Part shown: positions 1 to 64,000 of the stretch, piece by piece
Numbering within the stretch: the first letter of the stretch is position 1
Layout of the letters: each line of letters opens with the position of its first letter
Source: Candidatus Gastranaerophilales bacterium
Lineage (GTDB): Bacteria; Cyanobacteriota; Vampirovibrionia; Gastranaerophilales; Gastranaerophilaceae
Direction: 5' to 3'
Length of the DNA: 64,000 nucleotides
NCBI GenBank assembly: GCA_944325885.1
Contig: CALVBT010000004.1
Span: 186,001 to 250,000, forward strand
Made by a program: the position numbers and the translations under genes
The notes under the pieces: generated by a model
What the model was told of the DNA's origin: nothing
Databases searched by the model: none
Seen by the model: only the letters and a program-made list of their open reading frames with translations

Positions 1-196
1 CACAGCCGATTAGAGGCTTTAGCCCCATTTCTTTGGCTGTTTCGTACATTTGTATTGCACCGTACATATTGCCGTGGTCAGTAAGAGCAACTGCAGGCAT
101 GTCATTTTCTTTTGCAAATTTGCATAGCTCTTTTATTCTAATAGCACCATCCAGCAAGCTATTTTCGGTGTGTAAGTGTAACGGTACGTATTGCAT
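1..196 (-). CDS. dnaE: DNA polymerase III subunit alpha, N-terminal fragment (cut by window edge)
   Basis: This is the first 65 codons of the replicative polymerase; the rest lies beyond base 1. Translating the minus strand from the ATG at 194-196 gives a PHP-domain start with the motif PLHLHTENSLLDGAI, then ALTDHGNMYGA and GLKPLIGC. This is the conserved N-terminus of bacterial DnaE. The LHLHTE and TDHG blocks are the PHP metal-binding region. A purine-rich GGGGAA lies just upstream of the ATG. The gene is divergent from the small gene at 450. Confidence 0.9.
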   Translation of the reverse strand, partial: MQYVPLHLHTENSLLDGAIRIKELCKFAKENDMPAVALTDHGNMYGAIQMYETAKEMGLKPLIGC

Positions 197-449
197 TAAA
201 TTCCCCTGTCTTTTATACAGCCAAAAAGGCAATGTTTTATTAAAAACCGTCCTACAAAATATTTAACCACACAAGCCCCGTTTTTTCAGCAAAATTTAAA
301 GTTTGTTTAACGTGTGTTTTAAAATTTCCCATAAAAATGTAAACAAATGTAACATTACTGTTTAAAATCCTAAAGAAATTTTTAATTCTCCCGATAAAAC
401 AAATATAGATAAAGATTCTTATTCAGATAATATTCAGGGGTGCAATCAG

Positions 450-658
450 ATGATAAAAAAAGCTCAAAGACCAACAAGCAACATAAGTGAAGGAGTAGCA
501 TTTCTTTTAAGAGGTGCAAAAAAAAGACGTTCTATGGCTATTGCCAGTGCAAAAATGATTAACTCCGATATAGGAATTTCTGCAAAGTTGGTGGCCTTAA
601 AGTAAACGCAAGAGAATTTCTTAGATTTTATAAAGTGCTGAAAAGCAAGATGAAGTAA
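450..658 (+). pseudogene. small basic protein gene, apparently frameshifted
   Basis: An ATG at 450 has a good ribosome site (AGGGG at 436-440, spacing 9) and opens a Lys/Arg-rich reading frame that stops at 603-605 after 51 residues. The -1 frame continues with sense codons to a stop at 656-658. Adding one A to the AAA run at 584-586 would join the two frames as SAKVGGLKVNAREFLRFYK, about 69 residues in all. A terminator hairpin follows at 690. I recognise no family. It may be a decayed gene, a homopolymer sequencing error, or simply a 51-residue protein. Confidence 0.35.
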
Positions 659-689
659 GGTTTTTACTTCCAGGTCGCAACATTGTAAC

Positions 690-730
690 AAAAGCTCCTC
701 AGGCAATCAGATGGCCGTGGAGCTTTTTTG
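690..730. terminator. bidirectional intrinsic terminator
   Basis: AAAAGCTCC (690-698) pairs with GGAGCTTTT (719-727) and is followed by T residues on the plus strand; the minus strand also ends in TTTT. It sits between the small plus-strand gene and the 3' end of the minus-strand division operon, so it can serve both. Confidence 0.75.
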
Positions 731-732
731 TG

Positions 733-1128
733 TTATTTCTTTTTATCAATATTTTTTTTCAAAGTTTTTTTCTTTTTTGTTTCTGTTGCAGGAGCCTGAG
801 GTTTGTTTATTATGACAAGAACCTCGTCCTCGCCTGCCATTTTGAGATTGTTCCTTGCAATAGCTTCCAGACTTTTTAAAGAACTAAAATCCTCCAGCTC
901 TTCTTTCAATCTCTGATTTTCCGCATAGGCCTGCTGGTTTAGAGCTTTCATTTTTTTGATTTTGCCGTGATAGCTAATGCTCTTTGTTATATTATTAAAG
1001 GCACTTATCCCGATTTGAACCAGACAAATCAATAGAACTATTGTTAAAAAAGAATAATAAAAACGAATTTTGTTCTTTCGTTTATTATTTTTTTCCTGAG
1101 TTTTTTCAATCAAATCAGGTTTCTTCAT
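733..1128 (-). CDS. FtsB/DivIC-type septum formation initiator
   Basis: A 131-residue bitopic membrane protein of the divisome. It has a short basic cytoplasmic tail (1-20), one membrane segment (about 22-42), a coiled coil (about 55-82, with NQRLKEELED) and a short conserved region ending SLEAIARNNLKMAGEDEVLV, typical of FtsB/DivIC. In the family this protein joins FtsL and FtsQ to activate septal peptidoglycan synthesis. The C-terminus (117-131) is unusually Lys-rich. It is the last gene of the murein/division run, 102 bp after murG. A promoter match in that gap (1162-1190) suggests it is also transcribed alone. Similarity is by architecture, so FtsB versus DivIC versus FtsL is not resolved. 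Confidence 0.8.
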   Translation of the reverse strand: MKKPDLIEKTQEKNNKRKNKIRFYYSFLTIVLLICLVQIGISAFNNITKSISYHGKIKKMKALNQQAYAENQRLKEELEDFSSLKSLEAIARNNLKMAGEDEVLVIINKPQAPATETKKKKTLKKNIDKKK

Positions 1129-1161
1129 TGTCTAACCCCTATTTTGTATAGCAGTTACAAT

Positions 1162-1203
1162 ATTATAGCTTCAACATGCCCGAATGACAAGTATTCGGGC
1201 ATG
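1162..1203 (-). promoter_or_regulatory. putative internal promoter for the FtsB/DivIC gene, overlapped by a palindrome
   Basis: On the minus strand TTGTCA (1185-1190) and TATAAT (1162-1167) are separated by 17 bases, a near-consensus sigma-70 promoter. It would start transcription about 27 bases before the ATG at 1128. The -35 box lies almost entirely in the 7-base centre of an 11-bp perfect inverted repeat, CATGCCCGAAT (1175-1185) with ATTCGGGCATG (1193-1203). The palindrome could be an operator. It lacks a T tract, so it is a poor terminator for murG. Confidence 0.55.
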
Positions 1204-1230
1204 CTCTGCAGTCTATTTTGGGCTGTAGCC

Positions 1231-2382
1231 TTACTTTTCGGATTTATTCAGCACGTCTTTTATCTGCTCAACAATATTTTTTGTTGCGTCGTATTTTACG
1301 AGTTTTTTTGCATTGTTTTGCAGTTCAATCATTTTTTGTGTATCGTTAATAATTTCTTCGAGTTTTTCCATAAAAGACTCTGCTGTACATTCTTTGTCCT
1401 CAAGATACAAAGCAGCACCCTGCTCTGCCATCTCCTGTGCATTTTTGCGCTGATGGTCAGCAGCAGCATAAGGATAAGGTATCAACAATGATGCCAGACC
1501 TGACACACAAATCTCTGACAAACTCAAAGAACCTGCTCTGGAAACCGCAATATCAGATGCAAGCATTGGCAGATACATTTTCTTAAAATAAGGTCTTACT
1601 AAATATTGAGAATTTTCTGTATAGTTAGGATATACTTTTTTGAGTTCTTTTATTGTTTCGTCATAATTTTTCAGACCTGTTTGATGAATAATCTGGATAT
1701 CGTATTTTTTAAACAGTTTTTTCAAACATTGAACAAGCACACTGTTTATCTTTTTTGCACCTTGAGAACCGCCCATAACCATAATTGTCAGTTTGTCTTT
1801 CAGGTTCCATGCCTGTCTTGCGTGGTATCTGTCAGTGCTTAAAAACTCTTCTCTTATAGGGTTGCCGTTATAGTGTATATTTTTGGATTTTAAATCATCT
1901 TTTGCTGCCTCAAATGCTACAGAAACCGATTTTGCAAAAGGTGCAACCGCTTTTGTCACTTTGCCTGCAACAGCATCACATTCGTGAACAACGATAGGAG
2001 TATTTGTCAAAATACCTGCAAACAGCATCGGTGCGCTGACATAACCGCCCGTTCCGAATATCAAAGAAGGACGGTATTTGTAGATATAGCCTATTGATTT
2101 TATGGTAGCAAGAGTCAGTTTGAATCCCCATTTTAAGAAATCAAAACTCATTGTACGGGGCATGCCTGTAATATCAACCGGCAAAAAGTCAAAAACCTTG
2201 TCTTCTGCAATCTTTTTTTCAAGATTATCAGGATTTCCCACATAATATACCTTCTGTGTATCGGATTCTTTTTGCAGTGCAAACCCTACTGCAACAGCAG
2301 GATAAATATGTCCGCCTGTGCCGCCGCCCGTTACAAAATATACCTTTTTTGATTCATTATTATCATTAATAGTTTCGCTCAT
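1231..2382 (-). CDS. murG: UDP-GlcNAc:undecaprenyl-PP-MurNAc-pentapeptide GlcNAc transferase
   Basis: It makes lipid II by adding GlcNAc to lipid I at the inner face of the membrane. The 383-residue GT28 protein has the N-terminal glycine-rich GGGTGGH (19-25) with HIYPAVAV. Its C-terminal donor-site block contains SRAGSLSLSEI and AADHQRKNA (307-315). There is a short extra N-terminus of about 12 residues. The start overlaps the 3' end of ftsW by 17 bp, so the two are probably translationally coupled. Confidence 0.97.
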   Translation of the reverse strand: MSETINDNNESKKVYFVTGGGTGGHIYPAVAVGFALQKESDTQKVYYVGNPDNLEKKIAEDKVFDFLPVDITGMPRTMSFDFLKWGFKLTLATIKSIGYIYKYRPSLIFGTGGYVSAPMLFAGILTNTPIVVHECDAVAGKVTKAVAPFAKSVSVAFEAAKDDLKSKNIHYNGNPIREEFLSTDRYHARQAWNLKDKLTIMVMGGSQGAKKINSVLVQCLKKLFKKYDIQIIHQTGLKNYDETIKELKKVYPNYTENSQYLVRPYFKKMYLPMLASDIAVSRAGSLSLSEICVSGLASLLIPYPYAAADHQRKNAQEMAEQGAALYLEDKECTAESFMEKLEEIINDTQKMIELQNNAKKLVKYDATKNIVEQIKDVLNKSEK

Positions 2383-3580
2383 AGTTTCTTATCCTCTTAA
2401 TTCTCTTCTTTGAAATATTTAATAAAACTCCGACCATGCACAGTGACACTATCAAAGAGGTTCCGCCGTAGCTGATAAACGGCAACGGAACACCCGTCGC
2501 AGGTATCAAGGAACTTGATACACTCATATTAATAAATGCCTGCAAACCTATCGATAATGTAATACCGACTGCAAGAAGTTTTCCGAACATATCATTTGCC
2601 CGTGATGAAATAATAATCCCACGGTGAATAAATGTCCAGAACAAACCTATAATCAAAAAACAGCCCAAAAATCCTAATTCTTCAGCAATAACAGCAAAAA
2701 TAAAGTCGGTATGCCCTTCTGGCAGCCATGCCAGTTTTTGTTTTGAGTTTCCGTATCCGACGCCCCAAAAACCGCCTGCAGCAAAAGCCAGCAGCGACTG
2801 AATTATGTTATATCCTGCACCGTACGGGTCTATATTAGGATTCAGCCATATTTGTATACGCTGCATCTGATATCCGTGCAAAAGTTTCTTCCCGAACAGC
2901 ATAAATGTAGCCGCAGCAGCAGATATACCGGCAAGCCCTGTTGCTATCATATATTTTACCGAACCTGCTACACTAAGGTACATTACCATTGACGTTATCA
3001 AAAGCAAAATTACCATTGATAAGTTCGGCTGTTTGTAAACAAGAAAAATCATTATCAAAATAGGGATAAAATACCTTGCCCATTTTGTAGAGCTAAAAAT
3101 ATTCGCATCCCGATAAAACGCATTGCCAAGCAGCAAAATAACTGCAAACTTTGTCATCTCGGAAGGCTGAAACTGTATAGGCCCGAGCATAATCCATCTT
3201 TTTGCACCGTTGACCGTAACACCCAGCGGGGTAAAGTCTACCAGAGCCAGCATTACAATAACAAACCATGCAAACGGAACTGCCCAGTCTTTTAATTTTT
3301 TGTAATCCAGTTTCATAAAATATTTCAGCCCGAAAAAGCCTACTATCAAATAAGCAAACTGTTTTAGCGCAAAAGAAGCAGGATTTTGACCCAAATCCAT
3401 TGCCTTTGGCGCACCGGCAGAAAATATCGCCATTAGCCCTATCACAACAAGAAACGCCACTACCACCATCAAAGTAGTATCAGGCGGGGACAAAACAACG
3501 TCAGAACGTACTGTATCAGTGGGTTCTGCAGGCATGTTATTATAGCGTCTTCTTACTCTTCTATTTCTTTGATAAGGCAT
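2366..3580 (-). CDS. ftsW: FtsW, SEDS-family lipid II polymerase / division protein
   Basis: Polytopic SEDS glycosyltransferase that polymerises septal peptidoglycan with a class B PBP. Diagnostic blocks are GAKRWIMLGPIQFQPSEMTK, the GHTDFIFAVIAEELGF motif and FISYGGTSL near the C-terminus. The open frame extends to 3628, but I chose the ATG at 3580 (MPYQRNRR, 404 residues). A GGAAGAG lies upstream, and this start gives a 20-bp overlap with murD rather than 68 bp. The cytoplasmic N-terminus before the first membrane segment is Arg-rich. No cognate ftsI is in the window. Confidence 0.93.
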   Translation of the reverse strand: MPYQRNRRVRRRYNNMPAEPTDTVRSDVVLSPPDTTLMVVVAFLVVIGLMAIFSAGAPKAMDLGQNPASFALKQFAYLIVGFFGLKYFMKLDYKKLKDWAVPFAWFVIVMLALVDFTPLGVTVNGAKRWIMLGPIQFQPSEMTKFAVILLLGNAFYRDANIFSSTKWARYFIPILIMIFLVYKQPNLSMVILLLITSMVMYLSVAGSVKYMIATGLAGISAAAATFMLFGKKLLHGYQMQRIQIWLNPNIDPYGAGYNIIQSLLAFAAGGFWGVGYGNSKQKLAWLPEGHTDFIFAVIAEELGFLGCFLIIGLFWTFIHRGIIISSRANDMFGKLLAVGITLSIGLQAFINMSVSSSLIPATGVPLPFISYGGTSLIVSLCMVGVLLNISKKRIKRIRNYERNY

Positions 3581-4916
3581 AGTCTTTAAATACTCTTCCA
3601 CGTTCTTCGTATCCGGAGAACATATCATAACTTGAACATGCCGGAGATAAAAGTATCACCTGATTGTTTTTTTCAAAAGCTCTATCCACGCCTTCTTGAA
3701 AACTTCCATCAACCATTGTTATGTTCTCATATCCGTTTTTACGCAATTCTGCTGCAAATCTGTCTTTTGCCAGTCCCAGCAAAACAACATCATTCACATA
3801 TTTTTTTACTGTTTCACAAAATTCTGTCAAATCAGTATTTTTGTCCGTACCGCCGGCTATAAGGGTAACGGTTTTTCCTTCAAAAGATTTTAATGCAAAG
3901 ATAGCTGCCTCAGGGTTAGTGGCTTTGGAATCATTATACACATCTTTGCCCTGAATATTGCCGACAAACTCGCATCTGTGTTCAGGTGCCTTAAACTCTT
4001 TTATTGCCTCGGTTATTTTTTCACTGCTCACACCCTCAAGCTTTGCACAAATTATAGAAGCCATAACGTTTTGATAATTATGATTTCCGACAAGAGGGAC
4101 ATCCTTCAGGTCAATAATTTTTTCTTCGCTTTGAGGGTTTCTTTTGTACCAGATAGCGTTGTCTTTTATATAAGAACAATTTTTCTCAAACTCTTTGCCA
4201 AAAAAGAATTTTTCACCTGCATAATTTTTTCCGAACTCGAGTACCTTTTCATCTTCAGCACAAAATACCGCAAAAGCAGGTCTTTTCTGAGGTGCAAACA
4301 AAGAAGCCTTTGCCTCAAAATACCCGTCCAGTCCGCCATGCCAGTCGATGTGGTCAGGAGTAAAATTCATCCACACAGCGATTTGGGGTCTGAAACTCGG
4401 GCTGTATGTGAGCTGAAAAGAGCTGACCTCGCATACAAAATAGTCTGTTTTTTTATCCAGCAAAGAACACGGCGGGATGCCGATATTTCCGCATTTTTCA
4501 GCTTTAAATTCTTTATTTAAGATAAAATTTGTAAGCTCTGTTGTTGTGGTTTTTCCGTTTGTACCGGTTATTGCAACAAACGGAACCTGTGTTTCTTTAT
4601 AAGCAAGCTCAATTTCGCTGATTACAGGTATATTTTTTTCTTTTAATTTAAGCATAAGCTCAGAGTTCGGCGGGATACCGGGGCTTGTTACCGCAAGGTA
4701 AACATCCTGCATAAACTCTTGTGAATGGTTTTCAAATTCGGTTTTAATCCCCTCATCATTCAGCTCTTTTACGACCTGTGCATCTTTTTCACTCATCGGT
4801 TTTTTTTCTGTAATAAAACAGTCTGCGCCTCTGGAGTTCAAATACTTTGCAGCCGCAATACCGCTTTTTGACAAGCCGAGTATTAAAACCTTTTTATCAA
4901 ACCATTTTCTTTTCAT
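3561..4916 (-). CDS. murD: UDP-N-acetylmuramoyl-L-alanine--D-glutamate ligase
   Basis: Cytoplasmic Mur ligase that adds D-Glu to UDP-MurNAc-L-Ala using ATP. The 451-residue protein has the N-terminal Rossmann motif VLILGLSKSGIAAA (9-22), the ATP loop GTNGKTTTT (118-126), then NFTPDHIDWH and AGGTDKNTDL in the central and C-terminal domains. Length is normal for MurD. It lies 6 bp after mraY and overlaps ftsW, so it is mid-operon. Confidence 0.97.
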   Translation of the reverse strand: MKRKWFDKKVLILGLSKSGIAAAKYLNSRGADCFITEKKPMSEKDAQVVKELNDEGIKTEFENHSQEFMQDVYLAVTSPGIPPNSELMLKLKEKNIPVISEIELAYKETQVPFVAITGTNGKTTTTELTNFILNKEFKAEKCGNIGIPPCSLLDKKTDYFVCEVSSFQLTYSPSFRPQIAVWMNFTPDHIDWHGGLDGYFEAKASLFAPQKRPAFAVFCAEDEKVLEFGKNYAGEKFFFGKEFEKNCSYIKDNAIWYKRNPQSEEKIIDLKDVPLVGNHNYQNVMASIICAKLEGVSSEKITEAIKEFKAPEHRCEFVGNIQGKDVYNDSKATNPEAAIFALKSFEGKTVTLIAGGTDKNTDLTEFCETVKKYVNDVVLLGLAKDRFAAELRKNGYENITMVDGSFQEGVDRAFEKNNQVILLSPACSSYDMFSGYEERGRVFKDYALSKK

Positions 4917-4922
4917 AACTAC

Positions 4923-5888
4923 CTACCTGTTTAAATACCAGAATAAAAGCACTGCAGCAGAACTAAAAATGAATGTAACACCCGCAAATACTTTTACAAT
5001 CGTTGTTTCCTTCCATCCGCAAAGTTCAAAATGATGATGAATAGGACTCATTTTAAAAATTCTCTTTCCCGTTAATTTAAAACTTGTCACCTGAAGCATA
5101 ACAGAAAGAGTTTCTGTCAAATAAATAATACCAATCGGAATAAGCCAAAGCTCAAATTTGCCCATTACAGCCAGCGTGCCGAGTATCCCGCCGAGAGCAA
5201 GAGAACCAGTATCACCCATAAAAACTTTTGCCGGATGTCTGTTAAAATACAAAAATCCAAGACATGCGCCTGCTACAGAGGCACAAATTATAGCCAAATC
5301 AACATTGCCCATTATCAGATTTATAACAGCAAGAGCAGCTGTAGAAATAACCATGTTGGAAGCAGCCAATCCGTCCAGTCCGTCTGTAAGGTTAACCGCA
5401 TTAGAAACACCTGTTATAAGAAAAATCCCAAAAATCGGATACAAATAACCGAGATTTAGTGTCCATTCGCCAAAAGTCAAAAATGTTCTGCCGCTGATTG
5501 TCACAAACATTACAGGCAAACACGCAATAGCTATTTGCAACAACAATTTTCCACGTGCGCTAAGCCCCTTGTTGTCATGGTGTGCAAATTTTTGTGCATC
5601 GTCTTGAAAACCTGCAAACATAAAAAATATAAATGTTATCAACAACAAAAATGCGCCTGTTGAGGTTTTTTCCGCCATAAACAACGATATTACAGAAGCC
5701 AGTATAGCCGCAGCAACAAGAAAAACACCGCCCGTTGTAGGAGTTCCGCCTTTTTTGGCATGGGATTCCGGAGCCTCTTCTCTTATATATTGTCCGAGCA
5801 TTTTTTTCTTTAAAAATTCAATATACGGCACTCCGAGAAGCAACGCCAATACAAATGCAACAAGAGCAGCAACTATTGCCAGAATCAT
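4923..5888 (-). CDS. mraY: Phospho-N-acetylmuramoyl-pentapeptide transferase
   Basis: Integral membrane enzyme that transfers phospho-MurNAc-pentapeptide to undecaprenyl phosphate to make lipid I. The 321-residue protein has the catalytic-loop signatures NAVNLTDGLDGLA, FMGDTGSLALGG and MSPIHHHFELCGW among about ten hydrophobic segments. Its start overlaps the murF stop by 4 bp (ATGA-type), indicating coupling. Confidence 0.97.
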   Translation of the reverse strand: MILAIVAALVAFVLALLLGVPYIEFLKKKMLGQYIREEAPESHAKKGGTPTTGGVFLVAAAILASVISLFMAEKTSTGAFLLLITFIFFMFAGFQDDAQKFAHHDNKGLSARGKLLLQIAIACLPVMFVTISGRTFLTFGEWTLNLGYLYPIFGIFLITGVSNAVNLTDGLDGLAASNMVISTAALAVINLIMGNVDLAIICASVAGACLGFLYFNRHPAKVFMGDTGSLALGGILGTLAVMGKFELWLIPIGIIYLTETLSVMLQVTSFKLTGKRIFKMSPIHHHFELCGWKETTIVKVFAGVTFIFSSAAVLLFWYLNR

Positions 5889-7210
5889 TGTTCACCTAAC
5901 TCCCTAATTATATCTTCAAACTTCATAAAACGTGACGCCTTAAACAAAATAGCACTGCCTTTCTGTACATTTGCTTTTATAAACTCTGCAACGCCATCAC
6001 TGTTTTCAAAACTCTTTGCCTCATGTTTCACACCATGTGTCATATATTTTGCAAGAGGCCCTACTGTAATAAGTTTTAAATCTTCAAATTTATTTAAAAA
6101 TTCGCCTATTTCTTTATGATATTCTGCTTCGTCTTTTCCGAGTTCTCCCATATCGCCCAATACAAGGCATCTCGGAGATTTTTGAGTAGACAAAAAAGTG
6201 CTGATAGCAGCTTTTAAAGACTCGGGATTTGAATTGTAGCTGTCATTTATGACTCTATATCCCGCTATATCAAGCAGTTCCCATCTTTTTTCAATAGGTT
6301 TGTATTTTTCCAGTCCTTTTGCGATTTTATCCTTGGACAAGCCGAGTTTTAAAGCCGCATTGATTACAAATAGTGCATTTTGGATATTATGAAGACCTTC
6401 AACATTTATTGTGTAGTCTTTATTTTTGTATGTAAACCTGCTGGAATTTTGCTCCAGTTTAATATTGCTTAAATCAGAAGACTCAAGCCCGACATAAAGA
6501 GTCTGACCTTTATATTGATTTACGCTCCTGATTAACGGTGTGTCATGTGCAATCAAAAGCCCGTCAGGTTTTAAATAAGAGGCTATTTCACATTTTGCTT
6601 TTGCAATATTTTCTACAGAACCCAGTCTGCCGATGTGCGCTGTGCCTGTGTTTACAATAACAGCAATATCAGGAGTTGAATATTTTGAAAGGAGTTCAAT
6701 TTCGCCAAGCCCTCTCATTCCCATTTCGAGAATCAAAACCTCAGTATCCTCGGGCATTGAGAGCATTGTCTGGCAAAGACCTATCTCATTATTATGGTTT
6801 AAAGGCGATTTGTGGATTTTATACCCCTCTGCCATGACAGAGGCCATCATTTCTTTTGTGGTTGTTTTGCCGGAACTTCCTGTTATTGCTATTGTTATAG
6901 GATTAATTTTGTTCTTATAAAACTGTGCTATTTGAAGATATGCTCTCAAAGTATCTTCTACATACAAAACAAAACCGGCCCCATCAAATATCAAAGATTT
7001 ATCAGCGGTTATATAGCCCTTTGCACCATTTTTGAGAGCAGATTCAATAAAATCATGCCCGTCAAAACGTTCTCCCTTCAAAGGAAGGTAAACATCGTTT
7101 TTTGTAATACTTCTGGAATCAGTTGAAATATTCAACTCTTCCGGAGTGCCTTGACACTGCAAAACCTGAGCATTTGTAGCGTTTACTATGTCATTAAAAG
7201 TTAATTTCAT
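5885..7210 (-). CDS. murF: UDP-MurNAc-tripeptide--D-alanyl-D-alanine ligase
   Basis: Cytoplasmic ligase that adds D-Ala-D-Ala to complete the pentapeptide precursor. In 441 residues it has the N-terminal uridine-binding motif STDSRSI, the P-loop GSSGKTTTK (111-119), NSYNSNPES in the catalytic domain and LGDMGELG in the C-terminal domain. It is the first mur gene of the local run. The 95 bp between it and deoC hold no clear terminator, so read-through from recO-deoC is likely. Confidence 0.97.
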   Translation of the reverse strand: MKLTFNDIVNATNAQVLQCQGTPEELNISTDSRSITKNDVYLPLKGERFDGHDFIESALKNGAKGYITADKSLIFDGAGFVLYVEDTLRAYLQIAQFYKNKINPITIAITGSSGKTTTKEMMASVMAEGYKIHKSPLNHNNEIGLCQTMLSMPEDTEVLILEMGMRGLGEIELLSKYSTPDIAVIVNTGTAHIGRLGSVENIAKAKCEIASYLKPDGLLIAHDTPLIRSVNQYKGQTLYVGLESSDLSNIKLEQNSSRFTYKNKDYTINVEGLHNIQNALFVINAALKLGLSKDKIAKGLEKYKPIEKRWELLDIAGYRVINDSYNSNPESLKAAISTFLSTQKSPRCLVLGDMGELGKDEAEYHKEIGEFLNKFEDLKLITVGPLAKYMTHGVKHEAKSFENSDGVAEFIKANVQKGSAILFKASRFMKFEDIIRELGEQ

Positions 7211-7305
7211 AAATCCACACGCACTGGCCGAATTTCATTCCGGCAACGCCTACTTAAAAAATATTACTAAAAAATAAAGTCAAATACAATTTGTCCAAAA
7301 AAATT

Positions 7306-7956
7306 TTAGCCAGAAACTATAGCCGCACCTGAACTTGTCCCGAGCCTGTCCGCACCGGCGTTTATCATAGCGAGTGCTTTTTCTTTATCTCTTATACCGG
7401 CAGAGGCTTTTACTCTAAGGCCGTGAGGTTTTACTGTATCAGCCATAAGCTTTACATCTTCCGCTTTTGCACCTGTTCCGTTTTTTACAAAACCCGTAGA
7501 TGTTTTGACAAAATCGGCCTGAGCCTTTACGCAGATTTCACAAGCTTTTGCGATTTCTTCCCGTGTGAGCAAATCAGTTTCCAATATCACTTTTAGAGGT
7601 TTGTCAGCACAGGCTTTTTTTACTTCTTCAATATCTTTTTGAACAAAATCCCAATCTTTGTCCTTGATTTTAGAAACATTTATGACCATGTCTATCTCAT
7701 CTGCACCGTCTTTTACAGCCATTTGTGTTTCAAAAGCCTTTACGGAAGACAGGTTTGCCCCGAGAGGGAACCCGACAACCGTAACAATTTTTATATCAGT
7801 ATCTTTTAGATACTGTTTTGCCAAAGCAACATTTACAGGATTTATACACACACCTAAAAAACCGAACTTTTTTGCCTCTTCAAAAAGTTTTACCAGCTCT
7901 TCTCTGGTTGCATCCTGTTTTAAGAGGGTATGTTCTATATATTTTGCCAATTCCAT
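7306..7956 (-). CDS. deoC: Deoxyribose-phosphate aldolase
   Basis: Cleaves 2-deoxyribose-5-phosphate to glyceraldehyde-3-phosphate and acetaldehyde in deoxynucleoside salvage. The 216-residue TIM-barrel class I aldolase carries the Schiff-base lysine in FVKTSTGF (K151), the helper lysine in VKASAGI (K183) and the acidic EIDMVIN block (D89). No other nucleoside catabolic gene is adjacent. It sits 21 bp after recO in the run leading into the mur genes. Confidence 0.96.
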   Translation of the reverse strand: MELAKYIEHTLLKQDATREELVKLFEEAKKFGFLGVCINPVNVALAKQYLKDTDIKIVTVVGFPLGANLSSVKAFETQMAVKDGADEIDMVINVSKIKDKDWDFVQKDIEEVKKACADKPLKVILETDLLTREEIAKACEICVKAQADFVKTSTGFVKNGTGAKAEDVKLMADTVKPHGLRVKASAGIRDKEKALAMINAGADRLGTSSGAAIVSG

Positions 7957-7977
7957 AATCTCAATCCTTATTCCGCT

Positions 7978-8739
7978 TTATTTTGTCATCTCTAATATCT
8001 GGGCAGACTTTATTTTTTTTGGTGAAAACTGCTCCACATGCCTGCTCAAAAGTTCAAAACAGAACCCGCAAATTTTTTCCGTTGCAAGTTCGTCGTATCT
8101 TGTCTTTGCATCAAAGTCCAGCTGCAAAAGAGTATTTAAAAAATCTCTTATTTTATAATGCAATTTTACCGCTTTGATAGTATGTTTTTTGCACTCAGGG
8201 CATACTGTGCCGCCGTTTTGAGCAGAAAAATAGATATTTTCTTTGTCCAATTTTCCGCCGCAGCAGGCGCATGTTTCCAGCTCCAGTGAATAACCCGCAA
8301 TGTGCGTTATTTTTAACTGAAATTTCAAAACAGAAAGCAAAAGAGAAACCTTGTCCTTCGCTTTTGAAACAGCTTCAAGAGTTTTGTAAAACAGTTCATA
8401 AATCTCTTCGCTGTTCGGGTCGTTTTCTACACCAAAGCTATGCACAACATCGCTGCAATAAATGGAATAAAAAAGCTTGTCCATGTCATTTCTTATGCTT
8501 TTAAACGTGTTTATTGCCTCTGCCTGACAGATTGTATCAAGATTTCTGCCCTTGTGCAGCATTAATTTGTTGGCAATAAGCATATCCATCCTGCCGCCGA
8601 GTTTGCTTGTAGATTTTTTCGCACCTTTTGCAACACCTTTTATAATGCCTTTGTCTTTTGAATACATGACAACAATTTTGTCAGTTTCTGACAAGTTGTA
8701 AGACTTCAAATTTATAGCATTAGTGGTAAAGTTTTGCAT
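7978..8739 (-). CDS. recO: DNA repair protein RecO
   Basis: Recombination mediator that with RecR loads RecA on SSB-coated DNA. The 253-residue protein starts with an OB-fold (LKSYNLSETDKIVVMYSKDKG, trimmed: DKIVVMYSKDKG) followed by the GVAKGAKK loop. It then has a helical domain and a four-cysteine zinc site formed by CACC (157-160) and CPEC (180-183). Length and order fit RecO of firmicute/cyanobacterial type. It lies between pilT and deoC on the same strand. Confidence 0.92.
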   Translation of the reverse strand: MQNFTTNAINLKSYNLSETDKIVVMYSKDKGIIKGVAKGAKKSTSKLGGRMDMLIANKLMLHKGRNLDTICQAEAINTFKSIRNDMDKLFYSIYCSDVVHSFGVENDPNSEEIYELFYKTLEAVSKAKDKVSLLLSVLKFQLKITHIAGYSLELETCACCGGKLDKENIYFSAQNGGTVCPECKKHTIKAVKLHYKIRDFLNTLLQLDFDAKTRYDELATEKICGFCFELLSRHVEQFSPKKIKSAQILEMTK

Positions 8740-8781
8740 GGCTTTTATAAACCTTGTGCCTTATAAAAACAGCCTTCATGA

Positions 8782-9915
8782 CTAAAACTGAATATTAAAG
8801 CTGTTGTCTACAGTACCGTGATAAGCACCTCTGAGCATTTGTTCTATCTCGACTTTATTGTCGCTGACTTCGATTGCAACATCTTTGGAGATTAAATCCT
8901 CTTTTATAAGCTGCAGCAGCGACATATTCATTGTAATCATGTCGTTATAAGAGCCTTTCTTAACAAGGTCATAAATCTGCTCGAGTTCGTCTTTAATAAT
9001 AAAGTCTTTGATAGTAGGAGTAACCACCATGATTTCGCATGCCGGAACACGTCCCTGTCCGTTTTTAAGCGGCAAAAGTTTTTGCGCAACACATGCTTTC
9101 AATGTTTCTGCCAGCTGCTTTCTGACATTATCTCTGTCAGAAGGTTCAAACATGCCGACTATTCTGCTCACCGTCTGGATTGCATCATTTGTGTGCAAAG
9201 ATGCAATTACAAGGTGGCCTGTTTCTGCAGCTTTCATAGCACTGGTCAGAGTTTCCATATCTCTGATTTCCCCGATAAGTATAACATCAGGGTCCTGTCT
9301 GAGTGCATATTTTACACCTTCCGGGAACGAAACAGTATCAATCTCTACCTGTCTTTGGGTAATGATACAATTTTTGTTAGAGTAAATAAACTCGATAGGG
9401 TCCTCGATAGTGATAATATGTTTGCGTTCATTTTTGTTGATTAAATCAATCAAAGAAGCAATTGTTGTAGATTTACCTGAGCCTGTAGGCCCTGTAACAA
9501 GAACGATTCCGCTGTGGAACCTTGCAAAATTGTTCAACGCAGGCGGAAGGCGTAATTCTTTAAAAGTAGGAATTTCGTAAGGAATAATTCTGAAAACAAG
9601 AGAAGTATTCCCCAGCTGTCTTGCCAAATTGATTCTGAATCTGGAAACCCCTTTTATTTCGTAAGAAAAATCAAGGTCAAATGCTGCTTGAACCTTTGTT
9701 CTCAGGTATTTCGGCAATACAACATTCAAAACATGCGAAATATCCTTTTCATTAATAACAGGATAATTTGTTTTTACAATTTTCCCGTCTTTTCTGACTA
9801 CAGGCACTTCGCCTATTCTCAAATGGACATCAGAGACGCCCTCTTCTACCGCTTTTTTCAAAAAAGTGTTTATATCAAAAATAATTTCATTCTTTTCCAA
9901 TGTATTCTCCTCCAT
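8782..9915 (-). CDS. PilT/PilU-like type IV pilus retraction ATPase (paralogue 1)
   Basis: Hexameric secretion-type ATPase that depolymerises type IV pilin. The 377-residue protein has Walker A GPTGSGKST (142-150), the Asp box ITIEDPIEF, Walker B VILIGEIRDMET and the His box ETGHLVIASLHTNDA. The canonical PilT AIRNLIRE motif is not present; the matching place reads TIKDFIIKDE. The paralogue at 31484 has AIANLIREGK there. This one may therefore be the PilU-like or a specialised form. No pilin genes are nearby. It heads the operon running into recO. Confidence 0.9.
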   Translation of the reverse strand: MEENTLEKNEIIFDINTFLKKAVEEGVSDVHLRIGEVPVVRKDGKIVKTNYPVINEKDISHVLNVVLPKYLRTKVQAAFDLDFSYEIKGVSRFRINLARQLGNTSLVFRIIPYEIPTFKELRLPPALNNFARFHSGIVLVTGPTGSGKSTTIASLIDLINKNERKHIITIEDPIEFIYSNKNCIITQRQVEIDTVSFPEGVKYALRQDPDVILIGEIRDMETLTSAMKAAETGHLVIASLHTNDAIQTVSRIVGMFEPSDRDNVRKQLAETLKACVAQKLLPLKNGQGRVPACEIMVVTPTIKDFIIKDELEQIYDLVKKGSYNDMITMNMSLLQLIKEDLISKDVAIEVSDNKVEIEQMLRGAYHGTVDNSFNIQF

Positions 9916-10012
9916 TTATATTGTATCCACTTTTGTAAAGAAAAGAAAATATTTTATAAAGTTTAACAAAAGTTTACTCAAGTTTTGAAAAAAAATGCCG
10001 TAATACAACATA

Positions 10013-10042
10013 TGAATCGTAAGTGTGAAGTAAAACGATTCA
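10013..10042 (+). promoter_or_regulatory. 8-bp inverted repeat in the leader of the 52-residue protein
   Basis: TGAATCGT (10013-10020) and ACGATTCA (10035-10042) form a perfect 8-bp stem with a 14-base loop. It ends 16 bases before the strong AGGAGG ribosome site of the next small gene. It may be an RNA hairpin or a repressor site. No trans partner is evident. Confidence 0.4.
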
Positions 10043-10071
10043 AGTTTATACACATAACAGGAGGCGTACTC

Positions 10072-10230
10072 GTGATTACAAAGAACATGTATTTAGACAT
10101 GGAATCAGACATGGCACTGGAAGAACTTCAAAACGAACTCGAAGGCATCAAACTCATGTTCAATGAAAAAAATTGTTTTAAAAACAGAAAAAAGGAGAAG
10201 AAATTTAAAAACAAATTGTGCTGGGACTAA
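10072..10230 (+). CDS. small charged protein, 52 residues, unknown
   Basis: I chose the GTG at 10072 because a perfect AGGAGG (10059-10064) precedes it with 7-base spacing. Longer upstream starts in the same frame lack a ribosome site. The product has an acidic amphipathic first half (DMALEELQNELEGIKLMF) and a Lys-rich second half with two cysteines. It is a single-gene unit closed by a terminator at 10268. I recognise no family. Confidence 0.65.
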   Translation: MITKNMYLDMESDMALEELQNELEGIKLMFNEKNCFKNRKKEKKFKNKLCWD

Positions 10231-10267
10231 AAAGTCTTTAATTAAAAAATTGAATATTTCTTTTAAA

Positions 10268-10297
10268 AAAATCGGCCTTCGACGGCCGGTTTTTTTG
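10268..10297 (+). terminator. intrinsic terminator
   Basis: AATCGGCC (10270-10277) pairs with GGCCGGTT (10284-10291), loop TTCGAC, followed by a seven-T run. It ends the 52-residue gene. Confidence 0.85.
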
Positions 10298-10474
10298 TGG
10301 CTTTTAATTGACAAAATCTACAAAAAAACAGACAATATTATTATCTTTTGACCACAAGTAACAAATTGTTAAGAGCATGGGTCAAATGAGTAAATTTAAT
10401 TTTTGAGTACACTTTATTAATATGTGTGAAAATACCATATCCAACAAAATTTATAACAGGTGGGGTAAATATAT

Positions 10475-10780
10475 ATGTTTAATTTGAAAAATCTAAAGAT
10501 TGTAAAACAGCTAAATTCTATTAAGCCAAGATTGAAATGGCTGATGTTTTCACAAATTCAAGATTACAAAGTCAATTCCAAATACATAGACATGATTTGT
10601 TCTGACAATGATACAGTCACTGCCAACGACAAACTGGAAGATATCGTACGTGCTTCTTTGATTAGAGAATTTACCCCGGAAATTACAAAAATGAAATCAT
10701 ACGATTTTCTTGTTGATGCAGTTGTACACAATCTAAAGAAAAAACAGTTGAAAAACTACGAAACTTCCATACAGGAATAA
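10475..10780 (+). CDS. hypothetical protein, 101 residues
   Basis: A stand-alone gene with a ribosome site (AGGTGGGG) before ATG 10475 and a strong terminator at 10806. The product is soluble and mixed-charge, with predicted helical stretches (KLEDIVRASLIREF and SYDFLVDAVVHNLKKK). It has no signal peptide, membrane segment or known motif. The promoter region upstream contains TTGACC at about 10349, but no convincing -10 at the right distance. Function unknown. Confidence 0.65.
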   Translation: MFNLKNLKIVKQLNSIKPRLKWLMFSQIQDYKVNSKYIDMICSDNDTVTANDKLEDIVRASLIREFTPEITKMKSYDFLVDAVVHNLKKKQLKNYETSIQE

Positions 10781-10802
10781 AACAAATTTATCCGATTGAC
10801 GC

Positions 10803-10845
10803 AAAAAAATGATACTTGCAGGCAATGTAAGTATCATTTTTTTTG
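10803..10845 (+). terminator. intrinsic terminator
   Basis: AATGATACTT (10808-10817) pairs perfectly with AAGTATCATT (10829-10838) and runs into an eight-T tract. The A tract on the 5' side makes it usable on both strands. Confidence 0.88.
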
Positions 10846-10919
10846 TAAAAAATACAAGCACTGAACAATCAAAAGTGTTTTAGCCGTCTGAAAAAAGCCT
10901 CGGCAAAGGAGAAACGTTA

Positions 10920-11168
10920 ATGACAACAATAATCGGTATAAAAATAAATAACAGAGTAGAAAACGCCGTACAGGTTCAGGAAATTTTGACAAAATACGGC
11001 TGCATAATAAAAACAAGAATAGGACTCCACGAAGAAATCCATGGCCAATGTTCGCCAAGAGGACTGATTCTGCTTGAAATTATAGACGACAAAGCCAGCG
11101 TCGATATAGCCAATGAGCTATGCGACATAGAAGACATTGAAATTCAGCAGATGAAATTCAATCCTTAG
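10920..11168 (+). CDS. ACT-like small protein, TM1266 / iron-only hydrogenase system regulator type
   Basis: An 82-residue single-domain protein with an ACT-like pattern. A first strand IIGIKINNR is followed by a helix VQVQEILTKYG, then the block IIKTRIGLHEE and a C-terminal LILLEII strand. This order matches the TM1266 family, often found beside Fe-only hydrogenase maturation genes. No hydrogenase gene is in this window. AAGGAG precedes the ATG. Its TAG stop overlaps, tail to tail, the TAA stop of the minus-strand gene ending at 11165. The family call is by pattern only. Confidence 0.6.
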   Translation: MTTIIGIKINNRVENAVQVQEILTKYGCIIKTRIGLHEEIHGQCSPRGLILLEIIDDKASVDIANELCDIEDIEIQQMKFNP

Positions 11169-12118
11169 TTTTCCACCATGTTCAACATATTTTTGAAAGT
11201 TTTTTGAGCAGATGCTCTGTGGAAACTCAAAATACCGTTAGATACACGGAATACAGGAGATTTTCTCTGCATTCTCATATCATAGGTAGCTTGATCAATT
11301 TTGCCCTGTTCAAGTTTCTTTTTATATTTATTTTTTGTTGTAATAATATTCAAACGAGGAAGGAAATAGCCGAGCAGTGCAGCCATAAATCCTATACCGC
11401 CGAGTTTTACGGAAGCCTGTGCATTTTTAGCAAACTTCAAAACTTTGTTGTCTTTAGCAACATTTTTAACAGCATTTTCCAGAGCCTTAAAGCTTTCTGT
11501 GCCTTTAGCCTGAGCATCTTTCAATGCATTTAAGATACCTGCATTGTCTTTTTCTTTAGTAATAGCATCAAGCTCTTTGGTAAATCCGAACTTGTTCATT
11601 ACTTTTCTGATGTTACCGCCGTTTCTTTCCAGCATTTCAGAAAGATTAATGAGCGGATTGTCAGCATTTTTCAATTCTGAATACCAGTTATCAAGCTGGG
11701 ATTGAGAAGTAAATGCAGTGTCTTTAAAAGAGAATTTCTTTCCGCTTGTGACAATCGGTACACCTGATTTTTTTGTAATCATATAAGCAACAGCACGGTT
11801 GATAAGCGGTGCGCCGCCTGCTGACAAAGCTACTGCGGGAACGTCACGTGTAATAACTTCACGTTTTTCATCGTTATCTCTTGATTCAAAAAATCTGCCG
11901 CCGAGCATAAACATTGTACCGACAGCAAAGAATGCCGCTCTTGTTAAAGAACCGTTGGAATCAATATTACAGTGTTTGCCGAGCCATTCAAAAGCCTGTC
12001 TGCCGGCACTTTGAGTTGAACCAAAAGAAGGCTGGTTAGCATTACGATTATTTAAATTTGTTCTTGATGCGTTAGAAGCAGAAGAATAAGCTGCTGTAGA
12101 AACATTATTTATTTTCAT
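11165..12118 (-). CDS. unknown membrane protein with Asn/Ser-rich PSFG leader (A)
   Basis: A 317-residue protein of unknown function. Residues 1-29 are rich in Asn, Ser and Ala and end in QPSFGS (29-34). Hydrophobic segments lie at about 61-74, 93-113 and 235-255, the last followed by a basic linker and a tail with KSPVFRVSNGILSF. There is no Sec signal peptide. A strong AAGGAGG lies 6 bases before the ATG, inside the end of the upstream gene, which overlaps by 14 bp, so the pair is coupled. The opening MKINNV resembles MKLNSV of the partner. Confidence 0.75.
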   Translation of the reverse strand: MKINNVSTAAYSSASNASRTNLNNRNANQPSFGSTQSAGRQAFEWLGKHCNIDSNGSLTRAAFFAVGTMFMLGGRFFESRDNDEKREVITRDVPAVALSAGGAPLINRAVAYMITKKSGVPIVTSGKKFSFKDTAFTSQSQLDNWYSELKNADNPLINLSEMLERNGGNIRKVMNKFGFTKELDAITKEKDNAGILNALKDAQAKGTESFKALENAVKNVAKDNKVLKFAKNAQASVKLGGIGFMAALLGYFLPRLNIITTKNKYKKKLEQGKIDQATYDMRMQRKSPVFRVSNGILSFHRASAQKTFKNMLNMVEN

Positions 12119-13061
12119 TTACAGCCTCCTTTCCTTCATTTGCTGACGCAGACTGTGCTGCAGGTGCAGCATCACCGGTATTCAACCCGTCTTTTCCGGG
12201 GAATTTTTTGTCCGTCTGATAAAGCTTTGGAATAATCAACAAGAAAGCAGACAATGCTGATACAGCAAGGATATTTGTAATAAGTCTTAAATCATGAACT
12301 TTCTTGTGGAATTTATCAATAAATGTGCCTCTGTCTTCTTTTGTTTTAGCAGCCTTTTTAGAGAAATCATCGAGATAGTTTCTCATATCGCTGAACAATG
12401 AAGAAATGCTGTAAACTTCTTTATCGCCGCCGATTTTTATCTTGTCAGCACCGTCGATAAATTTGCCGTTTGCTTTGTTCAAAGCTGTCAATGTTGCTAC
12501 GGCTTCTTTTTTCAATTGTTTTGTTTTAGCACCTTTTTCAAGGTTTTTCTTCATCAAGTCAGCCAGTTTGTCAACAAGACCTCTTTCTTTGTCATAACCG
12601 GCAAAAGCTTTTTCTGTCAGTTTATCAACAAAATCTGATTTAATAGCCTGATTTTTAATGTCGGCTGTTGTATTTTTCATGATGTTTTTAAATGAAGACA
12701 AAACATCGGTAGTAACTTTGGCAGACTTCCCTCTCAAAAGACCGACCGCAGCCATCATTGCTAACGGAACATAGAAAAATGCCGGGCCGGAAAGCAATTC
12801 TCTGACAAGTTCTTCTCTGCCTGCTTTATAATTAGGATGACCGAGTTCTTCATGGTTTCTCATATAACCCTGAATTGTTCTCGGAGTCATCATACCTACA
12901 GTATCTATTGTTAAAAACTCGCCTAAAAAACCATTATTCTCGATAAAAGTAGCAAATCCTACACCCAAATTACCGAAAGAAGGATTTTTAGTCTTTTTGT
13001 TGTTATCAGTTTGAATATTTTGCTGATATTGTCTAGTGTAATTTACTGAATTTAACTTCAT
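12105..13061 (-). CDS. unknown membrane protein with Asn-rich PSFG leader (B)
   Basis: A 318-residue protein, first gene of a coupled pair with the gene at 11165. The N-terminus (1-26) is rich in Asn, Gln and Lys and ends NPSFGN (26-31). A hydrophobic segment lies at about 92-108 (PAFFYVPLAMMAAVGLL), then a long Lys-rich helical region. A second membrane segment spans about 258-278, followed by a 37-residue Ala/Asn-rich tail. The two hydrophobic segments may put the Lys-rich middle on one face of the membrane. No known domain is recognised. TAGGA precedes the ATG. Confidence 0.75.
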   Translation of the reverse strand: MKLNSVNYTRQYQQNIQTDNNKKTKNPSFGNLGVGFATFIENNGFLGEFLTIDTVGMMTPRTIQGYMRNHEELGHPNYKAGREELVRELLSGPAFFYVPLAMMAAVGLLRGKSAKVTTDVLSSFKNIMKNTTADIKNQAIKSDFVDKLTEKAFAGYDKERGLVDKLADLMKKNLEKGAKTKQLKKEAVATLTALNKANGKFIDGADKIKIGGDKEVYSISSLFSDMRNYLDDFSKKAAKTKEDRGTFIDKFHKKVHDLRLITNILAVSALSAFLLIIPKLYQTDKKFPGKDGLNTGDAAPAAQSASANEGKEAVNENK

Positions 13062-13368
13062 TTAGTCCTACCAAAGTCTTCACATATCTGTTAAAGCAAA
13101 ACATATTTTTAAATTGCTAATTGTAACGGATATTTTAACATAATTTTACAAATATGTGTACCCTTTACACTTATTTTTTTGACTTTTGTTAAGTATTGTT
13201 AAGGATGTAGCAGTTAAAATTTTGCCTCAAAACACTACATACATAGTAGTTTTAAGGATTTTGTCTTTGTTAAATCATGTGAAGCATTTTTTGAGTTATC
13301 AAAAAAAATTTTTTTTGATTTATAATCTAACTGTATATAAGTAAACAGAAGGAATAAAGGAACTATTA
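13062..13368. other. 307-bp divergent intergenic region
   Basis: No gene is seen. It separates the minus-strand membrane-protein pair from the plus-strand activase/WYL operon. It holds a bulged inverted repeat (AAAACACTAC at 13229-13238 with GTAGTTTT at 13246-13253). A TATAAT -10-like hexamer lies at 13321-13326, 43 bases before the plus-strand start, without a good -35. Confidence 0.5.
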
Positions 13369-14454
13369 ATGCCAACCGAAACTGAAAACAAAATGACAAT
13401 AGGTATTCCAAGAGCCATGTCCTATTACAATTACTTCCCGTTCTGGTACGGATTTTTTGAAGATTTGGGAATAAAAATTGTAATCTCCGACAAAACAACA
13501 AAACAAACCATGTCACAGGGGTCGGCTCTGGTTGTTTCAGAAACATGCCTACCTATAAAAGTTTATGTAGGTCACATTCTCAACCTGCTGGAAAAAGGTG
13601 TGGACAAAATTTTTATTCCTTCAATACAATCTATTGACCACAAAATCTACAACTGCTCAAAAATCAGAGGACTTCCTGATTTAATAAAAAATGTTGTAAA
13701 AAAAGATTTTACTATTATTGATGCAACATTAGACAAATCTCAAAAAAACCAGGGGCTTTATACCTTCTTGAAAGAAGCTGTTGCCCCGTTTGGAATCACT
13801 GACGAAAAAAGAATCCGTCAGGCATCAAAAGAAGGCTGGAAGGTCATGAACAATTTTAAAATCATGCTCAATTCCGGCATACCGTTTGAAAAAGCATTGA
13901 GTTATGCAAAAAAAGGACAGGTTGTTATAGTTAACAACCAAAAATCATATCCTATCAGTGTTGCTGTTCTTGCACACAATTACAACCTTTTTGATGACAG
14001 AATTTCAATGAAAATTTTTGATAAACTTGAACACCTTGATGTAAAAACTTATACAGCAGAGCAGCTTTCCATGGAACAATTAAAAGAAGGCATTTCTTCC
14101 ATGGAATCAAAACTCTACTGGGCAAATGAATATGAAATGACAGGAGCTGCAGGACATTTTCTGCAGGACAACAACATTGACGGTATTATCACAATCAATG
14201 CGTTTGGATGCGGGCCTGATTCTATCATGGTAGAAAGAATTTCCCGTGCGGCAAGAAAATTCAACAAACCTGTTCTCAATCTTTCTGTTGACGAACAAAC
14301 AGGAGAAGCCGGCTTTATTACCAGAATCGAAGCGTTTACAGACATGCTTTTCCGCAAAAAACGTGCAAGTATTTTAAATAAAATTAATCTTAATGAAAAT
14401 GCAAAAAGTTCTGCAAATGTTAAAACCAACAGCATAGAAATTTCAAAACAATAA
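13369..14454 (+). CDS. acyl-CoA dehydratase activase-related protein (DUF2229-type)
   Basis: A 361-residue protein beginning with the DUF2229 signature IGIPRAMSYYNYFPFWYGFF. This domain is found fused to or beside BadF/BcrA/HgdC-type 2-hydroxyacyl-CoA dehydratase activases. Three cysteines sit in conserved-looking contexts: VSETCLP (C60), YNCSKIRG (C96) and NAFGCGPDS (C281). An Fe-S cluster is plausible. The ATPase half of an activase is absent here. It is first in an operon with two WYL regulators (4-bp gap to the next). Substrate unknown. Confidence 0.7.
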   Translation: MPTETENKMTIGIPRAMSYYNYFPFWYGFFEDLGIKIVISDKTTKQTMSQGSALVVSETCLPIKVYVGHILNLLEKGVDKIFIPSIQSIDHKIYNCSKIRGLPDLIKNVVKKDFTIIDATLDKSQKNQGLYTFLKEAVAPFGITDEKRIRQASKEGWKVMNNFKIMLNSGIPFEKALSYAKKGQVVIVNNQKSYPISVAVLAHNYNLFDDRISMKIFDKLEHLDVKTYTAEQLSMEQLKEGISSMESKLYWANEYEMTGAAGHFLQDNNIDGIITINAFGCGPDSIMVERISRAARKFNKPVLNLSVDEQTGEAGFITRIEAFTDMLFRKKRASILNKINLNENAKSSANVKTNSIEISKQ

Positions 14455-14458
14455 AAAA

Positions 14459-15427
14459 ATGCAAACAAACCTTAACAAATCACAAGCACCCGAGGTAAAC
14501 ATTACAAAAACGGGGTACAGAGCATTATTTATATTAATGAAATTGATTGAAAAGCCTCTGTCCAGAGATGAAATCCTCGAATGTTTGAGTGCAGACCCTA
14601 TTGCAAAAAAAGACTTTTCAAAAGATACAATAACAAATACAATCAATGCGCTGAGATTGGCAGGTTGTATAATCAGCAGACCCACCTTGAGAACAGGAAA
14701 CAAATATATCCTGAAATCACACCCTTTTGGTGCTATTTTGACAACCCAACAGGCAGAAGCTCTTCAAAATCTGCGGGAGAACATTGTGTCTACCGGAGAT
14801 TGGGAACTGCTTATCTACCTTAACAATTTATATGCAAAAATAGCAAGGCTCACACCTGACAACGAAACAAAAAATCTGCTCCTAAACAAACATCCTCTGA
14901 GAAACATTGACTACAAACTGATAAACAAGCTTTTGTTCTGTGCAAAAACAAATCACAAGCTGAACATAACATATCTTTCGCCTCAAAACGGAGAAGAAAA
15001 CTTTGATTTTGCACCGGAATATTTAACCTTTGAAAATGAAAAACTCTATGTCTGGGGTCATAACAAAAAACACAATGAATTTTCTTTTTTGCGTGTTGAC
15101 AGAATCATAAAAATCAACTCGGCAACTTTTATCACAAACGAAGACAAAGCAAAAGAATTCCCCAAAGAAGTAGTTTGTGTGCAATACAAACTAAAAGGCT
15201 ACAGCGCACAGACCTATGCAAAAAATGAACACGAAAAAATTCTGCAAGAATATAAAAATGACGAATATTCTTTGCTCATCAGTGCGAATGTAACAAACAA
15301 ATTCAACTTTTTCCAGCGGATTCTCTCCTTTGGGCCAGACTGCCTGATTATTTCGCCTGACACAATAAAGCAGGAGTTTGTAGACACTCTAAAAAGAATA
15401 AAAAGGAGATATGATGCCGGAGAATAA
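14459..15427 (+). CDS. HTH-WYL domain transcriptional regulator 1
   Basis: A 322-residue putative regulator. The N-terminal winged-helix part (about 17-95) contains LFILMKLIEKPLSRDEILECL-like helices and a basic recognition segment. The WYL-like domain (about 165-235) has LNITYLSPQNGEENFDFAPE and LRVDRI, and the C-terminus (WCX-like) has ILSFGPDCLIISPDTI. WYL domains sense small ligands or nucleic acid. The gene starts 4 bp after the activase-related gene, and its end overlaps the second WYL gene. Confidence 0.75.
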   Translation: MQTNLNKSQAPEVNITKTGYRALFILMKLIEKPLSRDEILECLSADPIAKKDFSKDTITNTINALRLAGCIISRPTLRTGNKYILKSHPFGAILTTQQAEALQNLRENIVSTGDWELLIYLNNLYAKIARLTPDNETKNLLLNKHPLRNIDYKLINKLLFCAKTNHKLNITYLSPQNGEENFDFAPEYLTFENEKLYVWGHNKKHNEFSFLRVDRIIKINSATFITNEDKAKEFPKEVVCVQYKLKGYSAQTYAKNEHEKILQEYKNDEYSLLISANVTNKFNFFQRILSFGPDCLIISPDTIKQEFVDTLKRIKRRYDAGE

Positions 15428-16325
15428 CAAAAAAATTGCTAATGCCGGCTTACGCCTGCTTATTATGCTCAAAGAATTGTTCCAAAGGCCTCTTTCTGCA
15501 AGAGAACTGCTGTATTTTATCGAAGAACAAACAGACAACGTTTACAGAAAAGAAGTCATAAACAAATACCTGAATACTCTAAAAATTCTCGGCATAAATC
15601 TGGAAAAAAATAAAAACCGCTATTCCATAAAACGAAATATAGAAACAATTGAATATGACAAAATGGATTTGTCCTTGATTCTGTTCATACAAAAATATGC
15701 GGCCAACCTGCATCACGAACATTTGAAAGAAAATATCCTCGAGGCACTTCAGCTTATTGAAAAAAGCTACTCACCCAGAACGCTGGCTCTTTTAAGCAGC
15801 AAAAAAATACGCACCTATCTGCCTCAGGCTCCTGTTGTAATAAAAGACGAAAACATAAAAAAATTTGAAAAATACTGTGCAGAAAAATTAAAGCTTGAAA
15901 TTGTTTACAAAGAAAATCCTGAGGCAAAAGAACAAAGTTTTAAAATAGCACCTGTAAAATTGAGCTACAAAAACGGAATAGCCTTTTTAACAGGCTACTG
16001 TTACTATTCAAACTCATACAAACTTTTTCTGCTCGAAAATATAATTGATGCAAAACAAACTCCGCAGCTGAGTATGATAAACTCCACCGGTGCAGTAACA
16101 TTTAGACTCACGGGACGGCTTGCCCACTCTTATGTGCTAAAAGAAGGAGATATTGTTATACAGCATGAAACAGACTCTATAATAGTTTCAAACTCAATAG
16201 AGGATAAAGATTTGCTGCTAAAAAGACTGATTAGATATTACGATGCGTGTGAAATACTATACCCGACCGTTATGCGAGAAAAAATGCTCAACCTCATAAA
16301 TGAAATGGAAAACCTCTATGCCTGA
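15414..16325 (+). CDS. HTH-WYL domain transcriptional regulator 2
   Basis: A 303-residue paralogue of the preceding gene with the same layout: winged helix (about 10-75, GLRLLIMLKELFQRPLSARE), WYL-like core (about 155-225, LEIVYKENPEAKEQSFKIAP) and a C-terminal WCX-like part. Two ATGs are adjacent (15411 and 15414). AGGAG at 15404-15408 is 5 bases from the second, so I use 15414. It overlaps the first regulator's end by 14 bp. Tandem WYL pairs elsewhere (PafB/PafC) act as heterodimers, so the same is likely here. Confidence 0.72.
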   Translation: MPENNKKIANAGLRLLIMLKELFQRPLSARELLYFIEEQTDNVYRKEVINKYLNTLKILGINLEKNKNRYSIKRNIETIEYDKMDLSLILFIQKYAANLHHEHLKENILEALQLIEKSYSPRTLALLSSKKIRTYLPQAPVVIKDENIKKFEKYCAEKLKLEIVYKENPEAKEQSFKIAPVKLSYKNGIAFLTGYCYYSNSYKLFLLENIIDAKQTPQLSMINSTGAVTFRLTGRLAHSYVLKEGDIVIQHETDSIIVSNSIEDKDLLLKRLIRYYDACEILYPTVMREKMLNLINEMENLYA

Positions 16326-16686
16326 CAAAAAAAATAACAAAATAACCGGCCAAAAAGGAGAAGCCATTGCCTGTGAATATCTAAAAAAGTCAGGGTACAA
16401 AATTCTCGCAACAAATTTTAGATACTCACGCCTTTCAGAAATCGACATCGTCGCAAAAGAAAAAGACACAATCGTATTTGTTGAAGTAAAAACAAGAAGC
16501 ACAACCGCATTCGGCCACCCGTTTGAGGCAATAAACAAACAAAAACTCAGTCATATTTTTCAGGCAGGTTTGTACTATTTAAAAACCTCGGGTGAAAAAT
16601 TTAAAAATTATCGAATAGACATCATTTCAGTTCTCGAGCCGGACAACCCGAAAATTGAACATCTTAAAAATATCAGCCTGAACTAA
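16318..16686 (+). CDS. yraN: YraN family endonuclease-like protein (UPF0102)
   Basis: A 122-residue nuclease-fold protein of the YraN/UPF0102 family, function unproven. It has the N-terminal GQKGEAIACEYLKKSGYKIL helix and the nuclease core EIDIVAKEKDTIVFVEVKTR, where the Asp and E-x-K form the expected metal site. I chose ATG 16318 (MPDKK), which overlaps the upstream regulator by 8 bp, over ATG 16300. It converges on the small gene at 16691 with only 4 bp between stops. Confidence 0.88.
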   Translation: MPDKKNNKITGQKGEAIACEYLKKSGYKILATNFRYSRLSEIDIVAKEKDTIVFVEVKTRSTTAFGHPFEAINKQKLSHIFQAGLYYLKTSGEKFKNYRIDIISVLEPDNPKIEHLKNISLN

Positions 16687-16690
16687 AAAA

Positions 16691-16939
16691 CTATTTTGTT
16701 GATGCAAGTGCTTTATATTTTGCAGCAAGCTGATTGTACTGATCTACCTGAGCAACGGTAATACGTGCAAGGAAATCATACTTTGCATTTAATTTATCAT
16801 ATTCTTCTTTTGAAACAGTGGCAGATGAAAAAGCAGGATTGTTAGTATTAGAAGGAGCCTTGGGTTGAGGTTTTTCCGCATTCCCGAAGTTTCTTAAAGG
16901 TTGGCATGACATAACATTTGTGGCTAAGTTAACGCGCAT
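16691..16939 (-). CDS. small protein with NPAFSS leader motif, unknown
   Basis: An 82-residue soluble protein. The first 34 residues are rich in Asn, Pro and Ser and end NNPAFSS (33-39). The remainder is a helical coiled-coil-like region (about 44-80, EEYDKLNAKYDFLARI). A good AGGAG precedes the ATG (MRVNLA). The leader resembles those of the proteins at 11165 and 12105, but the rest is unrelated. It is a single-gene unit facing away from the sigma factor. Confidence 0.7.
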   Translation of the reverse strand: MRVNLATNVMSCQPLRNFGNAEKPQPKAPSNTNNPAFSSATVSKEEYDKLNAKYDFLARITVAQVDQYNQLAAKYKALASTK

Positions 16940-17144
16940 TGTTTCTCCTTTCTTTCTTCTCTACTAACACATTTTCTCTCCAGCTTTTTAATTATAACTC
17001 TTTGTGTATACAATTTCAATAATCTTTACAATCTTTTTTGGAAAATATTTTTTATTGCTTTTCCGGGCTAACTATTTAGCCAAAAGTGTAATCTTTTTTA
17101 TGCAAATACAGGCTGCAGCCGTTAGTTCTGAAGTAGTAAAAAAA

Positions 17145-17180
17145 CAAAAAAAAGCAAAATCCGTTTTGTGGATTTTGCTG
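17145..17180 (-). terminator. intrinsic terminator of the sigma factor gene
   Basis: On the minus strand AGCAAAATCC (179-170 side) pairs perfectly with GGATTTTGCT (162-153 side), loop of 7, followed by eight T (complement of the A run 17146-17153). It lies 73 bp after the sigma gene stop. Confidence 0.85.
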
Positions 17181-17252
17181 AAATAGCGTCACTAAGGAGT
17201 TTAAGATGTCCAAAGAAGACTCATTAATTTACCCCGTCTTCTAAGCTTTTTA

Positions 17253-18239
17253 TCAGTTCAAATACTCTTTCAAATGTGTAATCTCGTGTTTTTCTTTCAA
17301 TTTTCTCAATGCAATATTTTCAATCTGTCTGATTCTTTCCTTTGAAAACCCGAGAGTTTTGCCGATTTCTTCAAGTGTTTTTTTGTTGTGTCCGTCCAGC
17401 CCGAAACGATTTATCAAAATCGTTTTTTCTCTCTGATTTAAAAAGTCCAGCATTGACATTACATCTTTGTACAAAAAGGCTGTCTGTGTAGTAGAATCAG
17501 GCGATTTGTAGCTGTCATCCGCAACATAATCCTCTAATACCAAATCCTCTGCTATAGGTGTATCAAGGCTCACCGGATCTTTAAATATGGCATTTTTTAT
17601 ATTGTCCAGTTTCTTTACCGATATCCCCAGCCTGATGCTCATCTCTTCATCGGTCGGTTCTCTTCCCAGTTCTGCTGCTAATTTTGCAGCAACTTTTTTG
17701 TAGAGTCTTATTTTGTCTGTCATATGCACCGGTATTCTGATTGTACGTGAGTGGTTGGAAATCGCTCTGACAATAGACTGTTTTATCCACCACGTAGCAT
17801 AAGTACTGAACTTAAAGCCTTTTGTATAGTCAAATTTATCAGCTGCTTTCATCAGCCCCAAAGATCCCTCCTGTACCAAATCCATAAACAACACGCCCTG
17901 ACCTATGTACTTTTTGGCGATGCTCACCACCAGCCTCAAATTTGCCTGTACCAATTTTTTCTTTGCCAGCTGTGCATCTTTTCTTCTGCCTTCTTTGATT
18001 GTCTTGCCCAGCTCTCTTTCTTCTGTTGTTTTTAAAAGTTTTATTCGTCCTATATCTTTCAAATAGTTTTGTAAAATATCATTTTTTTTAACAATTGTGC
18101 TGAATGTTTCGATACTTTCAACATCATCACGAGTATCAGAAGTTTCTATAACAGCCCCAAACTCTTCTGAAGGCACTATATTCTCTTTTTCATCAATATC
18201 TTCCAGCACAAAACCCTGTGCCAAACTATTCATTGTCAT
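17253..18239 (-). CDS. RpoD/SigA-family RNA polymerase sigma-70 factor
   Basis: A group 1 or 2 sigma factor for promoter recognition. Region 1.2/2.1 starts DILQNYLKDIGRIKLL. Region 2 has LVVSIAKKYIGQGVLFMDL and the -10 helix FSTYATWWIKQSI. Region 3 has PVHMTDKIRLYKKV, and region 4 has RFGLDGHNKKTLEEIG and FSKERIRQIENIALRKL. It lacks the long region 1.1 and the nonconserved insert, and at about 329 residues resembles cyanobacterial SigA or group 2 sigmas. The frame can open at TTG 18254, but GAGGGA at 18242-18247 better serves the ATGs at 18239 or 18233. Which group it belongs to cannot be told here. Confidence 0.9.
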   Translation of the reverse strand: MTMNSLAQGFVLEDIDEKENIVPSEEFGAVIETSDTRDDVESIETFSTIVKKNDILQNYLKDIGRIKLLKTTEERELGKTIKEGRRKDAQLAKKKLVQANLRLVVSIAKKYIGQGVLFMDLVQEGSLGLMKAADKFDYTKGFKFSTYATWWIKQSIVRAISNHSRTIRIPVHMTDKIRLYKKVAAKLAAELGREPTDEEMSIRLGISVKKLDNIKNAIFKDPVSLDTPIAEDLVLEDYVADDSYKSPDSTTQTAFLYKDVMSMLDFLNQREKTILINRFGLDGHNKKTLEEIGKTLGFSKERIRQIENIALRKLKEKHEITHLKEYLN

Positions 18240-18452
18240 CAATCCCTCGCTCAACTTATATTAAATTTTTTATAAATCTCTCTCTTGTAATTTCCATGAC
18301 GACAATATGAAAAAAAAGTTTCCAAAAATTTGTAGACTCTGTTACAATTTATTTCTTTTTGACCGGAAATATATTATTATTTTTATAAATAACGGTTGTA
18401 CAGCCTTTTTAACAAAAACAACAACCCGCACAAAATTTAGATTGAGGCGTCA

Positions 18453-19166
18453 ATGTTCAGCAAAGAAAAAATTATAGAAATTTTAAACAGCGAAGATTTG
18501 TATATAGACAATTTTCTGCTTGAAGCTTTTATAAAAAACTGGAAAATCGAGCCGATATATGAAGATGCAAACGGCACAGAGTTTTTTGATGATATGGCCA
18601 TAGAGAAAATTCGCAACGGCATAAAACAAAAACAACCAAAATGCGAAATAAATATCATGGACAAAGATGAAATAAAACCTGTGGACATGGCTGTAGAAAT
18701 TTCTGAACAAGCAGAAAATTTTGACCTGCCTCAAAATGAACAGGAAAATACTCCTCAAGAACCGGAACCATCACAACCCGAAGAAGAAGCCATACCCGTC
18801 GCACAGGCAGAACCGGTGCAAGAAGTGACAGAACTTCCTGTTGCAATACTGAATGAAGTAAACAAAGAAGTCGAAAACGAGCTGAAAAATGTAACACTCG
18901 ACATTTCCAACCAGACACTGGCTGTGCTTGCAGAATCCATTGCCAGAAAGATTACATACGATGTTGCTGATTTTATAAAGAAAACGGATTTTATAGAAGA
19001 TGCCGTACAGCTCGGAGAATACAAAAAAGACAATCAGATACTTTTGCAAAAAATAGATGAACTTATTTCTGATAACAAAATTCTTATCAAAAGGATTGAA
19101 GAACTTGAAAAAGACAACAAATGTTTTGTAAAATTGTTCGGAAATATTTACGTAAAGAATAAATAA
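18453..19166 (+). CDS. unknown acidic protein with C-terminal coiled coil
   Basis: A 237-residue protein in three parts. Residues 1-52 are a small helical domain with some resemblance to a MerR-like wing (KNWKIEPIYEDANGTEFFDD). Residues 75-125 are a disordered Glu/Pro/Gln-rich linker. The C-terminus is helical (about 130-195) followed by a coiled coil (about 196-228, LLQKIDELISDNKILIKRIE). There is no signal peptide. It ends 5 bp before cca, so they likely share a transcript. DNA-binding adaptor or cytoskeletal-type roles are guesses. Confidence 0.65.
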   Translation: MFSKEKIIEILNSEDLYIDNFLLEAFIKNWKIEPIYEDANGTEFFDDMAIEKIRNGIKQKQPKCEINIMDKDEIKPVDMAVEISEQAENFDLPQNEQENTPQEPEPSQPEEEAIPVAQAEPVQEVTELPVAILNEVNKEVENELKNVTLDISNQTLAVLAESIARKITYDVADFIKKTDFIEDAVQLGEYKKDNQILLQKIDELISDNKILIKRIEELEKDNKCFVKLFGNIYVKNK

Positions 19167-19171
19167 TACGC

Positions 19172-20383
19172 ATGACACTAAACCTCAAAGATAAAATAAA
19201 ATCTCAACTTCCCAAAGCAGCACTAAATGCGCTGGAATTGTGTTCCAAAACCGCAGATGACAACGGTTTTAAAATATATCTTATCGGCGGGGTAGTCAGA
19301 GATTTGCTGCTCGAAAAAAAGATTATAGACATTGATGTTACTGTAGAAGGCAATGCTACAGAATTTTGTCATACACTTTCTGACAAAAAAATCTGTAAAA
19401 TACTGCAGGTGCAAAACGAACTCAAAACAGTAAAAGCACTGTTTAAAAACGATATTGCTATAGATTTTGCTTCAACAAGACAGGAGTTTTACCCCAAAAG
19501 AGGTCATCTGCCCGTAATCGCAAGAATCGGCTGCACTCTTGAAGAAGACGTCCTAAGACGTGATTTTACAATAAATGCCCTGGCAATTTCATTGAATGAA
19601 AAAGACTTTGGCACAGTGATTGATTATGTCGGCGGAGTTGAAGATATTAAAAACAAAATTTTAAAAGTCTTGCATGACAACAGCTTTAACGAAGACCCTT
19701 CAAGAATAATAAGAGGTCTGAAATTTGCAGCAAGATTTAATTTCCACAGAGATGAATATACAAAAGAACTTCAGGAAAAATATATAAATACCCAGCTCCA
19801 TGATGATATCTCGTGGACAAGAATAAAATCCGAACTCAAGCAGACATTTTCCATGAATGATGCAAAAGTTTATGACATGTTTCTTATAAACGATACATAC
19901 AAACTTGTTTATGGAGAGAAACCACCGGTAAAAGGTCTGGAAATAAAGACTCTTGTGGACAAATATTCACCGGATTATGTATGGCTTGTTTATCTCGGAA
20001 CTGTCTTAAATAAACCGGAAATCATAGAGGCTTTTTGCCTGACAAGGCCGGAAAAGAAAATTTTTACGGACAAAAACACCCTGCTTAAGGGAGATTTGAA
20101 TTTAAAAAGTACAAATTATGAAATATACAAGTTTTTTGAGAAAAAGAGCATAGAAGCTGTATTAATTTATTATCTTTTGACAAAAAGAAAAGAACCCCTA
20201 GTCTATCTGGAAAAACTCATGAACATAAGAGTAGAACTCAAGGGCGAAGAGTTAATGGAACTGGGCATTACAGAAGGCAAATTAATAGGCAAAATGCTGG
20301 ATGAAATTTTAAAAAGAAAACTGGCAGGAACTATTATTACAAAAGCGGATGAAATAAATTTTGTAAAGTCTGAAACAAAATAG
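19172..20383 (+). CDS. cca: tRNA nucleotidyltransferase / poly(A) polymerase family
   Basis: A class II nucleotidyltransferase of 403 residues that adds CCA, CC or A to tRNA 3' ends. The active site is in LIGGVVRDLLLEKKIIDIDV (D53 and D55 as metal ligands). It is followed by EEDVLRRDFTINALAIS (125-140), and EDPSRIIRGLKFAARF for ATP/CTP selection. The C-terminal region lacks an HD motif. The tRNA-Gly gene 43 bp downstream already encodes CCA. Whether the enzyme does all three additions or only some cannot be read here. Confidence 0.88.
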   Translation: MTLNLKDKIKSQLPKAALNALELCSKTADDNGFKIYLIGGVVRDLLLEKKIIDIDVTVEGNATEFCHTLSDKKICKILQVQNELKTVKALFKNDIAIDFASTRQEFYPKRGHLPVIARIGCTLEEDVLRRDFTINALAISLNEKDFGTVIDYVGGVEDIKNKILKVLHDNSFNEDPSRIIRGLKFAARFNFHRDEYTKELQEKYINTQLHDDISWTRIKSELKQTFSMNDAKVYDMFLINDTYKLVYGEKPPVKGLEIKTLVDKYSPDYVWLVYLGTVLNKPEIIEAFCLTRPEKKIFTDKNTLLKGDLNLKSTNYEIYKFFEKKSIEAVLIYYLLTKRKEPLVYLEKLMNIRVELKGEELMELGITEGKLIGKMLDEILKRKLAGTIITKADEINFVKSETK

Positions 20384-20411
20384 TTGAAATTTAAAATTTG
20401 CCATGTATAAT
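20384..20411 (+). promoter_or_regulatory. promoter of tRNA-Gly
   Basis: TTGAAA (20384-20389) and a perfect TATAAT (20406-20411), spacing 16, start transcription a few bases before the mature tRNA 5' end at 20426. Confidence 0.7.
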
Positions 20412-20425
20412 AAAAATTACCGATT

Positions 20426-20500
20426 GCGAGAGTAGTTCAGTGGTAGAACACTTCCTTGCCAAGGAAGGGGTCGCGAGTTCGAGCCTCGTCTCTCGCTCCA
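20426..20500 (+). tRNA. tRNA-Gly (anticodon GCC)
   Basis: A 75-base cloverleaf. The acceptor stem is GCGAGAG (20426-20432) with CTCTCGC (20490-20496). The anticodon stem is CTTCC/GGAAG around GCC (20458-20460), the D-arm has AGTTCAGTGGTAGAAC, and the T-loop has TTCGA. The 3' CCA (20498-20500) is encoded. GCC reads GGC and GGT codons. Confidence 0.97.
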
Positions 20501-20507
20501 TAAAAAA

Positions 20508-20537
20508 TAAGCACCCGTCAGGGTGCTATTTTTTTAT
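20508..20537 (+). terminator. intrinsic terminator of tRNA-Gly
   Basis: AGCACCC and GGGTGCT with a four-base GTCA loop, followed by ATTTTTTT. It lies directly after the tRNA, which makes a monocistronic tRNA transcript. Confidence 0.9.
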
Positions 20538-20641
20538 GGAAGAAAGACAAAGAGACTAAATTACTATCTGCTTCATCCGGTGGATTACAATGGTTCAAAA
20601 AGAGGTAATATTATTTCATACACCAAAAGGAGTTTATAACC

Positions 20642-20839
20642 ATGATGAAACTAATCGTTTTTGTAATAGCTGTAGCCGCAATATGGTTTGCATACACAAA
20701 CTGGGGCAAACCTCTCAACGTTGACAATGCCGTCAAAAGCGGAACATCTGCAATAAAAACAGAAAAAAGCATCGACAGAGTAATCCACTCAAGAGAAAAC
20801 ACAGCCAAAGACAATAAAGAAATGCTGGATAAAATCTAG
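20642..20839 (+). CDS. small single-pass membrane protein, unknown
   Basis: A 65-residue protein with one N-terminal membrane segment (about 3-19, LIVFVIAVAAIWFAYTN) and a soluble, charged tail of about 45 residues. AAGGAG at 20627-20632 serves the ATG at 20642, although the next ATG at 20645 is also possible. Its TAG stop lies in the same CTAG as the stop of the minus-strand gene at 20836. No family recognised. Confidence 0.7.
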   Translation: MMKLIVFVIAVAAIWFAYTNWGKPLNVDNAVKSGTSAIKTEKSIDRVIHSRENTAKDNKEMLDKI

Positions 20840-21555
20840 TTACTTTGTCCTGCTCTGTAACCGCACCAAGCAAAAATTGCCGGCATAAACTTATCAAGAT
20901 GCAAATGCTCTACAATAGGAACCTTGGCAACAACAAGCGCACCCAGAGCGTCATCCATATTGATTATAGAGTCTTTTAATGTAAGCTTTCTATCCGGTTC
21001 TTTGTCTTTCGGGTCATTAATCATATTGGATAAAAATGCAGCCAGAGGCATGCCCGCAACAAGAGATGTAACAATTGCTGCGACCTTCACAGGCTTGGAA
21101 TTTTTATATTTTGTATTGTCTTCAAGAAGTTTCAACGCACCGCCTACAAGAAGAGTAGGTACTGTTGCGTTCATAAACTGGAAAACACCTTCTTGAACTT
21201 TACGTTTTTTGTTTGCTTTTTTATCAACAGCAATACCCGTAACAGCACCGCCTGCTATACTTGCGGTACTAAGAGCAAGAACTTCTTTTAAATGATAATC
21301 AATTTTAAATAGATTAATAGGATTTTTTAATGCCTGCTTTCCAAACTGCTTTTTTGCAAAATAAACCATAGGCAGCAATGTTGCAATAATAGAGCCGCCT
21401 GCCACTAAAGCTTTATTCTTCCAATCCGGTTCTTCTACCCTGTGATTTCTTTTATAATACAAAGTCGAATATACGTTTTTGGTGTGGGCAGTATTTTGAA
21501 AAGAGCTGAATACGTTCTTTTTTGATTTATTATTAGTGTTTACGGGCGTAATCAT
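20836..21555 (-). CDS. unknown multi-pass membrane protein
   Basis: A 239-residue protein with an Asn/Ser/Lys-rich N-terminus (1-46). Four hydrophobic segments lie at about 49-67 (LVAGGSIIATLLPMVYF), 93-111, 128-143 and 159-178. The C-terminal part has DALGALVVAKVPIVEHLHLD. Its leader has FSSFQNT rather than a clear PSFG motif, but layout and Gly/Ala-rich membrane segments recall the proteins at 11165 and 12105, so I suspect a distant relation. Function unknown. Confidence 0.7.
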   Translation of the reverse strand: MITPVNTNNKSKKNVFSSFQNTAHTKNVYSTLYYKRNHRVEEPDWKNKALVAGGSIIATLLPMVYFAKKQFGKQALKNPINLFKIDYHLKEVLALSTASIAGGAVTGIAVDKKANKKRKVQEGVFQFMNATVPTLLVGGALKLLEDNTKYKNSKPVKVAAIVTSLVAGMPLAAFLSNMINDPKDKEPDRKLTLKDSIINMDDALGALVVAKVPIVEHLHLDKFMPAIFAWCGYRAGQSN

Positions 21556-21652
21556 TTTACCTACTACTATTAATCACATCTACACCTATAAAACCACAGA
21601 AAATAAAAATTTGCTATAATCTTTGTAAATAAACATTAAGGGAGAACAAACT

Positions 21653-22102
21653 ATGATAATAGATAATATCGAAAACGCAGAGTATTACTACGGATTGGGC
21701 GAAAAATTTAAAAAGGGATTTGAATTTCTGAAAAACAATGACCTCTCAAAATTTGAAAACGGAAAATACGAAATAGACGGTCAAAACCTCTTTGTTTCCA
21801 TACAGGACTACAACTCAAAACCGGAAAATGAAGGCAAATTCGAAGCCCACAAAAAATATGCCGATATCCAGTTCATAATCAAAGGTACAGAAAAACTCGG
21901 ATATGGAAATGTAAAAAATTTTAAAGCAACAACAAACTATGACTCTGAAAATGACATTGTATTTTTAGAAGGACATGGCCAGTTTGCACAGGCAAAAGAA
22001 AATACATTCCTGATTTTTATGCCTCAGGATGCACACATGCCCTGCATTGCTGTTGAAAATCCTGCTTATGTAAAAAAAGCTGTTGTAAAAGTAAAAATAT
22101 AA
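21653..22102 (+). CDS. YhcH/YjgK/YiaL family protein
   Basis: A 149-residue cupin-like beta-sandwich protein of the YhcH/YjgK/YiaL (EbgC-like) family, linked to sugar or sialic-acid metabolism in other bacteria. Motifs are FEAHKKYADIQFIIKGTE in the middle and MPQDAHMPCIAV near the end, with His residues in a likely metal or sugar site. GGGAGAA precedes the ATG, and a TATAAT lies at 21615-21620. No sugar operon surrounds it, so the substrate is open. Confidence 0.85.
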   Translation: MIIDNIENAEYYYGLGEKFKKGFEFLKNNDLSKFENGKYEIDGQNLFVSIQDYNSKPENEGKFEAHKKYADIQFIIKGTEKLGYGNVKNFKATTNYDSENDIVFLEGHGQFAQAKENTFLIFMPQDAHMPCIAVENPAYVKKAVVKVKI

Positions 22103-22184
22103 GCAATGTATATGTAAATTTGTTGTAAACAAGATTTTTTGCATGTAAAATATTTATTGTACAAGACTTGTGGATTAACAATTC

Positions 22185-22289
22185 ATGGAATTTTTCAGAA
22201 AAAATCAAAAAATTATAGTAGGAATAATCGCTGTTTCGTTTTTATTATTTATGTTTGCACCGATACTTATCGCATTCATAGCTAAATAG
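22185..22289 (+). CDS. putative 34-residue membrane microprotein
   Basis: An ATG at 22185 opens 34 codons: a basic N-terminus MEFFRKNQK then an unbroken hydrophobic helix (about 10-32, VGIIAVSFLLFMFAPILIAF) ending in Lys and TAG. The positive-inside layout fits a single-pass microprotein. The ribosome site is weak (TGGAT). It fills most of the gap between the YhcH gene and the M23 hydrolase gene. Confidence 0.45.
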   Translation: MEFFRKNQKIIVGIIAVSFLLFMFAPILIAFIAK

Positions 22290-22358
22290 TCCGAACAGTA
22301 CGAGATGAGAATAGTTATTACCCCTTTGCAAAGTATGTAGAGGATTAGGATAAAACAA

Positions 22359-23510
22359 ATGCCGCATACACAATATGCATATAAAGCTAAAAGCCGCGGT
22401 TTTTATATACAAAATATCTTAAGGGCTTTTTTCATATTTATTTTAATATTTGCTTTTGCACAAAATGCCTTTTGTGCGCAAAGTCATATTGAAAAAAAGA
22501 GAAAAGAAACCCACGCAAAAGTTGTAAGGCTAAAAAGGCTGGAATCTATTGAAACAAACAAACTCTATAAAAACCAGCAAAGGCTTGAAAACGCTACAAA
22601 AAATTTGAACAACTCTAAAAAACAATATAAATCAGCAGAAACCCAGCTGGCAGAAGCAGAAAAAAATCTGAACGAAACCATGCAGGATTATCAGGCTACA
22701 GAATTTCAATCACGCAACAGAATCCGCCAGATATTCAAAAAGCAAAGAAGAGGCATGTTCCAGCTTTTACTGGCCGCTACTGATATAAATACTTTCTTAG
22801 ACAGAATTTATTATCAAAATATACTGACAAAAAGAGATAAAAAGAAACTTGATTATCTCAAAGAAAAATCAAGAAGAATAGCTATACTAAGAAATCAAAT
22901 AGAACAACAAAAAACAATAATTGCTTATTCAATCAAAAATATTAATGCCCAGCAGCAATACATTCAAGGTGCAATCAGCCAGAATGAAAGCTCTATTCAA
23001 AGATACAGAACAAACAGAGCATATTACGAAAAAGCAGAAAGAGAACTTGCCCGACAGTCAGAAGCCTTGAGCAGAATGATAAGCAAAAATACAAAAGGCA
23101 CAACAGTAAAAGTTGTGTCAGGCTTTATGAAGCCAATCGCAGGGCCTATCACATCTCCTTTCGGCTACAGAGTCCATCCTATTTTTAAAAGGACAATTTA
23201 TCACTCAGGTATTGATATTGGCGGCATAAACGGCGGAAAAATCAGAGCCTCTAACTCCGGAAAAGTCTTGTATTCCGGATGGTACGGCGGATATGGAAAA
23301 GTTGTTATCATTGACCATGGTATTATTAACGGACAACCAATAACTACTCTCTATGCTCACATGTCAGGTTATGTAGTTAGTGCAGGCCAAAATGTACTAA
23401 AAGGTCAGGTCATCGGATACGAAGGTTCAACCGGTTACAGCACAGGGCCTCACTGCCACTTTGAGGTAAGGGTAAACGGAAAACCACAAAATCCTCTAAA
23501 TTATATATAA
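22359..23510 (+). CDS. EnvC-like M23 peptidase / murein hydrolase activator
   Basis: A 383-residue exported protein. It has a membrane or signal segment (about 19-38, possible cleavage after AFCA), a long coiled coil (about 40-250) and a C-terminal LytM/M23 domain. The zinc motifs appear intact: YHSGIDIG (H282, D286) and the HxH of GPHCHFEV (H365, H367). A degenerate EnvC would lack these, so this one may be a true endopeptidase. In the family such proteins act at the septum. It is 31 bp ahead of the LptD-like gene. AGGAT precedes the ATG. Confidence 0.88.
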   Translation: MPHTQYAYKAKSRGFYIQNILRAFFIFILIFAFAQNAFCAQSHIEKKRKETHAKVVRLKRLESIETNKLYKNQQRLENATKNLNNSKKQYKSAETQLAEAEKNLNETMQDYQATEFQSRNRIRQIFKKQRRGMFQLLLAATDINTFLDRIYYQNILTKRDKKKLDYLKEKSRRIAILRNQIEQQKTIIAYSIKNINAQQQYIQGAISQNESSIQRYRTNRAYYEKAERELARQSEALSRMISKNTKGTTVKVVSGFMKPIAGPITSPFGYRVHPIFKRTIYHSGIDIGGINGGKIRASNSGKVLYSGWYGGYGKVVIIDHGIINGQPITTLYAHMSGYVVSAGQNVLKGQVIGYEGSTGYSTGPHCHFEVRVNGKPQNPLNYI

Positions 23511-23541
23511 TAAAATAAAGGAATATCTTCTAATAAAAATT

Positions 23542-25599
23542 ATGAATAAAAAACTGGTTTTAAAATTATTAATATTACTTGCAATGACTGCGTGGAGCAT
23601 TCCTTCTTTTGCTGCAGAAACCATGGATATTCCGCAAAACACAAGTATAGAAACTCAACCGGACAAAAACGAAGCAGAAAAAACTTCTCCTGACAAAGAC
23701 AAGACCAATAAAGATACTGTGTCACAACAGGAAGAAGAACAAAAAGAAACAGCTCAAAAAGAAGAAAAAGATGAAAAATCAAACAAATTCTTTACTAGAG
23801 CAAAAAAAGATAACAAAAAACAACAAGAAACCACAGCAGAAACCGAAGGCACAACAGATGTAATTGTCGACAGCGAAACTATAGAATATTTCCCCGAACG
23901 TCACGAAATAGAAGCAACCGGCAATGCAAAAGTAACCTTCCCGAGCGAAAATTCCGTTCTTATGGCTGACAAAATTACCTTTAACCATGATACAAATCAG
24001 GTCAAAGGTTTTGGGCATGTTGTTTTGATTAAAGAAGGTCAAAAAATTAACGGGGAATATATTCAAGTCGACCTCAACGAAGATAACGCCCTGATGACCC
24101 GTCCTGTGCTAAACCATGTTGCAATAAAAATCAGAGCAAAAACAGGTATCGTATACGATGCACAGACAGAAGCAATAGACGGTAATGTCACCTTTAATGA
24201 CGAAGCCCGCTACAAATTCTGCTCACGCCCTATCTTCGGTACACAGGATCCGATGATAGAAGAAGCTATTAACAAAGAATTCTATTTTAAAGAAAAATAT
24301 GACAACAAATGGAAACTTAAAGCAAAAACAATTGTCATAGACAGTTACAAAGACAGAGATATTGCCACACTCAAAAATGCAGATATATATATCAAAAACA
24401 CAAAAATAGGTTCTGCAGGCAAACTCAGACTATACACCGACAAAGACCAGCAATACATAGAAACAAATATGCTGGAGCTAGGTTCTATGAGAAACTTCGG
24501 TGCTTATGTTTCTCCGGGGATAGTTTTTCAAACACCTAATGCCTCTACATTAAAAATCGGGCCTGCTTTGACTTACAAAAGCCAGCTGGGTGTCGGTGCT
24601 TTAGGCCGTTTTTTAACAGATAAAAACAGGACTGAATTCGGCTGGTCAAGTTCAAAAAGTAAATTTGTAGTCGAAGGTGAACAACAGTTTACAGACGACT
24701 TAAAATTACAATACGGTATAAACTCATACATGGACAATGGCTTTTTAGGCGGAAGAATGCCAAAATACGGATTACAGCTTGTCCACAGCAAAAGTTACAA
24801 TATTGAAGATTTGGGCGTAAACTTTACAAACAGATTTACCGGTGGTTTTGCTCACGACTGGGGTAGAGATTTTTCGACAACAAGATTTACCTGGCAGACA
24901 TCTACTGGCAAATCCTTGTTTTCATATAAAAATACTGAACAAAAATTTGCATTGGATTTTGGGATAAATGCCCAAACTCATGCGGCCTTGTATGGAAACG
25001 GCGACACAATGGGCGTAGTCAGAGGCGGGCCGTATATAAAAACACAATACAGAAGATGGCAGCAATATCTCGGATATTATATAGGCGGACAGGCAGGACA
25101 ATCTCCCTTCTACTTTGACCAAAACTTTTACGGCAAATCTAACGTAGTAATCGGAGAATCTTTAAGAATCTGCAAATATCTTACACTGATGTACAGCGGC
25201 ACGATTGTAGTTTCCAATGACACTCCTGACGGAAATATGATGCAGGAAAATAGATTCTACGCAGCAATCGGCCCCGATGATTTAAAATTCCTTGTAGGCT
25301 ACGACGCATACCGTCAAAATGCAACTGTAGGTATCATGATGGATGTTGGTGCAGAAAATTCGGATGTTGAATTCAAACGTTTAATCTTAAATGACCCGCA
25401 AGCAATAGGCCAGCATGATAAAAAAGAAAGAGAACGAGCTGCCGCACAAAGAAAACGAGCCCAGGAAAAAGCTGCAGAAAAAGAAGAAAACATAATGGAT
25501 AAATCTGTAAAAGATTACCGTGACTACAATCCGGGCTTTAACATGATGCCGGGTGGCACAATGCTTACTCCTTCTTTAATCAGACCTCCGGGGATGTAA
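23542..25599 (+). CDS. lptD: LptD/OstA-like outer membrane LPS-assembly protein
   Basis: A 685-residue protein with a signal peptide (1-24, cut near SFA-AET) and a charged Glu/Lys/Gln linker (30-100). An OstA/LptA-like domain (about 105-215) has VDSETIEYFPERHEIEATG and VLMADKITFNHDTNQVKGFG. The beta-rich region from about 290 to 600 resembles an outer-membrane barrel. It ends with a Lys/Ala/Glu-rich helix and a Met/Pro/Gly-rich tail after the barrel. With kdsA it supports an LPS outer membrane. The usual LptD disulphide cysteines are not evident. Confidence 0.8.
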   Translation: MNKKLVLKLLILLAMTAWSIPSFAAETMDIPQNTSIETQPDKNEAEKTSPDKDKTNKDTVSQQEEEQKETAQKEEKDEKSNKFFTRAKKDNKKQQETTAETEGTTDVIVDSETIEYFPERHEIEATGNAKVTFPSENSVLMADKITFNHDTNQVKGFGHVVLIKEGQKINGEYIQVDLNEDNALMTRPVLNHVAIKIRAKTGIVYDAQTEAIDGNVTFNDEARYKFCSRPIFGTQDPMIEEAINKEFYFKEKYDNKWKLKAKTIVIDSYKDRDIATLKNADIYIKNTKIGSAGKLRLYTDKDQQYIETNMLELGSMRNFGAYVSPGIVFQTPNASTLKIGPALTYKSQLGVGALGRFLTDKNRTEFGWSSSKSKFVVEGEQQFTDDLKLQYGINSYMDNGFLGGRMPKYGLQLVHSKSYNIEDLGVNFTNRFTGGFAHDWGRDFSTTRFTWQTSTGKSLFSYKNTEQKFALDFGINAQTHAALYGNGDTMGVVRGGPYIKTQYRRWQQYLGYYIGGQAGQSPFYFDQNFYGKSNVVIGESLRICKYLTLMYSGTIVVSNDTPDGNMMQENRFYAAIGPDDLKFLVGYDAYRQNATVGIMMDVGAENSDVEFKRLILNDPQAIGQHDKKERERAAAQRKRAQEKAAEKEENIMDKSVKDYRDYNPGFNMMPGGTMLTPSLIRPPGM

Positions 25600-25667
25600 T
25601 TTGAAAAACAGTTTGTAGTATAATAGTGAAAAAATATTTTGTATATCTATAAAGGGAATATGTATAA

Positions 25668-26531
25668 ATGACTTTAAAAGATTGGTTTGAAACCAGAAAA
25701 GAAGAACAAATCGCCGCACGTCCGGTTGACCCAAAAATCGACGACAATATCGGCAAACTATGGGTAAAATGCTTTAACTGCAACGCCCAGCTTCCCAGAA
25801 AAGAACTGGAACATCACATGATGGTATGCCCTCAATGCGGCTATCATTTTAGAATAAATGCAAGAACAAGAATTCAACAGTTGTTTGATGAAGGAACTTT
25901 TCAAGAATATTTTGAAAATATCTCTCCATCTGACCCTCTGGAATTTTTTGATACAGAAGCTTATACTCAAAGACAACAAAAAGCAAAAGAAAAAACAAAC
26001 CTCAATGATGCTGTTATCACAGGAACCGGCAAAGTTGAGGGTGAAGAAATTGCCTGCGCTATTATGGATTTTGAATACATGGGCGGCTCTATGGGCAGTG
26101 TTGTCGGAGAAAAAGTTACACGCATAATAGAACTTGCACTCGAAAAAAGACTGCCTGTTGTTACTATCACAGCCTCAGGCGGTGCAAGAATGCAAGAAAG
26201 CGCACTATCCTTAATGCAAATGGCAAAAACAAGCTGTGCTGTTGCAAAATTGAACGATGCAAAGCTTTTGTACATTAACATCCTGACTGACCCTACCTAT
26301 GGCGGTGTAACAGCAAGCTTCGGCACCATAGGAGATATAATAATTGCAGAACAGGGCGCAAGAATCGGATTTGCAGGCCGCCGTGTTATCGAACAAACAA
26401 TACGCCAAAAACTCCCTGCAGACTTTCAGACTGCAGAATATTTGATGAAACACGGACAGCTCGACATGATTACAAAAAGAAGCGAGTTAAAATCTACTCT
26501 TGCTAAGATTTTAAGACTTCACAAGCATTAA
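25668..26531 (+). CDS. accD: acetyl-CoA carboxylase carboxyltransferase subunit beta
   Basis: Beta half of the carboxyltransferase that makes malonyl-CoA for fatty acids. The 287-residue protein has the N-terminal zinc ribbon CFNCN (C35, C38) and CPQCG (C54, C57). The crotonase-fold motifs MGGSMGSVVGEK and TASGGARMQES follow. It lies 28 bp before accA, so the two subunits are co-expressed. A TATAAT at 25619-25624 may be its -10. Confidence 0.97.
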   Translation: MTLKDWFETRKEEQIAARPVDPKIDDNIGKLWVKCFNCNAQLPRKELEHHMMVCPQCGYHFRINARTRIQQLFDEGTFQEYFENISPSDPLEFFDTEAYTQRQQKAKEKTNLNDAVITGTGKVEGEEIACAIMDFEYMGGSMGSVVGEKVTRIIELALEKRLPVVTITASGGARMQESALSLMQMAKTSCAVAKLNDAKLLYINILTDPTYGGVTASFGTIGDIIIAEQGARIGFAGRRVIEQTIRQKLPADFQTAEYLMKHGQLDMITKRSELKSTLAKILRLHKH

Positions 26532-26559
26532 GAACAATAATTTATCAGGATTGGGGATT

Positions 26560-27507
26560 ATGAAATTAGATTTTGAAAAACCTATAACAAAAATTGAAGA
26601 AAAAATAGAAGAACTAAAAAAAATGAGTGAAGAATCAGGAATGGACCTGTCCAAAGAAATCGAAATCTTTGAACAACAGTCACACGAATACAAAAAAGAA
26701 TTGTACGAAAACCTAAAACCTTCTCAAAAATTGCAAATCGCAAGACATCCAAATCGCCCCAACTTTTTGGATTACATAAATCTCATCACATCAGATTTTG
26801 TAGAAATGCACGGCGACAGAGAAGGCACAGATGACCGTGCAATCATAGGCGGTATTGCAAAAATAGGCGACCGTTCGGTTATGATTGTCGGAACGGTAAA
26901 AGGCAAAACAACAAAAGAAAATCTTGAATACAACTTTGGCATGCCGCAGCCGGAAGGCTACAGAAAAGCACTGAGATTGTTTGAACACGCAAACAGATTC
27001 GGGCTGCCGATAGTCACACTGATAGACACCCCCGGTGCATATCCCGGAATCAAAGCAGAAGAACACGGGCAGGGGATTGCCATTGCTGTTAACTTAAAAG
27101 AAATGGCAAAACTCGAAGTTCCGATTGTTGCAATTATTACAGGCGAAGGCTGTTCAGGCGGTGCTTTAGGGCTTGCTGTAGCGAACAAAGTTCTTGTGCT
27201 GGAACATGCCTATTACACAGTAATTTCACCGGAAGGCTGCGCCTCTATCTTGTGGAGAGATGCAGCAAAAGCACCCGAGGCTGCAGAAGCATTAAAAATT
27301 ACAGGGCCGGATTTGTTAAAATACGGTATCATTGACGGCATTGTTAAAGAACCTTTGGGCGGTGCGCATTATGATTATGAAGCAATGGGCGAAGAACTTA
27401 AAAAAGAAATCTTAAAAGCACTTGATGAATACAAAAATATGTCCGCTCAAGAGCTGAAAGATGACAGATATTCAAAATTCCGCCGTATGGGTGTATTTAA
27501 CTCTTAA
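26560..27507 (+). CDS. accA: acetyl-CoA carboxylase carboxyltransferase subunit alpha
   Basis: Partner of AccD. The 315-residue protein has a helical N-terminal domain and a crotonase-fold core with MHGDREGTDDRAIIGGIA, FGMPQPEGYRKALRL, LIDTPGAYPG and GEGCSGGALGLAV. I chose the ATG at 26560 (MKLDFEKP), which has AGGA/GGGG upstream, over the in-frame TTG at 26551. Confidence 0.97.
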   Translation: MKLDFEKPITKIEEKIEELKKMSEESGMDLSKEIEIFEQQSHEYKKELYENLKPSQKLQIARHPNRPNFLDYINLITSDFVEMHGDREGTDDRAIIGGIAKIGDRSVMIVGTVKGKTTKENLEYNFGMPQPEGYRKALRLFEHANRFGLPIVTLIDTPGAYPGIKAEEHGQGIAIAVNLKEMAKLEVPIVAIITGEGCSGGALGLAVANKVLVLEHAYYTVISPEGCASILWRDAAKAPEAAEALKITGPDLLKYGIIDGIVKEPLGGAHYDYEAMGEELKKEILKALDEYKNMSAQELKDDRYSKFRRMGVFNS

Positions 27508-27534
27508 AAATAACAGGAGCTGTAAAGAGCCAGA

Positions 27535-28449
27535 ATGAAAGACTATTTTGAAGTTTCAGTTACAATAAATCCTTCTGCCATCGAGCTTGTGACAGAAATT
27601 TTCTTCGAACGCTTCGAATGCGAAGGCGTTGTGCAGGCAGAAGAAAAATACAAAGACCTTGAACTTATTGAAACTACCAACAATATTGCAAAAGGTTATA
27701 TAAAATTGGAAGAAGACGAGTTTTCTCCGGCTGAAATTCAAAAAATCTTTGATTACGCAAAAGAAGAATTAAAAGAAGAAGGCTTTACTGATGAAGAGCT
27801 TGGAGAATGGAAAATCTCTGCAAAAAAAGTCATAAATCAGGACTGGTCACAAAAATGGAAAGAACACTGGAAGCCGACAAAAGCATCGGAACACGTAATC
27901 ATCTGCCCGTCTTGGGAAGAATGTGAAAGAAAAAAAGATGATATCCTGATTACATTAGACCCCGGCTCTGCCTTTGGAACAGGCACCCACGCTACAACGC
28001 AGCTGTGTATTCAGGCTATTGAAAAATACCTGAAAAAAGGAGATGAAACAGCGGATATAGGTACAGGCTCAGGCATACTGGCTATCACTGCAATAAAATT
28101 CGGCGCAGCACATGCCATTGCTATTGACAATGACCCGCTTGTTATTGATGTGGCAAAAGACAATGCCCAAATGAACAATGTCTTTAACAAAATTGACTTT
28201 ATGCATGCGACTGCAGATATGCTCATTGAACAGTACGATTTTGTTTGTGCAAACATTCTGCATAATGTTCTTGCAGAAATCATGGGTGACTTAAAAAATA
28301 TCATGAAGCCGAACGCACACATGGTTTTGAGCGGAATTCTTGATGAAAAAAAAGATATTGTTTTAGAAGCTGTTAAAAAACAAAATTTGAATGTGGTAGA
28401 AATTTTGCATCAAGAACAGTGGGTTGCTATTGTTGTACAAAAAGTATAG
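27535..28449 (+). CDS. prmA: ribosomal protein L11 methyltransferase
   Basis: SAM-dependent methyltransferase that trimethylates L11. The 304-residue protein has a small N-terminal substrate-recognition domain (1-65), then LDPGSAFGTGTHATTQLC, the SAM loop ADIGTGSGILAI and the catalytic-loop motif CANILHNVL. It follows accA by 27 bp, and its stop lies 11 bp from the end of the convergent comF gene. Confidence 0.95.
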   Translation: MKDYFEVSVTINPSAIELVTEIFFERFECEGVVQAEEKYKDLELIETTNNIAKGYIKLEEDEFSPAEIQKIFDYAKEELKEEGFTDEELGEWKISAKKVINQDWSQKWKEHWKPTKASEHVIICPSWEECERKKDDILITLDPGSAFGTGTHATTQLCIQAIEKYLKKGDETADIGTGSGILAITAIKFGAAHAIAIDNDPLVIDVAKDNAQMNNVFNKIDFMHATADMLIEQYDFVCANILHNVLAEIMGDLKNIMKPNAHMVLSGILDEKKDIVLEAVKKQNLNVVEILHQEQWVAIVVQKV

Positions 28450-28460
28450 TTAAAGATTCT

Positions 28461-29132
28461 TTAGACAATATTATGCTCGCTGCAGCTGGTTGTAAAGGCA
28501 AAAAGTTTTTCTCTGTCTATTCCGCCCTGTTTAAAAGTCTTTATAATCTCAGAAAGTGTTGCCCCTGTTGTTAAAATATCATCAAGAATCAAAATATTTT
28601 TGTCTGAAATAAGCTCACATACTTCCCTGTTAAATTTAAACGCATCTTTTAAATTTTGTTCACGTTCAATTTGTGTCAGACGGTACTGAGGCTTTGTTTC
28701 CTTTACACGTTCAATAACAGCTTCCAGCACCTCATATCCGCATAATTTTGCAAACTCTTTTGCGACAAGTACCATGTGATTGTATCCACGCTGTTTTTGT
28801 CTCGATTTGTGTAAAGGAACAGGCACAACAACAAAATCACCGGAAGATACAGCTATATTTTGCCAGTAATCAAACATGATTTTTGCCTGATAATATGCCA
28901 GTTCCTTTTGATTATGATACTTTACTCCTCTTATCAGTTTTTGGATTTCGTTTTTATAAATTGACGCACAATATACAGGCACACCGTCTATATTTTTCAT
29001 AACGCTAAACGGCAAAAACTTTATACGTCCATAACATTTTGAACACATTTTTGTGTTTTCGTAAGATTTTTTGCAGAAATAACATCTTTTTTTGTATATC
29101 AGGTCGAGTAATTGTTTAAAAATCCCAAACAT
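28461..29132 (-). CDS. ComF family phosphoribosyltransferase-like protein
   Basis: A 223-residue protein of the ComF/GntX family, needed for DNA uptake in competent bacteria. It has a double CxxC zinc site (C17, C20, C30, C33). The PRT core ends in the PRPP loop ILILDDILTTGATLSE, after RQKQRGYNHMVLVAKEFAK. With type IV pilus ATPases and YifB (ComM-like) also in the window, it hints at natural transformation ability, though no ComEC/ComEA is seen. Confidence 0.9.
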   Translation of the reverse strand: MFGIFKQLLDLIYKKRCYFCKKSYENTKMCSKCYGRIKFLPFSVMKNIDGVPVYCASIYKNEIQKLIRGVKYHNQKELAYYQAKIMFDYWQNIAVSSGDFVVVPVPLHKSRQKQRGYNHMVLVAKEFAKLCGYEVLEAVIERVKETKPQYRLTQIEREQNLKDAFKFNREVCELISDKNILILDDILTTGATLSEIIKTFKQGGIDREKLFAFTTSCSEHNIV

Positions 29133-29221
29133 ATAATAATTATAATACGAATTTTAGTTATATTAATCGTTGTATATGTTAAAATAAACTAGATGTCACA
29201 TATACTTGAGAGAGAAAAACC

Positions 29222-30613
29222 ATGAACATTATAATAATGATTTTGTTAATAAGCTTTTTGATTCTTGTTCACGAACTCGGCCACCTTTTGACAGCAAAAG
29301 CACTCGGTTTTAAGGTCACAAGATTCGGTTTCGGGCTGCCTGTCGGGCCTACGTTGTTCAAAGGAAAAATCGGAGATATAGAAATTCTTGTTCATGCGTT
29401 TTTATTAGGCGGATATGTTTCCTTTCCTGATGATGAAGAGGACTCTAATATCCCAAAAGACTCTAAAGAACTTTTTCAAAATCAACCTGCATGGAAAAGA
29501 GCAATTGTACTTTGTGCCGGTGTTGCAGCAAACATGCTGTGTGCAATTGTACTTGTCATGTTTACTGCCTCAATAACACACAAACTGCCTACAGACAGAG
29601 CTATTGTGTATATTAAAAATATAAATCAAGCTAAAGGTGCGTCAGTCAACGATTCCGGCCTCAAAAAAGGCGATATTATCTTAAAAATAAACGGCTCCGA
29701 AATAATACAGCCTTTCCAGACAAATATCTATGCAAAAGCAAGCAAAAAACACGACGGATATATTTCCAGCAAAGTCTACAACACAAATCTTGCTGCATTA
29801 CAGAAATTGAATCCCGACATAAAAGAAGCATACAAACCGCTTGTAAAAGGCGATAGTGTCAAATTGATACCAATAAAAGATGAAGAACCTATGCATCTTT
29901 CTGCAGCAGCTTTAATGGGTATAGAAAAAATCAAAAACGATAATATAAAATTGAATGAAGAACAAATAAAATTAAGAAACAGCCTTCAAAACAGCAAAAA
30001 CAAAAAATACTATATCACAACAGGCGAAGAAACTCTCTCTGACATTGCAAAAGCCCTTTCCGATACAAGAAAGCCAATGGTATTCACCGTTAAAAGAACA
30101 GTCAACGGCAAAGAAGAAATTGTCGAACTAAAACCTATTTATGCCAATGAAGAAGGGCTTATCGGTATAGAAAGAGATGGCAAAAGAATCCTGATACAGA
30201 CAAATTCTCCGTTAAAAATCGTGACAGGCTCTTTGCAATACACATGGATTAACACAAAATATACGCTTCTGGGTCTGGAAAAACTCATCACAGGCCAAAT
30301 CCCCGTAAAAGAACTGAGAGGTATTGTTGCCGCTACAAAAATGGGCGGTGATATGATAGAACAAACAGGCATCTTAAACGGCATACTCCTGACTGCGATA
30401 ATAAGTATCAACCTCGCTGTTATGAACCTTTTGCCGATACCGGCACTGGATGGCGGTCATTTGATGTTTTTAATCATAGAAAAACTTAAAGGCAAACCTC
30501 TGGATGAAAAAGTTACAGCAAAAGTAAGCAATTTCTTCTTCTTGCTCTTGATTATTCTTATGATGGTATTAATCTTTAACGATATAATTGCTATCGTAAC
30601 AAAACAAATCTAA
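29222..30613 (+). CDS. rseP: RseP-like site-2 intramembrane metalloprotease
   Basis: Membrane-embedded zinc protease that cleaves anti-sigma factors or other single-pass proteins. The HELGH active site lies at residues 17-21 in the first membrane segment, then FGFGLPVG and LGGYVSFPDD. A PDZ region follows (about 130-330, with VNDSGLKKGDIILKINGSEI). The NLLPIPALDGGH motif lies near the C-terminus. At 463 residues it is slightly long. An uncleaved Lys-rich insert sits inside the PDZ region. It is followed after 6 bp by a metalloprotease gene. Confidence 0.93.
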   Translation: MNIIIMILLISFLILVHELGHLLTAKALGFKVTRFGFGLPVGPTLFKGKIGDIEILVHAFLLGGYVSFPDDEEDSNIPKDSKELFQNQPAWKRAIVLCAGVAANMLCAIVLVMFTASITHKLPTDRAIVYIKNINQAKGASVNDSGLKKGDIILKINGSEIIQPFQTNIYAKASKKHDGYISSKVYNTNLAALQKLNPDIKEAYKPLVKGDSVKLIPIKDEEPMHLSAAALMGIEKIKNDNIKLNEEQIKLRNSLQNSKNKKYYITTGEETLSDIAKALSDTRKPMVFTVKRTVNGKEEIVELKPIYANEEGLIGIERDGKRILIQTNSPLKIVTGSLQYTWINTKYTLLGLEKLITGQIPVKELRGIVAATKMGGDMIEQTGILNGILLTAIISINLAVMNLLPIPALDGGHLMFLIIEKLKGKPLDEKVTAKVSNFFFLLLIILMMVLIFNDIIAIVTKQI

Positions 30614-30619
30614 TCTGCT

Positions 30620-31432
30620 ATGAAAAAAATTACATACCTTCAAGACAACTTAAAAGACAATCGTGTAATAAGATGGCCGGACAACTGTTTTCCGCTAAAA
30701 TTCTATATTGCACCGTTCAGATGGTATGCCCAAAATCCTAACGACCCTTATACATACTATGCAATGGTCAAAAGAGCGTTGTCAGAATGGGAAAAAGTCA
30801 GTGCAGGCAAAGTAAAATTTAAAGTTGTTGACAACTTAAACGACTCTCAGGTCAATCTGGACTGGAAAAGAGTAGACAGAAAAGCTCTAGGACATTGTTA
30901 CTTCCACTTTGACAACAACGGACGCCTGTACTCTGCAGAAGTGCAAATAGGACTGTCAGACGGAATATTGCACCAGCAATATCAAGACCAAAACGAAGTT
31001 TATCACACAATTTTGCACGAGATAGGCCACTCACTGGGACTCGGCCACAGCCCCTATGACAGCGACATAATGTACACCCCTCACAAATACGGAGTAATAA
31101 ATCTCTCTCAAAGAGATGCAATGTCTTTGCAATGGTTGTACAAACTTCCTTATGGCATTAGTGTTTCCGAACTTGCGCAAAAACATGGCCTGCATGCCAA
31201 TGATATTGACGACATTATTTTAAAAATTTCCGGTGCGGAAAAATCCCATGCTTTTGAAGATGTAAAAAATTCTATAAAAATACCCAAAAAAGATTTGATG
31301 TCAGAGCAGGACAAACTGGCGGAAATGAAAAAATACAACCTCGGTCTGCAAAATATACAAATTTCTTCTAATGTGCAGGAATATATTAAAAAAAATATTA
31401 TAATGCCAAAAGATAAAGACAAAAAGAAATAA
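30620..31432 (+). CDS. matrixin-like metzincin protease without signal peptide
   Basis: A 270-residue zinc protease of the matrixin (M10) type. The zinc motif HEIGHSLGLGH is at 133-143 and the Met-turn SDIMYTP at 148-154, in the usual order and spacing. The N-terminus MKKITYLQDNLKDNRVIRW has no signal peptide or membrane segment, unlike secreted matrixins. A 90-residue helical Lys-rich C-terminal part follows the catalytic domain. Only 6 bp separate it from rseP, so the two proteases are likely co-translated. Substrate unknown. Confidence 0.85.
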   Translation: MKKITYLQDNLKDNRVIRWPDNCFPLKFYIAPFRWYAQNPNDPYTYYAMVKRALSEWEKVSAGKVKFKVVDNLNDSQVNLDWKRVDRKALGHCYFHFDNNGRLYSAEVQIGLSDGILHQQYQDQNEVYHTILHEIGHSLGLGHSPYDSDIMYTPHKYGVINLSQRDAMSLQWLYKLPYGISVSELAQKHGLHANDIDDIILKISGAEKSHAFEDVKNSIKIPKKDLMSEQDKLAEMKKYNLGLQNIQISSNVQEYIKKNIIMPKDKDKKK

Positions 31433-31465
31433 AAACAGCCCCAAAAATTAATTCAGGGCTGTTTT
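31432..31465. terminator. bidirectional intrinsic terminator
   Basis: AAAACAGCCC (31432-31441) pairs perfectly with GGGCTGTTTT (31456-31465). It lies between the convergent matrixin and pilT genes and has T or A tracts on both sides, so it can stop both. Confidence 0.85.
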
Positions 31466-31483
31466 ACGATTTTCTGTTTCAAA

Positions 31484-32551
31484 TTATAGATTGATAAGTC
31501 TTCTCAATTCATCCGGACGGCTGGTTTTTGCCAGAGCATCTTCAGCAGAAATAAGATTTTTCTTATAAAGATTAGCCAGAGCTGTTTCCAGTGTCTGCAT
31601 GCCGTGCTGCGCACCTGTTTGGATTGCAGAATACATTTGAGAAGTTTTACCTTCACGGATAAGGTTTGCGATTGCACCGTTAACAACCATGATTTCCTGA
31701 GCCATACAACGGCCTTTTTTCTCACCTGTTTCAGTCAAACGAGGCAAAAGTGTCTGTGAAAATACAGCACAAAGTGAGTTAGACAACATGATACGAATCT
31801 GCTGCTGCTGACCTTGAGGGAATACGTCAATAATACGGTCAATAGTCTGGCTGGCAGAAGACGTGTGAAGCGTACCCATAACAAGGTGGCCTGTTTCTGC
31901 TGCTGTAATAGCAAGTGAAATAGTTTCGAGGTCACGCAACTCACCTACCAGAATGATATCAGGGTCTTCACGGAGTGCTGACTTCAATGCGTTTGCAAAA
32001 GAACGAGTATCCTGACCGAGTTCTCTCTGGTGTACTACACTCTTTTTAGACTGGTGAACAAATTCGACAGGGTCTTCGATTGTCAAAATGTGTTCGTTTC
32101 TGTTTTCGTTAATATAATCAATCATAGAAGCCAGAGTAGTAGATTTACCGGAACCTGTAGGCCCTGTAACCAGAATCAATCCTCTCGGCTTTTCAGTAAT
32201 TTTTCTAACAACAGGCGGAAGGCCCAATGTTTCAAAAGAAGGAACCTGTGTGTTAATAGTTCTGAATGCTGCAGCGTAAGTACCATTGTTTTTATAAATG
32301 TTTACACGGAATCTGCCTACGCCGTGGATACCGTAAGAAAGGTCAAGTTCCCAATCCTGTTCGAGTTTTCTTCTCTGTTCATTATTCAAAATAGGGAAAA
32401 CAAGTGATTCTACATTCTCAGCAGTAAGTGCTTCTGTATTAGTTCTTACGAGTTTACCGTCTATACGAAATACCGGCGGCAAATTTGCTGATATGTGAAT
32501 ATCACTCGCACCTTTACTAACTGCTGATTCCAATAACTCTTCTATTAACAT
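31484..32551 (-). CDS. pilT: PilT type IV pilus retraction ATPase (paralogue 2)
   Basis: A 355-residue twitching-motility ATPase with Walker A GPTGSGKST (130-138), the Asp box LTIEDPVEF, Walker B IILVGELRDLET and the His box ETGHLVMGTLHTSSA. The C-terminal AIANLIREGK matches the AIRNLIRE motif of canonical PilT, unlike the paralogue at 8782. AGGAG lies 6 bases before the ATG. It is a stand-alone gene. Confidence 0.95.
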   Translation of the reverse strand: MLIEELLESAVSKGASDIHISANLPPVFRIDGKLVRTNTEALTAENVESLVFPILNNEQRRKLEQDWELDLSYGIHGVGRFRVNIYKNNGTYAAAFRTINTQVPSFETLGLPPVVRKITEKPRGLILVTGPTGSGKSTTLASMIDYINENRNEHILTIEDPVEFVHQSKKSVVHQRELGQDTRSFANALKSALREDPDIILVGELRDLETISLAITAAETGHLVMGTLHTSSASQTIDRIIDVFPQGQQQQIRIMLSNSLCAVFSQTLLPRLTETGEKKGRCMAQEIMVVNGAIANLIREGKTSQMYSAIQTGAQHGMQTLETALANLYKKNLISAEDALAKTSRPDELRRLINL

Positions 32552-32677
32552 TTCATGCTCCTACTATTTTTTGTGTATAAAATTTTAATGATATAATTAA
32601 TTTACTTAACTAAATTTTACAATCTTTAACAATTATTGTCAAAAAATAATACTGATAACATAATACGGAGAACATTT

Positions 32678-33499
32678 ATGAGTCAAATAAAACCTGTAAA
32701 ACTGAATGATTTTGAAATCGGTGGCGACAAATTAACAATACTCGCAGGCCCGTGTTCAATAGAAAGCAAAGATATACTCTTTACCGTGGCAGAAGCACTT
32801 AAAAAACTGACACAACAGCTCGGTATAAATTATGTATTTAAATCTTCTTTTGACAAAGCAAACAGAAGCTCAATTCATTCTTACAGAGGGCCGGGGCTGG
32901 AAAAAGGGCTGGAGCTGCTCGCACAGGTAAAAAAAGAATTTGACCTGCCCATAGTGACAGACATCCACCTGCCGGAACAAGCTGCACCAACAGCAGAAGT
33001 AGCTGACATCATTCAAATACCTGCCTTTTTATGCAGACAGACAGACCTTCTTGTTGCTGCGGCAAAAACAGGCAAAATCGTAAACATCAAAAAAGGCCAG
33101 TTTCTTGCTCCTGCACAGATGAAACCGCTCGCTAACAAAGTCATGGAAGCAGGCAACGACAAAATTCTATTCACAGACAGAGGCACCTCTTTTGGTTATA
33201 ACAACCTTGTTGTTGACATGAGAGGCATTCCCATAATGCAAGAAATGGGCATCCCCGTTGTGTTTGATGCAACACACAGTGTCCAATTACCCGGCGGAGC
33301 AGGCGAAAGCTCCTCAGGCGAAAGAAAGTATGTAGAAACTCTGGCAAAAGCCGGCACAGCAGCAGGTGCCAAAGCACTGTTCTTTGAGGTACATCCTGAC
33401 CCTGACAAAGCACTGTGCGACGGGCCGAACATGCTGTCAATCGAAATGGCGGAAAAAGTTTTCAAAATCTGCAACGATATTTTCAAACTTGTAAACTAA
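32678..33499 (+). CDS. kdsA: 3-deoxy-8-phosphooctulonate synthase (KDO-8-P synthase)
   Basis: Condenses arabinose-5-phosphate and PEP into KDO-8-P for the LPS inner core. The 273-residue TIM-barrel protein has [35 protein letters not shown] and the C-terminal [11 protein letters not shown] and [16 protein letters not shown] chose ATG 32678 (CGGAG upstream) over an earlier in-frame TTG. It converges with the GT2 gene with only 4 bp between stops. No kdsB or kdsD is adjacent. Confidence 0.96.
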
Positions 33500-33503
33500 A
33501 ACT

Positions 33504-34442
33504 CTAAAAATTAATCCGCTCTTTTTCCACAACCACGGGTTTTTTATTGACCCGTGTATAAATTGCGCCTATATATTCACCCAAAACACCCATGCAAAAC
33601 AGCTGGACAGAAGCAAGGAAGAATATACTTATAATTATCGGTGCCATACCGAGTGCAAAATCGTTCCAGAAAACCAGTTTCAAAATAAAATACAAAAAGG
33701 CAACTGCAAGACTCAAAAATGAGAATCCAAATCCCAGAAATGCCATAAGTCTGAGCGGAACTTTAGAATGTTTTACAACCCCGACCATTGCGTTGTCATA
33801 CATTGTGTAAAAATTATTTTTGGTAATTCCTCTTTTTCTCAAAGGTTGTTTAAACTCGACAAATGCCTTTTCAAAACCGATATCACAAATCAAACCACGC
33901 AAATACGGATACGGATCATCAAGGCTCCTGACTATATCAATCACCCTTTTGTCATAAAGACCAAAACCCGTACAATTTTTTACAAGGTTTGTATCATCAT
34001 CGGCAATACGGGCAATAAGTTCATAATAGGCACTTCTTACCAAAAAGAAAATCAAAGATTCTTTGCTCTCTGTTTTTTGACCCAGTACAATCTTGTAGCC
34101 CTGTTCCCATTTTTCTATAAATTCCGGAATCAATTCCGGAGGGTCCTGCAGGTCAGATGCAAGATAAATAATAGCATCGCCCGTGGCCTGCAGCATTCCG
34201 TAATAAGGGGAGCGAATATGCCCGAAATTACGTGCATTTAAAATAACTTTTACTCTGGAATCTTTTTGAGCCAGCTCTCTTAATTTTTCCGCAGTATTGT
34301 CAGTAGAGCCGTTATCCAGCAAAATATACTCAAATTCGTATTTTTTTTCGAAAGATTCTATTGATTTCATAGTTCTTTCATACAAAACGTCTATATTTTC
34401 TTCTTCGTTATAACAGCTGGAAACCAAACTTATTTTTTTCAT
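33504..34442 (-). CDS. GT2 polyprenyl-phosphate glycosyltransferase (GtrB/DPM1-like)
   Basis: A 312-residue enzyme expected to load a sugar onto undecaprenyl phosphate at the inner face of the membrane. The N-terminal GT-A domain has VSSCYNEEENIDVLYE, LDNGSTDNT and the acceptor/metal motif LASDLQDPPELI. Two membrane segments lie near the C-terminus (about 232-252 and 267-290), the GtrB layout. It follows the GtrA-type gene by 2 bp in the same operon, the classic flippase-plus-transferase pair. The sugar is unknown. Confidence 0.9.
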   Translation of the reverse strand: MKKISLVSSCYNEEENIDVLYERTMKSIESFEKKYEFEYILLDNGSTDNTAEKLRELAQKDSRVKVILNARNFGHIRSPYYGMLQATGDAIIYLASDLQDPPELIPEFIEKWEQGYKIVLGQKTESKESLIFFLVRSAYYELIARIADDDTNLVKNCTGFGLYDKRVIDIVRSLDDPYPYLRGLICDIGFEKAFVEFKQPLRKRGITKNNFYTMYDNAMVGVVKHSKVPLRLMAFLGFGFSFLSLAVAFLYFILKLVFWNDFALGMAPIIISIFFLASVQLFCMGVLGEYIGAIYTRVNKKPVVVEKERINF

Positions 34443-34444
34443 AA

Positions 34445-34810
34445 CTATCCTTTAAAAACCCAATTTTTGTTCAAAATAAAAGAAATTACCGCACATATAC
34501 CGGTAGAAACAAGACCTGCAAAGTATAAATTTATGTGCATAATCTCTGCTATCCTTAAAAATATTATACCAATTGCGCAAATTAAGGCATAAACAGTTAC
34601 AAATTTAAATATCAATTTGTTGTTATGATTTTTAAAAACCAGTACCCCTGTTGTTTTAAAATTAAACAAAATTCCTGCTACTGTGGACAAAATCACAGCC
34701 AGCGAGTAATGTATGCCAAAATACAAAAGCAATGCAAAAACGCCGTAACCAAAAGCCGTGTTCAAAATCCCGACAAGAATAAATTTTATAAAAAGCCAAT
34801 CAATCTTCAT
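34445..34810 (-). CDS. GtrA family membrane protein
   Basis: A 121-residue protein with four hydrophobic segments. It has the GtrA start FIKFILVGILNTAFGYGVFALL and the end FILNKNWVFKG. GtrA proteins are thought to flip polyprenyl-phosphate-linked sugars. It is the first gene of the pair with the GT2 enzyme and diverges from the six-gene membrane transferase array, 98 bp away. Confidence 0.9.
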   Translation of the reverse strand: MKIDWLFIKFILVGILNTAFGYGVFALLLYFGIHYSLAVILSTVAGILFNFKTTGVLVFKNHNNKLIFKFVTVYALICAIGIIFLRIAEIMHINLYFAGLVSTGICAVISFILNKNWVFKG

Positions 34811-34908
34811 ACGTGTAAATTATAGTATAAATTAATATATTTTACATAAAAGACATACACACACCATTTAAGTTACTATATAAAAGGCAAAATAAATTCT
34901 ACAAAAAA

Positions 34909-36300
34909 ATGGAAAAATACAAAATTAAAATAGAAAATTTATTTCTTATACTTTGTCTGTTATGGGGATTTTTATTTATAGTAATAAACCCGCCTTTTCA
35001 AGCATCAGACGAAGACTCTCATCTTTACAAAATTTACGGCTTTACACAAGGGAGCTGGACTTTTAAAAAACTCAGCCTGAACGGCATTGACAGCCAAAAC
35101 CCTACTAAAAAAATTACAATAAGCGGACAATATCTACCGGCAGGTCTGGTAAAATCATCAAGATTAAACAAAAGAATAATCACCCATCCGGAACAAAAAA
35201 CCAGTATAAAAGAGAGTTTTGATATTATTTCGACACCATTATTCAAAGAATATCCGGTATTTATAAGCTATTCTGTACCATCATACACTCCCGTTGCTTA
35301 TGTTCCGGCTGTTTTTATTATCTGGCTTTTGTCGCTTATCAATTCACCGCCGGCAATCATGCTCTATGTTGGCAGACTTTGCTGTTTGCTTACTTATATT
35401 TTACTGACATTTTTTGCAATAAAAATTACGCCAAAAGGCAAATGGATTCTTTTTTCCGTCGCTCTTTTGCCAATGATGATATACAGAGCAGGAGCCTTGA
35501 GTATTGACGCTCTAACATGCGGTTGTGCATTTTTATTGACTGCTTATGCACTAAATCTTATTTATAACGATGACATTGCTCAAATTTCCAAAAAACACAA
35601 TTTAATTTTTATGCTTCTGAGTACAATTCTCGTATTCTGTAAATTCACCTATCTGCCGTTGATACTGCTTTATTTCCTCATACCGGACAAAAAATTTAAA
35701 AACAAAAAACAAAAGATTTATACCTCATTAGTATTTTTATTTACGACTTTTGCAATAACCTTTTTGCAAGTTTTAATAACAGCAATTACTTCTGCAGGAT
35801 TGTCTGCAAACTCAATGGCATCAGGCTATCTTGTATTACACCCGATATCGTTTTTCAAAATTATCTTAAACACCCTGTATACAAATGCCAATGAATATAT
35901 CACGGGCTTTGTCGGTCTTTTTGGCTGGTCTGATACATACTTGCCAAAGATTTTTGTCTTTTGTTATATCTTTTTAATCTGCATGTTCTCCTGTATAAAA
36001 TCAGACAATAAAATATCAATTAATAAAAATGAAAGAATCTTTTTTCTGACAATTTGTCTTGTTTCTTTTATTGCAATGTATGCGGTCTTTTCAATAATAT
36101 TTCAAGTTGATACAAAAACAGGTACACTCATAGGTCTTCAGGGCAGATACCTGATACCGCTTGCTCCGCTGTTTTTTCTTGCACTGAGCAATCCTTTCAT
36201 AGAAAAACACGAAACATTGTACAAATTCACAGGGATTTTTCTTATTAATCTGATACTCGCAATCAGTACTTTTACTATAATAACAAGGTTTTATATATGA
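34909..36300 (+). CDS. DUF2142-like polytopic membrane protein, array copy A1
   Basis: A 463-residue protein with about ten membrane segments. The first extracytoplasmic loop starts INPPFQASDEDSHLYKIYG, a DUF2142 hallmark with an acidic pair followed by a His. A C-terminal block is LQGRYLIPLAPLF. This is the layout of GT-C-type transferases that use polyprenyl-phosphate sugars. It is the first gene of a six-gene same-strand run and ends in an ATGA overlap with the next copy. Activity is inferred from fold and context. Confidence 0.75.
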   Translation: MEKYKIKIENLFLILCLLWGFLFIVINPPFQASDEDSHLYKIYGFTQGSWTFKKLSLNGIDSQNPTKKITISGQYLPAGLVKSSRLNKRIITHPEQKTSIKESFDIISTPLFKEYPVFISYSVPSYTPVAYVPAVFIIWLLSLINSPPAIMLYVGRLCCLLTYILLTFFAIKITPKGKWILFSVALLPMMIYRAGALSIDALTCGCAFLLTAYALNLIYNDDIAQISKKHNLIFMLLSTILVFCKFTYLPLILLYFLIPDKKFKNKKQKIYTSLVFLFTTFAITFLQVLITAITSAGLSANSMASGYLVLHPISFFKIILNTLYTNANEYITGFVGLFGWSDTYLPKIFVFCYIFLICMFSCIKSDNKISINKNERIFFLTICLVSFIAMYAVFSIIFQVDTKTGTLIGLQGRYLIPLAPLFFLALSNPFIEKHETLYKFTGIFLINLILAISTFTIITRFYI

Positions 36301-37658
36301 AAATATCAAGAATAATACAACAGCCGCAAAATATATTTTTAACAATTTGTTTGGTATTCGGATTTCTGCTGGTTTTCATAAATCCGCCGTTTCAAACACC
36401 GGACGAAGCCCAGCACCTGTTCAAAATGTACGGGTATACTAACGGAACTTTAAATTTTAAAGTATACAAAAATATAACCGGCAATGAGCTGCCTCTGAGC
36501 CTTATCAAAATAAGCAAAATGGAAAATATTGGCGGACATCTTGAAAAAAAGACCTCTGCAAAAGAGGTTCTGTCATTGTTAAAAATAAAACTCGAAAAAG
36601 ATAAAACAGCATTCTATACCTTCACTCCCACGTCATACACACCGGTATCATACTTTCCTTCATTTTTAATTCTGTGGGCAATGAAACTGCTGAATTTTCC
36701 GCCGTTAATAATGCTGTACATGCTGAGATTATGTTCTTTATTTTTGTATACAGCACTGGGCTACACAGCCATAAAAACCATGCCGGCAAAAAAATGGCTG
36801 ATGCTTCTTCTTGCCCTAACCCCAATGACCGTATACGAAGCAGCCTCAATAACCACAGATGCAATTTGTATGGGGATTGCTTTTTTGTTTATTGCATACA
36901 CTTGCAAACTGGCAATGGATGACAATATCAAAAAAATTACCAAAAAAGAACTGACAATTTTCGGCAGCCTCGGGACTTTGCTTTTGATATGCAAATATGC
37001 TTATTTCCCGATTTTACTTTTGTTTTTTATAATCCCTAAACAAAAATTCAACTCTCAAACAAAAAGATATCTGTTTTTTAGCGGACTGACAGCACTAAAC
37101 ATTATCATCACGGCAGCATTTATCTTTCATACTATACAAATCTCAAAAGGAGTGATATCAGGCGCACCAGGATATGAAAAAAGTTTTATGATTGCCTTTA
37201 TTTTTAACAAATTCAGCTGGTTTATGGATTTTGTAATAAAAACAATACAAACAAAATGGCTGGATTATTTGTACTCTTATATAGGGCTTCTTGGCAGCAA
37301 TGATACAAAACTGCCCCTCTTTGCGTTGAATTACTGTATAATCCTAATCCTGTCCGCTGCGCTTATAAAAACGGACAGAGAAGAAAAATCTTTTGATTTA
37401 AAATCCAAAATAATATTTTTCATCATATTTCTGGCGTCATTTTTTATTATACTTACATCGTCTTTCATCTTATTCCAGTGCTATCCGATAATTTGCGGAG
37501 TGCAGGGAAGATATTTTATCCCTGTTATGCCGTTTTTATTCTTTATTTTGGACAACAAAAAAATTGTGTGGAATAAGCTCCCTGCAATTATTGTTTGCGG
37601 CTGGATACTTATTATTCCGTTTGTGCTACATTCATTAATAAACAGATTTTATATATAA
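36297..37658 (+). CDS. DUF2142-like polytopic membrane protein, array copy A2
   Basis: A 453-residue paralogue of the preceding gene. It has INPPFQTPDEAQHLFKMYG in the first loop, TSYTPVSYFPSFLILW in the next membrane segment and GVQGRYFIPVMPFLF at the C-terminus. It is closer to the copy at 39040 than to the one at 34909: both have SYTPVSYFPSFL. ATGA overlap with the previous gene shows tight coupling. Confidence 0.75.
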   Translation: MKISRIIQQPQNIFLTICLVFGFLLVFINPPFQTPDEAQHLFKMYGYTNGTLNFKVYKNITGNELPLSLIKISKMENIGGHLEKKTSAKEVLSLLKIKLEKDKTAFYTFTPTSYTPVSYFPSFLILWAMKLLNFPPLIMLYMLRLCSLFLYTALGYTAIKTMPAKKWLMLLLALTPMTVYEAASITTDAICMGIAFLFIAYTCKLAMDDNIKKITKKELTIFGSLGTLLLICKYAYFPILLLFFIIPKQKFNSQTKRYLFFSGLTALNIIITAAFIFHTIQISKGVISGAPGYEKSFMIAFIFNKFSWFMDFVIKTIQTKWLDYLYSYIGLLGSNDTKLPLFALNYCIILILSAALIKTDREEKSFDLKSKIIFFIIFLASFFIILTSSFILFQCYPIICGVQGRYFIPVMPFLFFILDNKKIVWNKLPAIIVCGWILIIPFVLHSLINRFYI

Positions 37659-37672
37659 AAAGCGGAGCAAAT

Positions 37673-39043
37673 ATGAATAGAAAATTAAATTTAATATTCA
37701 ATATTTTAATAATTGCTCTTTATATATTCATAACAGTATTCACAATGTTCCATCACGAAATATGGAGAGATGAGGCACAGGTCTGGCTCGTGGTTAGAGA
37801 TTTGAATCTGTTTGGAATAATTGACCACGTAAGATACGAAGGACATCCGCTATTGTGGTATATGATAGTTCTGCCTTTTGCAAAACTCGGACTGCCGGTA
37901 ATTTTCATGCAGGCTGTGAGTCTGATTTTTATGATAGCGGCTGCTTTGATATTTGTTTTTAAATCACCGTTTAATATAATTACAAAAATATCAATACTGT
38001 TTAGTACAGCTTTTATTTACTGGCTCAGTATAATTTCAAGAAATTATTCGCTTATTCCGTTTTTTGTATTTACAACAGCCCTCTTGTATCCGAAGCAAAA
38101 AACACACCCTTACTTTTATGCAATATCATTGGCTCTGCTGTCCCAGACCCATGTTTTGACAAGTGCCTTTTGCGCAGGAATGGGCATATTATTCGGGTAT
38201 GAAAACATAATAAAAAATAAAGAAAACAAAGAAAAATTTGTCTGGCCGCTTTTAATAATATTTTTACCTTTAATAATCCTGTGCCTGTATATTTTCAGCA
38301 GCCAAAACCAGAACGCAAGCATAGTAAACTTCAACGAACATGGAGAAAAAACTCTGTGGAAAAGTTTCACAAGCATGCTTGTTTATACTTACGGCTATGT
38401 ATCAAATGTCAAAGGCTTTTTTATAACGGCTCTTTTGCTGATATGTTCTGCAGTGATTTTTGTTGAAAACAAAAAACTCTTTGCGGTATTTTTAACAAGT
38501 TTTGTATACCAGATTTGTGTTTATACATATATCTGGCAGTCCAGCAGTGAAAAAGCAGCATTGTTCTTTGTTATTTTGATTTTCTGCTTCTGGCTGATAT
38601 TAAATACAAAAAAACTCTCAAAACCAAAACAAATTGTCTACAATCTTCTTCTGATAACAATTTTTGGGATAAACACGGGCCTTGGCATAAATCTTGTTAA
38701 AAATGACATAAGTTATGATTATTCCGGAAGTAAAAACACCGCAAAATTCATAAAAGAAAACATAAACAAAGAAGACACCATAATCACAAACAATCCTGTT
38801 TTTACCTCTAGCATAGCAGCATACCTGCCTGATAGAAAATTTTATTACGAAAAAGAAAAAAGATTTGTGACTTTTGGTTATGATATAAGAAAACCGGAGA
38901 AAACAGAAACAACAAAAGGCAAAAAATATTATCTGTACAGCTCTATAACGGTTCCGGAACAAAAAATGCTCTACAAATCAAAACCTTATACATTAATAGC
39001 TACAGAAAACTTTTATATTTCAGAGGACAAACTCAAAGAATGA
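37673..39043 (+). CDS. GT39-like membrane glycosyltransferase, array copy B1
   Basis: A 456-residue polytopic protein. The first external loop has HHEIWRDEAQVWLVVRDLNL, then EGHPLLWYMIVLPFAKLGLP, resembling the acidic catalytic loop of PMT/ArnT-type GT-C enzymes. The C-terminal soluble part (about 370-456) includes NTAKFIKENINKEDTII and ITNNPVFTSSIAAYLPDR. The start is ATG 37673, after GGAG, 14 bp past the previous stop. The next gene overlaps its end by 4 bp (ATGA). Confidence 0.75.
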   Translation: MNRKLNLIFNILIIALYIFITVFTMFHHEIWRDEAQVWLVVRDLNLFGIIDHVRYEGHPLLWYMIVLPFAKLGLPVIFMQAVSLIFMIAAALIFVFKSPFNIITKISILFSTAFIYWLSIISRNYSLIPFFVFTTALLYPKQKTHPYFYAISLALLSQTHVLTSAFCAGMGILFGYENIIKNKENKEKFVWPLLIIFLPLIILCLYIFSSQNQNASIVNFNEHGEKTLWKSFTSMLVYTYGYVSNVKGFFITALLLICSAVIFVENKKLFAVFLTSFVYQICVYTYIWQSSSEKAALFFVILIFCFWLILNTKKLSKPKQIVYNLLLITIFGINTGLGINLVKNDISYDYSGSKNTAKFIKENINKEDTIITNNPVFTSSIAAYLPDRKFYYEKEKRFVTFGYDIRKPEKTETTKGKKYYLYSSITVPEQKMLYKSKPYTLIATENFYISEDKLKE

Positions 39044-40404
39044 AAAAATACTTATTTAAAACAGAAAATTTATTTTTAATAATATGTCTTTTTTGGGGGA
39101 TTTTATTTTTGTTGATAAATCCGCCTTTTCAAGCACCTGATGAACCAGAACATCTGTTCAAAATGTGGGGCTACACAAACGGAAAACTAAACTTTTCAAA
39201 ACAAAACAACTGGTCAGGACAAACTCTGCCCGTAAGTTTTATCAATATTGATGAATATTACAAGGTATTTAAACTGCACAAAGAAACAAAAGTACCGCTA
39301 AAAGATTTGGCTTTTATTGCAAAAACACAGCTTGAAAAAAATAAAACAGCGTTCCATATATTTATACCCACCTCTTACACACCGGTATCTTACTTCCCTT
39401 CGTTTCTGGTGTTGTGGGTTTTAAAAATTTTAAATTTTACACCGCTTTCTATCATATATATTATGCGGTTTTGTTCTTTGCTGGTTTATCTGGCTCTTTG
39501 CTACTATGCAATAAAAATTACACCGGTAAAAAAACAAATGTTTTTGTTGTTTTCAGCATTGCCGTTATGCCTTTATCAGGCCGGCTCTATCAACACGGAC
39601 TGTGTATGTTTCGGGAGCATGATGGTATTTTTTGCCTACACTTTCAGACTAATCTTTGAAAAAAGAACAATCAATACAAAACAAATCATCAAATTCGGTA
39701 TTTTGATATTACTAATTTGTATTTTAAAATATGCATACGCACCTTTAGTTTTGCTATATTTTTTGATACCGAAAAATAAATTTGAAAAACCGGAAAATTA
39801 TTACAAATATTTCTTTATAATCCTTTTAGCAAGTCTTGTTTACATAACCTGCTTTATACTTTATGTAAACAAAATTTCATCAAACACAACAAATATATAC
39901 AGCCATCTGGTTGTAAAAAAATCTATATTGATAAAAGATATCCTGATACACCCCTTTAATTATTTAAAAATCGTATGTTACACAACCATAAAATTTGGCA
40001 AATTCTTTTTTTATAATGTAATTTCAAGCTTCGGCTGCAATTCTGCTATGATACCAAACCTTGCCGCTAATCTTTACTGGTTTGTTTTGATACTGAGTGC
40101 AATGTACAGCCCTGATACGGAAAAAAACTGTTATTTAACTGTTAAAAATAAATTTATAACAACATCGTGTATAATTTTGATTTATTTGTCTGTTGTAACA
40201 AGTGTATATCTTCTTTTTCAATATACACCGTTAATAAAGGGTATCCAGGGCAGATATCTTTTGCCGGCAGTATTTTTATTTTTGATGCTGTTCATAAATC
40301 AAAAAATAGTTTTAAAGAACAAAATCCTGACAGTATTATTTTTCATAATTTCACAAATCGTACTTTATTTGAGTTTAATAACACTAATCATAACCTTCTA
40401 CTAA
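39040..40404 (+). CDS. DUF2142-like polytopic membrane protein, array copy A3
   Basis: A 454-residue member of the same family as the genes at 34909 and 36297. It has INPPFQAPDEPEHLFKMWG, SYTPVSYFPSFLVLW and IQGRYLLPAVFLFL. It is sandwiched between two B-type genes, with an ATGA overlap before it and one base before the next start. Same presumed role. Confidence 0.75.
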   Translation: MKKYLFKTENLFLIICLFWGILFLLINPPFQAPDEPEHLFKMWGYTNGKLNFSKQNNWSGQTLPVSFINIDEYYKVFKLHKETKVPLKDLAFIAKTQLEKNKTAFHIFIPTSYTPVSYFPSFLVLWVLKILNFTPLSIIYIMRFCSLLVYLALCYYAIKITPVKKQMFLLFSALPLCLYQAGSINTDCVCFGSMMVFFAYTFRLIFEKRTINTKQIIKFGILILLICILKYAYAPLVLLYFLIPKNKFEKPENYYKYFFIILLASLVYITCFILYVNKISSNTTNIYSHLVVKKSILIKDILIHPFNYLKIVCYTTIKFGKFFFYNVISSFGCNSAMIPNLAANLYWFVLILSAMYSPDTEKNCYLTVKNKFITTSCIILIYLSVVTSVYLLFQYTPLIKGIQGRYLLPAVFLFLMLFINQKIVLKNKILTVLFFIISQIVLYLSLITLIITFY

Positions 40405-40405
40405 T

Positions 40406-41809
40406 ATGACCAAAAATAACCTAATAAAAAACATAGTTTTAATACTATTATATGCCATTTTTACACTGATTATCATTCTTCATCACGAAATCTGGGAAGA
40501 TGAGGCACAGGCCTGGCTGGTTGTCAGAGATTTAAATCTTTCGGGAATATTTTTCCATGTAAGAACAGAAGGCCACCCGCTATTGTGGTATATTCTTTTG
40601 ACTCCGTTTGCGAAACTGCATCTCCCTGTATTGAGTATGCAGATTATAAACTGGTTTTTTATAACACTCGGAGCGGGATTGTTTTTGTTCAAAGCACCTT
40701 TTAACACATTGTGCAAAATATCCGTACTCTCAAGCAGTGCTTTTTTATACTGGTACAGCGCATTTGCCAGAAGTTACTGTCTCATACCTTTACTGATATT
40801 TGCTATTGCAATTTTTTATAAAAAGCAAAAAGAACACCCCTATATCTATGTCATATTGCTGACGCTTCTAGCTCATACGCATGTGGTAATGCTCGGATTC
40901 TGCGCTGCTTTAACATTGATTTTTATGATAAAAGTTTTGAAAGATAAAAAAAGAAAAGACTATATTATCCCGATTGTTGTAGCAATTTTAGGCCTGCTGG
41001 CATGTGCCGGATATGTATACGGAAGCCAGAATGAAAACCTGATTGTCAAACAGAATATGCCTGTTTTTAGCTGGCACAAGGTAATTGATGTATATGAAAA
41101 TACTGTTTTTAACGTTTATGGATATGCCAATAAATTTTTCATATCAGTATTCTCCATATTTCTGTTATTCACTGCCTGTGTGTTATTTTTCAAAAGTAAA
41201 AAATTGCTGTTTATATTTTTAACAAACACGATTTTTATATTCTCTATATTTATTTTCGTGTGGAACAGCCTGCCTCAAAGAGCTTATTTGATACTTATTA
41301 TTCCTGTATTTTGTTTGTGGATTGTGTACAACGAAATCAAAAGTCAAAAATTAAAAATTGTTTTAAACATTTTAATGAGCATAACTTTTCTTATATCTCT
41401 GCCAAATGCATGGGATATGATAAAACAAGATTATAAATATCCGTTTTCTGACGGCAAAAATGCAGCAGAATTTATTAAAAAAAATATCCCGCCGGATGCA
41501 TTTATTGTCAGCAATTATCCCATAACAACAACTCCTATCAGTGCATATCTGCCAAAAGAAAAATGGAAATTTTTCTACACAGGTTACAATGATTTTTATA
41601 CTTACACAATATGGACAAAAAACATACTGCCTCAAAATACACCTGTCCCACTGATAGATTTACTTCAAAAACACAAAGAAGTATATGTATTAATGAGTTA
41701 CGAAAATTTTTATACGGATATAGAACCTATATACAGCTCTAATCCAAATTCTATGGTATTCACAGAAAGATATAAAATCTACAAATTCCCTGTAGTAATT
41801 TATAAATAA
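40406..41809 (+). CDS. GT39-like membrane glycosyltransferase, array copy B2
   Basis: A 467-residue B-type protein with HHEIWEDEAQAWLVVRDLNL in the first loop, followed by EGHPLLWYILLTPFAKL, and a C-terminal external part with KNAAEFIKKNIPPDAFIV and PISAYLPKEKWKFFYTGY. It is very like the copy at 37673 in the first 120 residues and diverges later, as expected if the sugar or acceptor differs. Confidence 0.75.
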   Translation: MTKNNLIKNIVLILLYAIFTLIIILHHEIWEDEAQAWLVVRDLNLSGIFFHVRTEGHPLLWYILLTPFAKLHLPVLSMQIINWFFITLGAGLFLFKAPFNTLCKISVLSSSAFLYWYSAFARSYCLIPLLIFAIAIFYKKQKEHPYIYVILLTLLAHTHVVMLGFCAALTLIFMIKVLKDKKRKDYIIPIVVAILGLLACAGYVYGSQNENLIVKQNMPVFSWHKVIDVYENTVFNVYGYANKFFISVFSIFLLFTACVLFFKSKKLLFIFLTNTIFIFSIFIFVWNSLPQRAYLILIIPVFCLWIVYNEIKSQKLKIVLNILMSITFLISLPNAWDMIKQDYKYPFSDGKNAAEFIKKNIPPDAFIVSNYPITTTPISAYLPKEKWKFFYTGYNDFYTYTIWTKNILPQNTPVPLIDLLQKHKEVYVLMSYENFYTDIEPIYSSNPNSMVFTERYKIYKFPVVIYK

Positions 41810-41819
41810 GGAAAAATAT

Positions 41820-43334
41820 ATGACAGACAAAAAAATTCTATTAAAAAACATTTTTTTCACAATATTATATGCAATTTTTACTTTAATACTGGTACTTCAT
41901 CACGAAATCTGGGCCGACGAAGCACAGGTGTGGATGCTGGCAAAGTATCTTTCAGTTCCGGAACTGTTTAAACATCTGGTGAACGAAGGCCATCCGTCAT
42001 TGTTTTATCTGTTGATGATGCCTTTTGCAAAAACCGGCATGTCCATTTTTTGTATGCAGTTTGTCTGCTGGATTTCTACAGTCATTTCCGTATTTTTGCT
42101 ATTGCAGTATTCTCCTTTTTCAAAAGGTGCAAAACTGGCAATAATAACAAGTGCAGGCTTTTTATACTTTTTTCCGGTTCTAGCCAGAACATACTCTGTC
42201 TTGCCTATGCTTGTGTTTTTTACTGCAATACTTTACCCGAAATCGGAAAAACACCCCTTCTTGTACAGTACGATACTTTTTATAACAGCAAACATTCATG
42301 TAATTATGCTGGGGTTTGTCGGGATACTCGGATGTATTTTTGCTTATGACAATATTATAAAACCCTGGAAACAATTACAAAAAACCGAAAAACAAAAGTA
42401 TATTTCTGCCGTCTTTATTGTCTTTTTAGGCATGTTTCTTGTATGGCTCCAGCTCCATGGCACAACCTCGAGCAACGCTTTTATAAAATATGACTTCGGC
42501 AACATTATTTCCAATACTTTCAGTGTAACAACCAAATTTTTTGTAGACGCATATGATGCAAGATTCTCTGATACATTTGAATATTTAACAATTTCAAATA
42601 CAATTTTTTGTATTTTAATTGTATCCATAATTTTGTATATAACGTTTTTTGTTATACTTTTCAAAACAAACAAAAAAATGTTTCTTATCGCATTATGCGG
42701 TGTTGGATTCCAGTTTGTTGTTTATATTCTCGCATACAATTATTGCGTATATGTTTCGAGAATATTTTGCGCACATATTATAGTCCTTTTTGCTCTGTGG
42801 TATGTGATGAATGACAAAAATACAACGGAAAAAACCAAAAAAGTTATAAATATAACACTAATCTTGTTCTTGATTATCACACTCTTTAACGGCATAAAAT
42901 ATTCTCTGTGGGATATGTTGTACAACTACTCGGCGGCAAAACCAACAGCAGAATTTGTCGAAAAAAATATAAACAAAGAAAATTCTATTATCATAACCGA
43001 CAACATACCATATTGTATGTCGTTGATTTATTACCTTGACGGCAAATATGACATATATTCCGCTTTAACCAAAAAAAGCATAAAATACATTGTCTGGGAC
43101 AAAACAATGTACCACTTCCTGAGCGAAGAAGGCTGGGATGATTACATGCAATATATGAAAACAGTGGACAAAGAATTTCTTACAAAAAAACTGTATGTTG
43201 TATTGCCAACCTTCCAAAAATACATGTTCGATGTAAACAATTTGAAAAACTTCAAAAAAATATACGAAAGCAAAGACACTGTCTTGAAATTTGAAGGTTA
43301 CAGAATATATGAATATACAGGCAGCAATAAATAA
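41820..43334 (+). CDS. GT39-like membrane glycosyltransferase, array copy B3
   Basis: A 504-residue B-type protein, the most diverged and longest. It has HHEIWADEAQVWMLAKYLSV, EGHPSLFYLLMMPFAKTG, and a longer C-terminal soluble region (about 385-504) with PTAEFVEKNINKENSIII. AAGGA precedes the ATG. It is last in the six-gene run; no terminator hairpin is obvious in the 107 bp before groES. Confidence 0.75.
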   Translation: MTDKKILLKNIFFTILYAIFTLILVLHHEIWADEAQVWMLAKYLSVPELFKHLVNEGHPSLFYLLMMPFAKTGMSIFCMQFVCWISTVISVFLLLQYSPFSKGAKLAIITSAGFLYFFPVLARTYSVLPMLVFFTAILYPKSEKHPFLYSTILFITANIHVIMLGFVGILGCIFAYDNIIKPWKQLQKTEKQKYISAVFIVFLGMFLVWLQLHGTTSSNAFIKYDFGNIISNTFSVTTKFFVDAYDARFSDTFEYLTISNTIFCILIVSIILYITFFVILFKTNKKMFLIALCGVGFQFVVYILAYNYCVYVSRIFCAHIIVLFALWYVMNDKNTTEKTKKVINITLILFLIITLFNGIKYSLWDMLYNYSAAKPTAEFVEKNINKENSIIITDNIPYCMSLIYYLDGKYDIYSALTKKSIKYIVWDKTMYHFLSEEGWDDYMQYMKTVDKEFLTKKLYVVLPTFQKYMFDVNNLKNFKKIYESKDTVLKFEGYRIYEYTGSNK

Positions 43335-43441
43335 TTAATTTTTCATTAATATTTTAAGATTTTTAAAAAGCTAATGATATAAAAGAATAGTAAGTAAATA
43401 AGTCGAAAAATAACTCATAAATACTAGAAAAGGAGAAAATT

Positions 43442-43729
43442 ATGTCAATCAGACCTTTAAGCGACAAAATAGTTATCAAAGTAATCGAAGATACAGAACA
43501 AACATCAGGCGGCATATTTATTCCTGATTCTGCAAAAGAAAAACCACAAAAAGGTGAAGTTGTTGCAGTAGGCCCAGGCAAAACTCTTGACGACGGCAAA
43601 AGAGAAGAAATGGAAGTAAAAGTAGGCGAAACTGTTTTGTTCGCAAAATATGCTGGCACAGACGTAAAAATGGGTGAAGAAACTTTCAAAATTATGTCTG
43701 TAAAAGATATTTTAGGCGTATTGGAATAA
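43442..43729 (+). CDS. groES: co-chaperonin GroES
   Basis: A 95-residue lid protein of the GroEL folding chamber. It has IRPLSDKIVIKVIEDTEQTSGGIFIP (trimmed: TSGGIFIPDSAKEKPQKGEV) as the mobile loop and roof region, and VLFAKYAGTDVK. AAAGGAG lies close upstream. I looked for a CIRCE element (TTAGCACTC inverted repeat) before the gene and found none, so HrcA control is not supported by this sequence. Confidence 0.97.
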   Translation: MSIRPLSDKIVIKVIEDTEQTSGGIFIPDSAKEKPQKGEVVAVGPGKTLDDGKREEMEVKVGETVLFAKYAGTDVKMGEETFKIMSVKDILGVLE

Positions 43730-43747
43730 TGAATAATATTTAACTAA

Positions 43748-45403
<1,656 letters not shown>

Positions 45404-45434
45404 AAAATCATACAAAAAGACCAGAAAAAATTTA

Positions 45435-45470
45435 AAACAGGTTCCAGTTTGGAGCCTGTTTTTTTATATA
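45435..45470 (+). terminator. intrinsic terminator of groESL
   Basis: AACAGGTTCC pairs with GGAGCCTGTT (one G-T pair) around an AGTTT loop, followed by a seven-T tract. It lies 32 bp after the groEL stop. Confidence 0.88.
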
Positions 45471-45563
45471 TATACTCAAAAACTAGTCCGAATACGCCTA
45501 CTAGCCTAAACGGAAATTACATACACGTAATATGTTTATTTTTGAAATACATATAATGTCGAT

Positions 45564-45821
45564 ATGGAAGAACTGGACGAGAAAAAGATAATAAAACTTT
45601 TAGGATCACAATTGAAAAAGCTCAGAGAAGAAAAAGGTGCGTCGCTGAACATTTTCGCATACGAAAATGATTTGACCACAGCCACAGTGAGCAGAATTGA
45701 GAATGGTCTTGTTGATACAAAATTTTCTACTCTTGTTAAATATGCAAGAGGTCTGGAAACACCGCTCGAAAATATCATCATGACTTTAAATATTGATTAC
45801 TCCCACAAAGATGGTTATTAA
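45564..45821 (+). CDS. small XRE-type HTH protein
   Basis: An 85-residue single-domain helix-turn-helix protein. The five-helix Cro/C1 pattern is clear: LGSQLKKLREEKGASLNIFA, then TTATVSRIENGLVDTKFSTL as the recognition helix. The HTH occupies about residues 12-70. There is no effector domain. It may regulate itself or the nearby groESL or yitT genes. Its stop is 8 bp from the convergent YitT gene's end. Confidence 0.85.
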   Translation: MEELDEKKIIKLLGSQLKKLREEKGASLNIFAYENDLTTATVSRIENGLVDTKFSTLVKYARGLETPLENIIMTLNIDYSHKDGY

Positions 45822-45829
45822 TATTTAAA

Positions 45830-46684
45830 TTATAAATGATGATGTTTTTTAGAATTTACCCTGCCGCCGTCAACTTCGTGTACGTTTTCAATGGTAATAA
45901 AAGCTGATTCGTCAACTGATTTTACAAGCTGTTTGAGCTTTGCAATCTCCAGCCTGTTTATTACACAAAAGATAATTTTCTTTTCTGCACCGGAATAGCC
46001 GCCACGTGCTTTTATATAAGTAACGCTTATATCAAAATTCTCCATAATAGCGTTGCCTATATCATCGTGCTTGTCCGTAACAATACGCACAGACTTTGAC
46101 TCATTCAAACCTTCAAGCACAATGTCAATTACACGATATGCAATAAAATAAGAAATCATTGAATACATTGAACTGCGCCAGTCATTATAAACAAAGCCCG
46201 CTGCAGTAAAAATAAACAAATTAAAAAACATGATGATTTCGCCAACAGAAAAACCCCATCTTTTTGAGAGTCTTATGGACAAAATCTCTGTGCCGTCTAA
46301 AGAAGAATTACTCCTCAGCACCAGACCGACACCCGCACCCAGTATCAAACCGCCGAATATACACGCAAGAAACGGATCCGATACATGTTTATGATTTAGC
46401 AACACCTGTATTAAAGAAACACCGACTGACAATATCGAAACAGCATAAAAAGTACATACAACAAATGCCTTACCCATCTTTTGCAATGCAAGAAATATAA
46501 ATGGAAGGTTCAAAATAAAAATGCACCATCCGAGAGGAAAATGAGTCTTGTAATTTGTCATAATTGCAATACCCAGAATTCCGCCGTCAATAATCTTGTT
46601 AGGAATTAAAAAACCTTCTAAAGCAAATGCGGCAATAAGCGCACCGAAAGTCATTACTACAATATTCATCAATATCTTTTTCAT
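45830..46684 (-). CDS. YitT family membrane protein (DUF161/DUF2179)
   Basis: A 284-residue protein with five or six membrane segments (1-170), including GGILGIAIM and LRSNSSLDGTEILSIRLSKR. A C-terminal cytoplasmic DUF2179 domain (about 200-280) has SVTYIKARGGYSGAEKKIIF. Function in the family is unclear; transport has been suggested. The start ATG is 46684, facing away from the SNF2 gene. Confidence 0.88.
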   Translation of the reverse strand: MKKILMNIVVMTFGALIAAFALEGFLIPNKIIDGGILGIAIMTNYKTHFPLGWCIFILNLPFIFLALQKMGKAFVVCTFYAVSILSVGVSLIQVLLNHKHVSDPFLACIFGGLILGAGVGLVLRSNSSLDGTEILSIRLSKRWGFSVGEIIMFFNLFIFTAAGFVYNDWRSSMYSMISYFIAYRVIDIVLEGLNESKSVRIVTDKHDDIGNAIMENFDISVTYIKARGGYSGAEKKIIFCVINRLEIAKLKQLVKSVDESAFITIENVHEVDGGRVNSKKHHHL

Positions 46685-46740
46685 TTCTCAATAATAGCAC
46701 GTCACCAATAGATTGCACAATCTGTAACAAGAAAAAAGTA

Positions 46741-46768
46741 TTGTTATTTTATGAATTTCATGTATAAT
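46741..46768 (+). promoter_or_regulatory. promoter of the SNF2-helicase gene
   Basis: TTGTTA (46741-46746) and a perfect TATAAT (46763-46768), spacing 16. The predicted start near 46775 gives a leader of about 195 bases before the ATG at 46969. A TTAACAGCTGTTAA palindrome lies right at the start site (46774-46787). Confidence 0.6.
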
Positions 46769-46815
46769 CTATATTAACAGCTGTTAATAGAAGGTTTTTA
46801 AGCTGTTATTTTCAT

Positions 46816-46872
46816 TTAAGCAAAAGGGCTGTTTGGACTTAATCTTTTTATTAAGCTTTCTCTTTTGTTTAA
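46816..46872 (+). promoter_or_regulatory. structured 5' leader RNA before the SNF2-helicase gene
   Basis: TTAAGCAAAAG (46816-46826) can pair with CTTTTGTTTAA (46862-46872), 11 bp with one G-T. Inside it CTTAAT (46838-46843) pairs with ATTAAG (46850-46855). The stacked hairpins lie mid-leader. I recognise no known riboswitch class. Confidence 0.45.
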
Positions 46873-46968
46873 GCAATGTGATGTCAGAAAGAGCCTGTTT
46901 CTTTTCTGCTAAACATTCAGTTATTACCACATTTTCAAAATTCTTCACAATTTTACGCAATTTAAATT

Positions 46969-49900
46969 ATGAGCTTTTGTAAATTCAACTACAAATATAT
47001 CAAGGACAAAGCTACCCCCGGAAGCTGGAGAAGGGGATATGAAAGCTATCAAAAAGACATTGTCATGTCCTACGACACAAAAATTGCCGGTGTAGACGCA
47101 AAAGTCAAAGGCAATTTTAAAGATGCTTACGAAACCAGCCTTACTTTTACAAAAACCGGTGTAAAAGCTGACTGCAGCTGCCCGTTAAAAGAAGAATGGT
47201 GCAAACACGCTATTGCTGTCGGCTTAAAAGTAATAGAAGACAAAGTCTATGACGAATATCTTGAACGTGTACACAAAATAAAAATAGATTACCCCGACGA
47301 AATCGTTCCTCCGGTAGAACATCCTACAGGCAGATACGTTTTCCACTTTAATCCGAAACGAAGACAAAATTTCTTCTCCATTCTCGTTATGGACAGAGAA
47401 ACAGGAAAAGTAATAAGAGATTTGGAAGCAATATTAAGAGCAATCATTGAACTGCAAAGAAATGACAAATCTTTTGTTTTGAATGAAGAAGAAAAAGTAG
47501 ATATAGCTATTTTCCAGCTGCTGCTGCAACGCTCACGCCTTGACAAAAAAGCCGGCTGGTATGATGTACCGATAAACAAATTTGACGGTTTCTTCCAGCT
47601 GCTGGCACGTGCAGAAGAAGTTATCGACGGAAAAACAAAAGAAAGACTCCGCTTTGATGACAAAGAATGGGAACTCGCTCTGTCGGTTAATTTCTCCATG
47701 GTAGGCAATGTGCTGTTGTCTTTAACATGGGAGCGTCCTGACGGAAGTGACTCTTATCCTTTTGAAGAAATCAGATATTTTTCAAGACAACTAAAATGGG
47801 GCCGATACAAAAACGTAATCTTTCCGACAACCACACCTGTGTCAGCTTTGCCCCAAAATCTTATTAAAGCAAGCTTTACCGATGTAAAAGATGCTGACGG
47901 TGCAAAATTCTTATACGAAGAACTGCCCAAGCTTCAAAAAGTTATGAAAGTAACTGTTTCAGAAACAATTGAAAAACTGTTTTTGGAACAAAAACCGCCT
48001 ATAAATGTTGTTACACTCGGGCTTGATTATGACGGTTCGCTAAAAGCAGAACTTGAATTTGAATATGACGGCACACGTGTACCTTATTCAAAACATACTG
48101 AAAAAACACCTTATGTAACCATTAAAAAACCGAAAGAAGACCTCTTGTACTGGGTAAAACGCAATCCCCAGCACGAAGAAGCCGCTTACAACATGCTTCT
48201 GGCATGTAAATTTGCTCCTATGCAGACAAACAACCTTGCACTGGAAAAAGAAAACGCAATCGATTTTTACAACTATTACATACAGCAGGCTGGCGACGGG
48301 TGGAAATTTGAAGAAAAAGACGACATGTCATTTTTCAAACTCACAAAAGACCCGTTCGAATTGTGTGCAGAGATTGACTTTGCAATTGATTCCACAGACA
48401 GTTTTGAATTAGAGCTTTACGGACGTGTAGGCGAAGAGATTATCCCGTTCGATGATGTATACAGTCTTACACTGGATAACAGCAAATATGTAAGAATCAA
48501 AAATCTTGGATTTGCAGAAGTTCCCACAATGGATATTTATTCATTGATGAGAGCCTTCAACACCTTTGATGTTTACAAAAATGATGACAACAAATATATT
48601 GTAAAAACCTATCGTGCAGGTCTTATTTCCGAAATGGAAAACCTCGGACTTAAACTCAAAATGAGCAGAAGGTTTAATAAATTCTGGAAACAAATTTCAA
48701 CCTTCTCCACCATGGATGTTCCGAGCCTGCCAAAAGGTATCAATGCAGAGTTCAGAGAATATCAGACACGTGGTTTTGGCTGGCTGTGGTTTATGTATCA
48801 GTACGGTCTTAACGGAATCCTTGCCGATGATATGGGTCTTGGTAAAACTCTGCAGGCACTGGCACTGCTTCAAAAAGCAAAAGAAAAAAATAAAAAAGCA
48901 CCGAATCTCGTTATCTGCCCGACTTCCGTTGTATTTAACTGGGAAAACGAAATTGAAAAATTTGCACCGAACCTCTCATGCCTGAAACTCACCGGTGCTG
49001 ACAGAAAAGATTTGTTCAAAGAAATTCCGAAATACGACGTCATAATAACCAGCTATGCACTGATAAGAAGAGATATAGCAAAACTCAAAAAACAAGAATT
49101 CAGATACGTAATTCTGGATGAATCTCAAAACATAAAAAATGCAGATTCCATGACAGCACAAAGTGTAAAACAGCTCAACTGCAAACACAAACTCGCTCTG
49201 TCAGGTACACCTATAGAAAACAGGCTGGAAGAACTATGGTCTTTATTTGACTTCCTTATGCCGGGATTTCTTTTTGACAAAAACGAATTTAACTACCGTT
49301 ATGTAACACCGATTATGGAACGAGAAGACAAAACAGTAGAAAAACGTTTAAAATCACAGATTTATCCGTTCATCTTGCGCCGTATGAAAAGAGATGTTGC
49401 AAAAGACCTTCCGGATAAAATCGAAAACGTTGCATACTGCGAACTCACTCCGGAACAAAAAGACTTTTACATGGAAGTTATGGATTCCACAAGAGAAGAA
49501 CTCTTCAAATCCATTGAAGAAAAAGGTATTGAAAAGAGCAGAATGTCTATCTTCTCGGCACTGCTGCGCTTAAGACAGATTTGCTGCCACCCGAGATTGT
49601 ATGACAAAGAAAACGTCAAAGGCATAAACGAATCAGGCAAATTTGAACAACTGAAAACAATGCTCGAAGAAATCATTGCCGAAAAACACAGAGTTCTTTT
49701 GTTCAGCCAGTTTGTAGACATGCTTGATATCATAAAAGAATGGCTGACAAAAGCAGGCATAAAACACGAATACCTTACAGGCAGCACAAAAGACCGTCAG
49801 GAAGTTGTTGAAAGATTCAACTCTGACCCGACAATACCGATTTTCTTAATCAGCTTGAAGGCAGGCGGTACAGGTCTGAACCTCACTGGTGCCGACTATG

Positions 49901-50145
49901 TAATCCACTATGACCCGTGGTGGAACCCTGCTGTAGAAGATCAGGCAACAGACAGGGCTTATCGTATCGGACAGACCAAAAAAGTCTTTGTTTACCGTAT
50001 GATTACCAAAGGCACTGTAGAAGAAAAAATTCAAAAACTAAAATCAAGAAAAAGAGATTTGGTCGACAGTGTAATTTCAGTAGACAGAAATATCGGCAAA
50101 TCACTTACTTACGAAGACCTCAAAGATATCTTCTCTCTTGATTAA
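46969..50145 (+). CDS. SWIM zinc-finger SNF2-family helicase
   Basis: A 1058-residue DNA-dependent ATPase. The N-terminal SWIM finger is CSCPLKEEWCKH (C69, C71, C78, H80). A long middle region (about 100-590) of bacterial SNF2-associated type follows. The helicase core has DDMGLGKTLQ (motif I), LDESQN (motif II), ALSGTPIENRLEELW (motif III) and QATDRAYRIGQ (motif VI). Likely remodels or repairs nucleoprotein. The LdpA gene follows after 25 bp. Confidence 0.93.
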   Translation: MSFCKFNYKYIKDKATPGSWRRGYESYQKDIVMSYDTKIAGVDAKVKGNFKDAYETSLTFTKTGVKADCSCPLKEEWCKHAIAVGLKVIEDKVYDEYLERVHKIKIDYPDEIVPPVEHPTGRYVFHFNPKRRQNFFSILVMDRETGKVIRDLEAILRAIIELQRNDKSFVLNEEEKVDIAIFQLLLQRSRLDKKAGWYDVPINKFDGFFQLLARAEEVIDGKTKERLRFDDKEWELALSVNFSMVGNVLLSLTWERPDGSDSYPFEEIRYFSRQLKWGRYKNVIFPTTTPVSALPQNLIKASFTDVKDADGAKFLYEELPKLQKVMKVTVSETIEKLFLEQKPPINVVTLGLDYDGSLKAELEFEYDGTRVPYSKHTEKTPYVTIKKPKEDLLYWVKRNPQHEEAAYNMLLACKFAPMQTNNLALEKENAIDFYNYYIQQAGDGWKFEEKDDMSFFKLTKDPFELCAEIDFAIDSTDSFELELYGRVGEEIIPFDDVYSLTLDNSKYVRIKNLGFAEVPTMDIYSLMRAFNTFDVYKNDDNKYIVKTYRAGLISEMENLGLKLKMSRRFNKFWKQISTFSTMDVPSLPKGINAEFREYQTRGFGWLWFMYQYGLNGILADDMGLGKTLQALALLQKAKEKNKKAPNLVICPTSVVFNWENEIEKFAPNLSCLKLTGADRKDLFKEIPKYDVIITSYALIRRDIAKLKKQEFRYVILDESQNIKNADSMTAQSVKQLNCKHKLALSGTPIENRLEELWSLFDFLMPGFLFDKNEFNYRYVTPIMEREDKTVEKRLKSQIYPFILRRMKRDVAKDLPDKIENVAYCELTPEQKDFYMEVMDSTREELFKSIEEKGIEKSRMSIFSALLRLRQICCHPRLYDKENVKGINESGKFEQLKTMLEEIIAEKHRVLLFSQFVDMLDIIKEWLTKAGIKHEYLTGSTKDRQEVVERFNSDPTIPIFLISLKAGGTGLNLTGADYVIHYDPWWNPAVEDQATDRAYRIGQTKKVFVYRMITKGTVEEKIQKLKSRKRDLVDSVISVDRNIGKSLTYEDLKDIFSLD

Positions 50146-50170
50146 AATTTTCCTAATTTAGAGGCAGTTT

Positions 50171-51100
50171 ATGAAACAAAATCTTCTAAAAACACTTGAT
50201 GAAAAAAAGATATTCAAACTGGTTCTTGGCCTTGGCAATCAAGATTTTGAAGAAATAGAAGACCTTGTCACGGTTTATGCAATAGCAGGAGCCGACATGT
50301 TCGACATAAACCCTTCAAAAGAAGCTATAGAAGCTGTTTTAAGAGGGGTTAAAAAAGCCGGAAGACAAATCGAAGAATTTTATTACACTATCAGCACAGG
50401 GCTTTTGGGTGACAGCCACGTACAAAAATGCCATATCGATAAAAACAAATGCAAACGCTGCGGAAAATGCATAAAAAAATGCCCGAGAAATGCAATAGAA
50501 TGGAATGGCGAATTTCCTGAAGTCATTGTACAAAAATGTATTGGCTGCAAAAAATGCGACGACTGCAAGGCTATTTCATTTAACGATACAGAATACAATA
50601 TAGAAGAAATTGTTAAACTTGCTAAAAAATATAAATTAGACTGCGTGGAACTGCACATATCCTCAAAAAAAATACCGGAACAAGAAATAAAATATGTGCT
50701 TAAAGAATTTTCCGGAGCTTTGAGCGTTTGTCTGGACAGAAAATATTACTCTAATGAAAGAATTAAAAAACTCATCAATAAAATAATAAAATGGAAACAA
50801 GACTCCAAATTTATTATACAGGCAGACGGTGTACCTATGTCAGGCGGTGATGATACCTTCAAATCCACCTTGCAGGCAGTTGCCATGGCGCATTTAGTAC
50901 AGGATTACGGCACGTATATATTTATGTCCGGCGGAACAAACACAAAAACAGCCTGGCTTGCAAAAACCTGTGAACTCAGATACAACGGCATCGGCATAGG
51001 GTCTTATGCCAGAAAAATAGTTAAAAACAAAAAATTGGAAGAAGCCGTACACGAAGCAGAAAAACTTATAAAAGCTTGCAAAAATGATAGAGAAGATTAA
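50171..51100 (+). CDS. ldpA: LdpA-like iron-sulfur protein
   Basis: A 309-residue Fe-S protein similar to cyanobacterial LdpA, a redox-sensing input to the Kai circadian clock in Synechococcus. The N-terminal domain has VTVYAIAGADMFDI. Two 4Fe-4S motifs follow, CKRCGKCIKKCPRN and CIGCKKCDDC (about residues 94-136). The C-terminal part has QADGVPMSGGDDTFKST, FMSGGTNTKTAWLA and GIGIGSYARKIV, in LdpA order. No kai genes are visible, so the role here is probably redox-linked but not clock input. The end overlaps tilS by 17 bp. Confidence 0.85.
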   Translation: MKQNLLKTLDEKKIFKLVLGLGNQDFEEIEDLVTVYAIAGADMFDINPSKEAIEAVLRGVKKAGRQIEEFYYTISTGLLGDSHVQKCHIDKNKCKRCGKCIKKCPRNAIEWNGEFPEVIVQKCIGCKKCDDCKAISFNDTEYNIEEIVKLAKKYKLDCVELHISSKKIPEQEIKYVLKEFSGALSVCLDRKYYSNERIKKLINKIIKWKQDSKFIIQADGVPMSGGDDTFKSTLQAVAMAHLVQDYGTYIFMSGGTNTKTAWLAKTCELRYNGIGIGSYARKIVKNKKLEEAVHEAEKLIKACKNDRED

Positions 51101-52439
51101 AAAATTTTTAAAAAAATACGATTTACTGTCACAGGAAAAAACCTTTGTAGTAGGCTTTTCAGGCGGATACGATTCTATGTGCATGTTAGATATTCTGCAC
51201 AAAATTTCTCAAAAAGAGGGCTTTCGCCTCATTGCTCTGCACCTCAACCACAACTGGAGAGGACGTGAAGCAGAAATTGAACAGGAAAACTGTGAAAATT
51301 ACTGCAAACAAAATAATATAGAAATTTATACAGAAACTCTGCCCGAAGGCACCCCGAAAACAGAAACCATTGCAAGAGAAAAACGACAGGAATTTTTTAA
51401 AAAATGCTATAAAAAATTTAACGCTGACGGACTTTTTCTTGCTCACACAAAATCAGATAATACAGAAACCATCCTCTACAGACTGACAAAAGGCACCGGA
51501 GTAAAAGGGTTATGCGGGATTTTAGAAAAATCAAAATTCGATTTTTGTGAAATTTACCGCCCGCTTATGGAATTTTCCAGAAAAGACATAATAAAATACT
51601 GCACAAATAACAAACTTGTCCCGAACAATGACTCGAGCAACTTTGACACAAAATATGCACGCAATTTTATACGACACCAAATAATTTCCGAATTAAAAAA
51701 TATCAACCCCAAAATTGACGATGTAATACTGAATCTTTCCAAAATTGCTATATCAGAACAAAACATTGTAAAAGAATATCTGGACAAAATCCGAAACGTA
51801 ATCTACAAAGACGACTATATTTTAACCGACAAATTTATAGAACTTTCAAAAGATGTTCAGTGTAAACTGATTCTTGACTATCTTGTGGAACAAAATCTGG
51901 ACTATGATTCCAAACGTGTGCAGGAGATTTATGAATTTATAAATAAAAATGCAAAATACAAATCAGGCAGAACTTTTTCTCTGACAACAGATTTGTGGCT
52001 GTTTGTTTCAAAAGAAAAAATTTGCACAATTGATGATTTGGAACCGGATAAAAATACAGAAGAAATTGAAATAACTCAGTGCGGAAAATACACAATAAAC
52101 GGCAAAGTTTTTTCAATAGAAAAATATACAGCGCAAAAAATGCCGGAATTTCCTAAAGCTACTGAAATGAAAGCTTATGTATCGCTCCCGCAAAATTTTG
52201 TTTACACAATACGCACCCGCCTGCACGGTGATACAATCCAACCCTTTGGCATGGACGGAACAATGAAGCTGAAAAAACTTTTTATAAACAAAGGAGTAGA
52301 AAAATTTGCAAGAAACGATATCATACTCCTGTGTAACGGCCACGAAGTTCTGTGGGCTGCAGGAATCTGCCTGAGCGAAAAACTACGTGCAAAAACTCTG
52401 CCCACACATATACTGAGCATTACCCAAGAAAACAAATAA
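51084..52439 (+). CDS. tilS: tRNA(Ile)-lysidine synthase
   Basis: Converts C34 of tRNA-Ile(CAU) to lysidine, letting it read AUA. The 451-residue PP-loop ATPase has SGGYDS at 26-31, the LHLNHNWRG and AHTKSDNTETILYRL blocks, and YARNFIRHQI. The C-terminal TilS domain has MDGTMKLKKLFINKG. The start lies inside the end of the LdpA gene and is thus coupled. Confidence 0.93.
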   Translation: MIEKIKKFLKKYDLLSQEKTFVVGFSGGYDSMCMLDILHKISQKEGFRLIALHLNHNWRGREAEIEQENCENYCKQNNIEIYTETLPEGTPKTETIAREKRQEFFKKCYKKFNADGLFLAHTKSDNTETILYRLTKGTGVKGLCGILEKSKFDFCEIYRPLMEFSRKDIIKYCTNNKLVPNNDSSNFDTKYARNFIRHQIISELKNINPKIDDVILNLSKIAISEQNIVKEYLDKIRNVIYKDDYILTDKFIELSKDVQCKLILDYLVEQNLDYDSKRVQEIYEFINKNAKYKSGRTFSLTTDLWLFVSKEKICTIDDLEPDKNTEEIEITQCGKYTINGKVFSIEKYTAQKMPEFPKATEMKAYVSLPQNFVYTIRTRLHGDTIQPFGMDGTMKLKKLFINKGVEKFARNDIILLCNGHEVLWAAGICLSEKLRAKTLPTHILSITQENK

Positions 52440-52477
52440 TGCTATAATTTGTATAAATTTTGCAAAGGAAACCTCAC

Positions 52478-53014
52478 ATGCTTGATAAAAAAACAGAAGA
52501 TTTAAAAGTTCTTTTTACGCAGGAACAAATCGAACAAAGAACAAAAGAACTTGCACAGGAAATCAATAAAGACTTCGGAACAGAAGAACCTTTAACGTTA
52601 ATATGTGTACTCAAAGGCTCGAGTATCTTCTTCTGTGATTTATCAAAACACTTAAAAATGCCCGTACAAATGGAATTTATCAGGGTTTCGAGTTACGGAA
52701 ACCAAAAAACATCATCAGGTCACGTACAGGCAATGGATTTGACCCTGCCTAATCTTGAAAATAAAAACGCACTTATTGTTGAAGATATTATAGACACAGG
52801 CTGTACAATGAAATTTTTAACAGAACTGCTGTGCAGAACTCACAAACCTAAAAAATTAAAAGTAGTAACACTCTTAAACAAAAAAATGGCCAGAAAAACT
52901 CCGATTGAGCCTGATTTTTACGGGTTTGAAATCGATGACAAATTTGTAGTAGGCTACGGACTCGATTACGAAGGCTATATGAGAAATCTCCCTTACATAG
53001 GATATTTTGAATAA
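52478..53014 (+). CDS. hpt: hypoxanthine phosphoribosyltransferase
   Basis: Purine salvage enzyme making IMP/GMP from hypoxanthine/guanine and PRPP. The 178-residue protein has VLKGSSIFFCDLSKHL, RVSSYGNQKTSSG, the PRPP loop LIVEDIIDTGCTMKF and DKFVVGYGLDYEGYMRNLP. I chose ATG 52478 with AAAGGAA upstream; an earlier in-frame TTG lies before that site. A TATAAT at 52443-52448 may give it its own promoter besides read-through from tilS, the common tilS-hpt pairing. Confidence 0.95.
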   Translation: MLDKKTEDLKVLFTQEQIEQRTKELAQEINKDFGTEEPLTLICVLKGSSIFFCDLSKHLKMPVQMEFIRVSSYGNQKTSSGHVQAMDLTLPNLENKNALIVEDIIDTGCTMKFLTELLCRTHKPKKLKVVTLLNKKMARKTPIEPDFYGFEIDDKFVVGYGLDYEGYMRNLPYIGYFE

Positions 53015-53061
53015 GCCTGAAAACAAACCGAATCCTTGCCGGCATTGTTTAGAAAAGATAT

Positions 53062-53898
53062 TTAAACTCCGGAATTACGATTTATATCGATTTTCTTGAG
53101 CCTTTTTTCAAGTTTTTTGTACCATTTCAATTTCTGTTTGTACAAATACTCATAATCTTCTATATCACCGTGAGTAATTTCCGCAAACTGTTTGTCACAC
53201 AATGCTTCAAAATTCTTTTCCAGCATGTGAGTCAATTCTTTTCTGTCAAAATTTGCGTCAGTAAGAACAAACGGCTCACCCACATCACAAAGAACTTCTG
53301 GTTTGTCCTCTCTCAAAAACGGATAATTGACAGCAACAGGTATGAGGTTAATCCCGCCTGCTTTTTTAATAACATTTTTTGCAATATAAGCCATGCCTGT
53401 CTGGAACTCTATCGGCCTATACATAGGGGGTCTTATGATTCCCTGAGGGAAAAGCCACAAAGATTTTGTTTTGTCGCACAATTCTTCTACAGAATACTGC
53501 AACGCTCTCATAGAGGCCTGAGGTGATTTTTTGTTTACGGGAAAAGCACCGGCTCTTGCAAGAATAGGGAATCTATTCAACTCCTCTATCATCATTCTGA
53601 TATCAGTATCAAAAATTCTGCGGCAAAGATTGTACCCTACTATGCCATCCCACCAGTTGTTATGCGGAGCATAAATAATATTGGAAAAATCAGGGTTGCG
53701 TTTGTCATAATTTTCTTTATTTTTAATTTTTAAAGAGAAAAATCGGTTTTCCAACATATTGTAGAAAAATTGATCAGCGACCCATCTCCAGAAAGGTGTG
53801 GGTTTTGCCGCTCTGAATTTTTCATCCTTGTTTCGCAATTTTGTAGGCGGAACATCGGAATATAATTGTTGATTCTCCTTATGAAGTAAATTTTGCAA
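53062..53898 (-). CDS. lysophospholipid acyltransferase (PlsC-like)
   Basis: A 278-residue acyltransferase likely acting in phospholipid or lipid-A-like acylation at the membrane face. The catalytic HX4D is in APHNNWWDGIVG (about residue 78), and the substrate-binding block reads LFPQGIIRPPM where plsC has EGTR. There is no transmembrane segment at the N-terminus. The start is TTG at 53898, supported by AAGGAG (53908-53913) 9 bases upstream; no ATG fits better. It is monocistronic. Confidence 0.82.
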   Translation of the reverse strand: MQNLLHKENQQLYSDVPPTKLRNKDEKFRAAKPTPFWRWVADQFFYNMLENRFFSLKIKNKENYDKRNPDFSNIIYAPHNNWWDGIVGYNLCRRIFDTDIRMMIEELNRFPILARAGAFPVNKKSPQASMRALQYSVEELCDKTKSLWLFPQGIIRPPMYRPIEFQTGMAYIAKNVIKKAGGINLIPVAVNYPFLREDKPEVLCDVGEPFVLTDANFDRKELTHMLEKNFEALCDKQFAEITHGDIEDYEYLYKQKLKWYKKLEKRLKKIDINRNSGV

Positions 53899-53997
53899 TA
53901 TAAAAAGCTCCTTTTATGTAATTTTACCCCTTAAACATTAATTTTTGAACAATTTTAATATTTTTTTTACAATTTTTGTCAATATCTTTTTAGATTT

Positions 53998-55272
53998 CTA
54001 CTCTCTTTTTACTTCTATAGAATAGACAGGAATTTTACGCATATTTTCTTTTTTCCCTACATAAAAATCCAACCATATTTTTGGTGCAGAATAAATTTCG
54101 TCTTTGTCTGTATATTCATATTTAAAACGATACATAGGTGATGCTGTTCTGGCTTTTAGAGGTTTTTTCTTGGAATAAAATCTCTGGCTGAACACATCGT
54201 CAACTTTATCATTATATCTCAATTTTGCAATAACATACAGAGAATTAAAATCATTCTGCGAAGTATTCTCTACCTTAAATTTAACATATATTTTTTGTTT
54301 TGTTTTAAAGAAATTCGTCTTTACCCTCATCGAAACAAGATTTATATGAACATCTTTGTCCGTTATGACATAACGTTTTTGGAAATTTTTTACAGCTTTC
54401 AGTTTGTGCTGATAGAGGTTTGTTTCTACATCCTGACCGTTAGAATAATAATATCTGATAAGCTTTAACAAAATTTCTTCGTAAATATCAAAGTTAATAA
54501 GCCCCGGATCAGTCGCATAGGTTTTTTCCATATACTGATTTGCCAGTATCGGGTCATAATCCTTATACAAAACAGCAAGTTTGTAATACAAAACAGAAGT
54601 TTCTCTATACAAAAGTGCTGTCTCAAGACTCTCAATAGCCTTGTCTATACTATGATGTTTGTAGTCGTCATCAGCTATTTTGTTGTAACAATCAAGTATG
54701 CTGTTCACGGCGTATTCTTTTTTATCAGAATCAACTTTTTTGTAATAAAAAAATGCAATTTTATACTGTTTTACAGCAGTATTATACTTTTTTTTCTGCC
54801 AGAAAATATCTCCAAGGTTCATATAAAAATCACCCTTGGCAATCAAAAGCGGCTTGTGGTCAGTGTTTTTTAACTGTTTTACAATATTCAGAGCCTGCGT
54901 ATATTTTCCCTGTTTCAAATACAAATTTGCAAGCCCCAGATATGAGCTGTAAACTCCATATGGAGATTTTTCAATTGCTTTTTTGTATTCTTCTTCAGCA
55001 TGCCCGTAATTAAAAATCAGTGTGTACAAATTGCCGAGTCTTACATTAATGGCATAATTTCCCGGATTTTTCTTTGCTTCTTCCGTATATCTTTCAATGA
55101 GATAATTTATCAGTTCATTATCCTTTGCAGTGTTAGAAATTTTAGCCAGCATTCTGGAATGATGCTCCGCAATAATTTTAGAACAACCTGTAGCAACAGA
55201 GGCCAAAACCAACGCCACCAAAAGCGCAATCAATATTGTTCTAAAATATTCCAGAATTTCTACTTTATTCAT
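53998..55272 (-). CDS. membrane-anchored TPR protein
   Basis: A 424-residue protein with an N-terminal hydrophobic segment (about 13-31). It ends ATGCSKII, which is a weak lipobox, so it is either a lipoprotein or a membrane anchor. Several TPR repeats follow (about 80-300), for example GNLYTLIFNYGHAEEEYKKA and GLANLYLKQGKYTQALNI. The C-terminal beta-rich domain (about 330-424) is unassigned. I chose ATG 55272, overlapping the mgtC stop by 8 bp. Probably an envelope assembly scaffold. Confidence 0.75.
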   Translation of the reverse strand: MNKVEILEYFRTILIALLVALVLASVATGCSKIIAEHHSRMLAKISNTAKDNELINYLIERYTEEAKKNPGNYAINVRLGNLYTLIFNYGHAEEEYKKAIEKSPYGVYSSYLGLANLYLKQGKYTQALNIVKQLKNTDHKPLLIAKGDFYMNLGDIFWQKKKYNTAVKQYKIAFFYYKKVDSDKKEYAVNSILDCYNKIADDDYKHHSIDKAIESLETALLYRETSVLYYKLAVLYKDYDPILANQYMEKTYATDPGLINFDIYEEILLKLIRYYYSNGQDVETNLYQHKLKAVKNFQKRYVITDKDVHINLVSMRVKTNFFKTKQKIYVKFKVENTSQNDFNSLYVIAKLRYNDKVDDVFSQRFYSKKKPLKARTASPMYRFKYEYTDKDEIYSAPKIWLDFYVGKKENMRKIPVYSIEVKRE

Positions 55273-55972
55273 ATAGTTCTTGTATCGAAACCGACTCAAT
55301 TCCTTCTATTGTATTCAATTCTTTGTGAAGACTCTGCACAGGATTTTTGTCCAACAAATCCAGCTTAAAACTTATTTTTATAAGGTTTTCATTAGATGTG
55401 GACTGAGCTTTTGTTATTTCAAATATAGAATCAAATTTTTCTACAATCCCTGAATAAACACTATCTGCTTTCGGGATAGGAGTATAAAAACTTATTTTGA
55501 ACTTTCTGAGATTTTTTCTTCCTTTATGAATATACTGTTTTTCAAAAATTCTGATTAAAACAAGAGTACAGACAGCCAGCACCGTACAAATTATAGCCAT
55601 TGCCGTAAAACCACACCCGCAGGCCATACCTATACTGGCAGTAATCCACAAAGTAGCTGCTGTTGTCAAACCGTATATGGAATAACCGTGTCTTAAAACA
55701 GTACCACCACCGATAAAACCTATACCGGTAAGAATCTGTGCCGCAATTCTGGCAGGGTCAGCCTGTGGACTGTGTGCATACACGGGGAAGGCATGTATAG
55801 ACAACAGTGTAAATATACATGACCCAAGACACACCAGCATGTGCGTTCTTAAGCCCGCCCATTTGTTTGTGATTTCACGCTCAAAACCGATAGCAAAACC
55901 AAGAACAATAGCCAGCAAAATATCTAAAAGCATATTTTTTTCAATTATAAAATTTGCAAATATGTTTTCCAT
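55265..55972 (-). CDS. MgtC/SapB family membrane protein
   Basis: A 235-residue protein with about five membrane segments. The MgtC signature GFAIGFEREITNKWAGLRTH is at about 21-40, then GSCIFTLLSIHAF and GIGFIGGGTVLR. An ACT-like C-terminal domain (about 160-235) follows. MgtC proteins modulate Mg homeostasis or the F1Fo ATPase in pathogens. It is the first gene of the pair with the TPR protein, 48 bp after the permease genes. No Mg-responsive leader is evident. Confidence 0.9.
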   Translation of the reverse strand: MENIFANFIIEKNMLLDILLAIVLGFAIGFEREITNKWAGLRTHMLVCLGSCIFTLLSIHAFPVYAHSPQADPARIAAQILTGIGFIGGGTVLRHGYSIYGLTTAATLWITASIGMACGCGFTAMAIICTVLAVCTLVLIRIFEKQYIHKGRKNLRKFKISFYTPIPKADSVYSGIVEKFDSIFEITKAQSTSNENLIKISFKLDLLDKNPVQSLHKELNTIEGIESVSIQELYE

Positions 55973-56020
55973 CTATCTATCCAATTATTCTTTATTCTCA
56001 ACAAAATCTCTACTTATATT

Positions 56021-57091
56021 CTATCTTACTTTACTCTTAGGGTCTAAGATATCCCTTATTGTATCACCTATGAGGTTAAAAGATAATACCGCAATAAAAA
56101 TTAAAAAACCCGGTGTCAAAAGCCACGGTCTATAAATAATATTGACATACTCCTGAGCCTCTTTGAGCATATTTCCCCAGCTTGCATCCGGCTGTTGAAT
56201 CCCCAGCCCCAAAAAGCTCAATCCGGATTCTGACAAAATATAAGAAGGAACGGACAATGTCATTGCAACGATTACATAGCTCATTGTCTGTGGCAAAAGG
56301 TGTTTTATAATTATTCTCAATTTTGATGCGCCGATTGATTCTGCAGCCTGTACAAATTCCTGATTTTTAATAGACAAGACCATACCCCTTACTACACGGG
56401 AAAATCCTGCCCAGCCTATCAATGCAAGAATCACAACTATAAGCGCAAACCTCTGTATGCTGGTCATATTTGTGGGCAATATTGCAGCAAGAATAATCAA
56501 AAGATAAAAACTCGGAATAGACATTATTGCCTCGCTTATTCTCATCATAAGATTGTCAGCAATTCCGCCGAGATATCCGGAAATTCCTCCATACAACATC
56601 CCCAGCGGGAAAGAAATAAACAAGGCAAGAAAACCTATTGTCAAAGAAATTCTTCCCCCAAAAAGTATGCGGGAATATATATCACGTCCGTTTATGTCCG
56701 TGCCGAGCAAAAACAATCTGCCGTCTTTTTCCACAGTAACAAGATGCCTGTCCATAGGAATCAGACCCAGAAATTTATACTTTTCGCCTTTTGCAAAAAA
56801 TTTTAAATAATATTTTTTGCTCCTATCAAGTTTATATGTGATTTTTAACTGTTCGGGATTAAAATATCTTTTGTAATTATATGTATAAGGCCACGATAAC
56901 CTGCCGTTTTCATCTATGGTAAAAATCTTTGAAGGCGGAACATAAGCCCTGTGCCTGTCAGAAAATTCCTTTGAATAAGGAGCAAGAAAATCCGCAAACA
57001 ATATCCCGATATACAAAATCAAAAGTACAACAAGAGCGGTTGTTGCATATTTGTCTTTTAAAATTTGAGAGAAAACACTGTTTTTTTTCAT
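56021..57091 (-). CDS. ABC transporter permease, oligopeptide/dipeptide type (OppC/DppC)
   Basis: A 356-residue inner-membrane permease. It has LLGTDINGRDIYSRILFGGR, a motif of OppC/DppC, then the EAA loop EFVQAAESIGASKLRIIIKH and SFLGLGIQQPDASWG. It has a long periplasmic insert before the core. The ATG overlaps the previous permease's stop by 4 bp (ATGA-type). No ATPase or binding-protein gene is nearby, so these two may work with partners elsewhere. Confidence 0.92.
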   Translation of the reverse strand: MKKNSVFSQILKDKYATTALVVLLILYIGILFADFLAPYSKEFSDRHRAYVPPSKIFTIDENGRLSWPYTYNYKRYFNPEQLKITYKLDRSKKYYLKFFAKGEKYKFLGLIPMDRHLVTVEKDGRLFLLGTDINGRDIYSRILFGGRISLTIGFLALFISFPLGMLYGGISGYLGGIADNLMMRISEAIMSIPSFYLLIILAAILPTNMTSIQRFALIVVILALIGWAGFSRVVRGMVLSIKNQEFVQAAESIGASKLRIIIKHLLPQTMSYVIVAMTLSVPSYILSESGLSFLGLGIQQPDASWGNMLKEAQEYVNIIYRPWLLTPGFLIFIAVLSFNLIGDTIRDILDPKSKVR

Positions 57092-58059
57092 CAGCTCACG
57101 CTCACTTTCGGATCAACTATTTTTAAAAGAATATCTGCAAGCAAATTACCCGCAACAAGCATTATTGTACCCATCATCAACGAAGCCATTACAAGATTTA
57201 TATCAGATTTCATAACAGCTTCCAAAATCAATCTTCCCAGTCCGGGATATTGAAAAACATACTCTGTCAAAGCAGCACCGCTCAATAACGTTGCAAATTC
57301 AAACCCCAATAGTGTTACCATAGGATTTATAGCGTTTCTCAGTGCATGTTTGTACACGACCTTGTTTTCGCTCAGCCCTTTTGCTCTGGCAAATTTTACA
57401 TAATCAGACCCGAGGACATCCAGCAGATTTCCTCTCATCTGTCTTTGCAAACCTGATAACGAAATCGTAAACAAAACAATAACCGGCAAAACCAGATGAT
57501 GAATTACATCAAGCACCTTGTGTAAAGGAGAAAAGGTGGAAAAATTGTAACACGTAAGCCCCCCTGTCGGGAACCAGCCTGTTTTTACCGCAAAAATCAA
57601 TAATAACAACGCAAAAAAGAACGAAGGTATAGCCATACCTATACTCGTTATCACTGTGAGCATCCTATCCACAGGCTTTCGCCAGTTCAATGCTGCATAA
57701 ATCCCGAGCGGAATCCCCACCATCCATGTCAATAGTATGACAACAGACGTCAACAATAGTGTGTTAGGAATACGCTCCCAGAGCTTTGCACTGACCTGCT
57801 CTCCCGTAACAGTAACACCCAAATCGCCTTTTAAAAAACTTTTGAGCCACAGGCCATACTGCACGATTTTTGGTTTGTCCAAACCCAATCTCTGCTGCTC
57901 CGCTTTTAAAGTTTCCTGTGATATGGACGGGTTCAGCCTCAATTCGCCCAGCGGGTCAACAGGACTGAGCCTTATTATAAAAAAGCTGATAATAGACACA
58001 AGAAATAATAACGGTATTGCCTGTAAAAGTCTTTTAAAAATGTAAGCCAATATTTGCAT
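57091..58059 (-). CDS. ABC transporter permease, oligopeptide/dipeptide type (OppB/DppB)
   Basis: A 322-residue permease, partner of the gene at 56021. It begins YIFKRLLQAIPLLFLVSIIS with RLSPVDPLGELR. The EAA-type loop DYVKFARAKGLSENKVVYKH and the end ALTEYVFQYPGLGRL are OppB-like. Substrate is peptide or nickel by family; it is undetermined here. Confidence 0.92.
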   Translation of the reverse strand: MQILAYIFKRLLQAIPLLFLVSIISFFIIRLSPVDPLGELRLNPSISQETLKAEQQRLGLDKPKIVQYGLWLKSFLKGDLGVTVTGEQVSAKLWERIPNTLLLTSVVILLTWMVGIPLGIYAALNWRKPVDRMLTVITSIGMAIPSFFFALLLLIFAVKTGWFPTGGLTCYNFSTFSPLHKVLDVIHHLVLPVIVLFTISLSGLQRQMRGNLLDVLGSDYVKFARAKGLSENKVVYKHALRNAINPMVTLLGFEFATLLSGAALTEYVFQYPGLGRLILEAVMKSDINLVMASLMMGTIMLVAGNLLADILLKIVDPKVSVS

Positions 58060-58112
58060 ACAACTATTTTACAAGACTGGTTGAGTTTTGCAATTAGTTT
58101 ATTGTTTAGTTT

Positions 58113-59666
58113 TTATTGCAGACTGTTTTCTACAAAATTTCTATACTGCAGAGCCTGTGCTATATGAGAACTTTCTATATTTTCGCTCTGTTCTATATCA
58201 GCGATTGTTCTTGCCAGTTTGACTATCCTGTCATAAGAACGGCCGGAGAGGTTGAATCTTGAAATTGCCGTTCTTAACAAATTTTCACTTGCTTCATCAA
58301 GTTTGCAAAAAATCTTTATAAGTTCTGCACTCAACTGGGAATTTGTTAAAATCGGATAATCCCTGTATCTTTGTGCCTGAATTTTTCTGGCTTTAATTAC
58401 ACGTTTTCTGATATCTGCCGATGATTCAGATTTTATTTTTGTATTCAAAAGTTCTTCCGGACTGAGCCTCGGGACTTCTATCTGTATATCAATTCTGTCC
58501 AAAAGCGGGCCTGACAACCTCGAGCGGTATCTTTGTATCTGGAATTCCGAACAGGTACACTGTTTTTGAGAATCTCCAAGATACCCGCACGGGCATGGAT
58601 TCATTGCAGCGAGCAGCATAAAATCAGCAGGAAAACGAATACTGCTGTGCGCACGGGAGATAACAATTTCTCCGTCTTCTATAGGCTGCCTCAAGACTTC
58701 CAGCACATTTCTAGGAAATTCAACAATTTCATCAAGAAACAAAACCCCTCTGTGAGCCAGAGTAATCTCTCCGGGACGTGGATTTGACCCGCCGCCTATA
58801 ATCCCTACAGAAGAAGCCGTATGATGTACTGTTCTGAAAGGCCTTTTGTTGACTAACGGTTTGTCAGGATGCAAAAGCCCTGCTACACTGTATATTTTTG
58901 TAAGTTCAATGGCTTCTTCCAGCTCTAAAGGCGGAAGAATAGAAGCAAAACTTTTTGACAGAAGAGTCTTTCCGGACCCCGGCGGGCCTGCCATCAAAAT
59001 ATTATGTCCGCCCGCAGCAGCAATTTCCAGTGCTTTTTTAGCTTTTATCTGGCCTTTTATATCTTTAAAATCATATTCATAATGCGTGGTCGTATAATCG
59101 TTCAAATAGTCTTCTATATCGACTTCACAAACCTCGAGTTCCTTTTTCTCCTGCTCGTTTGCAGAAAAATGGCTCACAACATCACGAAGAGATTCTGCAG
59201 CAAGAACCTTTACACCGGAAACAAGTGCTGCCTCTTTGGCATTTTCTTTTGGAACAACAACCTGTTTGATATCCAAATCCTTTAGCCCTGAAACTATGGG
59301 CAAAATACCGTTCACCGCTCTTAAAGACCCGTCCAGTGACAATTCGCCCAAAAATGCCGTGTTTTTGAGTTCTTCCTCTTTTACAATACCATCTCGAGCC
59401 AGAATTCCCATTGCAATAGGCAGGTCGTAGAGTGTGCCTTCTTTTCTGATATCGGCAGGCGCAAGGTTTATTACAACTTTTTGATTCGGAAACGTAAAAC
59501 CTGAATTTTTTATTGCGGAGCGCACACGCTCTTTTGCCTCTGAAACTGTAGTGTCAGGCAGACCGACAATAACGACTGACGGAATAGACAGAACAAAATC
59601 CACTTCAACAAGAATTTTGTAAGATTCCAGACCAATGACTGTTGCTGTAATAATTTGTGAAACCAT
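58113..59666 (-). CDS. YifB family Mg-chelatase-like AAA ATPase (ComM-like)
   Basis: A 517-residue protein of the YifB/ComM family; ComM is a helicase that aids branch migration in natural transformation. The N-terminal ChlI domain has the VGLPDTTVSEAKERVRSA start and a Lon-like LNLAPADIRKEG-type segment. The ATPase core has GPPGSGKTLLSKSFASILP and GEITLAHRGVLFLDEIVEF. The four-Cys segment MNPCPCGYLGDSQKQCTC follows. A terminator-like hairpin lies just upstream on its strand (see 59683). Confidence 0.94.
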   Translation of the reverse strand: MVSQIITATVIGLESYKILVEVDFVLSIPSVVIVGLPDTTVSEAKERVRSAIKNSGFTFPNQKVVINLAPADIRKEGTLYDLPIAMGILARDGIVKEEELKNTAFLGELSLDGSLRAVNGILPIVSGLKDLDIKQVVVPKENAKEAALVSGVKVLAAESLRDVVSHFSANEQEKKELEVCEVDIEDYLNDYTTTHYEYDFKDIKGQIKAKKALEIAAAGGHNILMAGPPGSGKTLLSKSFASILPPLELEEAIELTKIYSVAGLLHPDKPLVNKRPFRTVHHTASSVGIIGGGSNPRPGEITLAHRGVLFLDEIVEFPRNVLEVLRQPIEDGEIVISRAHSSIRFPADFMLLAAMNPCPCGYLGDSQKQCTCSEFQIQRYRSRLSGPLLDRIDIQIEVPRLSPEELLNTKIKSESSADIRKRVIKARKIQAQRYRDYPILTNSQLSAELIKIFCKLDEASENLLRTAISRFNLSGRSYDRIVKLARTIADIEQSENIESSHIAQALQYRNFVENSLQ

Positions 59667-59682
59667 AAGCTGATATTATCAT

Positions 59683-59714
59683 AAAAAAAAGACCTTTACA
59701 TTTTCGTAAAGGTC
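59683..59714 (-). promoter_or_regulatory. terminator-like hairpin in the yifB leader (possible attenuator)
   Basis: On the minus strand GACCTTTAC (59714-59706) pairs perfectly with GTAAAGGTC (59699-59691), loop of 6, then eight T (59690-59683). It ends 17 bases before the yifB ATG at 59666. The only upstream neighbour on that side, gpsA, points the other way, so there is no gene for a normal terminator to end. Confidence 0.55.
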
Positions 59715-59725
59715 ACAAAAACTTT

Positions 59726-59754
59726 TTTACAAAACGGGTTTAATAAACTATAAT
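59726..59754 (+). promoter_or_regulatory. promoter of gpsA
   Basis: TTTACA (59726-59731) and TATAAT (59749-59754), spacing 17, about 33 bp before the gpsA ATG. Confidence 0.7.
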
Positions 59755-59786
59755 AGTTAAACTAGAGATTAAAAAGGGAACAGGTT

Positions 59787-60779
59787 ATGAAACTTACCGT
59801 ACTGGGTGCCGGATGCTGGGGACTGACTCTTGCATGGCTTTTGACAGACAATTTTGAAAAAGTTTGTGTTTGGGGAAGACACGTCGATATTTCCGAAGAG
59901 TTACGAACAAAAAAACATCTGTCAAAACCGCTCGAAATTCAGCTTAAAGACAAAGTTGAAATAACCTCTGACTTAGACAACGCAATAAAAGATGCAGATA
60001 TTATTCTTATGGTTGTAGCAACTTCAGGCATAAGAGAAGTTTGTAAAAACATTGCAAAAATAGGGCTTAAAGACAATCAAATACTCGTTAACACTTCAAA
60101 AGGGCTGGAGCTTCCTTCTTTAATGAGGATGAGCCAGGTAATGAAAGAAGAACTGCCAGAGGCAAATATTGCAGTGCTTTCCGGCCCTACACTGGCAAAA
60201 GAAGTCCTGATGGGCTGTCCGACAGCCGCCTCTGTAGCTTGTGAAAACAAACCTGAAATATCAAAATTTTTACAGGAAAAATTGACCGTTCCTTCAAAAT
60301 TCCGCCTTTATACAAATGAAGATGTTATAGGGCTTGAGCTGGGCGGAAGTCTGAAAAACGTAATCGCAATTGCTTCCGGATTTGCAGATGCAATGAAACT
60401 GGGCGACAATTGCCGTGGTGCGCTTTTGACAAGAGGTATGGCAGAAATAACAAGAATCAGCGTCGCTCTGGGGGCAAAACCCTCTACGCTTTACGGTTTG
60501 TCAGGCATGGGTGATTTGATTGCAACCTGTTCCAGCCCGATGTCCAGAAATTTTACTGTAGGCTCAATGCTCGGCCATGGCAAAAAAATCAATGACATTC
60601 TTGCAGAACTCGGCTCCGTTGCCGAAGGGGTGAAAACATCAAAGGCAGTATGTGAGCTTGCACAAAAACTTAATATAGAAGCTCCTATTTCCGAAGCAAT
60701 ATACGAAGCGGTGTACACTGATATCACTCCGCAGGAGCTTTTGAACAAATTGATGAACAGAAAACTCAAAGGCGAGTAG
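59787..60779 (+). CDS. gpsA: glycerol-3-phosphate dehydrogenase [NAD(P)+]
   Basis: Makes sn-glycerol-3-phosphate for phospholipids. The 330-residue protein has the Rossmann loop VLGAGCWGLTLAWLLTDN, VNTSKGLE, LSGPTLAKEVL, the catalytic lysine block LGGSLKNVIAIASGF, and GLSGMGDLIATCSS. AAAGGG-type ribosome site before the ATG. Its stop lies 1 bp before the 80-bp repeat array. Confidence 0.96.
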   Translation: MKLTVLGAGCWGLTLAWLLTDNFEKVCVWGRHVDISEELRTKKHLSKPLEIQLKDKVEITSDLDNAIKDADIILMVVATSGIREVCKNIAKIGLKDNQILVNTSKGLELPSLMRMSQVMKEELPEANIAVLSGPTLAKEVLMGCPTAASVACENKPEISKFLQEKLTVPSKFRLYTNEDVIGLELGGSLKNVIAIASGFADAMKLGDNCRGALLTRGMAEITRISVALGAKPSTLYGLSGMGDLIATCSSPMSRNFTVGSMLGHGKKINDILAELGSVAEGVKTSKAVCELAQKLNIEAPISEAIYEAVYTDITPQELLNKLMNRKLKGE

Positions 60780-60780
60780 C

Positions 60781-60970
60781 GGATTCTGCCGGATGTGAAC
60801 AACGTGAACATCCTTGTGAGGCAAAATCACACTTTTGCCGAACGGCAGAATTCAAGAGGCGGATTCTGCCGGATGTGAGCGAAGTGAACATCCCTGTGAG
60901 GCAAAATCACACTTTTGCCGAACGGCAGAATTCAAGAGGCGGATTCTGCCGGATGTGAACAACGTGAACA
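60781..60970. repeat. 80-bp tandem repeat, 2.4 copies, with strong secondary structure
   Basis: Copies start at 60781, 60861 and 60941; the last stops at 60970. Each full unit can fold. GGATTCTGCCG (781-791) pairs with CGGCAGAATTC (843-853), enclosing a GATGT/ACATC hairpin (792-796 and 808-812) and a GGCAAAA/TTTTGCC hairpin (820-826 and 833-839). Copies 1 and 2 differ at four bases only, all unpaired in this fold. The array fills the space between gpsA and the next minus-strand gene. Confidence 0.95.
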
Positions 60971-60977
60971 CAACAAA

Positions 60978-61268
60978 CTATTCTTGCTTGCGGCCTTCGT
61001 CTTTCATGTTGGCTTGAATTTCTGCTTTGTCATTAAACTGGTTGATAAAATGAGAATACCTTTCCATTCTCAACTTTAACCATGACAGCATAGTTTCTGA
61101 ACCATACACCTCAATCGTTCTTGTTCTGGTAAACTGCTTGTGCGATCTGTTGTAAGATTCATCAATGTATGTCTGGCATTTACAATTCAACTCTTCAATC
61201 AAATCATAAAGAGTCTTGAGCCATGCCGGCTGAACCTGTGCTTCGTTTACAGAATACTCGAGAATCAT
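60978..61268 (-). CDS. hypothetical protein, 96 residues
   Basis: A soluble protein with MILEYSVNEAQVQPAWLKTL at the start, a central Arg/Thr-rich segment around TRTRTIEVYGSE and a helical end ending KDEGRKQE. There is no signal peptide, membrane segment or known motif. The stop lies 8 bp past the end of the 80-bp repeat array. No operon partner. Function unknown. Confidence 0.65.
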   Translation of the reverse strand: MILEYSVNEAQVQPAWLKTLYDLIEELNCKCQTYIDESYNRSHKQFTRTRTIEVYGSETMLSWLKLRMERYSHFINQFNDKAEIQANMKDEGRKQE

Positions 61269-61481
61269 TTTCTTCCTTGACTTTCTTCTTAACTGATACG
61301 CTTACTTATAATATGCCCGTTTTTTAAAATTCTAAGCATAATTATCGGTGATGGTTTGTTTTTATTTTTTACATGAAATTTATCGGCCGTTTTGTACAAA
61401 ACTTTATGACTTTTATTACTATTGTAACATTTGTTAATAATTAATTTCTTTTCAAAACTACTTTTATAAAAATATTTGCTC

Positions 61482-61487
61482 TATAAT
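61482..61487 (+). promoter_or_regulatory. -10 element of the uppS promoter
   Basis: A perfect TATAAT 45 bp before the GTG start, in an otherwise very AT-rich 260-bp gap. The -35 is weak, so only the -10 is called. Confidence 0.4.
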
Positions 61488-61531
61488 ACTAAAAGGTTAG
61501 TTTTATATTTGGCCGAAAAAGGGTAATAAAA

Positions 61532-62257
61532 GTGGAAACACTAAAAGAAATTGATGTAAAAGAAATAGTAAAAAACACAAACCTGCAGCACATTGCCATA
61601 ATCATGGACGGCAACAGACGCTGGGCAAAAGAAAAATTCCTGCCCTCTGCTATGGGACACCAAAAAGGTGTGGAATCACTAAAAAGCACGATGAGGCTTT
61701 TTGACAAATTCGGCATAAAATATCTGACCGTATATGCTTTTTCTACAGAAAACTGGAACAGAAAAAAAGAAGAAGTTGAGTTTTTAATGGGTCTTCTGGC
61801 AAAAACACTCCTGAATGAACTGGATGAAATGCACAGAGAAAATGTAAAAATCACGTTTTTTGGCGACCTGTCAAAACTAAATCCAAAATTGATTGAAATT
61901 ACACGCCACGCAGAAGAAAAAACAAAAAACAACACAGGTGTAAATCTCAATATAGCCTTCAATTACGGCTCCCGTGACGAAATCACTCACGCATTAAAAT
62001 CAATAATAAAAGAAGGCATCCAAGCGGAAGATATTACAGAAGAAACAATATCTCAGCACCTTTATACAAAAAATATTCCCGACCCCGACCTTTTAATAAG
62101 AACAGGCGGAGAAAAAAGAATAAGCAACTATCTGTTATGGCAGATTGCATACTCCGAGGTTTATGTAACAGATGCGTACTGGCCTGATTTTGACGAAAAA
62201 GAACTGTCCAAAGCTATTATAGAATTCCAGAGCAGAAACAGAAGATTCGGCAAATAA
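61532..62257 (+). CDS. uppS: isoprenyl transferase (undecaprenyl diphosphate synthase)
   Basis: cis-Prenyltransferase that makes the lipid carrier used by MraY/MurG and the sugar transferases in this window. The 241-residue protein has the HIAIIMDGNRRWAKEKFLP block (catalytic D26), YAFSTENWNRKKEEVEFLM, FNYGSRDEI and DLLIRTGGEKRISNYLLWQ. The start is GTG 61532, with AAGGG 8 bases upstream. Its stop is 1 bp from the end of the convergent kinase-like gene. Confidence 0.95.
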   Translation: METLKEIDVKEIVKNTNLQHIAIIMDGNRRWAKEKFLPSAMGHQKGVESLKSTMRLFDKFGIKYLTVYAFSTENWNRKKEEVEFLMGLLAKTLLNELDEMHRENVKITFFGDLSKLNPKLIEITRHAEEKTKNNTGVNLNIAFNYGSRDEITHALKSIIKEGIQAEDITEETISQHLYTKNIPDPDLLIRTGGEKRISNYLLWQIAYSEVYVTDAYWPDFDEKELSKAIIEFQSRNRRFGK

Positions 62258-62258
62258 T

Positions 62259-63056
62259 TTATCTTTTAAACTTCTGTTTTTTCAAAATATCAAAAATTTT
62301 GTCTTTTATTGTCTTTGGATTGAAAAAATGTTTTGGCGGTGCGACTGCACATCCGGGATCTATCAAATAAACTTTGCCGTTCTTTGCCCTGCCGAACTGC
62401 TCCTTTTTAATTATTGCATTTTCATCCTCTGTCAGCCCGCTATAATGCATAAGATAATCTCTCATTTTATATCCTCTGTTCTTGATTTGTCTTACGAGAG
62501 TTCTCAGTTCATCCTGTGCCAAATCGTTCTGGCTGACCTTTTCTTCAAGATAATAAAAAGTGTAGCCCTTATTCCCTGTTTTTAACAACGGCAAATCAAA
62601 AAAATCAGGCTTTCTGTTATTAGGAAAATGATTCATATCCGTTATTTTCAAAATTTTTCCGTCTGTTGTTTCAAAAACAAAAGCATAAGCACCCATACCT
62701 ATCATTTTATGGACTTTGTATCCTTTTAATTCGTTTATTCTTTTTATATCTTCACTCATTACTTTAATTTGTGTCTGGTTGTGAAGATGGCTCAAAAGTT
62801 CATAAGAAACATATTCATTCTTTGTATTAGCCAGAACTTCCAGTGCTTTATGCGGTTCTATCGGAGTTTTAAAGGTTATGCTCTTTAAATATCCGTTAAT
62901 TTCTTTTTCAACTAAAAAAGATACGCCTTTTACTCCCGTACAAAAAACATCCCCTTCCGATTTCATTCTGTTCGATGCAGGCACGGGTTGAAGTTTTTTT
63001 AAAACAGGCCTTTGTTTTTGGTTTATATTAAAATGATTTTGTGTACAGATTTTCAT
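62259..63056 (-). CDS. protein-kinase-like protein with Asn-rich leader
   Basis: A 265-residue protein with a partial kinase pattern. It has a glycine-rich loop MIGMGAYAFVFETTDG, a strand with a lysine (KILKITD), and a DFG-like YLIDPGCAV near the end. The usual HRD catalytic loop is not visible, so it is probably a pseudokinase or a very diverged kinase. The N-terminus MKICTQNHFNINQKQ, then GVKGVSF, recalls the Asn-rich leaders elsewhere in the window. I chose ATG 63056 over 63077 because it begins MKI like those proteins. Role unknown. Confidence 0.6.
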   Translation of the reverse strand: MKICTQNHFNINQKQRPVLKKLQPVPASNRMKSEGDVFCTGVKGVSFLVEKEINGYLKSITFKTPIEPHKALEVLANTKNEYVSYELLSHLHNQTQIKVMSEDIKRINELKGYKVHKMIGMGAYAFVFETTDGKILKITDMNHFPNNRKPDFFDLPLLKTGNKGYTFYYLEEKVSQNDLAQDELRTLVRQIKNRGYKMRDYLMHYSGLTEDENAIIKKEQFGRAKNGKVYLIDPGCAVAPPKHFFNPKTIKDKIFDILKKQKFKR

Positions 63057-63116
63057 ATCCGTACAAAAATCAAACATATAAAAATTTGCGCATAAATTTT
63101 AAATTTGGAGAAAAAT

Positions 63117-63704
63117 ATGAAAAAAATTGTTCTTGGCACCTCAAACCCGCACAAACTCGAAGAAATAAATGCAATGATTAAAGAAATACACCCCGACAGT
63201 CTGGAATTTGTGCTGGTAGAAGGCAGCTTTGACCCTGAAGAAAACGGAACAACTTTTGAGGAAAATTCATATATAAAAGCAGCCGAAGCCGCAAAAATCA
63301 TGAACATGCCTGCTCTTGCAGACGACACCGGCCTGTGTGTAGATGCGCTGGACGGCCGCCCAGGAATCTATTCTGCAAGATACGCACCGGATCAAAAATC
63401 AAAAATCGAAAAACTCCTTGAGGAAATGAAAAATATTCCTCAAAATAAAAGAAATGCGCACTTTATCTGTACAATGACACTGGTTGCGCCTGACGGCACA
63501 AAACTCCACACCCAAACAGGCAAAATAGAAGGCTATATTGACACAAAACCCTCAGGCACACACGGGTTTGGTTATGACCCTATATTTTTTATACCTGATT
63601 TAAACAAGACAATGGCGGATTTGACTCTTCAGGAAAAAAATACCCTCTCGCATCGTGCCAGAGCATTAAAACCGATGGTTGAATGGATTAAAAATAACCT
63701 GTAG
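63117..63704 (+). CDS. rdgB: XTP/dITP diphosphatase (RdgB/HAM1)
   Basis: House-cleaning pyrophosphatase that removes deaminated purine nucleotides. The 195-residue protein has VLGTSNPHKLEEI, SYIKAAEAAKI, the DDTGLCVDALDGRPGIYSAR block (Asp pair) and the ending SHRARALKPM. I chose ATG 63117 after TTGGAG over the in-frame TTG at 63105. It diverges from the kinase-like gene with about 60 bp between starts. Confidence 0.95.
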   Translation: MKKIVLGTSNPHKLEEINAMIKEIHPDSLEFVLVEGSFDPEENGTTFEENSYIKAAEAAKIMNMPALADDTGLCVDALDGRPGIYSARYAPDQKSKIEKLLEEMKNIPQNKRNAHFICTMTLVAPDGTKLHTQTGKIEGYIDTKPSGTHGFGYDPIFFIPDLNKTMADLTLQEKNTLSHRARALKPMVEWIKNNL

Positions 63705-63744
63705 ACAGGCTCAGCTGTTCGCTTTTTACTTCACTTCGCTTTGT

Positions 63745-63770
63745 CAAAAAAAACAGACCATAAGGTCTGT
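63745..63770 (-). terminator. intrinsic terminator at the right-end gene
   Basis: ACAGACC (63753-63759) pairs with GGTCTGT (63764-63770), loop ATAA. On the minus strand it runs into eight T (complement of A run 63745-63752). It is placed after the minus-strand gene ending at 63839 and may also help stop rdgB. Confidence 0.8.
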
Positions 63771-63838
63771 GTTTACTGCATCTATTCAAATTAAAATTTA
63801 TCTAGGGGAAAATATAATGTTTCGGCTAATACTTTATC

Positions 63839-64000
63839 TTATATTTGATAAAGTATATTTTGTGCTGAATCGTAGCTTTCGATAGCTTCTTTAAGCTGTT
63901 GTGCTTTTCTTGCAGTTTCCTGAGAAGTAAGCACATCTTTAAAGAAATTGATTTTGCTCATAAAAGAGTTTCTGTTTTTCTTATCGTTAGCTGCTTCAAC
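63839..64000 (-). CDS. C-terminal fragment of an unknown helical protein (cut by window edge)
   Basis: The minus strand reads in one frame from base 64000 to a TAA at 63841-63839. It gives 53 residues rich in Lys, Gln, Ser and Ala, such as DVLTSQETARKAQQLKEAI. Strongly helical with no known motif. The 5' part lies outside the window, and the terminator at 63745 follows its stop. Confidence 0.55.
   Translation of the reverse strand, partial: VEAANDKKNRNSFMSKINFFKDVLTSQETARKAQQLKEAIESYDSAQNILYQI

What the first reader, a model, noticed from the sequence alone, without database searches (positions are those of the whole stretch)
11165..13061. A shared Asn/Ser-rich N-terminal leader ending in P-S/A-F-G/S on unrelated proteins
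Seen: the proteins at 12118 (MKINNV...QPSFGS), 13061 (MKLNSV...NPSFGN) and 16939 (MRVNLA...NPAFSS) share a short MK/R-hydrophobic-N start, 25-35 disordered Asn/Ser/Gln-rich residues, then a P-[SA]-F-[GS] box. The protein at 63056 (MKICTQNHF...GVKGVSF) is a looser fourth case. The bodies differ completely: multi-pass membrane, coiled coil, kinase-like. Inference: a portable leader, perhaps a sorting or export tag or a docking motif, since none has a Sec signal peptide.
Basis: partly seen in the sequence, partly recalled or inferred. Interest (0 to 1): 0.75.

Follow-up and report, generated by a model that had tools for sequence, protein, structure and literature searches.

The report
Shared docking box on many proteins
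In an order of uncultured gut bacteria related to cyanobacteria, roughly 70-85 otherwise mostly unrelated proteins per genome carry the same short, strongly conserved motif in a loose front tail, which looks like a sorting or docking label used to send them, including spare copies of housekeeping enzymes, to one shared and still unknown place or machine.

Summary
The window lies in a 2.17 Mb genome of Candidatus Gastranaerophilales (order named by relatives). The leaders at 12118, 13061 and 16939 are real; 63056 is not convincing. They belong to a much larger set: [PVIN]SF[GK] falls in the first 60 residues 56 of 104 times (19 expected), and SFK is the most N-terminally enriched tripeptide of the proteome. 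About 76 genes score as tagged against ~9 expected. Of 96 candidates, 84 are sequence-independent, with at least six unrelated folds.

The box is under selection. In orthologues of 13061 the box Phe is invariant while the residues before it are not. Tagged GH77 and dGTPase copies keep it; untagged housekeeping homologues lack it.

General form: M-[KN]-[IV]-(Asn/Ser-rich, acid-poor, variable)-[VIP]-S-F-[GK]-x-x-(hydrophobic). Most likely it is a portable docking/sorting motif. My leading but unproven route is a flagellar-type export apparatus found throughout the order, including members whose flagellar FlhA is gone. Against export: the box is kept inside 13061-12118 fusions, most boxes lie too close to the N-terminus for the Salmonella rule, and outgroups with that apparatus show no clear tag.

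Sorting/docking motif ~0.85; export by that route ~0.4. I found no published description.

The parts
12105..13061 (-). tagged membrane-type protein '13061' (318 aa), conserved through the order
   Evidence: matches in 110 of 117 genomes of the order; two hydrophobic segments; no Pfam
12984..13061 (-). leader of 13061, residues 1-26, Asn/Gln/Lys-rich, variable among orthologues
   Evidence: alignment A2: no invariant column before the box
12972..12983 (-). box P27-S-F-G30 of 13061
   Evidence: F29 is one of 22 invariant columns in 18 orthologues
11165..12118 (-). tagged membrane-type protein '12118' (317 aa), partner gene overlapping 13061 by 14 bases; fused to it in many relatives
12032..12118 (-). 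leader of 12118, residues 1-29
   Evidence: alignment A3
12020..12031 (-). box P30-S-F-G33 of 12118
   Evidence: kept as [PTV][ST]F[GS] in eight same-genus or near sequences, and as SFQG or AFKG in four more distant ones; no clear box in five f3/f6 orthologues (L127, L129, L130, L133, L137); kept at the junction of fused relatives
16691..16939 (-). tagged 82-aa protein '16939' with coiled-coil-like body
   Evidence: no Pfam; orthologues not examined
16838..16939 (-). leader of 16939, residues 1-34
16826..16837 (-). box P35-A-F-S38 of 16939
   Evidence: weaker form of the box
20836..21555 (-). possible further carrier (239 aa), MITPVNTNNKSKKNVFSSFQN
   Evidence: score below the main threshold (5.2)

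Best explanation
The leader is a portable sorting signal: a flexible Asn/Ser/Gln-rich, acid-poor tail starting M-[KN]-[IV] that presents a short linear docking box, [VIP]-S-F-[GK]-x-x-(hydrophobic), to one shared receptor. Shown: the box is strongly enriched at N-termini, sits on many unrelated proteins, and is conserved while the tail around it drifts. Inferred: it recruits about 70-85 proteins per genome, among them extra copies of housekeeping enzymes, to a common destination. Inferred and less certain: the receptor is the export gate of the flagellar-type type III export apparatus found throughout this order and kept by members whose flagellar FlhA is gone, so that the tagged proteins are exported or delivered; their Ala/Gly-rich, weakly hydrophobic membrane segments and the resemblance of the leader to early flagellar export signals would fit. 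My probability that it is a real, selected sorting or docking motif is about 0.85; the confidence given here is for the export route.
For: Enrichment. Many unrelated bodies. Conservation: Phe invariant in 18 orthologues of 13061 while the tail varies. GH77: 25 of 30 homologues carry the box, the 5 without it being the housekeeping-like group; dGTPase: four long copies carry it, the ~345-aa copies in most genomes do not; GlgA: several long tagged copies; untagged paralogues of GlgA, GH77 and dGTPase sit in the same genome. Export route: FHIPEP found in 114 of 114 genomes, a second full-length copy being present also where the flagellar copy is gone; in G000 it lies with FliF, FliH and FliI, and in relatives the operon starts with FlgB/FlgC/FliE-like genes. 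Leader features like early flagellar substrates (PMC8983047): residue 3 is I/V in 53% of a regex-only set against 17% of all proteins; residue F+4 is hydrophobic in 59% against 31% and 27% at F+3 and F+5. Membrane segments of tagged proteins are Ala/Gly-rich, 33% against 19%, p 4e-11. Precedent: Chlamydia GlgA is secreted into the host cell (PMC3722199).
Against: In seven fused 13061-12118 proteins a second box is kept in the middle of the chain, which an N-terminal export signal does not need. In 41 of 70 tagged proteins the Phe lies at residue 20 or earlier, whereas Salmonella FlgD needs at least 19 and better 24-30 residues between the two signals. Rod-type proteins encoded beside the second apparatus show no box in the N-termini seen. 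Two outgroup families that have the apparatus show no clear enrichment in 200 kb each. The F+4 preference is not significantly above internal [PVI]SF[GK] sites (30/51 against 15/33; my reading of the counts). A sigma factor is among the candidates (MSKSSVSFKS), though it may be a chance hit. Nothing was shown to be exported. One genome, G045, carries a tagged GH77 but gave no FliF match and no full-length FHIPEP; FliR is present and an assembly gap is likely.
Confidence: 0.4

Rival explanations
1. An intracellular docking motif: the box tethers enzymes and membrane proteins to a cytoplasmic scaffold, membrane patch or condensate inside the cell, with no export. It works wherever it is exposed, usually at the N-terminus, sometimes in a linker.
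For: Box kept at the internal junction of seven fused proteins. Cargo such as GlgA, dGTPase, AAA, a J-domain protein and possibly a sigma factor are cytoplasmic by function. Box may lie from residue 5 to 56, so spacing from the N-terminus is free.
Against: Strong preference for the N-terminus and for I/V at residue 3 is not explained. No scaffold known: bacterial microcompartment shell proteins are absent from 60 of 60 genomes. Encapsulins were not tested.
Confidence: 0.35
2. A processing site: the leader is cut at or near S-F-[GK] by a lineage-specific protease, and the same site separates the two halves of the fused 13061-12118 protein.
For: Would explain the internal box at the junction of the fusions and the variable, disposable tail.
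Against: No protease identified. A preferred hydrophobic residue at F+4 and I/V at residue 3 suggest binding of the tail rather than its removal.
Confidence: 0.1
3. No common function: compositional habit of N-termini in an AT-rich genome plus shared ancestry of a few families.
For: Asn/Ser-rich N-termini are common here (260 of 2,019 genes) and 13061/12118 may be paralogues.
Against: The box, not just the composition, is enriched over internal sites and pseudo-N-termini of the same proteome, and its Phe is invariant among orthologues and kept in tagged but not untagged enzyme copies.
Confidence: 0.06

Closest known systems
Export signals of early flagellar subunits (N-terminal hydrophobic signal plus gate recognition motif, e.g. 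Salmonella FlgD SIAV ... FLTLL; PMC8983047)
   Same: Small non-polar residues at the extreme N-terminus, then a flexible polar stretch, then a short Phe-containing hydrophobic motif; a flagellar-type export gate is found throughout this order.
   Different: The box here is stricter ([VIP]SF[GK]) and often only 5-20 residues from the start, below the spacing needed in Salmonella; it is also kept internally in fusions; the cargo are enzymes and unknown proteins, not rod or hook parts.
Shared N-terminal motif of SPI-2 type III effectors (WEK(I/M)xxFF; from my own knowledge)
   Same: A short conserved N-terminal motif shared by unrelated effector bodies.
   Different: Different letters, longer conserved region; here no injectisome with needle or secretin was identified.
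Secreted glycogen synthase of Chlamydia (GlgA; PMC3722199)
   Same: Use of an otherwise housekeeping glycogen enzyme outside the cell; here extra, tagged copies of GlgA-like and GH77 proteins.
   Different: Here the tagged copies are separate paralogues beside untagged ones, some with a membrane segment; export not shown.
Encapsulation peptides of bacterial microcompartments
   Same: Short tail motif placed on several enzymes.
   Different: No BMC shell proteins in 60 genomes of the order; tagged set includes membrane proteins.

Membership tests
Early flagellar / type III export signal | flexible, polar, acid-poor N-terminal stretch | tested here: met
   regex-only set: N 0.145 against 0.070, D and E 0.024/0.023 against 0.048/0.064
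Early flagellar / type III export signal | small non-polar residues at the extreme N-terminus | tested here: met
   I/V at residue 3 in 53% against 17%
Early flagellar / type III export signal | Phe-x-x-x-hydrophobic gate recognition motif (general pattern from my own knowledge; the paper gives FLTLL for FlgD) | tested here: inconclusive
   F+4 hydrophobic 59% against 36% at internal SF[GKR] sites, but 45% at internal [PVI]SF[GK] sites
Early flagellar / type III export signal | at least 19-24 residues between the two signals | tested here: not met
   Phe at residue 20 or earlier in 41 of 70; rule
Early flagellar / type III export signal | acts from the N-terminus only | tested here: not met
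   box kept at the internal junction of seven fused proteins; its activity there is not shown
Early flagellar / type III export signal | a matching export apparatus in the same genomes | tested here: met
   FHIPEP in 114 of 114 genomes, second copy also where the flagellar one is gone; one genome (G045) has only a weak FHIPEP match and no FliF
Early flagellar / type III export signal | tagged proteins leave the cell | not testable with these tools
   needs secretome or reporter assays
Bacterial microcompartment cargo | shell proteins (PF00936) in the genome | tested here: not met
   0 of 60 genomes
One homologous domain family | tagged bodies share detectable homology | tested here: not met
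   84 groups among 96 candidates, several unrelated Pfam folds; 13061/12118 may be remote paralogues
Sec signal peptide | hydrophobic core behind a charged start | tested here: not met
   none visible in the leaders of 12118, 13061 and 16939; for the wider set hydrophobic leaders were penalised in the scoring, so this cannot be generalised

The most novel reading that the evidence does not exclude
An unrecognised general sorting code in Gastranaerophilales: one short linear box marks about 4% of the proteome, including duplicated housekeeping enzymes, for delivery by a flagellar-type export machine that has outlived the flagellum, so that the tagged proteins form a large undescribed effector or surface repertoire of common gut bacteria.
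Probability: 0.3. Interest if true: 0.88.

Novelty: new variant of a known kind. Interest (0 to 1): 0.7.

Why it matters
Most tagged proteins that were scanned one by one have no Pfam match, so a shared address label would be the first handle on a large dark part of the proteome of common, uncultured gut bacteria. If it is an export signal, it would give a purpose to the flagellar gene remnant that Soo et al. 2014 (PMC4040986) noted in members without a complete flagellum, and a ready list of proteins that may act outside the cell. If it is an internal docking motif, it points to a subcellular structure not described in this order as far as I could find. Either way it is directly testable with one Phe substitution.

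Tried and rejected
Motif discovery by EM drifted to signal peptides and nucleotide-binding sites and was dropped. Microcompartment cargo: no shell proteins. Phage origin: relatives of four tagged families not found in viral contigs; the phage matches listed for the tagged dGTPase are only about 30-33% identical and start at query residue 53 or later, so they do not cover its leader. Solved-structure search with the 13061 and 12118 profiles gave only weak helical matches. Wider sampling of other families was stopped by the limit on letters from whole genomes. The fourth example at 63056 was rejected. The sigma factor among the candidates was not pursued. An idea that the genome G045 keeps the tag without the export system was set aside as a probable assembly gap, since FliR is present while FliF and full-length FlhA, which share one operon in relatives, are missing.

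Full report
Where it is. The window is bases 186001-250000 of contig C4 of a 2.17 Mb, 37% GC genome in 19 contigs. Close matches to its second FlhA are in records named Candidatus Gastranaerophilales. I fetched all contigs and called 2,019 genes with a simple codon-usage caller, so start sites are predictions.

The observation. The three leaders are in the sequence as described. The fourth case, 63056, has no F[GKRT] after its VSF and no Pfam match. Counting over the proteome, P[SA]F[GS] is 9 times and [NQ]P[SA]F[GST] 26 times more frequent in the first 60 residues than expected. An unbiased ranking of tripeptides puts SFK and VSF first, and the broader box [PVIN]SF[GK] has 56 of 104 sites in residues 4-60, log10 p -15. 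A score that adds the start M-x-[IV] and a polar tail finds 76 genes where pseudo-N-termini from the same proteome give 8.9. The score rewards composition, so composition figures are quoted from a regex-only set: I/V at residue 3 in 53% against 17%, Asn doubled, acidic residues halved or less.

Not one family. Among 96 candidates, single-linkage clustering of the bodies at 1e-4 gives 84 groups. Bodies with known folds include two GT5 glycogen-synthase-like proteins, a GH77 4-alpha-glucanotransferase, an HD phosphohydrolase of the dGTPase type, two AAA ATPases, TPR proteins and a J-domain protein; most of those scanned one by one have no Pfam match. 13061 and 12118 themselves may be remote paralogues. 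Tagged genes are clustered: 11 adjacent pairs against 2.4 by chance, maximum 8 in 500 shuffles; the largest group is on C10, about 58-81 kb.

Selection on the box. 13061 has matches in 110 of 117 genomes of the order. In 18 orthologues, down to 26% identity, the box Phe is one of 22 invariant positions while the tail before it varies in length and letters. In GH77, 25 of 30 homologues carry F-[GKRSCE]-type boxes a few residues after a variable start, and the five that lack it form the housekeeping-like group; in dGTPase, four long copies from different families of the order carry the box at the end of a 50-60-residue extension, and the ordinary ~345-aa copies do not; long GlgA-like copies carry it too. 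Untagged GlgA, GH77 and dGTPase paralogues are present in the same genome. So the tag marks extra copies, not the enzyme family.

Not strictly N-terminal. In many genera of the window's own family, 13061 and 12118 are fused into one protein of about 620-790 aa. In all seven fusions I could read, from four genera, a box sits at the junction before the 12118 half; six of the seven also show one near the start by the strict pattern, and the pattern occurs almost nowhere else in the chain. The box therefore behaves as a docking motif that can work inside a linker. In five orthologues of 12118 from families f3 and f6 no clear box is seen.

What it might dock to. FHIPEP (FlhA) is found in all 114 genomes searched in the order, in two full-length classes: a flagellar one in a subset, and a second one present also where the first is gone. 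In this genome the second lies with FliF, FliH and FliI genes; in named relatives the same operon starts with FlgB/FlgC/FliE-like genes, named by me from their sequence. Soo et al. 2014 noted that most Gastranaerophilales then known keep only a flagellar gene subset (PMC4040986). The leader resembles the two-part export signal of early flagellar subunits (PMC8983047): non-polar residues at the start, flexible polar stretch, Phe motif; the residue four after the Phe is hydrophobic in 59%, though internal [PVI]SF[GK] sites reach 45%. Membrane segments of tagged proteins are Ala/Gly-rich. Against this, spacing is too short in most cases, the box survives internally, the rod-type genes beside the apparatus show no box in what I read, and two outgroup families with the apparatus show no clear enrichment in 200 kb samples of about 170 genes each, which is little power.

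Verdict. The portable leader is real and selected (about 0.85). I favour a docking/sorting motif and give export through the flagellar-type apparatus about 0.4, internal docking about 0.35. In full-text searches for this group together with type III secretion, secretion systems or N-terminal motifs I found no description of the tag; the library holds open-licence papers only.

Noticed in passing
G000:C12:7889-15260 (L012) and L183-L195: A second flagellar-type export operon (FliF, a FliG-like gene, FliH, FlhA, FliI, preceded in relatives by FlgB/FlgC/FliE-like genes) is present through the order, also where the flagellar FlhA is gone; full-length FHIPEP of similar score also occurs in several outgroup families.
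   Followed up: partly
[quoted passage not shown] similar C-terminal-only FHIPEP matches appear in the other f1 genomes listed.
   Followed up: partly
window 11165-13061 and relatives: The 13061 and 12118 genes overlap here and are separate in several genera but fused into one reading frame in many others of the same family.
   Followed up: partly
G000:C10:57867-80848 (L110-L112): A run of about a dozen tagged genes, including two AAA ATPases and a TPR protein, several with no Pfam match.
   Followed up: partly
G000:C1:163421-165919 and C2:161442-164366: Long divergent GlgA-like proteins (832 and 974 aa) beside a normal untagged GlgA at C4:300626-302074; the second has a membrane segment behind the box.
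   Followed up: partly
G000:C3:21578-22284 (L061): Two tandem small tagged proteins (116 and 119 aa) a few kilobases from genes that look like phage tail parts.
   Followed up: no
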